NCBI GenBank assembly: GCA_946617675.1 | Contig: CAMOKH010000097.1 | Span: 23,611 to 87,610 of the forward strand | Origin: an uncultured Prevotellaceae bacterium | GTDB taxonomy: Bacteria; Bacteroidota; Bacteroidia; Bacteroidales; Bacteroidaceae | Direction: 5' to 3' | DNA: 64,000 bases | Part shown: piece by piece, positions 1 through 64,000 of the stretch | How positions within the stretch are numbered: the stretch's first letter is position 1 | Layout of the letters: every line of letters starts with the position of its first letter | Position numbers and translations under genes: made by a program | The notes under the pieces: generated by a model | Told to the model about the DNA's origin: nothing | The model's database searches: none | Seen by the model: the letters and a program-made list of their open reading frames with translations, nothing else

Positions 1-2
1 TG

Positions 3-773
3 CTCGACGCGTTTATGAAGCACGAGGTGTACTTTCCTTACGTGGTGGCCGTCTCGGCCGGCGCCTGCAACGGCCTGAGCTACATGAGCCGGCAGCCGCG
101 GCGTGCCCGCTACTCGAATATCGACATGCTGCGCAAGTATGGCTATATCTCGCTGAAGAGTCTCGTCACCCAGGGCAGCATCTTCGACCCTGACATCCTC
201 TACGACCGGTTTCCCAACGAGATCGTGCCGTTCGACTACGACACCTACGGAAAGAACCCCGCCACGTTCGAGGTGGTCTGCACCAACTGCCTGACGGGGC
301 GCGCCGAGTACTTCACCGAGAAGCACGACCCCCGCCGCCTGACAGCCATCGTCAAGGCCAGTTCGTCGCTGCCCTACCTGGCCCAGATTACCGATGTCGA
401 CGGCGTGCCGATGCTCGACGGCGGCATCGTCGACAGCATTCCCGTGGTGCGCGCCGTCGACATGGGCTACTCGCCCAACGTCGTCGTGCTGACGCGCAAC
501 CGCGGTTTCCGCTCCTTCGAGCCCGACGTGAAGGTGCCGCGGCTCTTCTATCAGGACTATCCGCGGCTGCGCGTAGCCCTGAGCCACCGCGTCGAGGCCT
601 ACAACCGCCAGCTCGACCTCATCGAGCGCATGGAGGACTGGGGCGAGGTGGTCTGCATCAGGCCCCAGCGCCCGATGGAGGTCGACCGCATCTGCCGTGA
701 CACGCGCAAGCTCGAAGCACTCTATGAGGAGGGCTTCCAGCTGGGCGAAGACTTCTGCCGTCATGTCGGGTAG
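3..773 (+). CDS. Patatin-like phospholipase, 5' truncated by window edge
   Basis: AVSAGACNG nucleophile elbow (GxSxG-like) and DGGIVDSIP catalytic Asp motif; reading frame stays open to the window edge (LDAF before the first ATG) and aligns with the paralog at 2352-3200. Confidence 0.85.
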   Translation, partial: LDAFMKHEVYFPYVVAVSAGACNGLSYMSRQPRRARYSNIDMLRKYGYISLKSLVTQGSIFDPDILYDRFPNEIVPFDYDTYGKNPATFEVVCTNCLTGRAEYFTEKHDPRRLTAIVKASSSLPYLAQITDVDGVPMLDGGIVDSIPVVRAVDMGYSPNVVVLTRNRGFRSFEPDVKVPRLFYQDYPRLRVALSHRVEAYNRQLDLIERMEDWGEVVCIRPQRPMEVDRICRDTRKLEALYEEGFQLGEDFCRHVG

Positions 774-1668
774 GGGGGTGCTCCTGGCCATGCTGGCCTC
801 GGCGCTGAGCGCCGGCGGGCAGACGCTCTACGAACGGGCGTCGGACCGCTACGATGTCGACATGCACTTCTATCTCGACTCCGTCGGTCAGCCCGGCAGC
901 CGGGGCGTGGCCCTGCGTCTGCCCGGCACGTTGAACGGCCGCCGGGCCACGTTCACCCTCGACACGGGGGCCAGCGTCAGCGTCGTCTCGCCCCGCCTGC
1001 TCGACCGCTACGGGCTGCATCCTACGGCCGACAGCACCCTCGTTGAGGGCACCGACACCGTGGTGGCGCGCCGCGTCGTGGCCGACTCCATCGAGCTGGG
1101 CAACCTGACGCTGCGCCACGTGCCCTTCGTCGTGGCCGACGCTGCCACCGGCGACGATGCCTACGACCGCTATCTCGACCACCTGCAGCTCATCATCGGA
1201 CGGCCGTTGCTTGACGTTTTGGGAAAGACGACCGTCGACTTCCGAAACCACACGCTGACGGCGCCCCGCCGTCCGAAGCACCGCCAGAAGCGCACGCGCC
1301 GCTCCAACCTCGCCGTCGTCGACAACGTGCTGCTCGTGACGGCCAGCGACACGCTACAGCTGATTCCCGACTTCGGGGCCACCCACTCGTCGCTCGACAG
1401 CGCCTACTTCAGTCGCCAGAGTGCCGCCATCGTGGCACAGGCCACCCCCGACACCGTCAGCTACGTCGGCATCGGCGGTGTGGTCACAGCCATTGAGTAC
1501 ACCTTGAATGATTTCTCGCTTACCATTGACCGTAAGCGACTTACGGCTCCGCATATTACCGTCCATGCCACCAGCGGCTACGAGAGCCGCTTAGGGCTTG
1601 ACTTCTTTACGCGCCAGAGCCGCGTCGTCTTCGACCTGCGGCGCTGGCGGCTGACGGTGGAGCCGTAG
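763..1668 (+). CDS. Retropepsin-like aspartyl protease family protein, predicted secreted
   Basis: FTLDTGASVSVVS motif and a second lobe-like LIPDFGATHSSLD; signal-like N-terminus MSGRGVLLAMLASALSAGGQ from ATG at 763. Confidence 0.7.
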   Translation: MSGRGVLLAMLASALSAGGQTLYERASDRYDVDMHFYLDSVGQPGSRGVALRLPGTLNGRRATFTLDTGASVSVVSPRLLDRYGLHPTADSTLVEGTDTVVARRVVADSIELGNLTLRHVPFVVADAATGDDAYDRYLDHLQLIIGRPLLDVLGKTTVDFRNHTLTAPRRPKHRQKRTRRSNLAVVDNVLLVTASDTLQLIPDFGATHSSLDSAYFSRQSAAIVAQATPDTVSYVGIGGVVTAIEYTLNDFSLTIDRKRLTAPHITVHATSGYESRLGLDFFTRQSRVVFDLRRWRLTVEP

Positions 1669-1674
1669 ATATAG

Positions 1675-2361
1675 CTAAACTCCTCCCTTCTCCAGCAGGT
1701 CGGGCCTGAGCCGCCGCGTGCGCTCCAGCGCCTGTTCCAGTTCCCAGTTGCGTATCTTGGCCTCGTGGCCGCTGAGCAGCACGTCGGGCACCCGCCAGCC
1801 TTTGTAGTCGGCGGGGCGCGTGTAGATGGGAGCAGCCAGCAGGTCGTCCTGGAAGCAGTCAGAGAGTGCCGACTGCTCGTCGCCGATGACGCCAGGCACG
1901 ACGCGCACCACGGCGTCGGCAATCATCGCCGCCACCAGTTCGCCGCCCGTCAGCACGAAGTCGCCGATGCTGATTTCGCGGGTGATGAGGTGGTCGCGCA
2001 CGCGCTGGTCCACGCCCTTGTAGTGTCCGGCCAGGATGATGATGTTGCCCAGCAGCGACAGCTCGTTGGCCATGTGCTGGTCGAAGCGCTCGCCGTCGGG
2101 CGAGGTGAAGATGACCTCGTCGTACGAACGCTCGGCCTTCAGGGCCGTGATGCAGCGGTCAATGGGCTCGCACTGCATCACCATGCCGGCGCTGCCGCCG
2201 TAGGGGTAGTCGTCTACGCGGCGCCACTTGTCGAGCGTGTAGTCGCGCAGGTTGTGCAGGTGTATTTCGGCCAGGCCTTTCTTCTCGGCGCGGGCCAGTA
2301 TTGATTCGTGTACGAAGCCCTCGAGCATCTCGGGCAGTACGGTGATGATGTCTATTCGCAT
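1675..2361 (-). CDS. trmD: tRNA (guanine-N1)-methyltransferase TrmD
   Basis: [16 protein letters not shown] start, [70 protein letters not shown]. Confidence 0.96.
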
Positions 2362-3200
2362 AAGTATTCCTTTATTTCGTTGATTCTTCGTTCGCCGGCC
2401 TCGCGCCCCGTCTGGTAGACGCGCTCCATCTCCTCGGGGTCGTGGCACGTGTGGCCTATCTTGAGCGGGGCGTCGGGGCGTATGACGAGGCAGCGCCCCT
2501 CACGCTCGGCCTTGGCCACGTAGTCGAGCTGGGCGTTGTACATGGCCGGTCGGCGCTCCATGGCCTCAATCATGTGCGGATACTTCCGCAGTCCGAGGCG
2601 CATCAGGGGCATCAGCCGCAGCGGCTCCTTCCGGTAGCCGGCAGGCTGGGTCAGCACGACCACGTTGCGCCCGTAGCCGTTCCGCTCGGCCCACTCCAGG
2701 GGTATGCTGTCGCTGACGCCGCCGTCGAGCAGTGCCTGGCCGCTGATCCACACGGGCTTCGATACCAGCGGCATCGACGCCGAGGCGCGTATCCACTCGT
2801 AGGTGTCGTAGTTGCACTCGTCGAGCTGCCGGTAGACGGGCTTGCCCGTCATGACGTCGGTGCATACCACGGTGAACGTCATGGGGTTCTGCTCGAAGGC
2901 CTCGTTGTCGAACACGTCGTACTTCTTCGGCACGACGTGGTAGGCGAAGCGGGCGTTGAAGTAGTCGCCCGAGGCCAGCAGTGACTTCACGCCGCTGTAC
3001 CGTGGGTCGCGGGCGTAGCGCTTGTTGTAGCGTATGGCGCGCCCCGGCTGTCGCGACTTCATGTTGCAGCCGAAGGCCGCCCCAGCCGACACGCCGACGA
3101 GTCCGTCGGGCCACACCTGGTGCTCCATCATCACATCGATGATGCCCGCCGTGAACAGGCCGCGCATGGCGCCGCCCTCAAGTACGAGTCCTTTCTTCAT
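2352..3200 (-). CDS. Patatin-like phospholipase
   Basis: [40 protein letters not shown] motifs. Confidence 0.9.
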
Positions 3201-3654
3201 ATATCCGTCTTCTTTCCTTATAGTTCATTTTCGCGTAGCGCCGCCACTCCTGTGCACCGCCGTCCTTGCAGCGCTCGGCGTAGCCCAGGTCGTGGTCGTG
3301 GCGGTAGGCCTCCAGCTCAAAGGGGTTCAGCAGGTAGGCCGCGTTCTTCATGCGGCGGTTCCAGCCGAGGGCGCGCAGCCAGTACCAGCCGTAGCGCAGG
3401 TAGAAGCGCAGCCACGAGTCGCCCGTGGCCTGAGCCTGGCGCAGGTGTATCATCTCGTGGTTCTTCAGCGCGTCGTAGTGGCTGTTGAAGCGGTCGGCCT
3501 CCTCGCGTGAGTGTGTCACGATGAAGCCGAAGAACGTCAGGGCCTCATAGCCCCGGCGCAGCCAGAATGGGTCGCTCACGGCCACCATCATTCCCGTGCG
3601 GCTGGGCCTGACGGCCCTCGCCACGAGTCGCAGTATGCTAAGCGGGTTGTTCAT
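3178..3654 (-). CDS. Conserved hypothetical protein with HExxH motif (HEMIH)
   Basis: ORF starting MNNPLSILRLV; KNHEMIHLRQAQ motif; TAACTTTG promoter on the reverse strand at 3664-3671. Confidence 0.6.
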   Translation of the reverse strand: MNNPLSILRLVARAVRPSRTGMMVAVSDPFWLRRGYEALTFFGFIVTHSREEADRFNSHYDALKNHEMIHLRQAQATGDSWLRFYLRYGWYWLRALGWNRRMKNAAYLLNPFELEAYRHDHDLGYAERCKDGGAQEWRRYAKMNYKERRRIYEERTRT

Positions 3655-3663
3655 TTTGGAGGG

Positions 3664-3671
3664 CAAAGTTA
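3664..3671 (-). promoter_or_regulatory. Bacteroidetes -7 box (TAnnTTTG) for the 3178-3654 gene
   Basis: caaagtta on + strand = TAACTTTG on - strand just upstream of the start at 3654. Confidence 0.6.
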
Positions 3672-3773
3672 CACAAAAGATTCCTAACGCCAAACTTTTT
3701 CCCTTGTTTTTTGTCGGCCGTGCCTTTTATCGTGGTCCAAATGCCTATAATGGATAGCGAAAGGGCAAAACAC

Positions 3774-3989
3774 CCCGCACTTCCCGCACTTCTGGCCTAA
3801 CCTGTTGACGGTCAGCGTCCTTCGGCGCTCTGTCCTCGCCAGAACCTGCACCAGACCTGGCACCGGAACCTGCACCTCGACGTTCCCACGGCCTTGAATT
3901 TTTATTCACCGCCAGTGAACAATCGCCGCCTGCCGCGCCGTCGCGTATAGTCGGCTCCTCGCAGGTGTAAGAAGTGTGGGAAGTGCTGG
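3774..3989. repeat. MITE-like palindromic intergenic element, copy A
   Basis: Left end cccgcacttcccgcacttctggcc (3774-3797) and right end gaagtgtgggaagtgctgg (3971-3989) are inverted copies; interior has agaacctgcacc...gaacctgcacc and gttcccacggcc shared with copy B at 38763-39135. Confidence 0.6.
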
Positions 3990-4068
3990 TCCTTTTTTCC
4001 TTTTGCAACTATAGTGGCAATACGACAACTTTTCGGGGGAAATAGCGTGCCATATCAGAAAAAAGTTG

Positions 4069-4076
4069 TAACTTTG
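4069..4076 (+). promoter_or_regulatory. Bacteroidetes -7 box TAACTTTG upstream of 4107 CDS
   Basis: gttgTAACTTTGcacc about 31 nt before the start codon. Confidence 0.7.
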
Positions 4077-4106
4077 CACCCCATATATAACTAAAAGCTG
4101 CAAGCA

Positions 4107-6983
4107 ATGAACGTAAAGCGACTACTGACACAGAGCATCCTCGCCATGATGGCCATGACCGCCACGGGGCAAGACTACTACGACTTGACTGATCACTACC
4201 TGACGAACGCCACGTTCGACAGCGAGTATGACTACGACCTCGGGCGCACAGGCAACGTGGCTGAGGAGATTCAGCCCGTGAACGGGTGGACCAGTGACCA
4301 CACGGCGAGTTACACCGTCGTGGGCGTCTATCAGGTGGGCACACCCATCACTTACAACGGCGCGTCGATACCCGCCACTAATGCCGACGGCCAGCAGGCC
4401 GGCGGCGTGCTCGCCCTCTCGACGGGGTGGGAGCAGGAACTGAGGCTCAACCAGACGGTGACGCTGCCCGCAGGCCAGTATAAGCTCACGGCAGCCTACT
4501 ACAACGGCGACCCCGCGAAGACGGGGGGCACGAGTCTGCTGGCCTGGGTGCCACAGAGTGGCACACGGGTAGCGTCGCGGGTGACGTCGTTCGCCGTGGG
4601 CCAGTGGACGCTCGACGAGCTGACGTTCACGCTGACCGCCACGCGTACGGGCAAGGTGCAGATAGGTTTCAAGGCTGTAGCGGGCGGCTCGGCCAACTCG
4701 GCCAAGATTGCCGTCGACTACGTCAGGCTGCTGCGCCAGACGCCCTATAGCACCGACGAGCAGAGCATGACGGGCAGCACGCCCACGGTGACCACCGACA
4801 CGCGCTTCGTCCGCGGTGCGACGTGGGCCTTCGGCCGCATGACGGTGGCCGCCAACGGGGCAACCATCCGCGAGCAGGGCTTTTGCTACAGCAGCGCGAC
4901 GGCCGAGCCGACCGTCAGCGACGGGCGCAGCACACGGGTGCTGTCGAACGGCGTCTACTGGCTGAAGCACCTGCAGCCCGCTACCAAGTACTACATGCGG
5001 GCCTACGCCGTCACCACCGGCGGACAGGTGGGCTATGGCGATGTCGTCAGTTTCTACACCGTTCCCAAGGGTAACGTCACCTACTCGTATAACAACGGCG
5101 GCGACGACGCGGCCAACGCCCGCATCACCAACGCGCTGAACGCGGCCTGCCACTACTTCAACAACATGACCTCGACCACCCGCCACTTCAACGTAGGCTA
5201 CAGCGCCGGCACCCCCACCGCCGACTGCAACTACCAGCAGCAGCCCTGGATCAACATCGGGGCGCAGGCGTCGTATCAGCAGACGGGCACCTTCATGCAC
5301 GAGATGCAGCACGGCATGGGCCTGCAGAACTACTCGACACAGTGGTCGAAGGCCAACCTGCGCTCAGGCAATGGTACGGGGCAGTGGACGGGCGACCGTG
5401 TGGCTGAGGCCCTCAACTTCTGGGACAACAACACGACGACCGTGCTCAACGGCGACAAGATACACATGTGGCCCTACGGCGTCAACGGCGCCAGCGAGGA
5501 CAACAAGACGGTAGAGCTCTATCTGGCCAACGCCATGCTCTGCCAAGCCTTAGGCGAGGACGGCCTGGAGCATAATGAGACCCATTTCGCCGAGCCTTAC
5601 TATGCCCTGAACCAGGAGGACGGCGTGAAGTACTACCTGAAGAGCGAGGCCGAGAGCCGCGGCCGTCTCACGGCGTTCCTCGTGGCCGAGGGCAGTACGC
5701 TGAAGTGGAAGGAAATGACGGCTACCGAGGCCGCCGCCGACGACCGCTCGGCGTGGTACATCACGTTCACGCCGCAGAATCAGTACTACCAGCTGCGCAA
5801 TGCCGAGACGGGGCAATACCTCTCTTATGGCAGCAATGCCGTCCGCACGGCCACGGCCAGCGACGACTGGCACCTCATGCGGGGTAGGGTCGACGTCGAC
5901 GGGCGCCGCGGCTACTGGATCATCCATCCCACCACGAACTGGACGCCGCCCTGTCTGCAGGCCAACGCCGGCGGAGCCACGGCGGCAGTGACGTTCAGCA
6001 TTGCCAACTCGGCCGAGACGCAGCGCTGGCTCATCATGACCGCCGACGAGGTGGAGCAGGTCGAGGCGCAGGCCATTGCCGCCCGCAAAGCCGGGCTCGA
6101 GCCCTATCGCCGTCTGCTCAGCGTGCCTCACGTAGAGGATGCCCGCCAGGCCGACGCTACGCTGCAGGCCGTGCTGGCCGACGTTGAGAGCCGCTTAGAG
6201 ACGGCCGCCACGTCAGCCGAGGTGGCCGCCCTGTTGGCCGAGGCCAAGACGGCCGCCGTGGCCTTCGTGCGGAGCGCCACGCCCACAGCGCCCGACCAGC
6301 CCTTCGACATGACGTGGATGCTCGAAAACCCCACCGTCGGCGAGACCATCGACGGCTGGACGACCACGGAGAGCATCACCGACCTGAGGGAGCAGAGCGT
6401 GGAGTTCTACCAGAAGACGTTCGACTTCTCGCAGACCGTCGAGGGCCTTCCCGCCGGCAGCTACGGCTTCGGCGTGCAGGCTTTCCAGAGGCCGGGCTGG
6501 CCCGGGTCGTGCAGCGGTGTGGCCGTCGCCGCCAGCCTCTATGCCGGCGCGGCGTCGCAGCCCGTGGCCCACGCCCTGAGCGACGCCCAGACGGGTCATG
6601 TCGGCGGCTCGGAGTCGGAGGTCGACGGCAAGTTCATACCCAACGACATGACTGCCGCGGCGCTCTACTTCGCCAAGGGCCTCTACACGAACACGGTCGA
6701 GACCCAGCTCACGGCCGACGGCAAACCGCTGAAGGTGGGCATCCGCTCAACGTCGTCGGCCGACTTCTACTGGACCATCTTCCGCAACTTCAGCCTCAGC
6801 TTCCATGGCGGCCTGACGGGCGACGTCAACCGCGACGGCACGGTTGACGGGACCGACGTCGACGTGCTGGCCCACTACCTCACGGGCGTCACGCCCGACG
6901 TCTTCGCCAGTAAGGCCGCCGACCTCGACGGCAACGGCGCGGTGGACATCGTCGACCTGACGCTACTGATAAAGAATCTATAA
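4107..6983 (+). CDS. Secreted multidomain zinc-metalloprotease-like protein with FN3-like, ricin-like beta-trefoil region and C-terminal type I dockerin
   Basis: Signal peptide; MHEMQHGMG motif; TDTRFVRGATWAFGR...YYMRAYAVTTGG (FN3-like); QYYQLRNAETGQYLSYG lectin-like; GDVNRDGTVDGTDVDVLAHYL...DLDGNGAVDIVDLTLLIKNL dockerin duplicate. Confidence 0.75.
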   Translation: MNVKRLLTQSILAMMAMTATGQDYYDLTDHYLTNATFDSEYDYDLGRTGNVAEEIQPVNGWTSDHTASYTVVGVYQVGTPITYNGASIPATNADGQQAGGVLALSTGWEQELRLNQTVTLPAGQYKLTAAYYNGDPAKTGGTSLLAWVPQSGTRVASRVTSFAVGQWTLDELTFTLTATRTGKVQIGFKAVAGGSANSAKIAVDYVRLLRQTPYSTDEQSMTGSTPTVTTDTRFVRGATWAFGRMTVAANGATIREQGFCYSSATAEPTVSDGRSTRVLSNGVYWLKHLQPATKYYMRAYAVTTGGQVGYGDVVSFYTVPKGNVTYSYNNGGDDAANARITNALNAACHYFNNMTSTTRHFNVGYSAGTPTADCNYQQQPWINIGAQASYQQTGTFMHEMQHGMGLQNYSTQWSKANLRSGNGTGQWTGDRVAEALNFWDNNTTTVLNGDKIHMWPYGVNGASEDNKTVELYLANAMLCQALGEDGLEHNETHFAEPYYALNQEDGVKYYLKSEAESRGRLTAFLVAEGSTLKWKEMTATEAAADDRSAWYITFTPQNQYYQLRNAETGQYLSYGSNAVRTATASDDWHLMRGRVDVDGRRGYWIIHPTTNWTPPCLQANAGGATAAVTFSIANSAETQRWLIMTADEVEQVEAQAIAARKAGLEPYRRLLSVPHVEDARQADATLQAVLADVESRLETAATSAEVAALLAEAKTAAVAFVRSATPTAPDQPFDMTWMLENPTVGETIDGWTTTESITDLREQSVEFYQKTFDFSQTVEGLPAGSYGFGVQAFQRPGWPGSCSGVAVAASLYAGAASQPVAHALSDAQTGHVGGSESEVDGKFIPNDMTAAALYFAKGLYTNTVETQLTADGKPLKVGIRSTSSADFYWTIFRNFSLSFHGGLTGDVNRDGTVDGTDVDVLAHYLTGVTPDVFASKAADLDGNGAVDIVDLTLLIKNL

Positions 6984-7005
6984 AAAAACAATATTATACA
7001 CGACT

Positions 7006-9324
7006 ATGAAACTTAAAGCATTATTCGCTGCCGGCCTGGCGACCATGATGGCCCAGCAGGCGGTGGCACAGACACCGAAAGTAACTACTGACACCCGTTT
7101 TGCACGCGGCGCCACGATGGCCTTCGGGCGCATCAAGGGGTCGGCCTCTGCCAATGGCGGCTCGGCCATCCAGAAGCGCGGTTTTTGTTTGAGTGAGACG
7201 ACGGAGCCGACGGTCGATGACATCATCAGCACCAAGCAGCTCTCGAACAACGGCATCATCTACTACTTCACCGACCTGAAGCCCGCCACGAAGTACTACA
7301 TGCGCGCCTACGCCACCAACAAGGACGGCGTGACGGGCTACGGCGACGTCATCAAGTTCTACACCCTGCCCATGGGCTCCATCAAGCTGTCGATGCGCGA
7401 CGGCGGCGACGAGGCCACCTACAACCGCATCAAGACGGCCGCCGAGACCGCCGTGAACTGGTGGAACAACCTGACCGAGATGAAGGGCTTCAACCCGAGT
7501 GTGGGCTATGCTTCGGGAACGGCCACCGCCGACTGCTCGTATGGCGGCTGGATCCGCGTGGGGCCGAACACCTCCTACCAGCGCTGCGGCACTATCATGC
7601 ACGAGATGCTGCACGGCATCGGCGTCATTCCCTGGGCCGACACCGAGTGGAGCCGCCACAACCTGCGCTCGTCGGTCAATGGCGACGGCTACGGCACCGG
7701 CTACTGGCTGGGCGACCGCGTGACCGAGGTGCTGACGTTCTGGGACAACAAAACGCAGCAGCTGAACGGCGACTACCAGCATATGTGGCCCTACGGCATC
7801 AACGGTGCTAACGAGGACAACGGCACCGACCTGCTCTACATCGGCAACTCACTGGTCTGCCAGGCCTTGGGTGAGGACGGCCTGCAGCACACGTCGTCGC
7901 TCTTTGCCGAGCCTTACTATGCCCTCAACCAAGAGGACACCATCAAGTACTACATCAAGAACGAGGCGCAGGACCGCGGGCTCTATACATCCTTCCTGAA
8001 GCCCAACGCCAGCGGACAGCTGAAGTGGGTGGAAATGACGAGCACCGAGGCTGCCGGGAACGACAGCACGGCCTGGTACATCACCTTCACCCCACAGAAC
8101 CAGTACTACCAGCTGCGCAATGCTGCTACCGGCCAGTATATGACCTATAGCGGCGGCATCAAGACGGCCGCGAAGACGGCTCTGACGGCCAACGAGAACT
8201 GGCACCTGATGCGCGGTCGCGTCGATGTTGACGGGCAGCGCGGCTACTGGATCATCCACCCCGAGTCGAACTGGACGCCGAAGTGCCTGCAGGCCAATGC
8301 TAACGGCAACACGGCTCAGGCAACGTTCAACATTGCCAACACTGCCGAGGCGCAGCGCTGGCTCATCATGACCGCCGAGCAGACGAAGGCCGCCGAGGCG
8401 AAGGCCGTCGAGCTGATGCGCACACAGGTCGCTGAGGCCCTGAACCAGGTGAAGGCGCTGACCGAGGTGCCCCACACGTGTGCCGACGCCGCTACCGACG
8501 CCTCAGTGCAGCTCCAGCTGGGCTCGCTCGAGGAGCGCATGGCCGCCGCCGTGAGCACCACCGAACTGCAGTCCCTCAAGGACGAGGTGCGCCAGGCCGG
8601 CATCGGCTTCCTCGCCGCCGGCGTGACGCCCACGGACCTGTCGAACCCGTTCGACCTGACCTATCTGCTGGCGAACCCCACCATCGATGAGGGCACCGAC
8701 GGCTGGTCGGGGGCTGCCACCGTCAACTACGGCTGCGGCGAGTTCTACGAGAAGACCTTCGACTTCAGCCAGACGGTCCGCGACCTGCCTCAGGGCACCT
8801 ACGCCTTCTGCGTGCAGGGCTTCCAGCGCCCCGGCTCGACGACGGCGTCCTACCAGGACTACAAGGCCGGCAACAACCGCGTGAACGCCATCCTCTATGC
8901 CGGCGCTAAGAGTCAGAAGCTGGCACATATCTGCGACACCATACTCAGCCGCAGGCTGAACAAGGGCAACGAGAGCGCCGTGACCAGCGGCAAGTACGTG
9001 CCCAACGACATGCAGTCGGCCAGTGCCTACTTCGAGCGCGGACTCTACGACAACCGCGTCCTGGGCACCGTCGGTACCGACGGCTCGCTCAAGGTGGGCG
9101 TCAAGTCGACCAACATGGCTACGGCCTACTGGGTCATCTTCGACAACTTCCGGCTCTACTACTACGGCAGCGCGACGGCCGACGAGGTGACGGGCGTTGA
9201 GGGGGTCGCGATGGAATCGCAACAAACGAGGAAGGAGACGGTCTACGACCTGCAGGGACGTCGCGTTGCCAACCCCCAGCGCGGACTCTATATCGTGAAC
9301 GGAAAGAAAATCGTGATTAAGTAA
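7006..9324 (+). CDS. Secreted zinc-metalloprotease-like protein, paralog of upstream gene, with C-terminal sorting-like tail
   Basis: MHEMLHGIG motif, same FN3-like and trefoil-like blocks as 4107-6983; C-terminus TVYDLQGRRVANPQRGLYIVNGKKIVIK. Confidence 0.75.
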   Translation: MKLKALFAAGLATMMAQQAVAQTPKVTTDTRFARGATMAFGRIKGSASANGGSAIQKRGFCLSETTEPTVDDIISTKQLSNNGIIYYFTDLKPATKYYMRAYATNKDGVTGYGDVIKFYTLPMGSIKLSMRDGGDEATYNRIKTAAETAVNWWNNLTEMKGFNPSVGYASGTATADCSYGGWIRVGPNTSYQRCGTIMHEMLHGIGVIPWADTEWSRHNLRSSVNGDGYGTGYWLGDRVTEVLTFWDNKTQQLNGDYQHMWPYGINGANEDNGTDLLYIGNSLVCQALGEDGLQHTSSLFAEPYYALNQEDTIKYYIKNEAQDRGLYTSFLKPNASGQLKWVEMTSTEAAGNDSTAWYITFTPQNQYYQLRNAATGQYMTYSGGIKTAAKTALTANENWHLMRGRVDVDGQRGYWIIHPESNWTPKCLQANANGNTAQATFNIANTAEAQRWLIMTAEQTKAAEAKAVELMRTQVAEALNQVKALTEVPHTCADAATDASVQLQLGSLEERMAAAVSTTELQSLKDEVRQAGIGFLAAGVTPTDLSNPFDLTYLLANPTIDEGTDGWSGAATVNYGCGEFYEKTFDFSQTVRDLPQGTYAFCVQGFQRPGSTTASYQDYKAGNNRVNAILYAGAKSQKLAHICDTILSRRLNKGNESAVTSGKYVPNDMQSASAYFERGLYDNRVLGTVGTDGSLKVGVKSTNMATAYWVIFDNFRLYYYGSATADEVTGVEGVAMESQQTRKETVYDLQGRRVANPQRGLYIVNGKKIVIK

Positions 9325-11321
<1,997 letters not shown>

Positions 11322-11322
<1 letters not shown>

Positions 11323-11543
11323 TGAGAAATCTAAAGACTGTTATTATTGAGATTGACGGAGAGCGGCATCGCCTGGAGCCCGTAGACGATGATGCGTTTA
11401 TTTGCATTCCAGAGAAATGCTCCATGTACAAATGGTGTTATGAAGGCTATGGCAATGCCTATAAGAAATTGTGCGAAAAGTTCTTCAAACGGACAAAGTA
11501 CAAAAGCTATCATTTTGTTGATGAAGAAATAAAGCAATCATGA
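11322..11543 (+). CDS. Small hypothetical protein
   Basis: 73-aa ORF overlapping the ligA stop and the next start (11540). Confidence 0.55.
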
Positions 11544-12229
11544 ACATCATCGTATCAAAGGAAATAGAACAGGTGTGCCCCGGATTCGTGGGGGCCGCCG
11601 TCGAGGCGCAGGTGGTTAACACGCCCTTCTGCGCCCCGCTCTGGGACGAAATACATGAGTGGGAGGAGCGCTTCCGACGCGAACTGACCACTGAATCGCT
11701 GAAGGAACTGAGCGGCATTGCTGCCACGCGCGCCGTCTATAAGCGGTGCGGCAAGGATCCTTCGCGCTACCGTCCGGCCTCCGAACAACTCGTGCGCCGC
11801 ATGCTGCAGGGCAAGGAACTCTACCAGATTGACACGCTCGTCGACCTGGTGAACCTCGCCTCTATCGCTTTCGGCTACAGCATCGGCGGCTTCGATGCCG
11901 ACCACTTCGTCGGCGACACGCTGACGCTCGGTGTGGGCCGCGAGGGCGAGCCCTACGAGGGCATAGGCCGCGGCCAGCTGAACATTGCGGGGCTGCCCGT
12001 CTACCGCGACGCCCAGGGTGGGGTGGGCACCCCGACCAGCGACCACGAACGTACGAAGATGACGCTCGCGACGACACACCTCGTGGTGCTCATCAACGGC
12101 TACGACGGCGACGCCGCCCGCGTGCGCCAGAATGCTGAGTTCATCCAGGCGCTGACACGCCGGTACTGCCAGAGCGACGGGGGCACCGTCACGCTATTTG
12201 GCCGTGATGTTCAGGCTGGCGGGCTTTAG
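11540..12229 (+). CDS. B3/B4 tRNA-binding domain protein (PheT B3/4-like)
   Basis: SGIAATRAVYKRCGKDPSRYRPASEQLVRRMLQGKELYQIDTLVDLVNLASI...IGGFDADHF pattern of the stand-alone B3_4 family. Confidence 0.8.
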   Translation: MNIIVSKEIEQVCPGFVGAAVEAQVVNTPFCAPLWDEIHEWEERFRRELTTESLKELSGIAATRAVYKRCGKDPSRYRPASEQLVRRMLQGKELYQIDTLVDLVNLASIAFGYSIGGFDADHFVGDTLTLGVGREGEPYEGIGRGQLNIAGLPVYRDAQGGVGTPTSDHERTKMTLATTHLVVLINGYDGDAARVRQNAEFIQALTRRYCQSDGGTVTLFGRDVQAGGL

Positions 12230-14641
12230 CTGGCTGGCCGAGCACGAAAGGCTGAGCACGGCCGGGGTGCGGCCGCTCTGTATGAGCACCTGGGCCAGAC
12301 CGTTGAAGGCGGGGATGCTGAACTCTCGGCAGTCAGCCTGGCGCGGGTGATCCTCGCCCAAGTAGGCTGGGTCGCCATTGCCGGCGCCGAGAATGCGGCC
12401 CTCGCCCTGGAGTGTCAGCGTCAGCTGTGGACAGGCGTCGGGGACGATGCGCCCACGGGCGTCCTGTACCTCGACGGTGACGACGCTCAGGTCGCGCCCG
12501 TCGGCCGTAATGGTCTGGCGGTCGGCCTTCATCACAATCTTTGCAGCAGGCTTTGTCGTCTCTATAGTCTCGGTGAGCAGTCGCTTGCCGTTCTTGTAGC
12601 CTGTGGCCACGACGCGGCCTGGCTGGTAGGTGGCCGTCCACTTCAGGTGGCCGCCCTTAGGCATCTGCTTGCGGCCCAGCCGCTTGCCGTTCACCGTCAG
12701 CTCTACCTCGTCGCAGTTGCTGTAGGCCCAGATTTCCACCTCCTCGCCCTCGTGGCCCTGCAGGTTCCAGTGGGGGAAGATGTGGAGCACGGGCTCTTCC
12801 GTCCACCATGCCTTCAGATACCATGCCTCGTCCTTAGGGAATCCGCAGTAGTCGAGAATGCCGAACTCAGAATCGTGGGCAGGATAGCTGAGCGGGTTGG
12901 GCTCGCCGCGGTAGTCGAAGCCCGTCCAGTAGAACAGGCCGGCCGCCCAGGGGCGCTCGTCGTAGAACTTCCAGCCGCGCTCGATGACGTTCTCTATGTG
13001 GTGGTGGGTGGTGTCGCGGTTCATCGATACCATGTGGCCGGGCTTGTCGGCGCTGTTGAAGTAGACGCCGCGCGTGCCGCAGCCCGTGGTCTCCTCGGTG
13101 CCCACAATCTTCCAAGCGGGGTTGGCCTTCTTCCGGTTGTCAACGTCGTTCTGCACGATGTAGTTGAAGCCCACCACGTCGAGACCCTTGATGAGCTCCG
13201 TGCCGCCGGCGTTGGCCACGGTGCTGGGGCGCGTGGGGTCGTAGAGGCGGGTGTACTCGCGCATGGCCTCGGCCACGCGGGTGCCCTGGATGGTGTTCTC
13301 GAGTCCCCACTCCTCGTTGCCGTCGCTCCAGAGGATGATGCTGGGGTGGTTGCGGTCGCGCTTGATCATCCGCTCCAGCAGTCGCAGGTGCTCGTCGTTG
13401 ATGCCCATGAGGCGGTTCTCGTCGATGACGAGCATGCCCTCGCGGTCGCAGATGTCGAGCAGTGCGGGCGTCATGGGGTTGTGCGAGGCGCGGTAGGCGT
13501 TGCAGCCCAGCTCCTTCAGCCGCTTGATGCGCCAGGCCTGCAGGGCGTCGGGGATGGCAGCCCCCACGCCGGCGTGGTCCTGGTGCATGTTGACGCCTTT
13601 CAGCTTCAGCGGCTGGCCGTTCAGCAGGAAGCCGCGGTCGGCCGTGAAGCTGATGTCGCGGATGCCCGTCGTCGTCTCGTAGACGTCGGTCACGCGGCCG
13701 TCGGCCTTGACCGTTGTCACCACCTTATATAAATAAGGGTCGGCCGTCGACCAGAGGTGGGGCTTGTTTAAGTGAAGAGTGAAAAGTGAAGAGTGAAGAG
13801 TTTGCTTCGCCTTCAAGGTGAGGGTCAAGGGGTTGGACTTGGCGACCTCCTGACCGTCAGCATCAAGCAGGCGGTGGTTGACTTCACACTGTTGCATGGT
13901 CAGTGAGTGGTTGCTGATGTCTGTCTCCACGTGGATGGTGGCCTCGGCATAGGGCGGCCTGAGCTCGGCCCAGACGAACGTGCCGAAGGGGGCCACGCTG
14001 ACGTCGGCCGACTTCACGAGCCACACGTCGCGGTAGATGCCGGCACCCTCGTAGAACCAGCCCTCCTCGAGCGAGGCGTCGGCGCGCACGCAGATGAGGT
14101 TCTCGTCGCCATACTTGACGTAGGGCGTGATGTCGTAGACCTGGGTGGCATAGCCGCTGGGCTCAGTGCCCATGTAGAAGCCGTTGAACCACACCTGGGC
14201 GTTGCGGAAGATGCCGTCGAAGCGCAGCATCAGCCGCTTGCCGAGGTCGTCGCGGCCGATGGTGAGCGTCTTGCGATACCAGCCGACGCTCGTGGCGGGA
14301 TATTTGTAGCCCACGGTCTTGTAGCCGTGCGAGTGGCTGGCCTCGCGGGCGTAGGGCAGGGTGGTGACCCAGTCGTGAGGCAGGCGCACGGTCTGCCAGG
14401 CCGAGTCGTCGAACTTCTGGGCGTAGGGGCCCTCGTTGTGTATGGAGTTGGCCTTCGTCAGGTAGTTGAAGTACTCCGTGCCGCAGCCGAAGTCCTGCTT
14501 CGGGTCGGCGGCGTGGCCGAGTGCGAAGCGCCACCCCTCGTCGAGCAGCGTTGCCTGGCGCAGGTTCTGCGTGTTGGCTGTGATGGTGGCTGCGCAGGCC
14601 AGTAGTGATGCGAGCAGCCGGTGGGTCAGTGTCTTGTTCAT
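12194..14641 (-). CDS. Glycoside hydrolase family 2 (beta-galactosidase-like), secreted
   Basis: AYRASHNPMTPALLDICDREGMLVIDE, NHPSIILWSDGNEEW, GTEETTG, YWTGFDYRGEPNPLSYPAHDSEFGILDYCGFPKDEAWYLKAWW. Confidence 0.92.
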   Translation of the reverse strand: MNKTLTHRLLASLLACAATITANTQNLRQATLLDEGWRFALGHAADPKQDFGCGTEYFNYLTKANSIHNEGPYAQKFDDSAWQTVRLPHDWVTTLPYAREASHSHGYKTVGYKYPATSVGWYRKTLTIGRDDLGKRLMLRFDGIFRNAQVWFNGFYMGTEPSGYATQVYDITPYVKYGDENLICVRADASLEEGWFYEGAGIYRDVWLVKSADVSVAPFGTFVWAELRPPYAEATIHVETDISNHSLTMQQCEVNHRLLDADGQEVAKSNPLTLTLKAKQTLHSSLFTLHLNKPHLWSTADPYLYKVVTTVKADGRVTDVYETTTGIRDISFTADRGFLLNGQPLKLKGVNMHQDHAGVGAAIPDALQAWRIKRLKELGCNAYRASHNPMTPALLDICDREGMLVIDENRLMGINDEHLRLLERMIKRDRNHPSIILWSDGNEEWGLENTIQGTRVAEAMREYTRLYDPTRPSTVANAGGTELIKGLDVVGFNYIVQNDVDNRKKANPAWKIVGTEETTGCGTRGVYFNSADKPGHMVSMNRDTTHHHIENVIERGWKFYDERPWAAGLFYWTGFDYRGEPNPLSYPAHDSEFGILDYCGFPKDEAWYLKAWWTEEPVLHIFPHWNLQGHEGEEVEIWAYSNCDEVELTVNGKRLGRKQMPKGGHLKWTATYQPGRVVATGYKNGKRLLTETIETTKPAAKIVMKADRQTITADGRDLSVVTVEVQDARGRIVPDACPQLTLTLQGEGRILGAGNGDPAYLGEDHPRQADCREFSIPAFNGLAQVLIQSGRTPAVLSLSCSASQLKPASLNITAK
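13771..13803. repeat. Heptamer tandem repeat inside GH2 gene (AAGTGAA/GAGTGAA)
   Basis: aagtgaa-gagtgaa-aagtgaa-gagtgaa-gag; encodes LHSSLFTLHL on the - strand. Confidence 0.7.
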
Positions 14642-14678
14642 AGGTCGTGTAGTGGGGTTCGTTTGTAGTTTACGGGTA

Positions 14679-14686
14679 CAAAGGTA
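14679..14686 (-). promoter_or_regulatory. Bacteroidetes -7 box TACCTTTG for the GH2 gene
   Basis: caaaggta on + strand, 38 nt upstream of the GH2 start at 14641. Confidence 0.6.
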
Positions 14687-14740
14687 AGACAATAACTCCA
14701 AAAACAATGCGACTTTCTTGTTTTTATTCTGTTTTTTTCG

Positions 14741-14748
14741 TATTTTTG
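14741..14748 (+). promoter_or_regulatory. Bacteroidetes -7 box TATTTTTG for the ABC transporter pair
   Basis: cgTATTTTTGcacc 23 nt upstream of ATG at 14772. Confidence 0.65.
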
Positions 14749-14771
14749 CACCAGAAAAGCTAAAACCAGAC

Positions 14772-16598
14772 ATGATAAAGACCCTTTACCGACAGATAGG
14801 CCGCTACTGGAAGGCCTCGCTGCTGACGCCCCTGTGGACGGCACTGGAGGTGGTGATGGACGTGCTCATACCCTACGTCACGGCCTCGCTCATTGACCGC
14901 GGCATCAATGCCGGCGACATCTCGCAGGTGTACTACTACGGAGCGATAATGATTGGCATGGCGTTCCTCTCGCTCGCCTTCGGCATCATGGCCGGGCGCT
15001 CGGTGGCCTACGCCGCCACGGGCTTTGCCGCCAACGTCAGGCGGGCGATGTACCGCAATATTCAGCGCTTCGCCTTCTCTGACATCGACAAGTACTCCAC
15101 CTCGGGACTCGTCACCCGCATGACTACCGATGTGTCGAACCTGCAGAACGCCTACCAGCAGATTCTGCGCATCACCGTCAGGGCGCCCTTCCGCCTGCTG
15201 CTCAGCATCGTGATGTGTCTGGTCATCGACGCCCGCCTATCGTTCATCTTCATCGTGGCGATGGTCGTGCTGAGCTTCTCGCTCTACAACATCATCTCGC
15301 GGGTGGCGCGGCTCTTCCGGCAGGTGTTCGAGAAGTACGACGACCTGAACCAGAGCGTGCAGGAAAACGTCCAGGCCATCCGCGTGGTCAAGGCCTTCGT
15401 CCGCGAAGACTACGAGAACCAGAAGTTCGGGCGTGCCGCCGAGGCACTATATAAGTTATATGTACGCGCGGAGAGCCTGATGGCGCTGAACCACCCCGTG
15501 ATGAACCTCGTGGTCTACGGCTGCATCATCGCCCTGTCGTGGTGGGGCGCCCACTTCATCGTCGGCGGCACGCTGACCACGGGCGAGCTGACCAGCCTCT
15601 TCACCTACGTGATGTCAATCCTGCAGTCGCTGATGATGCTCTCGATGATCTTTGTCATGCTGACGCAGAGTGCCGCCTCGGCGCGCCGCGTCTGCGAGGT
15701 CATCGACGAGCAGCCCGACATCGTGAACCCCGAGAATCCCGTCTACGAGGTCAGCGACGGCAGTGTGGAGTTCCGGGGGGTAAGGTTTGACTATAAGCCC
15801 ACCCCCGGCCCCTCCCCAAGGGAGGGGGGCGGAGAATACCAGACTCCCCTCCCTTGGGGAGGGGGCGGGGGTGGGCCTCACCGCCGCTCGGCCCTCTACA
15901 ACGTCACGTTCAGCATCGGCAGCGGCGAGACCATCGGCGTCATCGGCGGCACCGGCTCGGGTAAGTCGACGCTCGTCAGTCTGATTTCGCGACTCTACGA
16001 CGCCGGGCAGGGCGAGGTGCTGGTAGGCGGGCGCAATGTGCGCGACTACGACCTGGCGACGCTGCGCTCCTCGGTGGCCGTCGTGCTGCAGCAGAACACA
16101 CTCTTCAGCGGAACGGTGCTCGACAACCTGCGCTGGGGCAACCCCAAGGCCACGGTCGAGGAGTGCCGCGAGGCCTGCCGGCTGGCCCAGGCCGACGACT
16201 TCATCATGGAGATGCCCGAGCAGTACGACACCCGCATCGAGCAGGGCGGCACCAACGTCTCTGGCGGACAGAAGCAGCGCCTCTGCATTGCCCGCGCCCT
16301 GCTGAAGCGGCCGAAGGTGTTGGTGCTCGACGACTCCACGTCGGCCTGCGACACCCAGACCGACGCCCGCATACAGCGCGCCTTCCGCGAGGAGCTGCCC
16401 GACGTGACGAAGCTGATCATCGCCCAGCGCATATCGAGCGTGGAGCACTGCGACCGCATCCTCGTGATGGATGGCGGCGCCGTCACCGGCTTCGACACCC
16501 ACGAGCGGCTGCTCGCGACGAACGCCCTCTACCGTGAGATTTACGACATACAGACCGCCGACAGCGGCGACTTCGACGTGAAAGGAGGTGAACAATGA
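14772..16598 (+). CDS. ABC exporter (fused permease/ATPase), subunit 1
   Basis: Walker A GGTGSGKST, signature NVSGGQKQRL, Walker B VLVLDDSTSACD; six-TM N-terminal region; in-frame insertion KPTPGPSPREGGGEYQTPLPWGGGGGGPHRR. Confidence 0.92.
   Translation: MIKTLYRQIGRYWKASLLTPLWTALEVVMDVLIPYVTASLIDRGINAGDISQVYYYGAIMIGMAFLSLAFGIMAGRSVAYAATGFAANVRRAMYRNIQRFAFSDIDKYSTSGLVTRMTTDVSNLQNAYQQILRITVRAPFRLLLSIVMCLVIDARLSFIFIVAMVVLSFSLYNIISRVARLFRQVFEKYDDLNQSVQENVQAIRVVKAFVREDYENQKFGRAAEALYKLYVRAESLMALNHPVMNLVVYGCIIALSWWGAHFIVGGTLTTGELTSLFTYVMSILQSLMMLSMIFVMLTQSAASARRVCEVIDEQPDIVNPENPVYEVSDGSVEFRGVRFDYKPTPGPSPREGGGEYQTPLPWGGGGGGPHRRSALYNVTFSIGSGETIGVIGGTGSGKSTLVSLISRLYDAGQGEVLVGGRNVRDYDLATLRSSVAVVLQQNTLFSGTVLDNLRWGNPKATVEECREACRLAQADDFIMEMPEQYDTRIEQGGTNVSGGQKQRLCIARALLKRPKVLVLDDSTSACDTQTDARIQRAFREELPDVTKLIIAQRISSVEHCDRILVMDGGAVTGFDTHERLLATNALYREIYDIQTADSGDFDVKGGEQ
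15796..15877. repeat. GC-rich inverted repeat inserted in frame in ABC transporter gene
   Basis: Arms gcccacccccggcccctccccaagggagggg / cccctcccttggggagggggcgggggtgggcc, near perfect inverted match. Confidence 0.85.
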
Positions 16599-18433
16599 GA
16601 CAACCCAGTTTTGGAGGCCCTCGCGGTCAGCGCGCACAGGCCGGATTTCAGAAGATAGACCGCCGGACGCGCAGCATCATCTGGCGCATGGCCCGCATGG
16701 TGCTCAGCGACTACAAGTTCTCTATCGGCGTGGTGCTCGTCTGCATCGTCGTGACGTCGGTGACGACGCTCGCCTCGACGCTCTTCACGCGTACGCTGAT
16801 AGACGACTACATCGTGCCGCTGACGCAGACGGACAACCCTGAGTACCACTCGCTGGCACAGGTGCTCTTCAAGCTCGGACTGGTGCTGCTCGTCGGCGTC
16901 GTCTGCTCGTATCTCTACAACCGCCTGATGATCAACGTCTCGCAGGGCACCCAGCTGCGCCTGCGCCGACAGCTGTTCGAGCGCATGGAGCGGCTGCCCA
17001 TCAGCTACTTCGACCAGCGGCAGCACGGCGACATCATGTCGGTCTATACCAACGACGTCGACTCGCTGCGGCAGATGATCTCGACGGCCCTGGCCCAGGT
17101 CTTCAACTCGGTCATCACCATTGGCGTCACGCTGGCCTCGATGGTGGTGCTCAGCGTGCCGCTGACGCTCGTCAGCTGTGTCATGGCCGTGGTGATGATG
17201 GTCACCACCACGCAGCTGGGCAAGCGGTCGCGCCGCTACTTCCGCACGCAGCAGGAGTCGCTGGGCCGCGTCAACGGCTTTATCGAGGAGATGATGACGG
17301 GCCAGAAGGTGGTTAAGGTCTTCTGCCGCGAGCAGCAGGCCATCAGCGACTTCGAGGCTATCAACGAGCAGCTGCGCTCGTCGGCCTGCAGTGCCAACCG
17401 CATAGCCAACATCGTGATGCCCGTCAACGGCAACCTGTCGAACCTCGGCTACGTGCTCATCGCCGTCGTCGGCGCCACGCTGGCCCTCGGCAACTTTTCA
17501 CTTTTCACTTTTCACTTATCACTTGGAACCATAGTTGCCTTCCTGACGCTGAACAAGAGCTTCACGCAGCCCATCACCCACGTCTCGCAGCAGATTAACT
17601 CGGTGCTCAACGCCGCCGTCGGTGTCGAGCGCGTGTTCACGCTGATGGACGCTCAACCCGAGGTGGACGAAGGGAAAACCGAGCTTGACAGCCCGAAGGG
17701 CGACGTCGACTTCCGTCACGTTGACTTCGGCTATGTGCCTGAGAAACAGGTGCTCTTCGACATCGACATCAATACGCAGCCCGGCCAGAAGATTGCCTTC
17801 GTGGGCGGAACGGGGGCCGGCAAGACCACTGTCATCAACCTCATCAACCGCTTCTACGAGGTGGGCAGCGGCGAGGTGCTCTACGACGGCATACCCATCA
17901 CCCACATCAGCAAGCAGTCGCTGCGCCACTCGATGAGTATCGTGCTGCAGGAGACGCACCTCTTCACCGGAACGGTGCTTGAAAACATACGCTACGGCCG
18001 CCTCGACGCCACCGACGACGACTGCATACGCGCCGCACAGATGGTAGGCGCCCACGACTTCATACGCCGTCTGGCCAATGGCTACCAGACGATGCTGCAG
18101 GGCGACGGCGGCAACCTCTCGCAGGGCGAGCGCCAGCTGCTGGCCATTGCCCGCGCCGCCGTGGCCGACCCGCCCGTGCTCATTCTCGACGAGGCAACCT
18201 CATCAATTGACACGCGCACCGAACAGCTCGTGCAGCGCGGCATGGACACCATCATGCAGGGTCGTACCACGTTCGTCATTGCCCACCGTCTCTCCACCGT
18301 GCGCAATGCCGACCAGATTATCGTCCTCGACCACGGCCGCATCGTCGAGCATGGCACCCACGCCGAGCTCATGGCTCAGCGCGGCCGCTACTATCAGCTG
18401 AACGTCGGCGGCGATACCGATTTGCTGAAGTGA
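16595..18433 (+). CDS. ABC exporter (fused permease/ATPase), subunit 2
   Basis: Walker A GGTGAGKTT, NLSQGERQLLAIARA, VLILDEATSSID; ATGA overlap with subunit 1. Confidence 0.93.
   Translation: MRQPSFGGPRGQRAQAGFQKIDRRTRSIIWRMARMVLSDYKFSIGVVLVCIVVTSVTTLASTLFTRTLIDDYIVPLTQTDNPEYHSLAQVLFKLGLVLLVGVVCSYLYNRLMINVSQGTQLRLRRQLFERMERLPISYFDQRQHGDIMSVYTNDVDSLRQMISTALAQVFNSVITIGVTLASMVVLSVPLTLVSCVMAVVMMVTTTQLGKRSRRYFRTQQESLGRVNGFIEEMMTGQKVVKVFCREQQAISDFEAINEQLRSSACSANRIANIVMPVNGNLSNLGYVLIAVVGATLALGNFSLFTFHLSLGTIVAFLTLNKSFTQPITHVSQQINSVLNAAVGVERVFTLMDAQPEVDEGKTELDSPKGDVDFRHVDFGYVPEKQVLFDIDINTQPGQKIAFVGGTGAGKTTVINLINRFYEVGSGEVLYDGIPITHISKQSLRHSMSIVLQETHLFTGTVLENIRYGRLDATDDDCIRAAQMVGAHDFIRRLANGYQTMLQGDGGNLSQGERQLLAIARAAVADPPVLILDEATSSIDTRTEQLVQRGMDTIMQGRTTFVIAHRLSTVRNADQIIVLDHGRIVEHGTHAELMAQRGRYYQLNVGGDTDLLK
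17494..17526. repeat. Heptamer tandem repeat inside ABC exporter gene (TTCACTT x3 + ATCACTT)
   Basis: ttttcac-ttttcac-ttttcac-ttatcac-tt; encodes FSLFTFHLSL. Confidence 0.75.
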
Positions 18434-18479
18434 GGAAACGGCACTGAACCGGCCCCATTCTGCCTCAGTGCATATAAAT

Positions 18480-18559
18480 GAATTTCACGAATTATACGAA
18501 TTGAGCCATACCAGTAATCGGTGGGCGGTGAATTCGTATAATTCGTGAAATTCGTAGTC
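18480..18559. terminator. 9-mer-based inverted repeat (ACGAATTNN family) between convergent genes
   Basis: gaatttcacgaattatacgaatt ... aattcgtataattcgtgaaattcgtag; lies between convergent ABC exporter and pheS. Confidence 0.6.
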
Positions 18560-18569
18560 AGGACTCCGC

Positions 18570-19628
18570 TTAGTCGGCAGCCTCGAACTCCTCCAGGAAG
18601 CGGGTGTCGTTCTCGGAGAACAGGCGCAGGTCGTTGACGCGGTACTTCAGGTTGGTGATGCGCTCCACGCCCATGCCGAAGGCGTAGCCCGAATAGCGCT
18701 TCGAGTCGATGCCACACTGCTCAAGCACGTTGGGGTCGACCATGCCGCAGCCGAGGATTTCGACCCAGCCCGTGTGCTTGCAGAAGCCGCAGCCTTCGCC
18801 GCCGCAGATGAAGCACGAGATGTCCATCTCGGCACTCGGTTCCGTGAACGGGAAGTAGGAGGGGCGCAGGCGGATCTTCGTATCGGGGCCGAACATCTCC
18901 TTGGCAAACGAGAGCAGCACCTGCTTCAGGTCGGTGAACGAGACGTTCTCGTCGATGTAGAGTCCCTCCACCTGGTGGAAGAAGCAGTGGGCGCGGGCCG
19001 TGATGGCCTCGTTGCGATAGACGCGGCCGGGACAGATGACGCGGATGGGGGCCTTCAGCTGGCCGTCCTCGGTGTGCATCTGCTCCATGACGCGGGCCTG
19101 CACCGAACTGGTGTGCGAGCGCAGCAGAATGTTCTTGGTCACGTCGTCAGGATGCTGCGAGACGAAGAACGTGTCCTGCATGTCGCGGGCGGGGTGGTCG
19201 GCGGCGAAGTTCATTTTCGTGAAGACGTGGAGGTCGTCCTCCACCTCGGGGCCGTCGGCCAGCACGAATCCCATGCGCGAGAAGATGTCGATAATCTCGT
19301 TGGTGACGATGGTCAGCGGGTGGCGCGTGCCGAGCTTAATGGGGTAGGGCGTACGCGTCAGGTCGGTCTGCTCGTCGCCCGTCTCCTGAGTCTCGCACTG
19401 CTCGCGCAGCTGGTTGATGCGCTCCTGTGCCATCTGCTTCAGCTCGTTAATCTTCATGCCGATGGTCTTCTTCTCGTCGGCAGCCACGTTGCGGAAGTCG
19501 TTCATCAGGGCCGTAATCTCGCCCTTCTTGCTGAGGTATTTCAGTCGCAGTTGTTCTACTTCGTCAGCGTTGTTGGCGCTCAGCGTCTGTACTTCTTTCA
19601 GAAGCTGGTCTATCTTGTCGAGTATCAT
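18570..19628 (-). CDS. pheS: Phenylalanyl-tRNA synthetase alpha subunit
   Basis: RTPYPIKLGTRHPLTIVTNEIIDIF, MGFVLADGPEVEDD, FTEPSAEMDISCFICGGEGCGFCKHTGWVEILGCGMVDPNV, YAFGMGVERI. Confidence 0.97.
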   Translation of the reverse strand: MILDKIDQLLKEVQTLSANNADEVEQLRLKYLSKKGEITALMNDFRNVAADEKKTIGMKINELKQMAQERINQLREQCETQETGDEQTDLTRTPYPIKLGTRHPLTIVTNEIIDIFSRMGFVLADGPEVEDDLHVFTKMNFAADHPARDMQDTFFVSQHPDDVTKNILLRSHTSSVQARVMEQMHTEDGQLKAPIRVICPGRVYRNEAITARAHCFFHQVEGLYIDENVSFTDLKQVLLSFAKEMFGPDTKIRLRPSYFPFTEPSAEMDISCFICGGEGCGFCKHTGWVEILGCGMVDPNVLEQCGIDSKRYSGYAFGMGVERITNLKYRVNDLRLFSENDTRFLEEFEAAD

Positions 19629-19679
19629 GATTATTTACGATTTACTGATTATCTATTTACGATTTTGTCAATTCGGCTG

Positions 19680-19687
19680 CAAAGGTA
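19680..19687 (-). promoter_or_regulatory. Bacteroidetes -7 box TACCTTTG for pheS
   Basis: caaaggta on + strand, about 50 nt upstream of pheS start. Confidence 0.55.
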
Positions 19688-19731
19688 CGAAATAATTATC
19701 GATTTCTTACAAAGAATTAAGAATTATTTTG

Positions 19732-19739
19732 TAACTTTG
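19732..19739 (+). promoter_or_regulatory. Bacteroidetes -7 box TAACTTTG for 19765 CDS
   Basis: ttttgTAACTTTGcacg 25 nt upstream of ATG. Confidence 0.65.
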
Positions 19740-19764
19740 CACGCTGAATTCAGAAAGACTGACA

Positions 19765-20616
19765 ATGAAGAGGCTTTCTTTGGTTGCATTGGCACTGGCT
19801 CTACTGATGCTTTCGTGCAAGGGTGGGCAGACGGCAGCACCGACCGACACCGCGTCGGCCGACTCTGCCGACACCGCCGCTACTGACAGCGTCGGCGAGG
19901 TGCTCGACACGCTGGAACAGCTCATCACCGAGACGCCTATGCCACGCGCCGCCGACGAGCTGTTCGACGACTTCCTGTTCAACTTCGCCGCCAACCGTAA
20001 GCTACAGATGGAGCGCATAGCCTTCCCCCTGCAGACGATACGTAACGGCAAGACGACCCGCGTGGGCCGCGGCGAGTGGCAGATGGAGCACTTCTTCATG
20101 CGCCAGGATTTCTACACCGTGCTCTTCGACGACCAGCAGCAGATGGAACTCGTGCGCGACACGTCGGTCAGCCAGGCTACGGTTGAAAAGATTTACTTCA
20201 ACACCAGGGCCGTGATACAGTACAAGTTCCGCCGTGTGAAGGGTGCCTGGATGCTGTTGGAGGTCGTCACAGAGCCGATAGCCCAGAACCGCAACGCATC
20301 GTTCCTGGAGTTCTACCACCAGTTTGTCACCGACTCGGCATTCCAGGCCGAGAGTCTGGGCCAGACTGTGACGTTCGTGGGTCCCGACCCCGACGACGAC
20401 TTCGCCCAGATGGAGGGCATACTGACGCCCGACACGTGGCCGGCCTTTGCACCGGAGCTGCCCGACCGCATGATTTACAACATCGTCTACGGCAAACCGC
20501 AGGGCGACTCCGACCAGAAGGTCTTCGTCATGCGCGGCATTGCCAACGGTCTGGAGGTTGAGATGACCTTCAGCCGCGACGGGGGGCAGTGGCGGCTCGT
20601 GAAGCTCGTGGAGTGA
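19765..20616 (+). CDS. DUF4348-like lipoprotein
   Basis: Lipobox-like LLMLSC; single uninterrupted ORF with promoter. Confidence 0.6.
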   Translation: MKRLSLVALALALLMLSCKGGQTAAPTDTASADSADTAATDSVGEVLDTLEQLITETPMPRAADELFDDFLFNFAANRKLQMERIAFPLQTIRNGKTTRVGRGEWQMEHFFMRQDFYTVLFDDQQQMELVRDTSVSQATVEKIYFNTRAVIQYKFRRVKGAWMLLEVVTEPIAQNRNASFLEFYHQFVTDSAFQAESLGQTVTFVGPDPDDDFAQMEGILTPDTWPAFAPELPDRMIYNIVYGKPQGDSDQKVFVMRGIANGLEVEMTFSRDGGQWRLVKLVE

Positions 20617-20633
20617 GGAGTGTGAATTGAGAT

Positions 20634-21635
20634 ATGTTAGATATACGCGATTATAGTCTTTTGGAGCATAATACGTTTGGCATCTATGCACGGTGCCGGC
20701 GTTTCATGAGCTTCCTGTCAATCGAGGAGGCCAAGGAGGTGGCAGCCCAGCTGCGAGCCGACGACGCTCCTTATATAATAATAGGTGGCGGCAGCAACCT
20801 GCTGCTCACCGGCGACTACGACGGTACGGTGGTGCGGTCGCGCATCTTTCTGGCCTGCGAGAAAGGCGATACCGTCAGCTGCGGCAGCGGCGTGAGGTTC
20901 GACGAACTGGTTGAGGAGACCCTCCGCCACGGACTCTACGGTCTTGAGAACTTGTCGTATATTCCCGGCGACGTCGGCGCTGCAGCCGTCCAGAACATCG
21001 GGGCCTACGGTGTCGAGGTAAAGGACCTGATAAAGCATGTGTGGGCCATCGAGATTGCCACCGGCGAGTTGCGGTGCTTCAGCGCCGAGGAGTGTGGCTA
21101 TGGCTACCGCTACAGCCGTTTCAAGGACGAGTGGCGCGGCCGCTACCTGATAACGCAGGTGGACTTCCAGCTGAGCCGTCAGTTCGTGCCTCATCTGGAC
21201 TACGGTAACATCAGGCGGGAGCTGGACGAGCGCCACATCACCGAGCCGACGGCTATGGAACTGCGAACCATCATCACCCTGATGCGCCAGGAGAAACTGC
21301 CCGACCCGCGCGTGCTGGGCAATGCCGGCAGCTTCTTCATGAATCCCGTCGTCAGCCGACAGCAGTATGAGCAGTTGGCGGCCCAGTATCCGCAGATGCC
21401 CCACTACTACGTCGACGAAGCCCACGAGAAGATTCCCGCCGGGTGGATGATCGAGCAGTGCGGGTGGAAGGGACGCTCCCTGGGCCGGGCTGGCGTTCAC
21501 GACCGCCAGGCACTGGTGCTGGTGAACCTCGGCGGGGCAACGGGCCGCGAGATTGTCGAGCTGTGCCACGCTATTCAGCACGACGTCAGCGAGCGGTTCG
21601 GCATCATGCTGCAGCCCGAGGTGAACATCGTGTAG
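20634..21635 (+). CDS. murB: UDP-N-acetylenolpyruvoylglucosamine reductase MurB
   Basis: YIIIGGGSNLLLT, YIPGDVGAAAVQNIGAYGVEVKD, GYRYSRFK, LGNAGSFFMNPVV, AGWMIEQCGWKG. Confidence 0.96.
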   Translation: MLDIRDYSLLEHNTFGIYARCRRFMSFLSIEEAKEVAAQLRADDAPYIIIGGGSNLLLTGDYDGTVVRSRIFLACEKGDTVSCGSGVRFDELVEETLRHGLYGLENLSYIPGDVGAAAVQNIGAYGVEVKDLIKHVWAIEIATGELRCFSAEECGYGYRYSRFKDEWRGRYLITQVDFQLSRQFVPHLDYGNIRRELDERHITEPTAMELRTIITLMRQEKLPDPRVLGNAGSFFMNPVVSRQQYEQLAAQYPQMPHYYVDEAHEKIPAGWMIEQCGWKGRSLGRAGVHDRQALVLVNLGGATGREIVELCHAIQHDVSERFGIMLQPEVNIV

Positions 21636-21689
21636 CTGTCGCCGACCGCCTTTTTCACCGATTTGTTTGGCGGTTTCGACTTTATTTCG

Positions 21690-21697
21690 TAATTTTG
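21690..21697 (+). promoter_or_regulatory. Bacteroidetes -7 box TAATTTTG
   Basis: ttcgTAATTTTGcaccg upstream of 21778 CDS. Confidence 0.65.
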
Positions 21698-21777
21698 CAC
21701 CGTCTTACGGGAACTCGGGTGTCCTCGCCCGCCTACAGCTAACAACCAATTTTTACTAACAATAAACAATTAAGCGT

Positions 21778-24700
21778 ATGAGAAAACTAAAACTATTCAT
21801 GGCAGCCTTCGCCCTCGTCGGCGGAAGCGTTGCGGCAATGGCGCAGACTGATGTCACGTCAACGTATCTCACTAATGCGGACTTCTCGCAGGGAACACCG
21901 ATTGGCAACCATCTGTGTGGCTATGGTAAGGATATGGAAACTAATGGAACCACCCACTATGGCATTCAAGATGTGACGGGGTGGACTAAAGTGGTCACTG
22001 ATGCTGATAATTCTAACGCTTCCTATCCTAATTCAGGTATGGGCGGTGCCATTTTCTCCTATGGAAGCAATTGGCAATTGAAGGGAAACAATAAGGCTGC
22101 TCCAGCTGAAGGTCCTAATGGTGCGACAGGCAATTGCCTCGGTTTCTTCGCCGTTTGGGGCTGTGGCGGCTATTATTATCAGGATGTAACTCTTCCTGCC
22201 GGTAAATACACCATCACCGTACCGATGTATAATCAAAGTGGTACACAGGAAAACACGACTTACACGGGCTTCTTCCCCACCGAAGGAACAAATAGGACTG
22301 TGGCCGTCAATCCCACTGTCGGTTCATGGGTAAACCAGACCGTGACATTCACCTTGGACGCCGAGACTGCCGGACAGATTCGCCTCGGTTATAAGTCTAC
22401 AGGCAGTGGCTCTGGTGCTAACCCTCATATCTTTATTGACTGCGTTAAGATTGAGTACACCGACATCGCATTAGGAGGTGCCCAAGATATACTTGAAGGT
22501 TTCATAAAGAAAGCTGAAGCCTTAAACGGTGTCCTTGGTAACGCAAACTTGACTTCAGCTATTAGTTCTGCAAAAACCACACTGGCAGAGGCTACATCCT
22601 CAACTGACGTTGAAGATGCAGCCAACGAACTTAAAAGTGCAATCGACGATGCATTGGATAATGCAGAGCCAGTGTCTTTGGTTAATGGAGACTTTAATAC
22701 ATCCCCCAATATAAAAAAAGATGGCAGTAGCAGTGTGTCGTTTATTGACCCTGCTACAGAAGAAAAACCGTATATTTATCCAGTCTCCGGTTGGACTCCA
22801 AATTTTAAATTTAAATCAACTGCTTCCCAAGGTACGACAGCTTCATACGGTGCAACAATAACAGGTGATAAAGGTAATAACGGGACAAATCCTCCTTCGG
22901 CAGACATGTTTGGTAGTTCTGAAGGAGCTGCGCTCCACTTGTCATCAGGCTGGGGTGATCAGGCTCGGTATAAGCAGGTAATTGAGTCTTTGTCCTCTGG
23001 TCGTTACCTGTTCTACTACGAGGCGAATAATCAGAATGCGAGCGCAACAACACTTGTCGACAACTTCTTTGGTGTAAGTGGATTAGCAGGCGACTTTTAT
23101 GGTACGTCTAATAGTTTTGTTTATTCAAATGCGAAATCATTCCCATATAACGAATGGGTTGCCAATGCTTTCGAGTTTGATGTTGCTAAAGAGTCAACTG
23201 TTACATTCCATGTCGGTGTTACGGGTTCAACAGGCGGTTCTGCCTCTGCACCAAAGCTTTGGGTAGATAATGTTCTGATATACCGTATAGCAGATATTAT
23301 TGTCACTGACGAAGATGCGAGCAAGATTATAGCTGAGGCTGAAGGCCTCTCCTCTGCTGCCATGAAAGCTGAATACAAGTCTGAAATCAATCAAACTTTG
23401 AGCGATTTCAAGGGCTCCCAAACGATGAGTAACTATATAAAACTTAACAGTGCACTCGCCAAAGCGCAGGAGAGCGCAAACATTTACAAGAAACTTGACG
23501 TTGCCATTAAAAACGCAGAAAGTTGGTCAACGCAGGGTACTGCTGCGACTCTTCGTTCAAAATATAATGCAGGTCAATATGATGACGAAGCAACTGAGAC
23601 CAGTATCTATGAAGAATATCAATCTGCGGAAATTTCTGCACTTGCCGATAACGATGCGTCAGACTGGACTTCAGCTTTATTGAACCCAAGTTTTGAAACA
23701 GGAGACCTGACGGGATGGAGCGCAGAAAAGCGTGATGATACCGGGGCTAAGGAGAATAGTAATAGCACATATACTATTACTGGTGCAGATGGTAAATATG
23801 TGTTTAATACATGGGGCGGCACTGCTGAAAATAATGTTTATCAGACTGTGAAAGGTTTACCCGCAGGCACCTATACGCTAAGTGCTCTGCTTGCAGGGTT
23901 TAAAGGAGAAAAACTCGTTTTAGCTGCAGGTGATGAGACCAGTTCTGTGACTGTTGAAGGTGATAAGACTGTAGGCTATACTGTAAATGTCGTATTTGAA
24001 CATTCTGGCGGCGATTTGCTTATTAAAGCAAGTAATACCAAGAGTCAGGAGACCAGCGACAGATCCTTCCTCAAGGCAGACAACTTTAGACTTATGGCAG
24101 GTGGCCTGGCTAATGATTACACAGCCCTTAATACCGCTATAGATCTTGCAGAGTCTAAGAAACTCGGCTTTGAAAGTGGGGAGTATGCACCTTATAATAA
24201 TGTTGAAGCTTTAGAGGCTTTAGTGAAGGCTAAGGCTATTGACCAAAAGGGAGATAATAGCCAAAGCTATATTGACGGCTTGGTAGAAAAACTGAACAAT
24301 TGGACAGCTAATTCTGGCGACGTAGATATTATCTTTAATGGGCATTTCGCTCAGGCAGATGGATGGAATCCTTTAGGATGGAGTCGTAGCAATGGTGCAT
24401 GGGGACAGCAGATATCAGGAATTGAAGCTTCTACAGGAGCAGAGAATGGTACTGCTTGGTACTACAATACAGAAGGTGCATGGGAATATGGTAAAGCAGG
24501 TGTTTACACCATGCCGCTTCTTGAAAACACCTGGTATACGCTGACCTTTAAATACCGTTCTCACGAGGATAATTCGAATAATTGGATGAAGGCTTCTGTC
24601 TTAAATGAAGAAGGAGAAGGCTTGTCTGAAACACAGTTCGAAAAGAACGGAAGTAAAACTAACTTTGTAACTGCGAAAGCAACATTCTGTACAGGTGCGG

Positions 24701-25317
24701 CAGGGAATTATATACTGAGACTTTATCAGTCTGGTAATACTCATTTGACAGATGTCTCTATCGTCAAGGCTACCCCCGAGAGCGTCACTGTCGGCTCTGA
24801 CGGCTATGCTACCTACGTCGGCGAATACGACCTCGACTTCTCGGCTACCGACATCAAGGCCTACACGGCTAAGGTTGCCGACGGCAAGGTGGTGCTGACC
24901 CAGATTGAGAAGGTGGCTGCCGGTACGCCCGTGGTGCTCTATTACGAAGGTGGCAAGACCGAGGATATTCCGTTCGCTGCTACAACTGACACGCCCGCCG
25001 AAAGCGACCTCGTGGCTGGTAACGGCGCAAAGGTTACTACCATCGACGGCACCTACACCAACTACATCCTGAATAACGGCAAGGGCATCGGCTTCTACCA
25101 GGCTAACAACCAGACCGTCGATAAGGGCCGTGCTTACCTGCACGTGGCTGGTACTTCAGAGGCTCGTCTGGCTGTCGTCTTCGGCGATGCCACTGGTATC
25201 AGCAGTGTGAAGGCTGCTGCCGACGGCGAGGCTGTCTACAACCTCAACGGTCAGCGCGTGAAGAACGCCTCGAAGGGTCTCTTCATCATTGGCGGCAAGA
25301 AGGTCGTGGTGAAGTAA
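21778..25317 (+). CDS. Large secreted multidomain protein with C-terminal sorting-like tail
   Basis: Signal peptide MRKLKLFMAAFALVGGSVAAMAQ; repeated carbohydrate-binding-like LVNGDFNTSPNI / LLNPSFETGDLTGW / IFNGHFAQADGW blocks; C-terminus AVYNLNGQRVKNASKGLFIIGGKKVVVK. Confidence 0.75.
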   Translation: MRKLKLFMAAFALVGGSVAAMAQTDVTSTYLTNADFSQGTPIGNHLCGYGKDMETNGTTHYGIQDVTGWTKVVTDADNSNASYPNSGMGGAIFSYGSNWQLKGNNKAAPAEGPNGATGNCLGFFAVWGCGGYYYQDVTLPAGKYTITVPMYNQSGTQENTTYTGFFPTEGTNRTVAVNPTVGSWVNQTVTFTLDAETAGQIRLGYKSTGSGSGANPHIFIDCVKIEYTDIALGGAQDILEGFIKKAEALNGVLGNANLTSAISSAKTTLAEATSSTDVEDAANELKSAIDDALDNAEPVSLVNGDFNTSPNIKKDGSSSVSFIDPATEEKPYIYPVSGWTPNFKFKSTASQGTTASYGATITGDKGNNGTNPPSADMFGSSEGAALHLSSGWGDQARYKQVIESLSSGRYLFYYEANNQNASATTLVDNFFGVSGLAGDFYGTSNSFVYSNAKSFPYNEWVANAFEFDVAKESTVTFHVGVTGSTGGSASAPKLWVDNVLIYRIADIIVTDEDASKIIAEAEGLSSAAMKAEYKSEINQTLSDFKGSQTMSNYIKLNSALAKAQESANIYKKLDVAIKNAESWSTQGTAATLRSKYNAGQYDDEATETSIYEEYQSAEISALADNDASDWTSALLNPSFETGDLTGWSAEKRDDTGAKENSNSTYTITGADGKYVFNTWGGTAENNVYQTVKGLPAGTYTLSALLAGFKGEKLVLAAGDETSSVTVEGDKTVGYTVNVVFEHSGGDLLIKASNTKSQETSDRSFLKADNFRLMAGGLANDYTALNTAIDLAESKKLGFESGEYAPYNNVEALEALVKAKAIDQKGDNSQSYIDGLVEKLNNWTANSGDVDIIFNGHFAQADGWNPLGWSRSNGAWGQQISGIEASTGAENGTAWYYNTEGAWEYGKAGVYTMPLLENTWYTLTFKYRSHEDNSNNWMKASVLNEEGEGLSETQFEKNGSKTNFVTAKATFCTGAAGNYILRLYQSGNTHLTDVSIVKATPESVTVGSDGYATYVGEYDLDFSATDIKAYTAKVADGKVVLTQIEKVAAGTPVVLYYEGGKTEDIPFAATTDTPAESDLVAGNGAKVTTIDGTYTNYILNNGKGIGFYQANNQTVDKGRAYLHVAGTSEARLAVVFGDATGISSVKAAADGEAVYNLNGQRVKNASKGLFIIGGKKVVVK

Positions 25318-25320
25318 AGC

Positions 25321-25354
25321 CCCACCCCCGGCCCCTCCCCCGTAGGGAGGGGGA
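25321..25354. repeat. Partial GC-rich inverted repeat (same family as 15796-15877), possible terminator
   Basis: cccacccccggcccctcccccgtagggaggggga directly after stop codon at 25317. Confidence 0.6.
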
Positions 25355-25418
25355 GAACTGGGAGTGGAAGGAATAAGTGAAAAGTGATCAATGAAAAGTT
25401 AATAAGAAACGAAAGAAT

Positions 25419-25580
25419 ATGAAAAAGCAATATGAGATTCCCGCAGTGGAAGTAATGGAGACAACGACCGAGGCACTGCTCCAGGCCTCGCTGCCCCTGA
25501 TTGACGAGGGCGCCACTGGCTCTGGCATGAGTCGCGAGACAGAGGATGAGGTGGAACTGCCGAAGTTCATCTTCGAGTAG
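25419..25580 (+). CDS. Small 53-aa protein MKKQYEIPAVEVMETTTEALLQASLPLIDEGATGSGMSRETEDEVELPKFIFE
   Basis: Below the ORF-track cutoff; ATG with purine-rich upstream gaaacgaaagaat; MKKxYxxPxxEVxxxxxxxxLLxxS pattern resembles short ORFs common in Bacteroidales. Confidence 0.6.
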   Translation: MKKQYEIPAVEVMETTTEALLQASLPLIDEGATGSGMSRETEDEVELPKFIFE

Positions 25581-25675
25581 TCCTCGCTTACCAGTAAGCA
25601 AGGCGGTCTGACCCACAAAGTGGGCAGGCCGCCGTTTTTGGTTCAGAAATATTTGGCCGTCTGAGAATTGTTTTG

Positions 25676-25683
25676 TATCTTTG
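25676..25683 (+). promoter_or_regulatory. Bacteroidetes -7 box TATCTTTG with upstream TTTG
   Basis: ATTTGG at 25651 then ttgTATCTTTGtg; 28 nt before ATG at 25711. Confidence 0.7.
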
Positions 25684-25710
25684 TGCGCTGAAACATTATC
25701 CACTATTTAT

Positions 25711-28068
25711 ATGAAGAAACTACTGACAATCTTTCTCTTGGCCTCGATAGCCTGGCAGCCCGTCGTGGCTGCACTTAAGGACGGTGGCGAGTACTACATC
25801 TGGCTGAACATCTACGAGAAGCTGATAGGAACCAACGAGGCGGGCGATGGCCCGGCCTTGTCGGCGTATGGAACCAAGACCGACGGCTACGTGTTCGTGG
25901 CTGAGTCGTCGGGCGAGGCCGGCTACTTCCTGCTGCGGCAGAAGTCGAGCGGCAAGTATCTGGCTGCCAGCGGCAAAAACAACTGGAGCATTACCTTAGA
26001 GTCGAAGCAGACCGCCGACCGCTTCCGCTGGAAGATGACCGGCCCCGACAGCTATGCCTACCTGACCAACAAGAAGAATAGCAGCAGCTTCGTAGGTGTC
26101 GACGGTGCCAATAAGGGCTCTGAATATGTCGGCATCTACTACGACAAGCGCAAGAGCAGCCACGGGCAGTTCTCGGTCATTCCCGCCAGCGGGACGTGGG
26201 ACGAGGCGCGCCGGGCCTACTGCTCGGGCGACTACAAGAATGCGCAGGGCGTGAACGAGGTAGACTACTGTCAGCTCAGCGACATGGCCGTTGACCGCTC
26301 TGACGCCGTGGACATCCACATCACGGCCAACGACAACCCGATGCTGGGCAGCAGCACGGTGAACCTGGGCAGCGACCGCACGTGGCTCATCTTCGACAAC
26401 ATCGTGCCCAGCAAGGTCATCAGTACCTACCTGAAGTATGTCACCATCAACGGCGCAGCGGCCAAGAACGGCACGAACTGCCGCGTGGCCATCTACCTGA
26501 ACGGTGCCGCCGTCATCCCCCTGCCTGAGGTAGCTATGACGTGCGACGGCACCGAAGGCGAGTTCACCCTGGCCGTGGGCAACCACAAGGACTTGGCGGA
26601 ACAGGACCAGAGCAACACCATGACCAGCTTCACCCTGCGTCGCGGCTATATGGCCACGCTGGCCTGCGGCAGCAACGGCTCGTGGTACAGCCGTGTCTTC
26701 GTGGCTGACCATGCCGACCAGGTGGTCACGCTTCCTAATCCGCTGGCCAAGCGTGTGTCGTCGGTCAACATCAAGCCCTGGCAGTATCTGTCGAAGAAAG
26801 GGTGGGGAAACACAAGCGGCTCCAACGGCGGCCCCGGACTGAGGGCCACCTGGTTCTGGTCGTGGAGTGCCGGCTACAGCTCGACAACGGATATGGAGTA
26901 TGTGCCCTGTCGGCAACACGTATATTGGCCAAGTGCTGATGAAGTAAACAACAAGACGGCCACGGCTGCCATATCCATCAACGAGCCAGACCATCCGGAG
27001 CAGCATACGAAACACGAAACAAAACCATGTACCTGCCCTGTCGATAACAATAACAAAATCACAGAATGGACGGCATACGGCTATAACGATGACTTTCAGG
27101 CCAGTGGCGGCCGCATTGGCTCACCCCAACCGCAGAAGGATGGTGACTTCAGCTATCTGACACAGTATTTTAAGTATGTTGATGAGAATAACAATCATTC
27201 GCGTTGCGACATTGCCGTCAGCCATGCCTATCTGCCTATAGGAGGCCGCAATGCCAACGACTATGCTAAGTATGTTACCGACACTTACTGGAATCTTTGG
27301 AACAGCGTCAAGCGCCCCATCTGGCTGACAGAGCTGGAGGTGGGAGCAACCTGGAATAGCAACTCGTCGGTAATCAACACCGATGACAAGGCACGTGAAT
27401 ACCTGCAGGCCTTGTTGCAGCGTTTGGAGGAGAGTGATTACATAGAGCGCTACGCCATCTACGGCTTCGACTGGTGGCGTAATTATATGTACTGGGATGC
27501 CAATGTCAGCAAGGGGCTGACCCCCGCTGGCCAGGTCTACCGCGACCACCGCGCCGGCTTTGCCTACAATAAGAATAACATCAAGATTCCGGTCTGGTGG
27601 GCCGACAGTGCCAAGAAGCCCGGCCTGAAATACGAGGCCGCTGAGGATGGCGGCAGCCTGACCTTCACCGTCAGCAATACCAACGGCGATGCCACGGGCG
27701 ACATCATCATCGAGCATAAGCCTGCCGGCAGCAGCGAGTGGCAGGAGTTGGCCCGGTTTGAGGATAACCGAACGCTGCTTGAAGGCACGACGGTAGATAT
27801 CAGCGTGCCCATGAGCAAACTCCATCCCTTAGGCGGCACGTTCAGGGTCGTGTCGACGACACTCTATGGTGGCAGCCAGACCAGCGACGAGGCCGAGGGC
27901 TACGCCTATGCCGACTATGATGGCAGTGGCACGGTCGATGCTGCCGACGTGAAGCACCTCGTAGGCCGTGTCCTTGGCCTGACGTCCGGTGGCTATGCCG
28001 ACATCGACGGCAACGGCGTGGTCAACATTGCCGACGTGACGGCGCTCGTCAGTCTACTGCTTGAGTAG
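25711..28068 (+). CDS. Secreted glycoside hydrolase (Asl1/GH128-like catalytic core) with C-terminal type I dockerin
   Basis: KPWQYLSKKGWGN...TWFWSWSAGYSSTTDMEYVPCRQHVYWP; DIAVSHAYLP, RPIWLTELEVG, YAIYGFDWWRN; DYDGSGTVDAADVKHLVGRVLG...DIDGNGVVNIADVTALVSLLLE. Confidence 0.75.
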   Translation: MKKLLTIFLLASIAWQPVVAALKDGGEYYIWLNIYEKLIGTNEAGDGPALSAYGTKTDGYVFVAESSGEAGYFLLRQKSSGKYLAASGKNNWSITLESKQTADRFRWKMTGPDSYAYLTNKKNSSSFVGVDGANKGSEYVGIYYDKRKSSHGQFSVIPASGTWDEARRAYCSGDYKNAQGVNEVDYCQLSDMAVDRSDAVDIHITANDNPMLGSSTVNLGSDRTWLIFDNIVPSKVISTYLKYVTINGAAAKNGTNCRVAIYLNGAAVIPLPEVAMTCDGTEGEFTLAVGNHKDLAEQDQSNTMTSFTLRRGYMATLACGSNGSWYSRVFVADHADQVVTLPNPLAKRVSSVNIKPWQYLSKKGWGNTSGSNGGPGLRATWFWSWSAGYSSTTDMEYVPCRQHVYWPSADEVNNKTATAAISINEPDHPEQHTKHETKPCTCPVDNNNKITEWTAYGYNDDFQASGGRIGSPQPQKDGDFSYLTQYFKYVDENNNHSRCDIAVSHAYLPIGGRNANDYAKYVTDTYWNLWNSVKRPIWLTELEVGATWNSNSSVINTDDKAREYLQALLQRLEESDYIERYAIYGFDWWRNYMYWDANVSKGLTPAGQVYRDHRAGFAYNKNNIKIPVWWADSAKKPGLKYEAAEDGGSLTFTVSNTNGDATGDIIIEHKPAGSSEWQELARFEDNRTLLEGTTVDISVPMSKLHPLGGTFRVVSTTLYGGSQTSDEAEGYAYADYDGSGTVDAADVKHLVGRVLGLTSGGYADIDGNGVVNIADVTALVSLLLE

Positions 28069-28692
28069 CTTCATGTATTCGTCGTAACTGATATACCGCC
28101 CGCCCATTGACTTGAGGTGGGCGGTTTCTAATTGGCAGTCGATGACCGTGCCGCCTAACCGCTCAAGGGTGCGAGCCAGATAGATGAGGGCCAGCTTCGA
28201 GGCACTGGGCACGAGCGAGAACATGCTCTCGCCGAAGAAGGCCCGCCCCAGGTTGACACCGTAGAGCCCGCCCACCAGCCGCTCGTCCTCCCACACCTCG
28301 ACGCTGGCGGCGAAGCCTTGGCGGTGGAGCTCGGTGTAGGCCCTGACCATGTCGGGGCCGAGCCAGGCTCCCTTCTCGAAGTATCGCAGTCGGCAGCAAT
28401 GGCCGATGACGCCCTCGAAGTCCTCGTTCAGGCTCAGGCGGTAGCGGTCTTTGTTCATCAGCGTGCGCATGGAGTGGCTGACGTGAATCTCGCTGGGGAA
28501 GATGACGAAGCGCTGCATGGGGCAGTACCAGACGGGGTCGATACGGCGGAAGTCGTACCACGGGAAGATGCCGTTCTGGTAGGCCAGCAGCAGGCGGTCG
28601 ACGCTCAGGTCGCCGCCCACGGCTATGCAGCCGTCGTCGTCACCATAGTGTGGGTCGGGGAACCACAGGTCGTCATCTAATTCGCAAACCAC
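28054..28692 (-). CDS. aat: Leucyl/phenylalanyl-tRNA--protein transferase
   Basis: WFPDPHYGDDDGCIAVGGDLSVDRLLLAYQNGIFPWY, VEVWEDERLVGGLYGVNLGRAFFGESMFS, IDCQLETAHLKSMGGRYISYDEY; GTG start. Confidence 0.95.
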   Translation of the reverse strand: MVCELDDDLWFPDPHYGDDDGCIAVGGDLSVDRLLLAYQNGIFPWYDFRRIDPVWYCPMQRFVIFPSEIHVSHSMRTLMNKDRYRLSLNEDFEGVIGHCCRLRYFEKGAWLGPDMVRAYTELHRQGFAASVEVWEDERLVGGLYGVNLGRAFFGESMFSLVPSASKLALIYLARTLERLGGTVIDCQLETAHLKSMGGRYISYDEYMKLLKQ

Positions 28693-28693
28693 C

Positions 28694-30931
28694 TTATGAA
28701 TTGAGAATTGAGAGATGAGAATTGAGAATTGATACAGTGACGTCGCCGCCCTCCTTGAGTCGGCCGAAGAGGATTTCGCGCATGAGCAGGGGCTTCAGCT
28801 GCTGACCGATGACGCGGTCCATCTCGCGTGCACCGTATTCGCGTGTAAAGCCCTGGTTGAGCAGATGGTCGAAGGCCTCGTCGGTCAGCGTCATCGTCAC
28901 CCCTCGGGCCGTCAGCTTCTGCTGCAGTTCGCCCAGCTTCTTGCGCAGGATGCGGGTGGCCATCGGGCGGTCCATGTCGTGGAAGACGACGGTGCCGCTG
29001 AGGCGGTTCAGGAACTCGGGCTTGAACGTCTTCTTCACCTGACTGAGCATGGCTTCGCCGCGCGACGTCGTCCCCTGGAAGCCGATGTTGGCCTGCGAGG
29101 CATACTGAGCACCGGCGTTCGAGGTCATGATGACCACAACGTTGCGGAAGTCGGCCCGCCGGCCCTTGTTGTCGGTCAGTCGGGCGTAGTCCATCACCTG
29201 CAGCAGGATGTTGTAGATGTCCTGGTGGGCCTTCTCAATCTCGTCAAGCAGCAGCACGCAGTTCGGCGTCTTGCGTATGGCGTCGGTCAGCAGTCCGCCG
29301 TCCTCGTAGCCCACGTATCCGGCGGGCGAGCCAATGAGCTTGGCCACGGTGTGCTTCTCGGTGTACTCGCTCATGTCGAAGCGCACCAGTTCGATGCCCA
29401 TCTCCTGTGCCAGCACGCGTGCCACCTCGGTCTTGCCCACACCGGTAGGTCCGACGAAGAGCAGGGCAGCCAGCGGCTTCTGGTCGTCGGTCAGTCCGGC
29501 CTTGGCCATCTGTACCGACTCCACCACCTGGCGCACGGCCTCGTCCTGGCCGTAGATGCGAGCCAGCAGTCGTTCGCTGAGCGTCTCGAGGGCGGCGTTG
29601 TCGTCCTGTCTCATGGCCAGTGCGTCCACCTTGCACGTCTTGGCCAGCGTGTCGGCGATGTGTGACTTTGTAACTAATTTAGAGTCTAAACTCTCCCCTC
29701 TGCACTCAAGAGCGGCTCCCGCCTCGTCGATGAGGTCGATGGCCTTGTCGGGCAGGAAGCGGTCGCTGATGTACTTGGCGCTGGCCTCCACGGCGTAGTC
29801 GAGGGCTTCGTCGTCGTAGACCACGCCGTGGAACTCCTCGTAGTGGGGCTTCAGCTGCCGCACGATGTTCTTCGTCTCGTCGATGGTCGGCTCGCCGATG
29901 TCAATCTGCAGGAAGCGGCGCACCAGTCCCTTCGAGCGTGCGAAGTGCCGGTTGTACTCCTCGTAGGTGGTCGAGCCGATGAATCGCGGGTTGCCGGCCT
30001 CGAGGTAGGGCTTCAGCATGTTCGAGGCGTCCATCGAGCTCTCGCCGGTGGCGCCGGCGCCGACGAGTGTGTGAATCTCGTCGATGTAGACGATGTTGTT
30101 CTGCGACTCCTGGCTGACGCCGTCCATGATGATCTTGATGCGGTTCTCGAAGTCGCCGCGGTACTGCGTGCCGGCTAGCAGCGTGCCCATGTCGAGCAGG
30201 TAGACGCGGCTGCCCTGCAGGCGCTGGGGCACGTTGCCACTCTTGATGCGGCTCACCAGCCCCCAGACGAGTGCCGTCTTGCCCACGCCCGGCTCGCCGA
30301 CGTGCAGCGGGTTGTTCTTCTCGCGGCGGCAGAGCACCTGAATGGTGCGCTCCAGCTCCTCGTCGCGGCCTATGAGCGGGTTGTGGCTCTCTACGTGGTC
30401 GTTCATGCAGGTGACGAGCCGTCGCCACGACTCTGGCTGTTCGGCGTCGTTGTCGTCGTCGAGCTGTCCGAACTCCTCGTCCAGGTGGTCGTCGAAGTCG
30501 ACGAAGTTGATGAGGTGGCTCATGAAGTGGCTCTCCTTGTCGCCGAGGGCGCTCTTCAGCAGGTAGCAGGCCCACGAGTCGTTCAGGCTGAGCAGCCCCG
30601 TCACGAGGTGTGGCGTGTCGAGTGCCGTCGCGCTGCTGTTGTTCACCTGCTGGCAGGCCGTCGCCAGCAGCTGCTGCATCTGGACCGAGAACGTCAAGGT
30701 GTAGTCATCGTCGCCGGGCACCGACTCTATGGCCGACAGCCTCTCCTCGACCTGCTCTTTGAGCTTCTCCGGTTGGTAGAAGATGTTCAGGGCCGAGTAG
30801 AAGTTGCCGTCGTTGATGAGGGCCAGCAGCAGGTGTTCGGGCATGACGAACTCATGGCGGTACTGCGCGCAGCATTGCATGGCGCTATTCAGCACCCTTG
30901 AGGTGCGCTCTGTCTGTTGGATGTCGGGCAT
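28694..30931 (-). CDS. clpA: ATP-dependent Clp protease ATP-binding subunit ClpA
   Basis: [92 protein letters not shown]. Confidence 0.95.
28696..28733. repeat. Heptamer tandem repeat at 3' end of clpA (GAATTGA x4 variants)
   Basis: gaattga-gaattga-gagatga-gaattga-gaattga; encodes the C-terminus [12 protein letters not shown]. Confidence 0.8.
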
Positions 30932-30940
30932 GTCTGTGGT

Positions 30941-31243
30941 TTATTCGGGTTCGTAGGTCAGCCTCAGCGGGAAGTGCTCCTCGCGGGCCATGTGGGTAGC
31001 CTTCTGCACTTTCGACACGGCGACGTCGTAGCTGTAGATGCCCACCACGGCCTTGTCGGAGTGGTGTACCTGCAGCATCAGGGCCTCTGCCTCGGCTTCG
31101 GCTTTGAAAAACACGGTGACGAGCACCTTGACGACGAACTCCATCGACGTGAAGTCGTCGTTGTAGATGGTCACCTTGTAGCGTCGCGGCTCGCGCAGGT
31201 CGGTGCGCTGTCGTTCGCGTATGGCTGATTGTTCTTTTGGCAT
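30941..31243 (-). CDS. clpS: ATP-dependent Clp protease adaptor ClpS
   Basis: RRYKVTIYNDDFTSMEFVVKVLVTVF, ALMLQVHHSDKAVVGIYSYDVA. Confidence 0.93.
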   Translation of the reverse strand: MPKEQSAIRERQRTDLREPRRYKVTIYNDDFTSMEFVVKVLVTVFFKAEAEAEALMLQVHHSDKAVVGIYSYDVAVSKVQKATHMAREEHFPLRLTYEPE

Positions 31244-31251
31244 ACTGGCTG

Positions 31252-31259
31252 CAAAAGTA
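31252..31259 (-). promoter_or_regulatory. Bacteroidetes -7 box TACTTTTG for clpS-clpA-aat
   Basis: caaaagta on + strand just upstream of clpS start (31243). Confidence 0.55.
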
Positions 31260-31324
31260 CGCAAAAAAAGCCACACCTGCAAGAGGCGTGGCTTATTTTA
31301 AGACGTTTTATACTTCTGCTGGGT

Positions 31325-31882
31325 TTAGAACGAGTAGTACAGTCCGAAGGTGATGTTGCTGGCATCGAGGCTCACGCCGAACTTGCTGATGTTGTTGTCG
31401 TCGCCGTCGGGGTTGAACAGGTCGTAGCCGATGAAGCCGATGTGCGAGACGAAGCTCACGTTGTCGGTCAGGTTGACGGCCAGACCCGGCTGGAATCCGA
31501 TAGCCAGCTCAGTCCAGTCAGCCTTCGAGGCCGAGGTGAAGCCGAGGCCACCGTCGACGAAGAAGTTCACGCGGCCGAGCTTCGAGAAGGTGTAGCGGGC
31601 GTAGGGAGCAATCGAGAAGGCACTCTCGCTGGGAACGTTGACGTTGCCGAACTTCACGCCGTTGAACTTGTCGCTCTGATAGCCAATCACGGTACCGATG
31701 GCCCACTCCTCGTTCAGGTTGTAGCCAATCTCGGGCATCAGCTTGAAGACGGTCTCGCTCTTGTCGCCGGCCAGCTTCTGGCTGCTCCATGCCTCGACGG
31801 CCACGCTACCACCAATGTAAACCTGAGCGTTCATGCTCATTGCTGCAAAAGCAGCGACCAAAGTCATAAAAATCTTTTTCAT
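31325..31882 (-). CDS. Outer-membrane beta-barrel protein (porin family)
   Basis: MKKIFMTLVAAFAAMSMNAQ signal; alternating beta-strand sequence ending in Phe (NITFGLYYSF). Confidence 0.75.
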   Translation of the reverse strand: MKKIFMTLVAAFAAMSMNAQVYIGGSVAVEAWSSQKLAGDKSETVFKLMPEIGYNLNEEWAIGTVIGYQSDKFNGVKFGNVNVPSESAFSIAPYARYTFSKLGRVNFFVDGGLGFTSASKADWTELAIGFQPGLAVNLTDNVSFVSHIGFIGYDLFNPDGDDNNISKFGVSLDASNITFGLYYSF

Positions 31883-31943
31883 GTTCTTTTTCCTTTCTTT
31901 TCTTTAATGAGTTATTACCTTTGTTAGATTCTCTTATCGACTG

Positions 31944-31951
31944 CAAAGATA
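31944..31951 (-). promoter_or_regulatory. Bacteroidetes -7 box TATCTTTG for OMP gene
   Basis: caaagata on + strand upstream of 31882. Confidence 0.65.
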
Positions 31952-32078
31952 AGCATACTTTGCGGTTCGTTGTTCTTTTTTTGTGTTTTTTTATGTTTTG
32001 TGCGCGCTAACATGACTTATGTCAATTAAAAAGCTATAAAAGAGCGGCGCCGATTGGCCGAATGTCGGCAGAAAAGCG

Positions 32079-32086
32079 TATCTTTG
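32079..32086 (+). promoter_or_regulatory. Bacteroidetes -7 box TATCTTTG for 32112 CDS
   Basis: gcgTATCTTTGcat 26 nt before ATG. Confidence 0.65.
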
Positions 32087-32111
32087 CATATTCTATATAT
32101 AAAATGTACGT

Positions 32112-33515
32112 ATGAAAAGATTTCCGATGATAGCCATCTGTGTGATGGGAACGGTGGGCGCAGCGTTCGCCCAGACCAAGGACGGCGGGCTCTCCGCCAG
32201 TATGTTACACGACATTATCAAGGAGCAGAAGCAGATGCCCGTCAGTCAGGCGCTGGCCAACGCCGTGGCCGCCAATGCCATCGACGACCTGGCCAAGAGC
32301 CGCGACAATGCTGCCGCGCTCGACACCTACTTCAGCATAGAGACGCGCCGGCAGTCGATTACCGACCAGAAGTCGAGCGGCCGCTGCTGGATGTTCAGCG
32401 GCTTCAACGTGCTGCGCTCCAACTATATGCTGCAGCGCGACTCCGTGCAGCTGGAGCTGTCAGAGGCCTACCTCTTCTTCTACGACCAGTTAGAGAAGGC
32501 CAACCTCATGCTGCAGGGCTGCGCCGACACGGGCACGAAGCCCATCGACGACCAGCGCGTGCAGTTCTTCTTCCACTATCCCATCAGCGACGGCGGCACC
32601 TTCTGCGGCGTGGCCGACCTGAGCGAGAAGTACGGCCTGGTGCCCCGCGAGGTGATGCCCGAGTCGTTCTCGAGCGACAACACGTCGAAGGCCCGCCAGC
32701 TCGTGGCCTCCAAGCTGCGCGAGTATGGTCTGCAGCTGCGCGACATGGTGCAGAAGGGAAAGAGCCAGTCGGCCGTCAACAAGGCCAAGGTGCGCATGCT
32801 GGCACAGATTTACCACATGCTCGAGATGACCATCGGCCAGCCGCCCCAGAAGTTTACCTATGCCTTCAAGACCCGCGACGGCCGCGCCGCAGGGCCTGCC
32901 CGCGAGTACACGCCCCAGCAGTTCTACCAGGAGGTGGTGGGCGGTCCGCTCAACGGCACGTTCATCATGGCCATGAACGACCCGCGCCGTCCTTACTACA
33001 AGACCTACGAGGTGGAGCTGGACCGCCACACCTACGACGGTCATAACTGGCGCTACGTCAACCTGCCGATGGACGACATCGAGCAGATGGCCATTGCCTC
33101 GCTGCGCGACGGCCGCAAGCTCTACTCGAGCTACGACGTGGGCAAGCAGCTCGACCGCAAGCGTGGCTTTGCCGACACGGGCAACTTCGACTACGCCTCG
33201 CTCTTCGGCACTACCTTCGGCATGGACAAGGCGCAGCGCATCTCGACCTTCGACAGCGGCTCTACCCACGCCATGACGCTCTGTGCCGTCGACCTCGACG
33301 CCAGCGGCAAGGCCACGAAGTGGAAGGTTGAGAACTCATGGGGTGCCGACTGGGGCCAGAAGGGCTGTCTCATCATGACCGACCGCTGGCTGCGCGAATA
33401 CCTGTTCCGCCTGGTGGTCGACAAGAAGTATGTGCCCGAGAAAATCCTGAAGGCCGCCGAGCAGGAGCCTATCATGGTAATGCCCGAGGATCCGCTCTTC
33501 CTGCCCGACGAGTAG
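32112..33515 (+). CDS. C1B family peptidase (aminopeptidase C / bleomycin hydrolase-like), secreted
   Basis: DQKSSGRCWMFSGFNVLRS active-site Cys, STHAMTLCAVDLD His, WKVENSWGADWGQKGCLIMTDRW Asn. Confidence 0.92.
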   Translation: MKRFPMIAICVMGTVGAAFAQTKDGGLSASMLHDIIKEQKQMPVSQALANAVAANAIDDLAKSRDNAAALDTYFSIETRRQSITDQKSSGRCWMFSGFNVLRSNYMLQRDSVQLELSEAYLFFYDQLEKANLMLQGCADTGTKPIDDQRVQFFFHYPISDGGTFCGVADLSEKYGLVPREVMPESFSSDNTSKARQLVASKLREYGLQLRDMVQKGKSQSAVNKAKVRMLAQIYHMLEMTIGQPPQKFTYAFKTRDGRAAGPAREYTPQQFYQEVVGGPLNGTFIMAMNDPRRPYYKTYEVELDRHTYDGHNWRYVNLPMDDIEQMAIASLRDGRKLYSSYDVGKQLDRKRGFADTGNFDYASLFGTTFGMDKAQRISTFDSGSTHAMTLCAVDLDASGKATKWKVENSWGADWGQKGCLIMTDRWLREYLFRLVVDKKYVPEKILKAAEQEPIMVMPEDPLFLPDE

Positions 33516-33525
33516 TCCTTTTCTG

Positions 33526-33640
33526 AAGACTACGAATTTCACGAATTATACTTATTTTTTTATAAGGAGTTTAGGAGTTTAGGAGTTTTGAAGACTCCTA
33601 AACTCCCAATAAATTCGTAAAATTCGTGAAATTCGTAGTC
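33526..33640. terminator. 9-mer inverted repeat with nested octamer repeat between convergent genes
   Basis: actacgaatttcacgaattatac ... aattcgtaaaattcgtgaaattcgtagt with internal aggagttt x3 / actcctaaactcc. Confidence 0.6.
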
Positions 33641-35595
33641 TACTTCAGCTTCAGCCTCAGGCTGTTGAGCACGACGCTGACGCTCGAGAAAGCCATCAGG
33701 GCCGAGGCCCACATGGGCGTTATCTGCCACTCGTAGCCTAAGAGGTAGGGTAGGCCGGCGGCCAGCGGTATGCAGACGACGTTGTAGACGAACGCCCAGA
33801 ACAGGTTCTGGCGGATCATGCCCACCGTGCTGCGCGACAGCGTGACGGCGTCAGCCAGGCGGCGCAGGTCGGTGCCCATCAGCGTCACCTGGGCCACCTC
33901 CATAGCCACGTCGGTGCCCTTGCCCATGGCAATGCTGACGTCGGCGGCAGCCAGCGCCTGCGAGTCGTTGATGCCGTCGCCCACCATAGCCACGTGGCGC
34001 CCCTCCTGTTGCAGCCGCCTGACGAGGTTCTCCTTGTCCTGGGGCAGCACTTCAGCGTCGTAGTGGTCGATGTGAGCCTCGCGTGCCACCTGGGCCACGC
34101 GCTCCTCGCGGTCGCCACTGATCATGTAGACCTCGATGCCCCGGGCCTTCAGGGCGTCCATGGCCTCAGGGGCGTGGGGCTTTATGTGCTCAGTGGTGCC
34201 ATCGGTCTGGGTGATGGTGCCCGTCTTGTCGACCACCATGGCGTCGACCAGCCGCAGCTGTTCCAGTGCGGTGGCATCCTTGATGAGTATGTTCTTCTCG
34301 GCAGCCTTGCCGATGCCCACCATGAGGGCTGTAGGCGTGGCCAGCCCCATGGCACAGGGACAGGCGATGACCAGCACCGAGACGGCCGACAGCACGGCCT
34401 CGGGCAGGTGCTCGGTGCCGCCGATGGCGAGCCAGAGCACGAACGTCAGCACGCTGATGGCAATGACCGTCGGCACGAAGACGAGGGCTATGCGGTCAAC
34501 CACGCGCTGCACGGGAGCCTTCGAGCCCTGCGCCTCCTGCACCATGCGTATGATGCCGGCCAGCACCGTCTGCTGGCCTACCTCGGTGGCGCGGAAGAGG
34601 AAAGCCCCGGAGCCGCTGCTGGGAGGGGTGGCTTGTGGCGGGGCGACGGCGATGGTGCCGGCCAGGACGCGGTCGCCGGGGCGCTTCGCTACGGGGGCGG
34701 GCTCGCCGGTGATCATCGACTCGTCGATGTGGGCGACGAAATCGCCCACCGCACTGGCCGAGGCGGGGGCGGCGCCCACCACGATGCCGTCGACGGGGGC
34801 CTTCTCGCCGGGCCTCACCTCGATGATGTCGCCCGGCTGAAGGGCTGCCACCGGCACCTCGACCGTTGTGTTGCCCTCAGCGCCGTCCCCCTTTCCTACG
34901 GGGCCGGAGCTGCTTACCCGCGCCGTCTTGGGCTGCAGCCCCATCAAGGCGCGAATGGCCGATGCGGTGCCGTGCTTGGCGCGCTCCTCTAAGAGGCGGC
35001 CTGTCAGCACGAAGGTGATGATCATGACCGAGGCGTCGAAGTAGGTGTGCCACGCTATGCCGCGGCTGCCCCAGACGGCGTCGCCCCAGAACGTGTTGAA
35101 CGTGCTGAAGCCGAACGACACGGCCGTCGAGAGGGCCACCAGCGTGTCCATGTTGGCCGAGCCGTGCAGCAGTTGCTGCCAGGCCGAGCGGTAGAACTGC
35201 CATCCGCAGTAGACGATGTTCAGCAGGGCAATGATGAGGCACACCTGGTTGGTCGTGTCGCGCGTACCTATATTTATCAGGCCCATCGAGACGGCCATCA
35301 CCAGCAGGGCGAAGCCCCACGAGAGCACCACCTTGCGGCGCAGCGTCGTGAGGGCCTGCTGCTCGATGGCCTCCACGTTGCGGTCTTGCTCGATGACCAT
35401 GTCGTAGCCTATCTTGCCGATCTCGTCCTTCATCTGCTCGAGCGTGATGCGGCTTTCGTCGTAGTCTACTAAAGCAGTTCGCGTCGGCAGGCTGACGCTT
35501 GCCGACGTGATACCTTCGAGTGAGTTCAGTTTCTGTTCGACGCGCGCCGAGCATCCGGCGCACATCATGCCGAGAACGGCTATCTGCTTCTTCAT
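33640..35595 (-). CDS. Heavy-metal (copper-like) P1B-type ATPase, apparently lacking the N-domain
   Basis: GMMCAGCSARV MBD, CPCAMGLATP, DKTGTIT, MVGDGINDSQALAAADVSIAMG; only 30 codons between DKTGT (34216-34230) and MISGD (34111-34125). Confidence 0.9.
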   Translation of the reverse strand: MKKQIAVLGMMCAGCSARVEQKLNSLEGITSASVSLPTRTALVDYDESRITLEQMKDEIGKIGYDMVIEQDRNVEAIEQQALTTLRRKVVLSWGFALLVMAVSMGLINIGTRDTTNQVCLIIALLNIVYCGWQFYRSAWQQLLHGSANMDTLVALSTAVSFGFSTFNTFWGDAVWGSRGIAWHTYFDASVMIITFVLTGRLLEERAKHGTASAIRALMGLQPKTARVSSSGPVGKGDGAEGNTTVEVPVAALQPGDIIEVRPGEKAPVDGIVVGAAPASASAVGDFVAHIDESMITGEPAPVAKRPGDRVLAGTIAVAPPQATPPSSGSGAFLFRATEVGQQTVLAGIIRMVQEAQGSKAPVQRVVDRIALVFVPTVIAISVLTFVLWLAIGGTEHLPEAVLSAVSVLVIACPCAMGLATPTALMVGIGKAAEKNILIKDATALEQLRLVDAMVVDKTGTITQTDGTTEHIKPHAPEAMDALKARGIEVYMISGDREERVAQVAREAHIDHYDAEVLPQDKENLVRRLQQEGRHVAMVGDGINDSQALAAADVSIAMGKGTDVAMEVAQVTLMGTDLRRLADAVTLSRSTVGMIRQNLFWAFVYNVVCIPLAAGLPYLLGYEWQITPMWASALMAFSSVSVVLNSLRLKLK

Positions 35596-37577
35596 TTCTT
35601 CTTTTTCGTGTTTAGCGGGGCAGGGCCGTCGGCCGTCGGCGTGACGGGCACGATGCGCCCCTCGCGGTCGAAGGTCATGCGGTCTATGCACACCTCGCGG
35701 TGGATGCCCGGCTCGTGGTTAATGAAGTTACGGTTTATGCGGTGGTAGACGATGTACCACTCGTCGCGGCCGGGAATCTGCAGTACGCTGTTGTGGGCCG
35801 TGCCGTAGATGTGCTGCTCGGGTCGCTGCTCAATGACGCGGTAGCTCTCGGGGTCGATGCTGATGGGGCCGAGCGGCGACGTCGACGTGCCGTAGCAGAC
35901 GTGGTAGTTGGGCGAGCCCGTGTCGTCGACGCTCCAGAGGAAGTAGTACTTGCCGCCCCGGTAGAAGACGTAGGCTCCCTCGCGCAGGGCCCACGTCTGC
36001 AGCGTGCCGCCCTTTGGCGTCAGGTTCACCGTCGTCTCCTTCTTGATTGAGCGCAGGTCGTCGTTAAGCTCGGCGCCGGCCATGAAGCCGTTGCCCCAGT
36101 AGAGGTAGTACTTGCCCGACTTCGGGTCGCGGAACACGTCGACGTCGATGGCCTGTCCGCCGCCCACGCCCTCGGGGCGGTCGGCGTCGGTGACGATCGG
36201 TGCGCCGCTGTCAACGAACGGTCCCGTCGGCGAGTCGCTTATGGCCACGCCTATCTCCTTGCGGTTGGTCTTCGGGTTGTGTGCCGAGAAGTAGAAGTAG
36301 TACTTGTAGCCGCCCTTCTCCTTACGCTCGATGATGGCCGGTGCCCAGGCGTTGCCCGTAGCCCAGCTTACCTGGTCGCCCTTGACGTCGAGCATCTTGC
36401 CCTCGTCCTTCCAGTCGATGAGGTTCGTGCTCGAGAAGACGCTGAAGTCGTGGCCGCCCCAGCCGGGCGTGCCGTCGGTGGTCGAGTAGATGTAGTACTG
36501 CTTCGTCTTCTGCGAGTAGAGCACCTCGGGGTCGGCGTGGAATCCGCTCAGAATGGGCTGGCGGTGGTTGGGAAAGGCCTTGAGTAGGCGCTCCTTCTCG
36601 GCCCGCGTGATGGGGATGATGGTGCCGTGGCGCGGCGTGAACTTGCCCTTGAGGGCGGTGTTGCGCTCAAACTTGAACGTCTTCAGGTCCTTTGAGCTGC
36701 AGAACTGGTAGTGGCCGCTGCCGTAGCAGTCGTACATGATGATCCACGACTGCCCGTCGATGGCTCGGCAGACGCCTACGCCCTCTACGGCCTCCTTCGT
36801 CTGCTCGACGTTGCCCGGCAGCATCTGCCACTTGTCGGTCAGCTGCTTGGCCACGGCCTGATAGATGCCGCGCCCCGACTCCTGCTTATAGAAGAGGTGG
36901 TAGAGCTGGTCGTCGGGGTTGAAGACGATGTCGCCGTCGATGGTGGCATTGCCGGCGTCGAAGAGCCACTGCGGCTCGCCCTCGAGGTCGGTGAAGTCGC
37001 TGTTGGCATACTGGTAGTAAATCTTGTCGTACGAGCCGGGGTCGCTCGTGCGCAGCGAGTAGAACACCATGTACTTGCCGGCCTTGTGGTCGTAGATGGT
37101 CTCGGGAGCCCAGACGCGGATGACGTTCTTCCACGTCTTCGTGTAGCGGGTGGGGAAGTTCACCGTCGAGTGCTGCCAGTTGATGAGGTCGGTCGACCGT
37201 AGCAGCACCATGCCGCGATTGCTCGACCAGCCCAGCGAGGAGCGCATGTCGGTGACGACCATGTAGAACGTCTTGCCGTCCTCGCCGCGCAGGATGTGCG
37301 GGTCGCGGACACACTGCGTCAGGGCTATCGTGTCGCTCTCGATGACGGGTGCCCCGTCGTTCAGCGGTGTGTAGTTATAGCCGTCGTCCGAGAGTGCGTA
37401 GCATATCTGCTCGTCGCGCGGGTCGTTGCTGTTGAAGTAGGTGAAGAGGTAGGCCACCATCTCGTTCGGGTCCTTGGGCTGCTCCTGTGGGGCGGCCGTC
37501 TTCTTCTTGGCGGCCAGCGAGGGGGCCGCCGCCACTGCCATCAGCAGTGCGGTCAGTAGGGTTTTGCTTCTGTTCAT
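35592..37577 (-). CDS. Glycoside hydrolase family 43-like protein with two tandem GH43 modules
   Basis: RDPHILRGEDGKTFYMVVTDM...VWAPETIYD in N-half and GFHADPEVLYSQKTKQYYIYST...AWAPAIIERK...DVFRDPKSGKYYLYWG in C-half; signal-like MNRSKTLLTALLMAVAAAPSLAA. Confidence 0.85.
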   Translation of the reverse strand: MNRSKTLLTALLMAVAAAPSLAAKKKTAAPQEQPKDPNEMVAYLFTYFNSNDPRDEQICYALSDDGYNYTPLNDGAPVIESDTIALTQCVRDPHILRGEDGKTFYMVVTDMRSSLGWSSNRGMVLLRSTDLINWQHSTVNFPTRYTKTWKNVIRVWAPETIYDHKAGKYMVFYSLRTSDPGSYDKIYYQYANSDFTDLEGEPQWLFDAGNATIDGDIVFNPDDQLYHLFYKQESGRGIYQAVAKQLTDKWQMLPGNVEQTKEAVEGVGVCRAIDGQSWIIMYDCYGSGHYQFCSSKDLKTFKFERNTALKGKFTPRHGTIIPITRAEKERLLKAFPNHRQPILSGFHADPEVLYSQKTKQYYIYSTTDGTPGWGGHDFSVFSSTNLIDWKDEGKMLDVKGDQVSWATGNAWAPAIIERKEKGGYKYYFYFSAHNPKTNRKEIGVAISDSPTGPFVDSGAPIVTDADRPEGVGGGQAIDVDVFRDPKSGKYYLYWGNGFMAGAELNDDLRSIKKETTVNLTPKGGTLQTWALREGAYVFYRGGKYYFLWSVDDTGSPNYHVCYGTSTSPLGPISIDPESYRVIEQRPEQHIYGTAHNSVLQIPGRDEWYIVYHRINRNFINHEPGIHREVCIDRMTFDREGRIVPVTPTADGPAPLNTKKKK

Positions 37578-37624
37578 AGTTATCATTGCTTTACGTTTTG
37601 TTGTGCTTGTTCCGTTACGGTGTG

Positions 37625-37632
37625 CAAAGATA
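37625..37632 (-). promoter_or_regulatory. Bacteroidetes -7 box TATCTTTG for GH43-copA
   Basis: caaagata on + strand about 48 nt upstream of GH43 start. Confidence 0.6.
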
Positions 37633-37722
37633 CAACAAAAAAACGTAACCCGCAATCCTTCCCGTCTTTTTTTCGCGCGAAAAATAACGTGCCGAAAGCT
37701 TTGCGCTTTCGCCTTTTATTCG

Positions 37723-37730
37723 TATCTTTG
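37723..37730 (+). promoter_or_regulatory. Bacteroidetes -7 box TATCTTTG for toxin-antitoxin pair
   Basis: ttcgTATCTTTGcagcc 33 nt before ATG at 37763. Confidence 0.65.
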
Positions 37731-37762
37731 CAGCCGAAACGTTTCATCTAATTAATACGCTT

Positions 37763-37975
37763 ATGTGTACAGTAACATTAGAGTATGATCATAACAGTGC
37801 TTTGGCGCGGCGCAAGCTCGCTGCGTTGCTGGCTACAGGGCTTTTCCTAAAGGTTGATGAGAAACCGCAAGAGCCTACACCCGATGAGGCGGAGGCTCAC
37901 CGTAAGTGCAGAGAGGAGTTTCTCTACGCGTCAAAGATAATGTCTGCTAAAGCCTTTGCCCGCCATCTGAAATGA
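37763..37975 (+). CDS. Putative antitoxin of type II TA pair
   Basis: 70-aa ORF with ATGA overlap with downstream PemK/MazF-like ORF. Confidence 0.6.
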   Translation: MCTVTLEYDHNSALARRKLAALLATGLFLKVDEKPQEPTPDEAEAHRKCREEFLYASKIMSAKAFARHLK

Positions 37976-38310
37976 AATACCACCAGAGAGACATCGTAGA
38001 GATAGACTTCCCGATTCCTGGTGAAGGCTATAAGGTTCATCCAGCAGTCATTGTGTCTAATGATGACCTGCAATTGGACGAGGGCTTTGTGTATGTTGCA
38101 CTGATTTCGTCGCAGGATTTTGTTTACAGCCGTCACTATGCTTATAAGTTGACCGACGAGATGCTTTCGTTCAAAATGGCTAAGCAGAGTTATGTCAAGT
38201 GTCAGGTACTTGCTGTCACGGTTGACGACGGAATTCTTCGCCGACTCGGCAGTGTCAAGCAGAAGTATTTTGACGAGATTGTTGACAAGATTATTGATTC
38301 GATATTCTGA
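37972..38310 (+). CDS. PemK/MazF-like toxin
   Basis: QRDIVEIDFPIPGEGYKVHPAVIVSNDDLQ...KMAKQSYVKCQVLAVTVDDGILRRLGSV matches the PemK-like pattern. Confidence 0.7.
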   Translation: MKYHQRDIVEIDFPIPGEGYKVHPAVIVSNDDLQLDEGFVYVALISSQDFVYSRHYAYKLTDEMLSFKMAKQSYVKCQVLAVTVDDGILRRLGSVKQKYFDEIVDKIIDSIF

Positions 38311-38329
38311 CAGCCCTCATAACAATTAT

Positions 38330-38683
38330 ATGAATACCAGTGACAATAACATCAAGAGTCGCCTACAGCGCATGGCAGCCTTGCTGCTGATGCTGATTGC
38401 GGTCACGGCCACGGGCCTGGCTCAGGAGCCCGACGTGACCGTCACCCTGAAGCGAGGCGACGTCAGCGGCGACGGCCAGGTGAACGGCGGCGACCTGTCG
38501 CTGCTGACCGACCATCTGCTGGGCCGCGCCAAGGCTCCGTCGCCCGACGTCAACGGCGACGGCACGGCCAACATCGCCGACGTTACCGCCCTCGTCGCCC
38601 TTCTCCTAGCCGGTCCCGGTTCCGACGACCTGCCCCTTATCGACTCCGCCGACCAGATATCCAGTAGCGACGACGTGGAGTGA
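38330..38683 (+). CDS. Small secreted stand-alone type I dockerin protein
   Basis: Hydrophobic signal LLLMLIAVTATGLAQ then GDVSGDGQVNGGDLSLLTDHLLG...DVNGDGTANIADVTALVALLLAG. Confidence 0.75.
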   Translation: MNTSDNNIKSRLQRMAALLLMLIAVTATGLAQEPDVTVTLKRGDVSGDGQVNGGDLSLLTDHLLGRAKAPSPDVNGDGTANIADVTALVALLLAGPGSDDLPLIDSADQISSSDDVE

Positions 38684-38762
38684 AGTAAGATTTGTGGTTG
38701 ACCTGCTCGACCACCGTGAGTTCACAAAAAGAGTGGTATGATAGGTGAATGGCAAAAAAGAA

Positions 38763-39135
38763 CCTGCACTTCCTGCACTGAGCCTCATTCTCAGGAGGTT
38801 ATGTCACTAAACCGGCACCTGAACCTGCACTTGAACCTGCACCTGAACCAGCACCCGAGATGAGCGGCGGTCTATAGCCAAGACCCGCCGCGCCTTTCCG
38901 AAAACCCGCCGCGTTTTACCGAAAACCCGCCGCGTTTTGTTGTTCCCACGGCCTGGGACAAATGTCCCAGGCCGTGGGAACGCTCTTTTGGTGCCGCCAA
39001 ACTACTGGTTTGGAAGCCCTTTCCGACCATTGGTGCAGGTTCAGGTGCAGGATTCAGTGCAGGTTCTGGGCCGGAACAGGATTTTGAATAGCTTGATTGT
39101 TAGCCTGTTAGGTGGCTAAGTGCTGGAAGTGCGGG
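38763..39135. repeat. MITE-like palindromic intergenic element, copy B
   Basis: Ends cctgcacttcctgcactgagcc (38763-38784) and ggctaagtgctggaagtgcggg (39114-39135) are inverted copies; nested CCTGCAC/GTGCAGG arms, 21-mer tandem acccgccgcg...ccgaaa, central 40-bp hairpin. Confidence 0.65.
38942..38981. repeat. Perfect 19-bp-arm palindrome with 2-nt loop
   Basis: gttcccacggcctgggaca-aa-tgtcccaggccgtgggaac. Confidence 0.95.
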
Positions 39136-39148
39136 TAATTTCCGGTCT

Positions 39149-40744
39149 TCAGTCTACTATAGTGATGCGGCCCTGGGGCTTGGCGTAGGTGGCGCCGGTT
39201 CGGCCCTGCAGACTCTTCTCCATGAAGCTGGCCACGACGTTGCGCGTCAGCTCGCTGCCCTGCTTCAGTACCTTGCAGCCCTTCAGGGCGTCGTAGAAGC
39301 CGCCACCCTTGTAGTAGGTCGTCACGGCCACGGTGTACGAGCGCGCGGGGTCGATGTCGGCATACTGGCCCGTGGCCTTGTCGAGCACGCGCACGTCGCT
39401 GACGGTGTGGCTCGCCGTGTGTATGGTGTAGCTGATGCCCGAGCACTGCGGGAAGTTGCCGTCGAAGTCGGGCGTCTTGGCCGTACACTTACGCAGCAGG
39501 TCGAGGATGGTGGCCCCCGTTACCTCGAGCATCACCAGCGCCTGGTCGTAGGGCGAGAGAGCGGCGATGTGGCCGTAGGTGATGTCGCCCGGCTGCACGT
39601 CGTTGCGTATGCCGCCGCCGTTCTCGAAGGCGATGTCGGCACCCATAGCCTGCCGGTAGGCGTCGGCTACGAGGTCGCCGGCGTTGGTCTCGGCGCGTCG
39701 CACGTACATCTGTCCGGCCTCGTCGGTGACCACCAGTCGGTAGTCGCTGCGGCAGACGACGCGGTTGACGATCTGGTCCATCAGCCGCTTGATGCTGTCG
39801 GTGGCGGCCGTCACCTGCGGGTTCTCGTACGCCACCTCGGCGGCTGGCACGAGCACGGTCTGCATCCGTCCGTCGGGCGTGATGATGAGCTTGCCGATGT
39901 TGGCAAACTGCGTGCCGGTCTGGCTGATGCCTATGGGCTTGCCTGCCAGGTTTGCCTGGGTGTCGTGGGGAATGGTGTTGTGGCTGTGGCCGTCGAGCAC
40001 GACGTCGATGCCCTTTGTGGCGGCAATGAGGCGGTGGGAGTCGAAGCCCATGGACTGCGTCTCCTCGCCGACGTGCGAGATGAGCACCACGTAGTCGGCA
40101 CCCTCGCGGCGGGCGTCGTCGACGGCCTGCTGTATGAGCTGGTAGAAGAGCTCGGGCTTCAGGTCGTAGACCACGTTGCCGCCGTCGTCGTGGAAGGCGT
40201 AGCTCTCGAGCAGCATCGTCTCGGGCGTGACGGCCCCGACGAAGGCCACGCGCTTGTCGCCGACGCGGTAGATGACGTAGGCGGGGTAGTAGGACTTGGT
40301 GGCGCCGCCGTCGAAGAAGTTGGTGCAGACGACGGGGGCCTCCATCTGGCCGAGCAGCTCCTTCATGCGTGGCACGCCGTAGTCGAACTCGTGGTTGCCC
40401 AGCGTGACGGCGTTGTAGCCCACGCGGCGCATGATGTCGACCACGTACTGACCGCGCGAGACGGCGCCCGCCGTGCCGCCCTGCAGGAAGTCGCCCACGC
40501 AGACGGCCAGGGCGTGGGCCGTGTCGCTGCGGTTGATGGCGTCGCGCAGTCCGGCAATCTTCGTGTAGCCGTCGATGTTGCAGTGGACGTCGTTCTCGTA
40601 GAGCACGACGATGCTTCTCTTCTTTGCCAGCTGCTGCGTCGTCGGCTGCTGTTCAAGGGTTCTGCACGAGGCGAGGGTCACGAGGCAGCCCACCAGGGCT
40701 ACGGCCAGTTGTTTTGGGGTAAAGGTTGTAACCATATTCTTCAT
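39149..40744 (-). CDS. 5'-nucleotidase / UshA-like metallophosphatase lipoprotein
   Basis: VLYENDVHCNIDG, VTLGNHEFDYG, VVLDGHSHN, and C-terminal FENGGGIRNDVQPGDITYG; lipobox TLASC. Confidence 0.9.
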   Translation of the reverse strand: MKNMVTTFTPKQLAVALVGCLVTLASCRTLEQQPTTQQLAKKRSIVVLYENDVHCNIDGYTKIAGLRDAINRSDTAHALAVCVGDFLQGGTAGAVSRGQYVVDIMRRVGYNAVTLGNHEFDYGVPRMKELLGQMEAPVVCTNFFDGGATKSYYPAYVIYRVGDKRVAFVGAVTPETMLLESYAFHDDGGNVVYDLKPELFYQLIQQAVDDARREGADYVVLISHVGEETQSMGFDSHRLIAATKGIDVVLDGHSHNTIPHDTQANLAGKPIGISQTGTQFANIGKLIITPDGRMQTVLVPAAEVAYENPQVTAATDSIKRLMDQIVNRVVCRSDYRLVVTDEAGQMYVRRAETNAGDLVADAYRQAMGADIAFENGGGIRNDVQPGDITYGHIAALSPYDQALVMLEVTGATILDLLRKCTAKTPDFDGNFPQCSGISYTIHTASHTVSDVRVLDKATGQYADIDPARSYTVAVTTYYKGGGFYDALKGCKVLKQGSELTRNVVASFMEKSLQGRTGATYAKPQGRITIVD

Positions 40745-40759
40745 TCGTCTTTTATTGTG

Positions 40760-40767
40760 CAAAGATA
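40760..40767 (-). promoter_or_regulatory. Bacteroidetes -7 box TATCTTTG for 5'-nucleotidase
   Basis: caaagata on + strand upstream of 40744. Confidence 0.6.
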
Positions 40768-40811
40768 AGAATTATTTGCCTAACGGCAGCATGGAATTAA
40801 GAATATTTTCG

Positions 40812-40819
40812 TAATTTTG
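40812..40819 (+). promoter_or_regulatory. Bacteroidetes -7 box TAATTTTG for rmuC
   Basis: ttcgTAATTTTGcagcc 32 nt before ATG at 40851. Confidence 0.65.
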
Positions 40820-40850
40820 CAGCCCATACGCGAAAAAACAGGAGAAATAT

Positions 40851-42203
40851 ATGCTTGAAGTCATCATAGCTGCCCTTGTGGGCATTGCCGTCGGCGTGGT
40901 GGCAGCCTACCTTGCGGCCAACCGCCGCTACACGGCGCTGCGCATCACGGCCGAAGCCACGGCGACGTCGCTCCGCCACACCGTCGCCGACCTGAAAGGC
41001 AAGACCGAGCTCGTGGCCAGTCTGCAGGCCGAGAACCGCCACCTCAACGCCCTGAGCCTCTCGCAGGAGAACGAGATCAGCCTGCTGAAGGAGCAGAGCG
41101 CCGCCGAGACGCGGCTGCGCCAGGAGCAGTTTCAGGAGCAGCTGAACGTCGTGCGCGAGCAGTTCCACAACCTGGCCGCCAACGTGCTGGCCAAGACCAG
41201 CGACCGCCTGAGGGACGAGAACCGCGAGGCCATGGAGCACATTACGCGGCCCATCGGCGACAGCTTCGCCGAGCTGCAGAAGGCCATCATGGAGAGCGAC
41301 CGCGAGGCCGCCAAGACCGCCGCCTCGCTGACCGAGCGGCTGCGGCAGGTTGGCGAGCAGGCCGAGCGCATGGACCGCACGGCGACACGGCTGACCAACG
41401 CCCTGCGCGGCGACTCGAAGCAGGCCGGCGACTGGGGCGAGCTGGTGCTGCAGGAGCTGCTCGATGCTCAGGGCTTCAAGCGGGGCCTTGACTACGACGT
41501 GCAGGACACCATCACCGACCAGGACGGCTTCGTCGTGCGCAACGACGACACGGGCCGCTCGATGCGCCCCGACGTGGTGCTCCACTACCCGGGCCACCAG
41601 GACGTGGTCATCGACGCGAAGGTGTCGATCAAGGCCTACTACGACTACGTGAACGAGCCGGCCGAGAGCGTGCGCCAGCAGATGCTCGACCGCCACGTGC
41701 AGAGCCTGCGCTCACACGTTAAGGAGCTGGCTGCGAAGGACTACAGCCGCTACATACAGCCGCCGCGGACGGCCATCGACTTCGTCATCATGTACGTGCC
41801 CAACGAGGCGGCCCTGCAGGTGGCGCTGAACCGCGACCCGAAGCTGTGGGCCGAGGCCTTCGACAAGAAAGTCTTTATTTCGAGCACGCAGAATCTCTTT
41901 GCCATTCTGCGCATGATACAGATTGCCTGGCGGCAGCACAACCAGACGGAGAACCAGAAGCGGATAGTGGGGCTGGCCGAGCAGCTCGTCTCGCGCATCG
42001 GACTCTTTGCCGAGCGTGCCGCCAGGGTGGGGCGCGACATCGACACACTGACGTCAGACTTCGCCGACATGCAGAAGTCGGTCGACGGCACGCGCGGCAT
42101 CCTGCAGAAGGCTAACGAGATGAAGCAGCTGGGCATCAAGGAGGACGTCAAACACCCGCTGCCGCCGACGGATACTACGAATTACACGAATTATACGAAT
42201 TAG
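40851..42203 (+). CDS. rmuC: DNA recombination protein RmuC
   Basis: GDWGELVLQELLDAQGF, RPDVVLHYPGHQDVVIDAKVSIKAYYDYVNE, RTAIDFVIMYVPNEAALQVAL. Confidence 0.93.
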   Translation: MLEVIIAALVGIAVGVVAAYLAANRRYTALRITAEATATSLRHTVADLKGKTELVASLQAENRHLNALSLSQENEISLLKEQSAAETRLRQEQFQEQLNVVREQFHNLAANVLAKTSDRLRDENREAMEHITRPIGDSFAELQKAIMESDREAAKTAASLTERLRQVGEQAERMDRTATRLTNALRGDSKQAGDWGELVLQELLDAQGFKRGLDYDVQDTITDQDGFVVRNDDTGRSMRPDVVLHYPGHQDVVIDAKVSIKAYYDYVNEPAESVRQQMLDRHVQSLRSHVKELAAKDYSRYIQPPRTAIDFVIMYVPNEAALQVALNRDPKLWAEAFDKKVFISSTQNLFAILRMIQIAWRQHNQTENQKRIVGLAEQLVSRIGLFAERAARVGRDIDTLTSDFADMQKSVDGTRGILQKANEMKQLGIKEDVKHPLPPTDTTNYTNYTN

Positions 42204-42241
42204 GGTGGGGCGTAATTCGTATAATTCGTGTAATTCGTAGT
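42174..42241. terminator. Perfect 29-bp inverted repeat of the ACGAATT family between convergent rmuC and symporter
   Basis: actacgaattacacgaattatacgaatta (42174-42202) and its exact reverse complement (42213-42241), 10-nt loop. Confidence 0.75.
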
Positions 42242-42260
42242 CGTGACTAAGCCGCGATTC

Positions 42261-43784
42261 TTACTTGTAGCACTCGAAGATGCTGTCTACCGTCTGGGCG
42301 GGCAGCTTCTTGCTGAGCAGACTGACAATCCAGACCACGGGGAAACCGCCCACCATGGCGATGGCACCGCAGTTGATGGGGTTGATGGGGTTGCCCAGCA
42401 GCATGTTGACCACCGTCAGGCCGACGCCCCAGATGAAGCAGGCCCAGACCGAGGCCGTCGTCACGCCGCGCCAGTAGAGGCCCAGCATGAACGGTGCGAG
42501 GAATGCACCGGCCAGCGCGCCCCACGAGATGCCCATGAGCTGGGCGATGAACGTCGGCGGGTTCAGCGCTATGAGCAGCGAGATGGCTATAAAGAACATA
42601 ATAAGTACGCGCATGACCACCACCTTGCGGCGCTCGATCTTCTCGGAGACGATGTCGTCGATGGTGCCTTCCTCGACCTCGCCCGGCAGCGACTTCTTGT
42701 CGCGGTAGATGAGGTCGAGCGTCATCGTCGAGCTCGACGTGAGCACCAGCGAGGCCAGCGTCGACATTGATGCCGACAGCACCAGCAGCACCACGAGGGC
42801 AATGAGCACGTCGGGCAGCGTGACGAGCATGGCCGGCACGATGGAGTCGAAGGCTATCTTGCCGTTGGCGCCAATCACGGGGTCGTACAGACGGCCGAAG
42901 CCGCCGAGGAAGTAGCAGCCGCCGGCCACGATGAAGGCGAAGACGGTAGAGATGACGGTGCCGCGGCGAATGGCGCTCTCGTCGGTGATGGAGTAGAACT
43001 TGCCCACCATCTGCGGCAGGCCCATCGTGCCGAGCGACGTCAGCACGACCACGCCGAGCAGGCCCCAGGGGTCGGGGCCGAACCAGGTGGCAAACAGGCC
43101 GCTGCCGGGCTCCGTCGAGCCGTCGGCGGGCAGCTGCGCCAGCTTCGTGACGGCCTCAGAGAGTCCGCCCTGGGCGGCGATGACGGCCACGATGACGGCC
43201 ACGATGCCGAAGAGCATGATGATGCCCTGAATGAAGTCGTTCATGGCCGTGGCCTTGTAGCCGCCGAGAATGACGTAGACGGCGGTGAGTATGGCCATGA
43301 TGACCACGCAGTACTCATAAGGTATGCCGAAGCCCATCTCGAAGAGGGTCGAGATGCCTTTGTAGACACCGGCGGTGTAGGGAATCAGGAACACGAAGGC
43401 AATAATCGAGGCCACCACGCGCAGGCCCTGGTCCTGGAAGCGGGTGCCGAAGAAGTCGGGCATGGTGCGGCTCTCGATGTGCTGCGTCATGAGCTTCGTG
43501 CGGCGGCCTAACAGCAGCCAGGCCAGCAGCGAGCCGATGACGGCGTTGCCCACGCCGATCCACGTTGAGCTGAGGCCGTACTTCCAGCCGAACTGTCCGG
43601 CGTAGCCCACGAAGACCACTGCCGAGAAATAAGAGGTGCCGAAGGCGAAGGCCGTCAGCCAGGGGCCCACGGCGCGCCCGCCGAGTACAAATCCGTCGAC
43701 ACTGCTGGCCTGCTTGCGGGTGTACACACCCACGCCAATCATCACGGCCAGGAAGATGATGGTTAAAAGAACCTTGATAATCAT
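42261..43784 (-). CDS. Sodium:solute symporter family protein
   Basis: Many TM helices; GGRAVGPWLTAFAFGTSYFSAVVFVGYAGQFGWKYG, ILGGYKATAMNDFIQGIIM, SSTMTLDLIYRDK. Confidence 0.9.
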   Translation of the reverse strand: MIIKVLLTIIFLAVMIGVGVYTRKQASSVDGFVLGGRAVGPWLTAFAFGTSYFSAVVFVGYAGQFGWKYGLSSTWIGVGNAVIGSLLAWLLLGRRTKLMTQHIESRTMPDFFGTRFQDQGLRVVASIIAFVFLIPYTAGVYKGISTLFEMGFGIPYEYCVVIMAILTAVYVILGGYKATAMNDFIQGIIMLFGIVAVIVAVIAAQGGLSEAVTKLAQLPADGSTEPGSGLFATWFGPDPWGLLGVVVLTSLGTMGLPQMVGKFYSITDESAIRRGTVISTVFAFIVAGGCYFLGGFGRLYDPVIGANGKIAFDSIVPAMLVTLPDVLIALVVLLVLSASMSTLASLVLTSSSTMTLDLIYRDKKSLPGEVEEGTIDDIVSEKIERRKVVVMRVLIMFFIAISLLIALNPPTFIAQLMGISWGALAGAFLAPFMLGLYWRGVTTASVWACFIWGVGLTVVNMLLGNPINPINCGAIAMVGGFPVVWIVSLLSKKLPAQTVDSIFECYK

Positions 43785-43790
43785 AAAAAA

Positions 43791-43932
43791 GCCCACCCAA
43801 GCCCTCCCCAAGGGAGGGGTGTTTGATGACATGATACGGTGGGAATATCTTTTATTTGTTAAACTTACAATTCTTTGTCTTATTTGCCCTTACATTCAGA
43901 CATCCCTCCCTTGGGGAGGGCTTGGGTGGGCC
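43791..43932. repeat. GC-rich inverted repeat filling the symporter-porin gap
   Basis: gcccacccaagccctccccaagggagggg (43791-43819) and ccctcccttggggagggcttgggtgggcc (43904-43932) flank an AT-rich core. Confidence 0.85.
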
Positions 43933-45021
43933 TTAGAATGCTACCTGTACTTGGGCCTGCAGCCAGTTATAGTCGTCGCCAATCATGTCGCCGCAGAGGC
44001 AGCGCGTGTACTGCAGCTGCAGGCGGCACTTCTTGTAGTACCAGTACTGCAGGCCGACGGTCAGGTTGGTCTGGTCCCAGCCGTCGACGCCGGTGTTGCG
44101 GTCGAAGGTCTCGCCGCTGGCCACCACGTCGAGGGCGTCGACCACGGGTATACAGAGTGTGGCGTAGCCGCCCTGGCTCTTCACGTCGCCGTCCTTGCCG
44201 CCGAGCCACTCGGCCCTGATGCTGGCCGGCCGTGCCTCCTTGTACTTGCTGCCGGTGTAAGGCTGCGTCTTATACTCGGCGCCCACCGAGTAGCGGTTGC
44301 GCTTGTAGTTGTCGCCCACCTCGATGTCGGGGTTCCAGCGTGCCGTGCCCACGGCGTTGCCCGTGCCGAGATAGCCCGAGCCCACGACGCGCAGGCCGTC
44401 GATCGGCCGTACCTCGAGCTTGGCGATGAAGTCCTTCTGGTTGTTCTGGTCGCGGCGGTTGATACCCTGTCCGCTCATCAGTGCCAGCTCATAGTGGATC
44501 TTGTTTTTGACAAGATCGCCATACACCATCAGTCCCATGTCGCGGCCGTAGTTGACGCCGTTCAGCGGGTCGGGACCCTCGCCGGCCAGGTAGAGCACGG
44601 CCTGCGAGTAGACGTCAATCAGTTCGAGGGCTGTGGGCGACAGCGGGTTCTCCATGGTGTAGGAGTGCTTGAACTGTCCCAGCCTGACGTTGAGAGATTT
44701 GTCGTTGCTGATGCGGTAGTCGGTGTAGAACTCTTGGACTACGCTTGAGAAGTCGTGCATAAACAGGAACGACCATCGGTCAGTGATGCGGGCCTTGGCC
44801 CATAGAAGCGTCCGCTTCAGGTTGTAGGAGTTCTGGCTCTTTCCGCCTGGGTCTTGGTACGACCATCCTCCTTGTGCATAACCATTGAGTGTGATGCGGC
44901 TGGTGAGCTCTTTCATCCAGTCTGTTTCTGAGTCACTCTTCTGTTGCCCCATGGCAGCAGTACTGCTGAACGCTGCCAGCACGGTGGCCAGCGTCAGGCT
45001 TTTCAAACATTCTTTTTTCAT
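43933..45021 (-). CDS. Outer-membrane porin (OprO/OprP-like)
   Basis: MKKECLKSLTLATVLAAFSSTAAMGQ signal; NVRLGQFKHSYTMENPLSPTALELID, AVGTARWNPDIEVGDNYKRNRYSVGAEYK; terminal Phe. Confidence 0.8.
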   Translation of the reverse strand: MKKECLKSLTLATVLAAFSSTAAMGQQKSDSETDWMKELTSRITLNGYAQGGWSYQDPGGKSQNSYNLKRTLLWAKARITDRWSFLFMHDFSSVVQEFYTDYRISNDKSLNVRLGQFKHSYTMENPLSPTALELIDVYSQAVLYLAGEGPDPLNGVNYGRDMGLMVYGDLVKNKIHYELALMSGQGINRRDQNNQKDFIAKLEVRPIDGLRVVGSGYLGTGNAVGTARWNPDIEVGDNYKRNRYSVGAEYKTQPYTGSKYKEARPASIRAEWLGGKDGDVKSQGGYATLCIPVVDALDVVASGETFDRNTGVDGWDQTNLTVGLQYWYYKKCRLQLQYTRCLCGDMIGDDYNWLQAQVQVAF

Positions 45022-45065
45022 TGTCTTTTCTCCATTTGGTAACGTTTTTGTCTGTTTATGCGCTG

Positions 45066-45073
45066 CAAAGGTA
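45066..45073 (-). promoter_or_regulatory. Bacteroidetes -7 box TACCTTTG for porin
   Basis: caaaggta on + strand upstream of 45021. Confidence 0.6.
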
Positions 45074-45236
45074 CATCTTTTTCGTGAATAACAAGCATTT
45101 TATTCGTAAAAATCGCAAAAATCTTACATTCTGCTATTCGGGTGGCTCCGGCCGCCGGCATCCCCACGCTTAGGTATATTTGCCGGCAGAACGTATTCGG
45201 CGAAAAATTCGACGTCGGTTTGTTGTAGAAAATGTT

Positions 45237-45244
45237 TAATTTTG
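45237..45244 (+). promoter_or_regulatory. Bacteroidetes -7 box TAATTTTG for AraC regulator
   Basis: gttTAATTTTGcaccc 29 nt before ATG at 45273. Confidence 0.65.
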
Positions 45245-45272
45245 CACCCGTTATTTACAAGAAGCACTATCT

Positions 45273-46157
45273 ATGGCAAATACGAATACAATCTTAGCCC
45301 AGCACGAACCGACGGCTGTCATTGAGGACGAGGTGATATTCCTGGAGAGCCTGAGCGAGGTGGAGCGGATACCGATGGACTCGCCGGTCAAGATGGAGTA
45401 CAACGCCATCATCCACTGCCGTCGGGGGCGCGTGTTGATCGAGCTCGGCGGCAACCAGCAGGTGAGGGTGGCTGAGAGTCAGATACTGCTCATACCGGCG
45501 CAGAAGTTGATGCAGCCCATGATGGCGAGCACCGATGTCGAGGTGGGCGTGCTGCTGGTCAGCGACCGCGTGCTGAAGTCGCTCCTTGGTCCGCAGATAG
45601 ACATTTGGAACCGCGCCATGTACCTGCACGAGACTTTCGTCATCGACACCAAGCGCTGGAGCGACGTGCTGCAAGGCCATACCCACAGCGTCTTCCGTGG
45701 CGAGAAGCCGATTCTGTACCGCGAGTTTGTGCTGACGTCGCTGCGCCTGTTCCTGCTGATTATCTGCGAGGAACTGTTGCACCTTGACACAACCGGGAAG
45801 ACGGACGACGGCGCGTCGTCGAATCGTGAGAAGATGCTCTTCAACCAGTTTCTCGACCTGCTGAAGCACGAGCCGCAGAAGCGGCGCCAGGTGGCCTACT
45901 ATGCCAACCAGCTCTGCATCACGCCGAAGTACCTGTCGACGCTGTGCCGAAACGTCAGCGGCAAGTCGCCCCTGCGCTGGATTACGGAGAGCGTGATGGA
46001 GGTCTGCTACCAGATGCTGCGCAATACCGACCTGACGGTGAAGGAAATTTCCAACCGTCTGGGATTCCCCAACTCGTCGTTCTTCGGCCAGTACTTCCGC
46101 GAGCAGGCCGGCATGACGCCGGTGGAATACCGTATTAAATATAAGAACCGACTCTGA
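45273..46157 (+). CDS. AraC family transcriptional regulator
   Basis: C-terminal HTH: YYANQLCITPKYLSTLCRNVSGKSPLRWI...VKEISNRLGFPNSSFFGQYFREQAGMTPVEYR. Confidence 0.9.
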   Translation: MANTNTILAQHEPTAVIEDEVIFLESLSEVERIPMDSPVKMEYNAIIHCRRGRVLIELGGNQQVRVAESQILLIPAQKLMQPMMASTDVEVGVLLVSDRVLKSLLGPQIDIWNRAMYLHETFVIDTKRWSDVLQGHTHSVFRGEKPILYREFVLTSLRLFLLIICEELLHLDTTGKTDDGASSNREKMLFNQFLDLLKHEPQKRRQVAYYANQLCITPKYLSTLCRNVSGKSPLRWITESVMEVCYQMLRNTDLTVKEISNRLGFPNSSFFGQYFREQAGMTPVEYRIKYKNRL

Positions 46158-46161
46158 AGCC

Positions 46162-47295
46162 ATGGAAAAAATAGACGTTGTAAAAGTCAGCAGCAAGCGC
46201 CAGCTCGACGACTTCATCGGCCTGCCTGACACCATCTACCGCGACTGTCAGCAGTACGTGCCCGACCTGGAAAGCGACACGCGCAGCCTGCTCGACCCCA
46301 AGCGGAATCCAGCCTTCGAGTTCTCAGCCATTCAGCCCTTTTTGGCCTATTGCGGCGGCAGCGCCGTAGGGCGCATCGTCGGCATCATCAACCGCAAGGC
46401 CAACGAGCGGTGGCAGACGCGCAACGTGAGGTTTGCACTCATCGAGTTCGTCGACGACCGCCGTGTCTCGGCCGCCCTGCTGCAGGCCGTCGCCGAGTGG
46501 GGACGCTCGCTGGGCATGGACCGCATAGAAGGTCCGCTGGGCATCACCGACTTCGACAAGGAGGGTATGCTCATCGAGGACTTCGACCTGACGGGAACGA
46601 TGAGCACCATCTACAATCCGCCCTACTACCACCTCCACTTAGAGGCCCTGGGCTTCGGGAAGGAGGTCGACTGGCTGCAGGTGCGCATCGAGGTGCCCCG
46701 CGAGGTGCCCGCCCGCTATGCCCGAACGGCACAGTACGCCCGTGAACAGATAGGGCTGCGCGTGGTCAAGCTGACCAACGGCCAGATTCTCCGTGGCGGC
46801 TATGGCAAGAAAGTCTTCGACCTGCTGAACACGGCCTACAGTCCGCTCTTCGGCTTCTCGCAGCTGTCGGAGCGGCAGGTCGACGACTTCCTGCGGAAGT
46901 ATCTGAGCCTGATAGACAAACGCCTCATACCCGTCGTGCTCAACGCCGAGGGCGAGGTGGTGGGCGTGGCCGTCACGATGGGCTGTCTGTCGCAGGCCAT
47001 GCGCAAGGCCCGCGGCCGTCTCTGGCCGATGGGCTGGTGGCACCTGCTCAAGGCGCTGAAGTGGCGCCGCGAGGGCAGTGCCGAGATGCTGCTCATCGCC
47101 GTGCGCCCCGACTATCAGGGTCTGGGCGTCAACGCGCTGTTCTTCGACGACCTTATACCTATATATAATCAGTTAGGGTTCCGCTGGGCCGAGACGGGGC
47201 CTCAGCTCGAAGACAACGTCCGCGAACTGTCGCAGTGGAAGCCGCTGAAGCCGCAGTACGTCAAACGCAGAAGATGTTACACTAAAAAGATATAA
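46162..47295 (+). CDS. GNAT-like acyltransferase family protein
   Basis: AVGRIVGIINRKANERW, PLGITDFDKEGMLIEDFD, LLIAVRPDYQGLGVNALFFDDLIPIYNQLGF. Confidence 0.65.
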   Translation: MEKIDVVKVSSKRQLDDFIGLPDTIYRDCQQYVPDLESDTRSLLDPKRNPAFEFSAIQPFLAYCGGSAVGRIVGIINRKANERWQTRNVRFALIEFVDDRRVSAALLQAVAEWGRSLGMDRIEGPLGITDFDKEGMLIEDFDLTGTMSTIYNPPYYHLHLEALGFGKEVDWLQVRIEVPREVPARYARTAQYAREQIGLRVVKLTNGQILRGGYGKKVFDLLNTAYSPLFGFSQLSERQVDDFLRKYLSLIDKRLIPVVLNAEGEVVGVAVTMGCLSQAMRKARGRLWPMGWWHLLKALKWRREGSAEMLLIAVRPDYQGLGVNALFFDDLIPIYNQLGFRWAETGPQLEDNVRELSQWKPLKPQYVKRRRCYTKKI

Positions 47296-47310
47296 ACAGA
47301 AAGAAAAGAA

Positions 47311-48531
47311 ATGCAACAAAGAGTAGTAATCACGGGAATGGGCATCTGGTCGTGCATCGGAACGACGCTCGACGAGGTGCGGCAGTCCCTGTTTGAGGGG
47401 CGCAGCGGCATCGTCTTCAGCCAGGAGCGCCGCGACGCGGGCTTCCGCTCGCCCATCTGCGGCAACGTGCCGCGCCCCGACCTAAAGAAAGTGTTGAGCC
47501 GCAACGTGCGGCAGATGATGCCCGAGGAGGCCCAGTATGCCTACATGGCCACCGTGCAGGCTCTTGAGCAGGCGCGGCTCACGCAAGACTATATCGACGC
47601 TCACGAGGTGGGCGTCATCTACGGCAACGACTCCGTGGCCGAGTCGACGATGGTGGCCATGGACAAGTTTCGGCAGGCCGGCTCGACGGCCGCCTGTGGC
47701 TCGGGAGCCATCTTCCAGTCGATGAACTCGACGGTGACGATGAACCTGGCCACGCTGTTCCACCTGAAGGGCATCAACCTGACGGCCTCGGCAGCCTGCG
47801 CCAGCGGGTCGCAGTCGCTGGGCCTGGGCTTCCTGCTCATCAAGAACGGCCTGCAGGACTGCATCGTCTGTGGCGGTGCTGAGGAGAACAATATGTACGG
47901 CATCGCATCGTTCGACGCCCTGCAGACGTTCTCAACCCGCATCGACGACCCCACGAAAGCCAGCCGACCCTTCGACCGCGACCGCGACGGGCTCGTGCCC
48001 AGCGGCGGTGCCGCCACGCTCGTCATCGAGAGCTACGACCACGCCGTGCGCCGCGGTGCGCCCATACTCGCCGAAATTCTGGGCTGGGGCTTCTCGGGCA
48101 ACGGCGACCACATCTCGACCCCCAACGTCGAGGGTCCTGCACGCTCGCTGCTGCGCTGTCTTGAGAGTGCCGGCGTCGAGCCCAGCGCCATCGGCTACGT
48201 CAACGCCCACGCCACGTCGACGCCCATCGGCGACAGCCGCGAGGCCGAGGCTATTGCCCGTGTGTTCGGCGACTACCGCGTGCCGGTGACGTCGACAAAG
48301 AGCCTGACGGGCCATGAGATGTGGATGGCCGGTGCCTCGGAAATCATCTATTCGATGCTGATGATGAAGAACGACTTCATCGGCGGTTCGCTCAACTTCG
48401 AGAATCCTGACGAGGTGACGCAGTGCATCAACGTCGTCGGCGAGACCCGCCAGCAGCACTTCGACACCTTCCTGAGCAACTCCTTCGGCTTCGGCGGCAC
48501 TAACTCGACGCTGATCATCAGGAACCTTTGA
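47311..48531 (+). CDS. Beta-ketoacyl-ACP synthase (FabF/aryl-polyene KS-like)
   Basis: TASAACASGSQSLGLG active-site Cys, NAHATSTPIGD, NSFGFGGTNSTLI. Confidence 0.92.
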   Translation: MQQRVVITGMGIWSCIGTTLDEVRQSLFEGRSGIVFSQERRDAGFRSPICGNVPRPDLKKVLSRNVRQMMPEEAQYAYMATVQALEQARLTQDYIDAHEVGVIYGNDSVAESTMVAMDKFRQAGSTAACGSGAIFQSMNSTVTMNLATLFHLKGINLTASAACASGSQSLGLGFLLIKNGLQDCIVCGGAEENNMYGIASFDALQTFSTRIDDPTKASRPFDRDRDGLVPSGGAATLVIESYDHAVRRGAPILAEILGWGFSGNGDHISTPNVEGPARSLLRCLESAGVEPSAIGYVNAHATSTPIGDSREAEAIARVFGDYRVPVTSTKSLTGHEMWMAGASEIIYSMLMMKNDFIGGSLNFENPDEVTQCINVVGETRQQHFDTFLSNSFGFGGTNSTLIIRNL

Positions 48532-48579
48532 CACATCGAAACATCGAAACATCAGAATAACAACAAAACAACGAAAGCA

Positions 48580-48822
48580 ATGACAAGAGAAGACATTATC
48601 GCAAAAGTGAACAGCCTGCTGGCTGAAGAGTTTGAAATCGACGAGAGCGAGTTCGCCCCCGAAGCTAACCTGAAAGAGACGCTCCAGCTCGACAGTATCA
48701 ACCTTGTTGACCTCATCGCCCTGGTGCAGTTCAACTACAAGATTACCATCCCCGTAGAGGACCTGAAGAAGATTCAGACCTTCAACAACCTCTATGACTA
48801 CATTGAGGAGCACCAGAGTTGA
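48580..48822 (+). CDS. Acyl carrier protein
   Basis: LKETLQLDSINLVDLIALVQFNYKITIPVEDL with the Dxx(I/S) pantetheinylation Ser. Confidence 0.9.
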   Translation: MTREDIIAKVNSLLAEEFEIDESEFAPEANLKETLQLDSINLVDLIALVQFNYKITIPVEDLKKIQTFNNLYDYIEEHQS

Positions 48823-49235
48823 AAGGCTACGACATTGAACGGCTGATACCACAGCGCTACCCGTTCGTCATGGTAGACCAGGTGGAGGTGCTGGGCGACA
48901 ACAGCGCCGCCACCACGCTGGCCGTGCGGGCCGACAACTACTTCATGCTGCCCGACGGCACACTGGCCGAGACGGGACTCATAGAGCACATCGCACAGTC
49001 GTGTTCGGCCCTGGCAGGCTGGCAGGCACTCGGACAGGCGGCCCAGGCCCCGCCGGTTGGCATCATCGGCGAGGTCAGGCACTTCGTCTGTCACCGTCGG
49101 CCCTGCGCCGGCGAGTGTGTCGCCACCACCGTGACCTTCGACATGACCTTTGGCAGTGTAACCCTGGCTACCGGCAAGTCGTTTGTCGGCGATGAGCCGA
49201 TAGCCGAAATCAGTCTGAAAATATTCATGCAATGA
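48819..49235 (+). CDS. 3-hydroxyacyl-ACP dehydratase-like hotdog protein (TTG start)
   Basis: LIPQRYPFVMVDQVEVLGDN...LAETGLIEHIAQSCSALAGWQAL resembles FabZ family. Confidence 0.82.
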   Translation: MKGYDIERLIPQRYPFVMVDQVEVLGDNSAATTLAVRADNYFMLPDGTLAETGLIEHIAQSCSALAGWQALGQAAQAPPVGIIGEVRHFVCHRRPCAGECVATTVTFDMTFGSVTLATGKSFVGDEPIAEISLKIFMQ

Positions 49236-51655
49236 CCAACCTGTTTATCCGTCTGGCCCGCTACTTCGGTCGCCACAGGGCCGTCTGCTGGCTGTCGATG
49301 GCAGCCCTGTTTGCCGTGCTGGGCTATTTTGCCGCCCAGATTCACTTAGAGGAGGACATCAACAAGCTGATGCCCTCGTCGAAGAACGCCGACGGCACGA
49401 CGAAGCTCGCCTTTGCCGACCTGAAGATTAAGGACAAGGTGTTCCTGACGTTCGAGGGGGCCGACGCCGAGACACTTGGCCAGACGTGCGACGCCTTCGT
49501 CGAGGCACTGCTGGCCGCCGACTCGGCGACCCACGCCGTCGGCGACGTCTTCTACCGGTTAGACGACGACCTGCTGCCCGACGCCATCGACTACGTGTCG
49601 GCCCATCTGGCAGCCTATATCGACACGACGGCCTACGCCCGCTTCGACACCCTGCTGACCCGCGAGCACATGGCGGCGCAGATGCTGCAGAACCGCGACG
49701 ACCTGACGGGTGAGTTCGGCGAGATGTTTCCCGAGCTGATACAGCTCGACCCGCTGGGCATGCGCACGGTGCTCGCCGAGCAGCTGCCGCTGGCCCAGGG
49801 GCAGTACACGACCGTCGATGGCCACTTCTTCGTGCCTGACTCCACCGTCTGCATTGCCTTCATCACGCCCCGCTACTCGTCGACCAACACGGGCCAGGGG
49901 TCGGCGCTGTTTGAGACCATCAACACGCTGACCGGGCAGTTTGCCGCCACCCAGCCCGACGTGCGCATCAGCTACCACGGCACGCCGGCCAGCGGATATT
50001 ACAACTCCACGCAGATTAAGCACGACCTGACCACCACCATAGCCGGGGCACTGCTGCTCGTGCTGGCGCTGCTCGTTGCGAGCTTCCGCCGCTGGGACAC
50101 CGCCCCCCTGCTGCTCCTGCCCGTGGCCTTCGGCACGCTGTTCGGACTGGCTGTCATGTACTGGCTCAAGGGCGAGTTCTCGCTGCTGGCACTGGGCATT
50201 GGCGGCGTCGTGCTCGGCGTGGCCATGAGCTACGTGCTCCACGTGCTGACCCACCACCGCTACGTCGGCGATACCGAGCAGTTGCTGCGCGACCAGGTGA
50301 AGCCCGTACTGCTGGGCTGCATCACCACCATCGGAAGTTTCGCCGGACTGCTCTTCGTCAATACCGACCTGCTGCGCGACTTCGGACTCTTTGCCGCCTT
50401 TGCCATTCTCGGCACGACGCTCTTCTCGCTGGTTTACCTGCCGCAGATGCTCGCTCCGGCGGTGCGTCCGCTGCCGGCCTTCCTCGACCGCGTCGTCGGC
50501 TATCCCTTCGACCGCAAGCGACCGCTGATAGCCGCCATCCTGGCACTGACGCTCGTCGGCGTCGGCGCCTATCTTGCCGGCGGCACCCACTTCGACGCCG
50601 ACATGCACAACCTGGGCTATGAGGCCGAGATTACCAAGCACTCCGAGGACCTGCTCCGCGAGAAGACCTACACCGGCGACAAGACCAAGTACTTTGCCAG
50701 TCAGGGGCGCACCATGGAGGAGGCTATAGAAAGTTTCAAATTACTCGACCGCAAGCTCGACTCACTGCAGCGCATCGGACTGGTGAAGGGCTACACACGC
50801 ACCAACCAGCTGCTCGTGCCGCTCAGCGTGCAACGACAGCGTATCGAGGCCTGGCACCGTTTCTGGACATCAGAGCGGCTGGCCACTGTCCGCCGACTCA
50901 TCGGCGAGACGGCACCACAGGCCGGACTGCGCCCCGAAGCTTTCGCCTCCTTCTTTGACGCCGCCACCGCCGACTACCAGCCCGACCCGCTCTACAAGGC
51001 GGGCATCGTGCCCGAGGGCTATCTCTCGACGCTCACCGAGCAGTCGTATGGCGGCGACTACCTGGTGTTTACCGCCGTACGCTGCGCCAACGACTCAGTG
51101 CGCAGCAGCGACAGCGACTATATGCGCATCTGCGACGCCATCGCCAGCGACCCTCATCTGCTGGTGCTCGACACCTATTATTATACCACCGACACGCTGC
51201 TGCAGATGAGCCGCGACTTTGACACCCTGCAGTGGCTGTCAATGGCCTTCGTCTTCGTGGTGCTGCTGGTGTCGTTCCGCTTCAACTGGCGCTACACGCT
51301 GTTAGGCTTTGCGCCCATCCTGCTCAGCTGGCTTGTCGTACTGGGCGTGATGAATCTGTTCGGCGTGCAGTTCAACCTTATCAGTATCATCATCTCGACC
51401 TTCATCTTCGGCATCGGTGTCGACTACAGCATCTTCGTGATGAACGGACTGACGCAGGGCAACCTGCAGTACCACAAGACAGCCGTGCTGCTCTCAGCCG
51501 TCATCCTGGTGGTCACCGTCAGCAGCCTGCTCATGGCTCGCCATCCGGCCATTCGCAGCGTCGGCTTCTCGACGCTCGTCGGCCTGCTCTCTGCCGTCGT
51601 CCTGTCCTACGTGCTGCAGCCCGCCGTATGGAGGCTCATCCACAGAAAATCGTAA
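49232..51655 (+). CDS. RND/MMPL superfamily exporter
   Basis: Two sets of TM helices; VLGVAMSYVLHVLTHHRYV and IFGIGVDYSIFVMNG motifs. Confidence 0.88.
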   Translation: MTNLFIRLARYFGRHRAVCWLSMAALFAVLGYFAAQIHLEEDINKLMPSSKNADGTTKLAFADLKIKDKVFLTFEGADAETLGQTCDAFVEALLAADSATHAVGDVFYRLDDDLLPDAIDYVSAHLAAYIDTTAYARFDTLLTREHMAAQMLQNRDDLTGEFGEMFPELIQLDPLGMRTVLAEQLPLAQGQYTTVDGHFFVPDSTVCIAFITPRYSSTNTGQGSALFETINTLTGQFAATQPDVRISYHGTPASGYYNSTQIKHDLTTTIAGALLLVLALLVASFRRWDTAPLLLLPVAFGTLFGLAVMYWLKGEFSLLALGIGGVVLGVAMSYVLHVLTHHRYVGDTEQLLRDQVKPVLLGCITTIGSFAGLLFVNTDLLRDFGLFAAFAILGTTLFSLVYLPQMLAPAVRPLPAFLDRVVGYPFDRKRPLIAAILALTLVGVGAYLAGGTHFDADMHNLGYEAEITKHSEDLLREKTYTGDKTKYFASQGRTMEEAIESFKLLDRKLDSLQRIGLVKGYTRTNQLLVPLSVQRQRIEAWHRFWTSERLATVRRLIGETAPQAGLRPEAFASFFDAATADYQPDPLYKAGIVPEGYLSTLTEQSYGGDYLVFTAVRCANDSVRSSDSDYMRICDAIASDPHLLVLDTYYYTTDTLLQMSRDFDTLQWLSMAFVFVVLLVSFRFNWRYTLLGFAPILLSWLVVLGVMNLFGVQFNLISIIISTFIFGIGVDYSIFVMNGLTQGNLQYHKTAVLLSAVILVVTVSSLLMARHPAIRSVGFSTLVGLLSAVVLSYVLQPAVWRLIHRKS

Positions 51656-51720
51656 GTCGTCAATCGTCAATCGAAAATCGTCAATCGAAAATCGTCAATC
51701 GAAAATCGTAAATCGTAAAT
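51647..51720. repeat. Heptamer tandem repeat (AATCGTN) filling intergenic gap
   Basis: aatcgta-agtcgtc-aatcgtc-aatcgaa-aatcgtc-aatcgaa-aatcgtc-aatcgaa-aatcgta-aatcgta between stop at 51655 and ATG at 51721. Confidence 0.9.
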
Positions 51721-53025
51721 ATGTATGATGTCATCATTATAGGAAGCGGATTCGGCGGACTGGTCTGTGCCCACCAGCTGGCACAGGCGGGGCGGCGCGT
51801 CCTGGTGCTCGAGGCCCACTGGCAACCCGGAGGCTGTCTGCAGAGCTATCAGCGCAAGGGCCACACCTTCGACACCGGACTGCACTATATCGGCGGACTC
51901 GGCGAGGGCGAGCCGCTGCACGACATCTTCCGGCGTCTCGGCCTGCTCAGGCTGCCCTGGCAGCGCCTCGACCCCGACGGCTTCGACCGCATCACCATCG
52001 GCGACCGGACCTTCAGGCTGGCTGAGGGCTTCGACCGCTTTGCCGACGCGCTGGCCGACGAGTTTCCCCGTCAGCGGCAGGCGTTGCAGCGCTACACCGA
52101 CATGCTGCAGGGCCCTGACCCTGACCCCACGGTCAACGCCTGGCAGTGGCTCAACCAGAACTTCGACGACCCGCTGCTCGTCGACGTGCTCTCGGGCTCC
52201 TGCCTCAAGACCGAGCTGCGGCGCGAGTCGCTGCCCCTCTTCGCCTTTGCCCACAGCCAGAAAAGCTACATACAGAGCAGCTGGCGACTGCGCGGCGACA
52301 GCAGTCTCATCGTCAGCTCGCTGGTCGGCGACATACGCCGCATGGGCGGCGAGGTGGTCTGCCGGGCCGAGGTGGTGCAGCTCGTCGGCCACGACGGCCG
52401 CCTCACCGCTGCCCGCTGCAGCAACGGCGAGGTCTACGAGGGCTCGTGGTTCGTCAGCGACATCCACCCTGCCAGCGCGCTGGCCCTGGTCGCCGACGAG
52501 CGCATACAGCGGAGCATGTTCCGCCGTCAGCTGGCCATGCTTCAGAACACCTACGGCCTATACACCCACTCGCTGGTGCTGAAGCCTGGCGCACTGCCTT
52601 ACTTCAACCACAACAAGTTCGTCTATCGTGGCGGCAGTCCGTGGGACGAGGCCACGGAGCGCGTGATGCTGAGTTGTCGCGTGCCTGACGGCGATTCCAC
52701 CGGTGCGCTGCTCTTAGACCTGCTCACGCCCTCGTCAGCCGACCCAACGGCGCTGGCCGAGACGGTCGTGCCGGGACTGCGCGATATGGTGAGCGAACGG
52801 TATGTCAGCACGCCGCTGACGTGGCAGCGCTTCACGCGGACGCCCGGCGGCTCGGCCTACGGCATACGCAAGGACAGCCGCCAGCCGCTGCTCACCATAC
52901 TCTCGCCGCGGACACCCGTGGCCAACCTGCTGCTGACGGGGCAGAACGTCGTGCTCCACGGTCTGGAGGGCGTGGCCATGACGGCGCTGCAGACTATCGG
53001 TATCGTGTTAAATGGAAAAACGTGA
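51721..53025 (+). CDS. FAD-dependent oxidoreductase, phytoene desaturase/CrtI-like
   Basis: DVIIIGSGFGGLVCAHQLAQAGRRVLVLEAHWQPGGC dinucleotide-binding fold; C-terminal NLLLTGQNVVLHGLEGVAMTAL. Confidence 0.85.
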   Translation: MYDVIIIGSGFGGLVCAHQLAQAGRRVLVLEAHWQPGGCLQSYQRKGHTFDTGLHYIGGLGEGEPLHDIFRRLGLLRLPWQRLDPDGFDRITIGDRTFRLAEGFDRFADALADEFPRQRQALQRYTDMLQGPDPDPTVNAWQWLNQNFDDPLLVDVLSGSCLKTELRRESLPLFAFAHSQKSYIQSSWRLRGDSSLIVSSLVGDIRRMGGEVVCRAEVVQLVGHDGRLTAARCSNGEVYEGSWFVSDIHPASALALVADERIQRSMFRRQLAMLQNTYGLYTHSLVLKPGALPYFNHNKFVYRGGSPWDEATERVMLSCRVPDGDSTGALLLDLLTPSSADPTALAETVVPGLRDMVSERYVSTPLTWQRFTRTPGGSAYGIRKDSRQPLLTILSPRTPVANLLLTGQNVVLHGLEGVAMTALQTIGIVLNGKT

Positions 53026-53053
53026 AAAGAATAACATTAAATCGTAAACACTC

Positions 53054-53773
53054 ATGAGATATGCTTTAGTAACAGGAGGCAGCCGCGGCATAGGCCGGGC
53101 CGTTGCCGTGAGACTGGCCCGCGAGGGCTACCACGTTCTGATAAACTATGCCACCAACGAGGCCGAGGCGCAGCAGACGCTGCAGCTCTGCGGCGGACAG
53201 GGCGAACTGCTGCCCTTCGACGTCAGTGACAGTCGGCAGACGCGCGACGCCCTGGCACGCTGGCAGGACAGCCACGACGGTGAGTATATCGCCGTTGTCG
53301 TCAATAACGCCGGCATACGCCGCGACAGTGTGATGGCCCTGATGGCCGAGGCCGACTGGCACCGCGTGCTCGACATCACGCTGTCGGGGTTCTACAACGT
53401 CACGCAGCCGCTGCTGCCCGCCATGCAGCTCCATAAGTTCGGGCGCATCGTCAACATGGCCAGCGTCAGCGGACTGAAGGGCTTGCCCGGGCAGACCAAC
53501 TACTCGGCAGCCAAGGGCGGCATCATCGCCGCCACCAAGGCTCTGGCCCAGGAGGTGGCGCGCCGGGGCATCACCGTCAACGCCGTCGCCCCGGGCTTCA
53601 TCCGTACCGACATGACCGAGGGCCTCGACGAGGCCGAGCTGAAGAAGCTCATACCCATGGGCCGTTTCGGTAAGCCCGAGGAGGTGGCCGATGCCGTCGC
53701 CTTCCTCGCTTCCGAGCAGGCCGGCTACATTACAGGTAACGTTTTATCAATCAACGGAGGACTATACACATGA
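53054..53773 (+). CDS. 3-oxoacyl-ACP reductase (FabG-like SDR)
   Basis: ALVTGGSRGIGRAVAVRLA, VVNNAGIRRD, NYSAAKGGIIAATKALAQE, VNAVAPGFIRTDMTE. Confidence 0.93.
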   Translation: MRYALVTGGSRGIGRAVAVRLAREGYHVLINYATNEAEAQQTLQLCGGQGELLPFDVSDSRQTRDALARWQDSHDGEYIAVVVNNAGIRRDSVMALMAEADWHRVLDITLSGFYNVTQPLLPAMQLHKFGRIVNMASVSGLKGLPGQTNYSAAKGGIIAATKALAQEVARRGITVNAVAPGFIRTDMTEGLDEAELKKLIPMGRFGKPEEVADAVAFLASEQAGYITGNVLSINGGLYT

Positions 53774-54264
53774 AAAGACTCATCATCCTTTTAGCGTTCG
53801 TCATTTGCCAGGTGTCGTTGAGCGTAGCGCAGACCGTCACCCGCACACAGCACCGCGCAGCCGTCACGAAGGACGCCGTGACCACCGGCTCGATGACCAT
53901 CCGCAAGCCCGGCTACATCAGCATAGCCACCGACGGCGGCAAGGAACTGCTCATCATGGACGACACGAAGTTCACCATGACCCTGGGCGGTAAGAAGCAC
54001 ACCACCGACAGCCGGAAGAACGCCCAGTTTGCCACTTTCCACACGGTGCTGAAGGCCGTCATCAACAACCAGCCCATCCCTGCGGGCGACGACCTGACCG
54101 TCAGCGACAAGAACGGGCTGAAGACCATCACCATCACGCCCGAGAAGAAGCGACGCCAGCTCTTCACCTCGTTCGTGCTCGTCGTCGACGCCAAGACCTC
54201 GGCCATCCGTCAGCTGCGCATGAACGGACGAGGCGGCGACTATACCGAGTACAAGATGAAGTGA
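53770..54264 (+). CDS. LolA-like outer-membrane lipoprotein carrier family protein
   Basis: GSMTIRKPGYISIATDGGKELLIMDDTKFTMTLGGKK pattern; signal peptide; ATGA overlap with fabG-like gene. Confidence 0.65.
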   Translation: MKRLIILLAFVICQVSLSVAQTVTRTQHRAAVTKDAVTTGSMTIRKPGYISIATDGGKELLIMDDTKFTMTLGGKKHTTDSRKNAQFATFHTVLKAVINNQPIPAGDDLTVSDKNGLKTITITPEKKRRQLFTSFVLVVDAKTSAIRQLRMNGRGGDYTEYKMK

Positions 54265-54326
54265 CGACAATTGACGGCTATTTGAAAAAACTCGGCCAAA
54301 TTGTTGGCTGTTTGCAGAAAAAGACT

Positions 54327-54334
54327 TACTTTTG
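54327..54334 (+). promoter_or_regulatory. Bacteroidetes -7 box TACTTTTG for ilvD
   Basis: cttTACTTTTGcaagg (TACTTTTG) 30 nt before ATG at 54364. Confidence 0.55.
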
Positions 54335-54363
54335 CAAGGTCTAAGCAAATATTTTACGTCTTT

Positions 54364-56166
54364 ATGAAGCATCAGTTACGCAGTGCCGTGTGCACAGAAG
54401 GCCGCCGCATGGCGGGAGCCCGCGCCCTTTGGGTGGCTACGGGCATGAAGCAGGAACAGTTTGGCAAGCCCATCATTGCCATCGTCAATTCGTTTACACA
54501 GTTCGTACCAGGACATACTCATCTGCACGAGATTGGTCAAATCGTACGCGAGGAAATCGAGCGCATGGGCTGCTATGCCGCTGAGTTCAACACCATAGCC
54601 ATCGACGACGGCATCGCCATGGGCCACGACGGCATGCTCTACTCGCTGCCCTCACGCGACATCATTGCCGACTCGGTGGAATACATGGTCAACGCCCACA
54701 AGGCCGACGCCATGATCTGCATCTCGAACTGCGACAAGGTGACGCCAGGCATGCTCATGGCCTCGATGCGTCTGAACATTCCTACCGTCTTCTGCAGCGG
54801 AGGCCCAATGGAGGCCGGACGCTGGCGCGGCGAGAATGCCGACCTGATAACGGCTATGGTGAAGGGTGCCGACCCCACCGTCAGCGACGAGGAACTCAAC
54901 CAGATTGAGCAGTGCGCCTGTCCCGGCTGCGGCTCCTGCTCGGGCATGTTTACGGCCAACTCAATGAACTCGCTGACCGAGGCCATCGGACTGTCGCTGC
55001 CCGGCAACGGCACCATTCTGGCCACCCATACCAACCGTGTAGAACTGTTCCGCCAGGCCGCTCGCCAGGTGGTGAAGAATGCGCTGGCCTACTACGAGCA
55101 GGGCGACGAGAGCGTGCTGCCCCGCTCGATAGCCACCCGCCAGGCTTTCCTCAACGCCATGACGCTCGACATCGCCATGGGCGGATCTACCAACACCGTG
55201 CTCCACCTGCTGGCCGTGGCACAGGAGGCAGGTGTCGACTTCACCATGAGCGACATCGACCGCCTCAGCCGTCAGACGCCCTGCCTCTGCAAGCTGGCTC
55301 CCAACACCCAGAAGTACTCGGTTCAGGAGTGTGGCCGCGCCGGCGGCATACTCGGTATCCTGAACGAGCTGAGCAAAGGCGGCCTGATCGACGGTTCGGC
55401 CCGCCGCGTTGACGGGCTGACGCTGGGCGAGGCCATGCGTAAGTATAGCATCGTCGACGGCGACATCGATGCTGAGGCCAACCGCATCTACCAGAGTGCC
55501 CCCGCCGGACGATTCTCGACGAAGATGGGCTCGCAGTCGGCAGAGTGGGGGACACTCGACACCGACCGCGCCAACGGCTGCATACGCGACATCGCTCACG
55601 CCTACACCAAGGACGGCGGACTGGCCGTGCTCTTCGGCAATATCGCCCAGGACGGCTGCGTCGTCAAGACGGCCGGCGTCGACGAGTCGCTGTGGCACTT
55701 CGAGGGCCCCGCCGTGGTGTTCGATTCTCAGGAGGACGCCTGCGAGGGCATTCTCGGCGGCCGCGTGAAGAGCGGCGACTGCGTGGTCATCACCCACGAA
55801 GGCCCGAAGGGTGGCCCCGGCATGCAGGAGATGCTCTATCCCACCTCGTATATCAAGTCGATGCACTTAGGCAAGGAGTGCGCCCTGATTACCGACGGCC
55901 GCTTCTCGGGCGGCACGAGCGGCCTCTCCATCGGCCACATCTCGCCCGAGGCTGCCAACGGCGGCAACATCGGTAAGGTGAAGGACGGCGACATCATCGT
56001 CATCGACATCCCCTCGCGCACAATCAGCGTGAAGCTCAGCGACGAGGAACTGGCCGTCCGTCCCCAGCAGCCGTTGAAGCGCAACCGCCAGGTGTCGAAG
56101 GCCCTGCGTGCCTACGCCCAAAGCGTCAGCTCGGCCGACAAGGGCGGCGTCCGCGTGATAGAGTAA
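54364..56166 (+). CDS. ilvD: Dihydroxy-acid dehydratase
   Basis: [73 protein letters not shown]. Confidence 0.97.
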
Positions 56167-56172
56167 GACCAG

Positions 56173-56260
56173 CCGGGTAACGCGTCTCAACCCACCGGGT
56201 AACGCACCTCAACCCGGCGGGTAACGCCGCTCTACCCGCCGGGTAACGCCGCTCGACCCG
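56173..56260. repeat. 22-bp tandem repeat x4 (CCGGGTAACGCnnCTCnACCCG)
   Basis: Units at 56173, 56195, 56217, 56239; each unit has short internal CGGGT/ACCCG complementarity. Confidence 0.85.
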
Positions 56261-56324
56261 CCGCCTCCGTATCATGAGCAGCCGCCTTAGCTTACTGAAC
56301 CGCCGCCGTCAGAAACAGAGCCAC

Positions 56325-56540
56325 TAACCTCCCGTCAGCCCTATAAATCGTTGATATGCAGACGGTTTGTGAATCATCGTCCTCCCGCCAGACCTCCCGT
56401 CAATCTCCCGTCAACCTCCCGCTTGCCTATAAGTGAGGTCCGACGGGACCTCAACGGGAGGTCTCGCCGCCCAACCTCCCGTCGCGTAACCCCTCTGTAC
56501 ATCGGCGTTTCAAGCGAATGCGGGAGGTCAGGAGGTTAAA
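56325..56540. repeat. Non-coding ACCTCCCGTCA direct/inverted repeat cluster
   Basis: Repeated cctcccgtca / cctcccgcca / ctcccgtcaa and inverted gacgggacctcaacgggaggt, gcgggaggtcaggaggt. Confidence 0.7.
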
Positions 56541-56569
56541 ATCAATTGTCTTACACTGAGAAAACTTTT

Positions 56570-56594
56570 CTCCGAATCGCTTGGCGCTTCGGAG
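56570..56594. terminator. Hairpin CTCCGAAtcgcttggcgcTTCGGAG followed by T-tract; overlaps promoter region
   Basis: ctccgaa/ttcggag arms then tttttttt; near-duplicate at 57064-57088. Confidence 0.7.
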
Positions 56595-56603
56595 TTTTTT
56601 TTG

Positions 56604-56611
56604 TATCTTTG
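56604..56611 (+). promoter_or_regulatory. Bacteroidetes -7 box TATCTTTG
   Basis: ttttgTATCTTTGcaccg upstream of 56665 ORF. Confidence 0.65.
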
Positions 56612-56664
56612 CACCGTCGCTTAGTCAGCCCACTTGTGGGCGGCGTATAATAATATTGAATGCA

Positions 56665-56907
56665 ATGAATGAAAGAATAACAGAAGGACAAGCTTCAGTT
56701 CTCAACCCTGTACAACTGCATCTATTGAGAATGTTTTCGTACATGAAAAGTGAGGCTCAGTTGAAAGAACTTAAAAAAGTGCTCGCCGAATACTATTTCA
56801 ACGAGGTGGAAAAAGGTATGGCCAACCTTGAAGACCAAGGACTTTGGGGGCGCGAGCAGAGCGATGCGGTAATGAACGAACATTTGCGCACACCATACGA
56901 ATCCTGA
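56665..56907 (+). CDS. Small hypothetical protein (possible antitoxin)
   Basis: 80-aa helical ORF MNERITEGQASVLNPVQLHLLRMFSYMKSEAQLKELKKVLAEYYFNEVEKG with own promoter. Confidence 0.6.
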   Translation: MNERITEGQASVLNPVQLHLLRMFSYMKSEAQLKELKKVLAEYYFNEVEKGMANLEDQGLWGREQSDAVMNEHLRTPYES

Positions 56908-56911
56908 ATAC

Positions 56912-57019
56912 ATGAAGCGCATCGTTCTCAACGACAAACATTTCAAACCACTGGACAATATCAGTTTCCCAAAACTGTTCGTACTAAAACTCATGGAGTT
57001 TGTCGAACGGCTAAAATAA
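56912..57019 (+). CDS. 35-aa ORF, possible remnant of a downstream partner gene
   Basis: MKRIVLNDKHFKPLDNISFPKLFVLKLMEFVERLK*, 5 nt after the previous stop. Confidence 0.35.
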   Translation: MKRIVLNDKHFKPLDNISFPKLFVLKLMEFVERLK

Positions 57020-57097
57020 GAAAAGAAAAGAAAAGACTGATTAACAACAGTTCAAAAATTTTTCTCCGAATCGTTTGGCGGTTCGGGGATATTTTTG

Positions 57098-57105
57098 TAT
57101 CTTTG
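57098..57105 (+). promoter_or_regulatory. Bacteroidetes -7 box TATCTTTG with upstream TTTGG
   Basis: tcgTTTGGcgg (57074) and ttttgTATCTTTGtcg. Confidence 0.7.
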
Positions 57106-57375
57106 TCGCCGACTCAGGTAGCCCGTAAGGGTGAGCGGGTCGAAACTTAGTGGTAAAAGGACGTTTACGAACGTTATCTTCAGCATCTGAATCTCGCAAA
57201 TTCAAGCACTTGAAGATACGCAACCGAAGCGTCCACTTTGGGTGTATTGTACCCTGTTCATCTTTGAACAGCTTCAATATATCTCGGCGTGGGCTATCGA
57301 GTTGCTTATCCTAGTGCGAGGCAATGCGAGAGCCCAGATGCGGGATAGGCGAAGTAGAGCACCCACGTCTTTACG
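57106..57375 (+). ncRNA. Candidate structured non-coding RNA or long structured leader of the downstream operon
   Basis: Nested stems GGACG(57159)/CGTCC(57230), TATCTTCA(57175)/TGAAGATA(57211), GAAT/ATTC; hairpins GGGT/ACCC and CTGTTCA-TCTT-TGAACAG (57254-57271); CGTGGG/CCCACG closing pair. Confidence 0.55.
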
Positions 57376-57423
57376 TTTAACACATTCAATCGCTGAATCG
57401 GGGTGGCTATAGGCAGACGGTTT

Positions 57424-57621
57424 ATGGCGTATGGCAAACATAATGAAACGACAGAGCATTCTAATCCTACTTCCCATGCCTTAAAAAGCTGTGATAATGA
57501 CAGAAAGGCTTTTGAAGCGCAGCAAGTACAACTTAACAATACGATGAATGCTGTTGAAAACTATATCAAACAACTTGAAATACTAAATACAAACCCTTTT
57601 CAAAATAACAAAGTATTATGA
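57424..57621 (+). CDS. Small helical protein, first ORF of ubiquitin-like cassette
   Basis: 65-aa ORF MAYGKHNETTEH...; its TGA overlaps the ATG of the next sORF (57618). Confidence 0.5.
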   Translation: MAYGKHNETTEHSNPTSHALKSCDNDRKAFEAQQVQLNNTMNAVENYIKQLEILNTNPFQNNKVL

Positions 57622-57758
57622 ACAAAATAGAGAAGACTTTAGAAGAAAGACGTGCGGAACTCAAGCGTAAATTACCTGAAGGTGGTAACATTTCTCTTAT
57701 AAAGGACAAAGAAAAAGATGGGGATTGTATTCAACTCCCCACTACCATTTATTGTTAA
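57618..57758 (+). CDS. 46-aa ORF related to the 48-aa repeat unit of the E2-like protein
   Basis: MNKIEKTLEERRAELKRKLPEGGNISLIKDKEKDGDCIQLPTTIYC; compare AALAAKRAELKRKLLEGGKITLKKDGNATG downstream. Confidence 0.55.
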   Translation: MNKIEKTLEERRAELKRKLPEGGNISLIKDKEKDGDCIQLPTTIYC

Positions 57759-57797
57759 CTCATATAGTTTACTTTAATTATAAAATACAATATACAA

Positions 57798-58613
57798 ATG
57801 AATACTATTATCATTCCTCAAGGTCGTTTAGCAGACGATGCTGCCCTTGCAGCAAAACGTGCAGAACTGAAGCGTAAGTTACTCGAAGGTGGTAAAATCA
57901 CTCTTAAAAAAGATGGTAATGCCACAGGTGCTGCTGGTGAAGCATCTACTATCAGCATTCCTCAAGGAAAGCTGGCAGATGACGCAGCTTTGGCAGCAAA
58001 ACGTGCAGAACTGAAGCGCAAGTTGCTTGAAGGAGGTAAAATCACTCTTAAAAAGGATGGAAATGCTACAGGTGCTGCTGGTGAGGCATCTACAATTAGC
58101 ATCCCACAAGGAAAATTGGCAATGCCTCAATGGTACGAACGTGATCCAGAACTACTTGAAGCAGAGAAGATAGCTATGGGGCGTGCATTCAGCAATTTTG
58201 AACTCGGAATACTGGACGATGGCCGCTTGTATTGGCAAGGAACCGTTTCGCCGGGTATATATGAATCCAAATTCGGCGAAAAACGTATCTACCATTTGAT
58301 GGCTGTTTACCAACAGAACCATCCTGAACAGAGAATGGGATCAACAGTATTTGTTTATCCCTTGTTACCTGATGCTGAAGAACTCATGGAAGAATTGCAT
58401 CGAAAGACAGGTCAATACCCTTCTCATATATTAAGAGACTCAAACAATCAGCGATACCTGTGTACTGCGGAATCTTCTGATATAAAAGTTGGCAATACAG
58501 TTACTACTGCTGCATCTGTAATTGGCTGGGCTGTGAAATGGCTTATGGCTTTTGAACTTGTGTTAACAGGAGACCTTCCCGTAGAGAAATTCAATCAACA
58601 TCACGGTATATAG
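57798..58613 (+). CDS. E2/UBC-like (prokaryotic ubiquitin-conjugating enzyme-like) protein with tandem N-terminal 48-aa repeats
   Basis: LLEAEKIAMGRAFSNFELGILDDGRLYWQGTV...YHLMAVYQQNHPEQRMGSTVFVYPLLP...PSHILRDSNNQRYLC(222)TAE...TVTTAASVIGWAVKWLMAFELVLTGDLP fits the bacterial E2 pattern with catalytic Cys. Confidence 0.72.
   Translation: MNTIIIPQGRLADDAALAAKRAELKRKLLEGGKITLKKDGNATGAAGEASTISIPQGKLADDAALAAKRAELKRKLLEGGKITLKKDGNATGAAGEASTISIPQGKLAMPQWYERDPELLEAEKIAMGRAFSNFELGILDDGRLYWQGTVSPGIYESKFGEKRIYHLMAVYQQNHPEQRMGSTVFVYPLLPDAEELMEELHRKTGQYPSHILRDSNNQRYLCTAESSDIKVGNTVTTAASVIGWAVKWLMAFELVLTGDLPVEKFNQHHGI
57813..58100. repeat. 144-bp tandem coding repeat x2 (plus partial third) in the E2-like gene
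   Basis: IPQG[R/K]LADDAALAAKRAELKRKLLEGGKITLKKDGNATGAAGEASTIS at 57813-57956 and 57957-58100; third unit starts IPQGKLA. Confidence 0.97.
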
Positions 58614-58614
58614 T

Positions 58615-59676
58615 ATGGACGGAAATTGCCAAATAGTTGTTTTCTCAGATAAGGCATACAACGCTATTATCAGAGAGACATTTGAGTGGGAACCAGTTGA
58701 GACTGGTGGTATCTTACTCGGCCACATCCTTGACAATGGATGTTGGATAGTCATGGACGTACTTCCTCCCGGATATGGTGAAGGTCGCGAAGGGGACAAC
58801 GTATATCACGAATATGGCTATTTTGAGTACAATCGAAAATTTGTCAACTATCTAGCGAAGTCTGTGGCTGAACAATATGAAATTCCATTGGAGTTGTTGG
58901 GCCTGTGGCATAGACATCCGGGGAGTATGGATCACTTTTCTGGTACTGACGACGGAACAAACGCTACCTTTGCCCAACAAAATCCACAAGGAACTATTTC
59001 AGGCTTAATAAATGTTGATCCTCAACTTAGAATGACTATGTATTATCTATCTCATGCTGATGCAATCAACAGAAGTAGAGGTTCACTTAATTATCAAGAA
59101 GTTCAGATTGAAGTAGGTTCCGACTTGATTCCTGAAGAGTATTTCAGATTGCGCTATTATCGTGGTGAAGAAAAAGACAAACACCCATATCCTCCCCTTC
59201 GTCCAAAGACTACTCGTTTTTCAAGATACAACAACGAGGAAAGTGCTGGACATAGTGATGGAACCGCTGAAGGAAGAAATAACGCAAATAGCACTGTAAG
59301 TGAACTTAATGGAATCCATGTGGTATCCACTACGAAAGGTGAGCAGTTATCTGCAATCTCTGATATTACAGAAGCATTAAAAAAAAACAAAAATCTTCTA
59401 GCTCTTCTAGTAATAGCGATAGTGGTATTCGTTTTATCACTCTTCTCGATTAAGAAATATTATTCGAGATTATTTGAATTCTTTTGTGGGGATAAGCCTT
59501 CTATAGAGAATCCGATACAAAAATCTCTACCTGATGGATCATCTCAAAATGGCTCTGCGTCAGAACAAGAAGACAAAACGAAAGGTGATACCATAGAGAA
59601 GAAAGAGGATAAAGTTTCAGAACCTTCCAAAGATTCAGGGAAGTCTGGAGAGGAAAAAGGTAATTTAAACGTTTGA
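58615..59676 (+). CDS. JAMM/JAB (MPN) metalloprotease, deubiquitinase-like, with C-terminal TM helix
   Basis: ETGGILLGH...LGLWHRHPGSMDHFSGTDDGTN (HxHPx(n)SxxD); LLALLVIAIVVFVLSLFSI TM segment. Confidence 0.85.
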   Translation: MDGNCQIVVFSDKAYNAIIRETFEWEPVETGGILLGHILDNGCWIVMDVLPPGYGEGREGDNVYHEYGYFEYNRKFVNYLAKSVAEQYEIPLELLGLWHRHPGSMDHFSGTDDGTNATFAQQNPQGTISGLINVDPQLRMTMYYLSHADAINRSRGSLNYQEVQIEVGSDLIPEEYFRLRYYRGEEKDKHPYPPLRPKTTRFSRYNNEESAGHSDGTAEGRNNANSTVSELNGIHVVSTTKGEQLSAISDITEALKKNKNLLALLVIAIVVFVLSLFSIKKYYSRLFEFFCGDKPSIENPIQKSLPDGSSQNGSASEQEDKTKGDTIEKKEDKVSEPSKDSGKSGEEKGNLNV

Positions 59677-59693
59677 CTTAAAGCAGATATGAT

Positions 59694-60866
59694 ATGACAA
59701 ATATAAAAATAGATCCTAATCTATTCATGAAGGGAAAAAGGCGCAAACCAACTATTTGTTACCCTGATGGAATTAAAAATGAATACTCCACATTATGGGG
59801 TTACTATATAGAAGAAAGTAATTACTACAACATTGTTGGAGTAAATCATGCTCCTGAAGGTCTTGGTGGTATCACTCCTAAATGTGTGGGCCACTTCTAT
59901 CCCAATAGACCGACTGAAGTCAATGATGATTTGATTTATGGCTATTACGAAGGTGATGAGGTGGTGTTCTATGACCTTTCCGGTACGCTGTGTGAACTTG
60001 AACCAGTAAGGTTGAAGATGGATATATTCTCAAGAAACACAGGCATCTTGGAATCAGACATAATGTTGAAGAAAGGTGCTATTATCCTTGGATGTGGCTC
60101 CGTCGGCAGTCTTGTCGCCTTAGAGCTGGCCCGTGCAGGTGTGGGACGATTTTTCTTAATTGATATGGATATTTTAGGATATCACAATATCTGTCGGCAT
60201 CAATGCGGTATCCAGGATGTAGGAAAATACAAGACTACTGCCATTAAGGAACGTATTCTTCAGATTAACCCGACTGCTCAAGTCATAACGGAACACAATA
60301 GGATTCAAGAAGTACCGCTTGACAAAATAGCACCATTCTGTAACAGTGATACGATTATAGTGGGGTGTGCAGACAACAGGGAGGGCGATCTCTATGCTGA
60401 TACAATTCTTGGCAAGCCCTATAAGATGCCTTTTATCTCCATTGGCTGTTGGGAGCGAGCTTTTGCTGGAGAAATTTTCTACTGTTTGCCAGAAGGTATG
60501 CCCGCCTATTCTGATTTTATAGATGCATTAGGTGAATCTTCTGGGCGAGTAAATGCCAATACTCATTTGTATATGGGTGAAGTGGGTACATTCGAGCCGG
60601 GTATATCTGTTGATATCAATTTCGTCACCACTATAGCGATCAAAATGATATTGGATTTGTTAAACCGTGATAATGAACACTATACGCAACGATTGATACA
60701 CAATCTTAGCCAATATACACTAATCTGCAATACAAACAATCCAAAGATTGGAGGTGAGATGGCTGAAATATTTTCTTACCCACTTCAGGTTACAACGAGT
60801 ATAGAGGTTGAATATGCTCAAAAAGAAGATGAACGAGAGTCAAAACATGAAGAAATGTCTCAATGA
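59694..60866 (+). CDS. ThiF/E1-like ubiquitin-activating family protein
   Basis: AIILGCGSVGSLVALELARAGVGRFFLIDMDILGYHNICRHQCGIQDVGKYKTTAIKERILQINP; DTIIVGCADNREG; FISIGCWERAFAGEIFYC. Confidence 0.88.
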   Translation: MTNIKIDPNLFMKGKRRKPTICYPDGIKNEYSTLWGYYIEESNYYNIVGVNHAPEGLGGITPKCVGHFYPNRPTEVNDDLIYGYYEGDEVVFYDLSGTLCELEPVRLKMDIFSRNTGILESDIMLKKGAIILGCGSVGSLVALELARAGVGRFFLIDMDILGYHNICRHQCGIQDVGKYKTTAIKERILQINPTAQVITEHNRIQEVPLDKIAPFCNSDTIIVGCADNREGDLYADTILGKPYKMPFISIGCWERAFAGEIFYCLPEGMPAYSDFIDALGESSGRVNANTHLYMGEVGTFEPGISVDINFVTTIAIKMILDLLNRDNEHYTQRLIHNLSQYTLICNTNNPKIGGEMAEIFSYPLQVTTSIEVEYAQKEDERESKHEEMSQ

Positions 60867-61363
60867 ACAGGTATCATGTAAAAATAGAGGAATCGATTCT
60901 GCCTGAAACCTACTCTTTTGACGAGTTGATAGAGAATGGACTCTTAGATGAAAGAGACGAACATATTCAGGTAAGGCTTATGGGGGAAAGCGATTGGGTA
61001 ATTGCTCGTGATTATCCATTCTCAGCCTCAGAAGCTCCACCCTTAAGTACTAATCGTAATATAGGAAACATATCTGGAAATTATACAATTAACGACGATG
61101 GGTCGATTAACAGACCCGGAAACTATGACAGGCCGCCCAAGCCGGACAGCAATCTTATCTGGTCTATTATTTGTATCTCAGTATGTCTGCCTTTTGGATT
61201 GCTCGCGTTGGTGGAGTCTGTCAAAGTAGATTCTCTGTATTCCAATGGGGAATACGATGCAGCTATAAGAGCATCAGAAAACTCAAAGAAATGGTCAATG
61301 TGGTGTCTGTGGTCTTGGCTCATTATATTGGGAATAATCTTTATTGCGGCAATAGCAAATTAA
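60863..61363 (+). CDS. GYF_2-like N-terminal domain plus CD225/dispanin (IFITM-like) membrane protein
   Basis: YSFDELIENGLLDERDEHIQVRLMGESDWVIARDYPF; PDSNLIWSIICISVCLPFGLLALVESVKVDSLYSNGEYDAAIRASENSKKWSMW. Confidence 0.75.
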   Translation: MNRYHVKIEESILPETYSFDELIENGLLDERDEHIQVRLMGESDWVIARDYPFSASEAPPLSTNRNIGNISGNYTINDDGSINRPGNYDRPPKPDSNLIWSIICISVCLPFGLLALVESVKVDSLYSNGEYDAAIRASENSKKWSMWCLWSWLIILGIIFIAAIAN

Positions 61364-61399
61364 ATATATTTATATTAACACTTTAAAACATCAGTTACA

Positions 61400-61648
61400 A
61401 TGGGAAATCAAAACAAACCTGACAACAACATGCTTTGGGCAATCCTTAGCACTCTGTTCTGTTGCCTTCCGTTAGGCATCGTGTCAATTATCAATGCAGC
61501 TAAAGTCGACGGGCTTTATAGAGCTGGTGATTATCAAGGAGCACAAGATGCTGCCGACAATGCAAAGAAATATGCTCAGTATGGTGCTGTGTGTGGCTTG
61601 ATTGTGTTTGTCATCTACTTCTTTATTGGAATGGCAGGAGCAATGTAA
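61400..61648 (+). CDS. CD225/dispanin family membrane protein
   Basis: KPDNNMLWAILSTLFCCLPLGIVSIINAAKVDGLYRAGDYQGAQDAADNAKKYAQYG. Confidence 0.88.
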   Translation: MGNQNKPDNNMLWAILSTLFCCLPLGIVSIINAAKVDGLYRAGDYQGAQDAADNAKKYAQYGAVCGLIVFVIYFFIGMAGAM

Positions 61649-61660
61649 AAAGTTTGAGCA

Positions 61661-62047
61661 ATGGTTAGTGTTGACAAGATAATGCCGTATGTGTTCCCAT
61701 TAGTAATAGCGGGGGTGTTCATATTGTATTATCTTGTCAATCCATTGCAATCGACCTTTCCAATTCAGTGTCCTTGGCATCTATTAACAGGTACACAATG
61801 TCCTGCATGTGGATTTCAAAGGGCACTTTACTCTCTGTTGCATGGTAATTTTCTTGATGCTCTAAGTTATAATTATTTCTTTATATTCTCTATTCCTTAT
61901 GCCTTCTTAGCAATTGTTGCAACTTGGTATAACTACCATCATGTGTTCGACGGGTTACGTACTTTTGTATATCACCGCCTTACTTTACAGACATATATAG
62001 TGTTGTACTTTGGATGGTGGATTATAAGGAACTTGTACAATATCTAA
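61661..62047 (+). CDS. DUF2752 family membrane protein
   Basis: CPWHLLTGTQCPACGFQRALYSLLHGNFLDALSYNYFF. Confidence 0.88.
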   Translation: MVSVDKIMPYVFPLVIAGVFILYYLVNPLQSTFPIQCPWHLLTGTQCPACGFQRALYSLLHGNFLDALSYNYFFIFSIPYAFLAIVATWYNYHHVFDGLRTFVYHRLTLQTYIVLYFGWWIIRNLYNI

Positions 62048-62056
62048 CAATGCCTT

Positions 62057-62497
62057 ATGAAGAAATATCAAGTAATGATTGAAGGAGAGATAGCATCACA
62101 AACATTCACACTCGACGAGATGCTTGAATTAGGTTTGTTGGATGATTACGATGAGAATATAAAGATAAAACTCTATGAGGAATTCGTATGGCAGGTTGCA
62201 CGTGATTATCCATTCCATATCTCCGAAGCTAATTCTTCGGGTTCCAGTTTTGTTGTAAACAATGATGGTACCGTTACCCGAAAGAAAAATAACAAGAACA
62301 ATAGAGGATACACAATTGACGAATATGGACAGATTAAAAGGAGAGGAAATAGTACACAAGTTGAATCGTCTACAGATACGAATAACACAACAGTTTCAGG
62401 GACTTCTCAATCTAACACGAGTGGCAATGATAAAAGCGGATGTATTTGGGCTGTTATTATTGCTATAGGAATAATGGTGCTAGCAGCAATTTTATAA
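62057..62497 (+). CDS. GYF_2-like domain protein with C-terminal TM helix
   Basis: YQVMIEGEIASQTFTLDEMLELGLLDDYDENIKIKLYEEFVWQVARDYPF; CIWAVIIAIGIMVLAAIL. Confidence 0.65.
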   Translation: MKKYQVMIEGEIASQTFTLDEMLELGLLDDYDENIKIKLYEEFVWQVARDYPFHISEANSSGSSFVVNNDGTVTRKKNNKNNRGYTIDEYGQIKRRGNSTQVESSTDTNNTTVSGTSQSNTSGNDKSGCIWAVIIAIGIMVLAAIL

Positions 62498-62510
62498 AAA
62501 GCAAATTAAT

Positions 62511-63149
62511 ATGCCGAATAAATATCAAGTAAAAATTGAAGAAACCATCCTGCCTCAGTTATATACATTTGATCAGCTGATTGACGCAGGATTGTTAGAT
62601 GAGGTTGATGAGAATATTAAGGTGAGGCTTATTGGAGATTCAACTTGGGTTACTGCACGAAGTTTTCCTTTCTCAGATTCAGAAAGCAATCAAGCAAACA
62701 ACTGTGTTTCAGCAAGTAAAAGTAAGAGAGAGGCATTTGCACATGTAAGAACGACCACCATCTATAATGAAACTATGGAGCAATCCCCCAATCAAGCATC
62801 TATATCTAACATATCACAACTTCAACAAGAATATCCTCCTATTATTGAAGTTTGGAACTGGGGGGCTTTTAGCCTTTCTTGGATTTGGGGTGTCTTTAAT
62901 GGCTTGTATTGGCCATTAATTATAATTGTAATTAACTTTATTCCATACGTTGGCGTGATAATCTCACTTTGTATCTGTGTACTTTTGGGAAAGAATGGCA
63001 ACCTCTATGCATGGAGAAAGGCAAGGCAGAAAGGGGATACTGTAGAACATTTCACTTTTATCCAGTCTAAGTGGAATACTGCTGGGCAGATAGGAGTAGT
63101 TGTTTTTCTGCTTCTCCTTTTGGTACTACTAATGATTTACGCGTTGTAA
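62511..63149 (+). CDS. GYF_2-like domain plus DUF2628-like membrane protein
   Basis: YQVKIEETILPQLYTFDQLIDAGLLDEVDENIKVRLIGDSTWVTARSFPF; WNWGAFSLSWIWGVFNGLYWPL...GKNGNLYAWRKARQ. Confidence 0.65.
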   Translation: MPNKYQVKIEETILPQLYTFDQLIDAGLLDEVDENIKVRLIGDSTWVTARSFPFSDSESNQANNCVSASKSKREAFAHVRTTTIYNETMEQSPNQASISNISQLQQEYPPIIEVWNWGAFSLSWIWGVFNGLYWPLIIIVINFIPYVGVIISLCICVLLGKNGNLYAWRKARQKGDTVEHFTFIQSKWNTAGQIGVVVFLLLLLVLLMIYAL

Positions 63150-63150
63150 A

Positions 63151-63918
63151 ATGTATACAATAAATGAAGATGGTACTGTAACTAGAAATGCGAGCTCGCA
63201 TAACTCTAGTTCTCCTCAACCTTCTGGAGGTTCTGATGACAACACAGGTTGTTGGGTAACATGTTTCATAGCTGTTGTTATTGGAATTATAGTTTTTGCA
63301 CTAGCAAACAAGAATGATAAATCATCGGGCCACGAAACATCAGAAGGACCTGCTTATGAAGAAGTTGTTGATAGTGTGGTAGAAAACAACAATACTGACA
63401 CATATCTAGATATTTCTGCATCATCAGTTTCGTTCGATGCAGATGGCGGTTTTTATACATTTACAGTAAGTAGTAACTCCACATGGAACATTAGTACCGA
63501 CACATACGATTGGGGACATTTAGCCAGGTCTGGAAATCAGCTGACTCTTAGGGTTGATGCAAATCCTTCGATGGAATCAAGAACAGACTATTTTATATTA
63601 TCCGCAGGAAACGAGACAGCGCGTGTTGACATATCACAAGAAGGTAAGGTTGAAACGTATTTAAATGTGTCACCTTCTGATTTGTATTTTACTTCTTCTG
63701 GGGGAACTCAAACCCTCAATGTTGAAACAAATTCCAATTGGATTATATCTGTTGACACAGATAATTGGGTACATTTGAGCAAGTCTGGAAATCAGCTGAG
63801 TCTCAGAGTTGATGCCAACAATTCTTCTGCTTCACGAACGGATTATTTTTGTATTAAATCAGATGGAATAGAGAGAAGAGTAAACATAACACAGGAAGGT
63901 GTTTCTTCATATCACTAG
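63151..63918 (+). CDS. Membrane-anchored protein with two BACON domains
   Basis: One TM helix (CWVTCFIAVVIGIIVFALA) then two copies of LxxSxxxxxFxxxGGxxTxxVxSNSxWxISxDTxxWxHLxxSGNQLxLRVDAN...RTDYFxI...VxIxQEG. Confidence 0.8.
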   Translation: MYTINEDGTVTRNASSHNSSSPQPSGGSDDNTGCWVTCFIAVVIGIIVFALANKNDKSSGHETSEGPAYEEVVDSVVENNNTDTYLDISASSVSFDADGGFYTFTVSSNSTWNISTDTYDWGHLARSGNQLTLRVDANPSMESRTDYFILSAGNETARVDISQEGKVETYLNVSPSDLYFTSSGGTQTLNVETNSNWIISVDTDNWVHLSKSGNQLSLRVDANNSSASRTDYFCIKSDGIERRVNITQEGVSSYH

Positions 63919-64000
63919 TGTCCACTAAAAAATGGACGAGTTAAAAATTAAATAAATTAGGTTCACTTGAACCGCTTCGGTCTTTGTCTTTTTTGAATAT

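Follow-up and report, generated by a model that had tools for sequence, protein, structure and literature searches.

A predicted bistable 5′ leader RNA ahead of a ubiquitin-like operon belongs to a multicopy family found mainly in Bacteroidales

The window considered here (the whole stretch of DNA that was analysed, 64,000 nt) comes from an uncultured Prevotellaceae bacterium (assembly GCA_946617675.1, contig CAMOKH010000097.1, positions 23,611-87,610 of the forward strand). It carries an island of ubiquitin-like (Ubl-like), JAB and ThiF genes whose operon begins, on the + strand, with an ORF of 65 aa (57424-57621), and ahead of this ORF lies a long, structured RNA. In Bacteroides, the promoter consensus is TTTG / TANNTTTG. 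As a preliminary description of the locus had noted, a promoter directly precedes the RNA, and its sequence comprises TTTG at 57074-57077, a spacer of 20 nt and the -7 element TATCTTTG at 57098-57105 (+ strand, 57074-57105 overall). The RNA had been placed at 57106-57375; its conserved sequence is wider, running from about 57109 to 57414, and its 3′ border lies ten nt before the ATG at 57424. Part of this promoter region has a counterpart nearby, as two 51-bp blocks (56561-56611 and 57055-57105) are 88% identical, both consisting of an inverted repeat with a T-run and, immediately after it, the TATCTTTG promoter. The former block precedes a small ORF at 56665 and the latter precedes the leader RNA.

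The segment 57106-57375 folds at -106 kcal/mol, compared with -77.2 ± 4.8 kcal/mol for dinucleotide shuffles (z = -6.03), and none of 200 shuffles was equally stable, in support of the structured RNA that had been proposed. All the stems named in the preliminary description are present in the sequence: GGACG/CGTCC (57159-57163/57230-57234) encloses TATCTTCA/TGAAGATA, with GAAT/ATTC at 57189-57203, GGGT/ACCC and CTGTTCA/TGAACAG lie at about 57240-57272, and CGTGGG/CCCACG is found at 57288-57293/57362-57367. Although these stems are real, they belong to only one of two folds, and the second fold and the 3′ tail had been missed.

From 5′ to 3′, and always on the + strand, the leader opens just past the inferred start site with a hairpin, GACTC..GGGTC (57109-57142), which was defined by folding this segment in 62 homologues (mean z of -2.8, with 92% of them below -1). 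It is followed by domain 1 (57155-57236), delimited by covariation in sets of 92 and 262 sequences, where GGACGTTT (57159-57166) pairs with AAGCGTCC (57227-57234) and TATCTT (57175-57180) with AAGATA (57213-57218), and whose interior holds the segments x (57183-57189), core (TCTCGCA, 57192-57198) and N (57206-57210). A central hairpin of variable length (57240-57284), supported by folding and some covarying pairs, separates it from the terminator-like domain 2 (57286-57372). In the latter, GGCGTGGG (57286-57293) pairs with CCCACGTC (57362-57369) and TTGCTTATCCT (57302-57312) with GGGATAGGCGA (57342-57352), enclosing N′ (AGTGC, 57313-57317), core′ (TGCGAGA, 57325-57331) and x′ (CAGATGC, 57335-57341), and a short T-run stands 3′ of the domain. 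Finally, the alignment defines a conserved 3′ tail, GCTGAATCGGGGTGGCTATAGGC (57392-57414), shortly upstream of the start codon.

Within the taxonomic family of the window's organism, a DNA search matched 122 of 400 genomes and 18 of 30 genera. For the whole order, a covariance model built on the second domain (R1) matched 69 of 394 Bacteroidales genomes, and a pattern search retrieved at least 119 stretches, almost all of which carry a Bacteroidales label (Prevotella, Bacteroides, Paraprevotella, Muribaculaceae, Parabacteroides and Xylanibacter). The carriers include the cultured species Bacteroides bouchesdurhonensis, Paraprevotella clara and Xylanibacter rarus. In a phylum-wide sample of 348 genomes, the window's own genome was the sole match apart from a weak one of 34 bits; the family is mainly one of Bacteroidales and is scarcely encountered in the rest of the phylum. 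When 17 carrier genomes were searched more thoroughly, each gave 1 to 13 model matches, so that a genome may hold up to about a dozen copies (among the 13 matches in genome G186, L251 falls within a long ORF and appears spurious). Median identity between copies is 51% both within and between genomes, the exceptions being a pair of similar copies in G219 and, in G186, a group of closely similar ones that stand before BspA-like genes. The phage and plasmid collections that were searched held no match to the leader, and in viral contigs L193 is a genuine copy and L194 a chance match. The former lies in the first ~400 bases of IMGVR_UViG_3300021318_000005, near the edge of this viral contig, with an uncharacterised ORF behind it.

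The position of these copies with respect to promoters and genes is strikingly regular. The Bacteroidota promoter motif TANNTTTG (TAnnTTTG) precedes domain 1 by no more than 110 nt in 79 of 90 homologues, compared with 4.6% of random windows from the same loci, and its position peaks 50-60 nt upstream of the domain. On the other side, an ORF on the same strand (at least 45 codons, with its ATG within 230 nt) follows in 132 of 144 copies, and its start is found at a median of 70 nt past CCCACGTCT, the 3′ edge of the RNA (interquartile range 59-79); about half of the 12 copies that lack such an ORF end near a contig or locus end. Since a promoter lies upstream and an ORF at a short, regular distance downstream, the RNA has the arrangement of a cis-acting 5′ leader of the gene behind it. 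This supports one of the two alternatives raised in the preliminary description, and the other, a stand-alone or 6S-like RNA, is at odds with a multicopy family that stands directly ahead of ORFs and whose tail, before the start codon, pairs back.

The first genes behind the leader are highly diverse, with 83 Pfam families among 130 proteins. The commonest are Cys-rich radical SAM target peptides (TIGR04117, 12 cases) and proteins with BspA-type leucine-rich repeats (10 cases), and a crude test detects a hydrophobic N-terminal segment or a twin-arginine-like start in about two thirds of the first proteins. A function or pathway shared by the downstream genes was sought among the 130 proteins and none was found. 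A special link with the Ubl-like island is not supported, as the genes preceded by relatives of the leader are unrelated and this island is just one of many passengers. The TIGR04117 peptides behind L055, L063, L066, L067, L098, L106, L134, L136, L139, L170 and L190 begin with a twin-arginine-like RREFFKKAAKG, and radical SAM genes come next in several of these loci. In G186, five related leaders (L252-L256, most pairs being more than 80% identical) each stand before a different BspA-like leucine-rich repeat protein, which suggests that leader and gene were duplicated together.

The strongest covariation in an alignment of 262 homologues (effective number 140 at 90% identity) links domain 1 with domain 2. 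The TATCTT and AAGATA strands of domain 1 enclose x, a hairpin (GAATCTCGCAAATTC) and N, and in domain 2 the strands GTTGCTTATCC and GGGATAAGC enclose N′, a hairpin (GGCAATGCGAGAGCC) and x′. Nearly any sequence may occur in x:x′ and N:N′, yet these segments are complementary within each copy, the own partner being better than a swapped one in 98.7% (x:x′) and 98.0% (N:N′) of comparisons. The cores change in concert and without exception, from TCTCGCA:TGCGAGA (63 of 92 rows) to CTTCGCA:TGCGAAG (29 of 92), and TCTGGAC:GTCCAGA, TCTTGCA:TGCAAGA and CTTCGAAC:GTTCGAAG were read by eye in more distant copies; since the second search relied on an exact pattern in domain 2, selection bias accounts in part for the lack of variation at some core positions.

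These pairings make up the alternative fold, a long rod (57155-57372) which is also the minimum-energy fold of the window copy and which is capped by the central hairpin. Its inner helices are x:x′ (57183-57189/57335-57341), core:core′ (57192-57198/57325-57331) and N:N′ (57206-57210/57313-57317); GATA:TATC and GCAAC:GTTGC (57215-57224/57301-57310) come next, and GTCCAC:GTGGGC (57231-57236/57289-57294) and AAAGGACGT:ACGTCTTT are the outer ones. The same strands take part in both folds, and two separate hairpins and a rod of ~220 nt are therefore mutually exclusive: in the homologues, the outer strands pair as GGACGTTT with AAACGTCC and GGCGTGGG with CCCACGTC in the former, and as AAAGGACGT with ACGTCTTTT and GTCCAC with GTGGGC in the latter, and the inner strands exchange likewise.

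Both folds are supported by compensatory change above shuffled controls. In 92 sequences, the two-hairpin fold has 95.1% of its cells paired and 137 cells with compensatory change (49 in shuffles and at most 53 in slid versions), and the rod has 91.6% paired and 449 such cells (142 in shuffles and at most 88 in slid versions), all these counts being inflated by relatedness and the shuffles leaving kinship in. Per-helix counts reveal double changes in both sets, and part of the covariation of one fold could derive from the other, as strands that share a partner look alike. On average, the energy of the rod is 14.7 kcal/mol lower than that of the separate domains, and nearly every copy has the rod as its more stable state. 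Domain 2 forms a terminator-like stem in 76 of 82 copies when folded alone, and the equilibrium probability of this stem is about 0 when domain 1 is present. With the rod more stable by about 15 kcal/mol, the two-hairpin state needs kinetics or a binder to be populated.

In 95 of 132 homologues (72%), a run of at least five T's comes after the stem of domain 2. The run of the window copy is short (TCTTT only), and a pattern scan called no terminator there, the loop limit of the scan being one that excludes such a stem. The leader combines, at the sequence level, a conserved terminator stem, a U-run (weak in the window copy) and an exclusive antiterminator, as an intrinsic attenuator would. Between the T-run and the ATG there is the conserved tail, whose TATAGGC lies at a median of 17 nt from the ORF start. 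The part of it that resembles GGGAGTCTAT pairs with a GTAGA.ACTCCC stretch ending in the CCC of the terminator, forming a third helix, Q. In the window copy, helix Q (57354-57410) joins GTAGAGCACCC (57354-57364) with GGGTGGCTAT (57401-57410), and its CCC is common to the terminator stem. The own pairing of Q exceeds the swapped one in 72% of comparisons (90 homologues), and divergent copies have fully changed versions of it (L264, read by eye). Helix Q is compatible with the rod and cannot coexist with the terminator stem. Two further ideas about the tail were discarded: pairing with the 5′ hairpin was the same as for swapped partners (0.50), and a stable local hairpin was not apparent (mean z of -0.14).

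The possibility of a new RNA class, also raised in the preliminary description, is in agreement with the covariance models of Rfam 15, which gave no match in the window at the gathering threshold, nothing believable in the leader stretch at a lax threshold and no match over the leader RNA of divergent homologues. The likeness to 6S RNA (including 6S-flavo of Bacteroidetes) lies in the long, rod-like RNA. However, 6S is a single trans RNA, while the leader is multicopy and has no match to any 6S covariance model, and membership was rejected on these grounds. The Bacteroides sRNA families in Rfam (e.g., BTnc060, RF04184) come from the same bacterial order, but the BTnc060 match is a separate stretch about 200 nt upstream of copy L264 and not the leader RNA. 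With riboswitches and intrinsic attenuators, the leader shares its place directly ahead of an ORF, its exclusive terminator and antiterminator pairings and its long conserved RNA. By contrast, it has no known aptamer, its downstream genes have no common pathway, and the exchange involves two whole hairpin domains that pair lengthwise plus a third exclusive helix, Q, near the start codon. By analogy, it may work like an attenuator or riboswitch, as a candidate member of these groups.

No account of the leader as a whole, of its pair of folds or of its occurrence in multiple copies was found in the papers searched, and HMP2_1881 is the only lead. This candidate of 108 bp is described as predominantly from Bacteroidetes, expressed in faecal RNA-seq and often near radical SAM domains (Fremin and Bhatt 2021, PMC8040213). 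Domain 2 is about 90 nt long and radical SAM target peptides are frequent downstream of the leader, so that HMP2_1881 may be domain 2, as judged from its description; if it is the same, it covers about a third of the leader. In its text, the paper assigns HMP2_1881 no function as a leader, no switch between two folds and no range of genes.

A bistable attenuator or riboswitch-like leader is the most likely reading of the predicted structures. We give a probability of roughly 0.6 to a cis-acting leader of a new family, mainly in Bacteroidales, that switches by termination, and from the two folds we infer the control that follows. Transcription would begin just past TATCTTTG, and domain 1 would be the first to fold, as a hairpin. 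As domain 2 emerges, it would zip onto domain 1 by strand exchange to give a single long rod in which the terminator strands are consumed, the polymerase would read through, and helix Q would form near the ribosome binding region. Since each new strand of domain 2 can meet domain 1 before its own partner exists, the rod and read-through would be the default. A putative signal (metabolite, protein or ion) would hold domain 1 in its own fold and let domain 2 fold alone; this lone hairpin and the U's after it would then stop transcription and leave an RNA of ~265 nt.

The closest rival is a switch that acts mainly on translation through Q, which suits the window copy with its weak T-run. More generally, the leader could act on translation or mRNA decay instead of termination, with the rod and helix Q hiding or exposing the region before the start codon, or with the long duplex being a site for an RNA-binding protein or RNase III. 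The end of Q near the start codon, the short T-run of some copies and the greater stability of the rod all agree with such a role, but by itself it leaves the covarying domain 2 stem and the T-run immediately after it unexplained, and we regard it as rather unlikely.

A discrete trans-acting small RNA, 6S-like or other, that stands before genes by chance would account for the own promoter, the terminator-like 3′ end and the 6S-like rod, and is nonetheless improbable when an ORF follows at a fixed short distance in so many copies, the conserved tail beyond the T-run pairs back, a genome holds many copies with different genes behind them and neither 6S nor any other Rfam family matches. Complementary ends, multiple copies and varied neighbours might likewise recall a mobile palindromic repeat (MITE or REP-like) inserted before genes, an origin that we find scarcely credible, as orientation and spacing to promoter and ORF are fixed, copies of one genome are no more alike than those of different genomes, internal pairs show compensatory change and phage and plasmid records are without a match. 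The near-identical copies without a fixed gene position that characterise MITE and REP elements were not what was found.

Going beyond the termination switch, a more tentative proposal, which we hold to be possible but doubtful, is that the family represents a novel kind of RNA sensor or riboswitch, built on interlocked strand exchange in a hitherto undescribed architecture. Through it, a single cellular signal (e.g., envelope stress or a nucleotide second messenger) would govern numerous surface proteins, modified peptides and accessory operons that are otherwise unrelated. The family is present in about a sixth of the sampled Bacteroidales genomes, often in several copies each, and the leader would offer a handle on the switching of accessory genes (BspA-like proteins, lipoproteins, radical SAM target peptides and, here, a ubiquitin-like operon) in dominant gut and rumen bacteria. 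The covariance model and the pairing map make the question of the switch directly testable.

Some minor observations concern the surroundings of the leader in the window. An antisense ORF of 78 aa (57041-57277), already suspected to be an artefact, proves to be one, as the matching frame is broken by stops and indels in the closest homologue (L007, 84% DNA identity); the RNA on the opposite strand accounts for the conservation of its DNA. Past a dihydroxy-acid dehydratase-like gene, 56165-56480 contains short tandem-like repeats, with ACCCGCCGGGTAACGCC units followed by several CCTCCCGTCA units. Within the operon, an ORF of 46 aa (57618-57758) resembles the repeat unit RAELKRKL.EGG, which is present twice in the Ubl-like protein of 271 aa (57798-58613), and looks like a truncated extra copy of this repeat.
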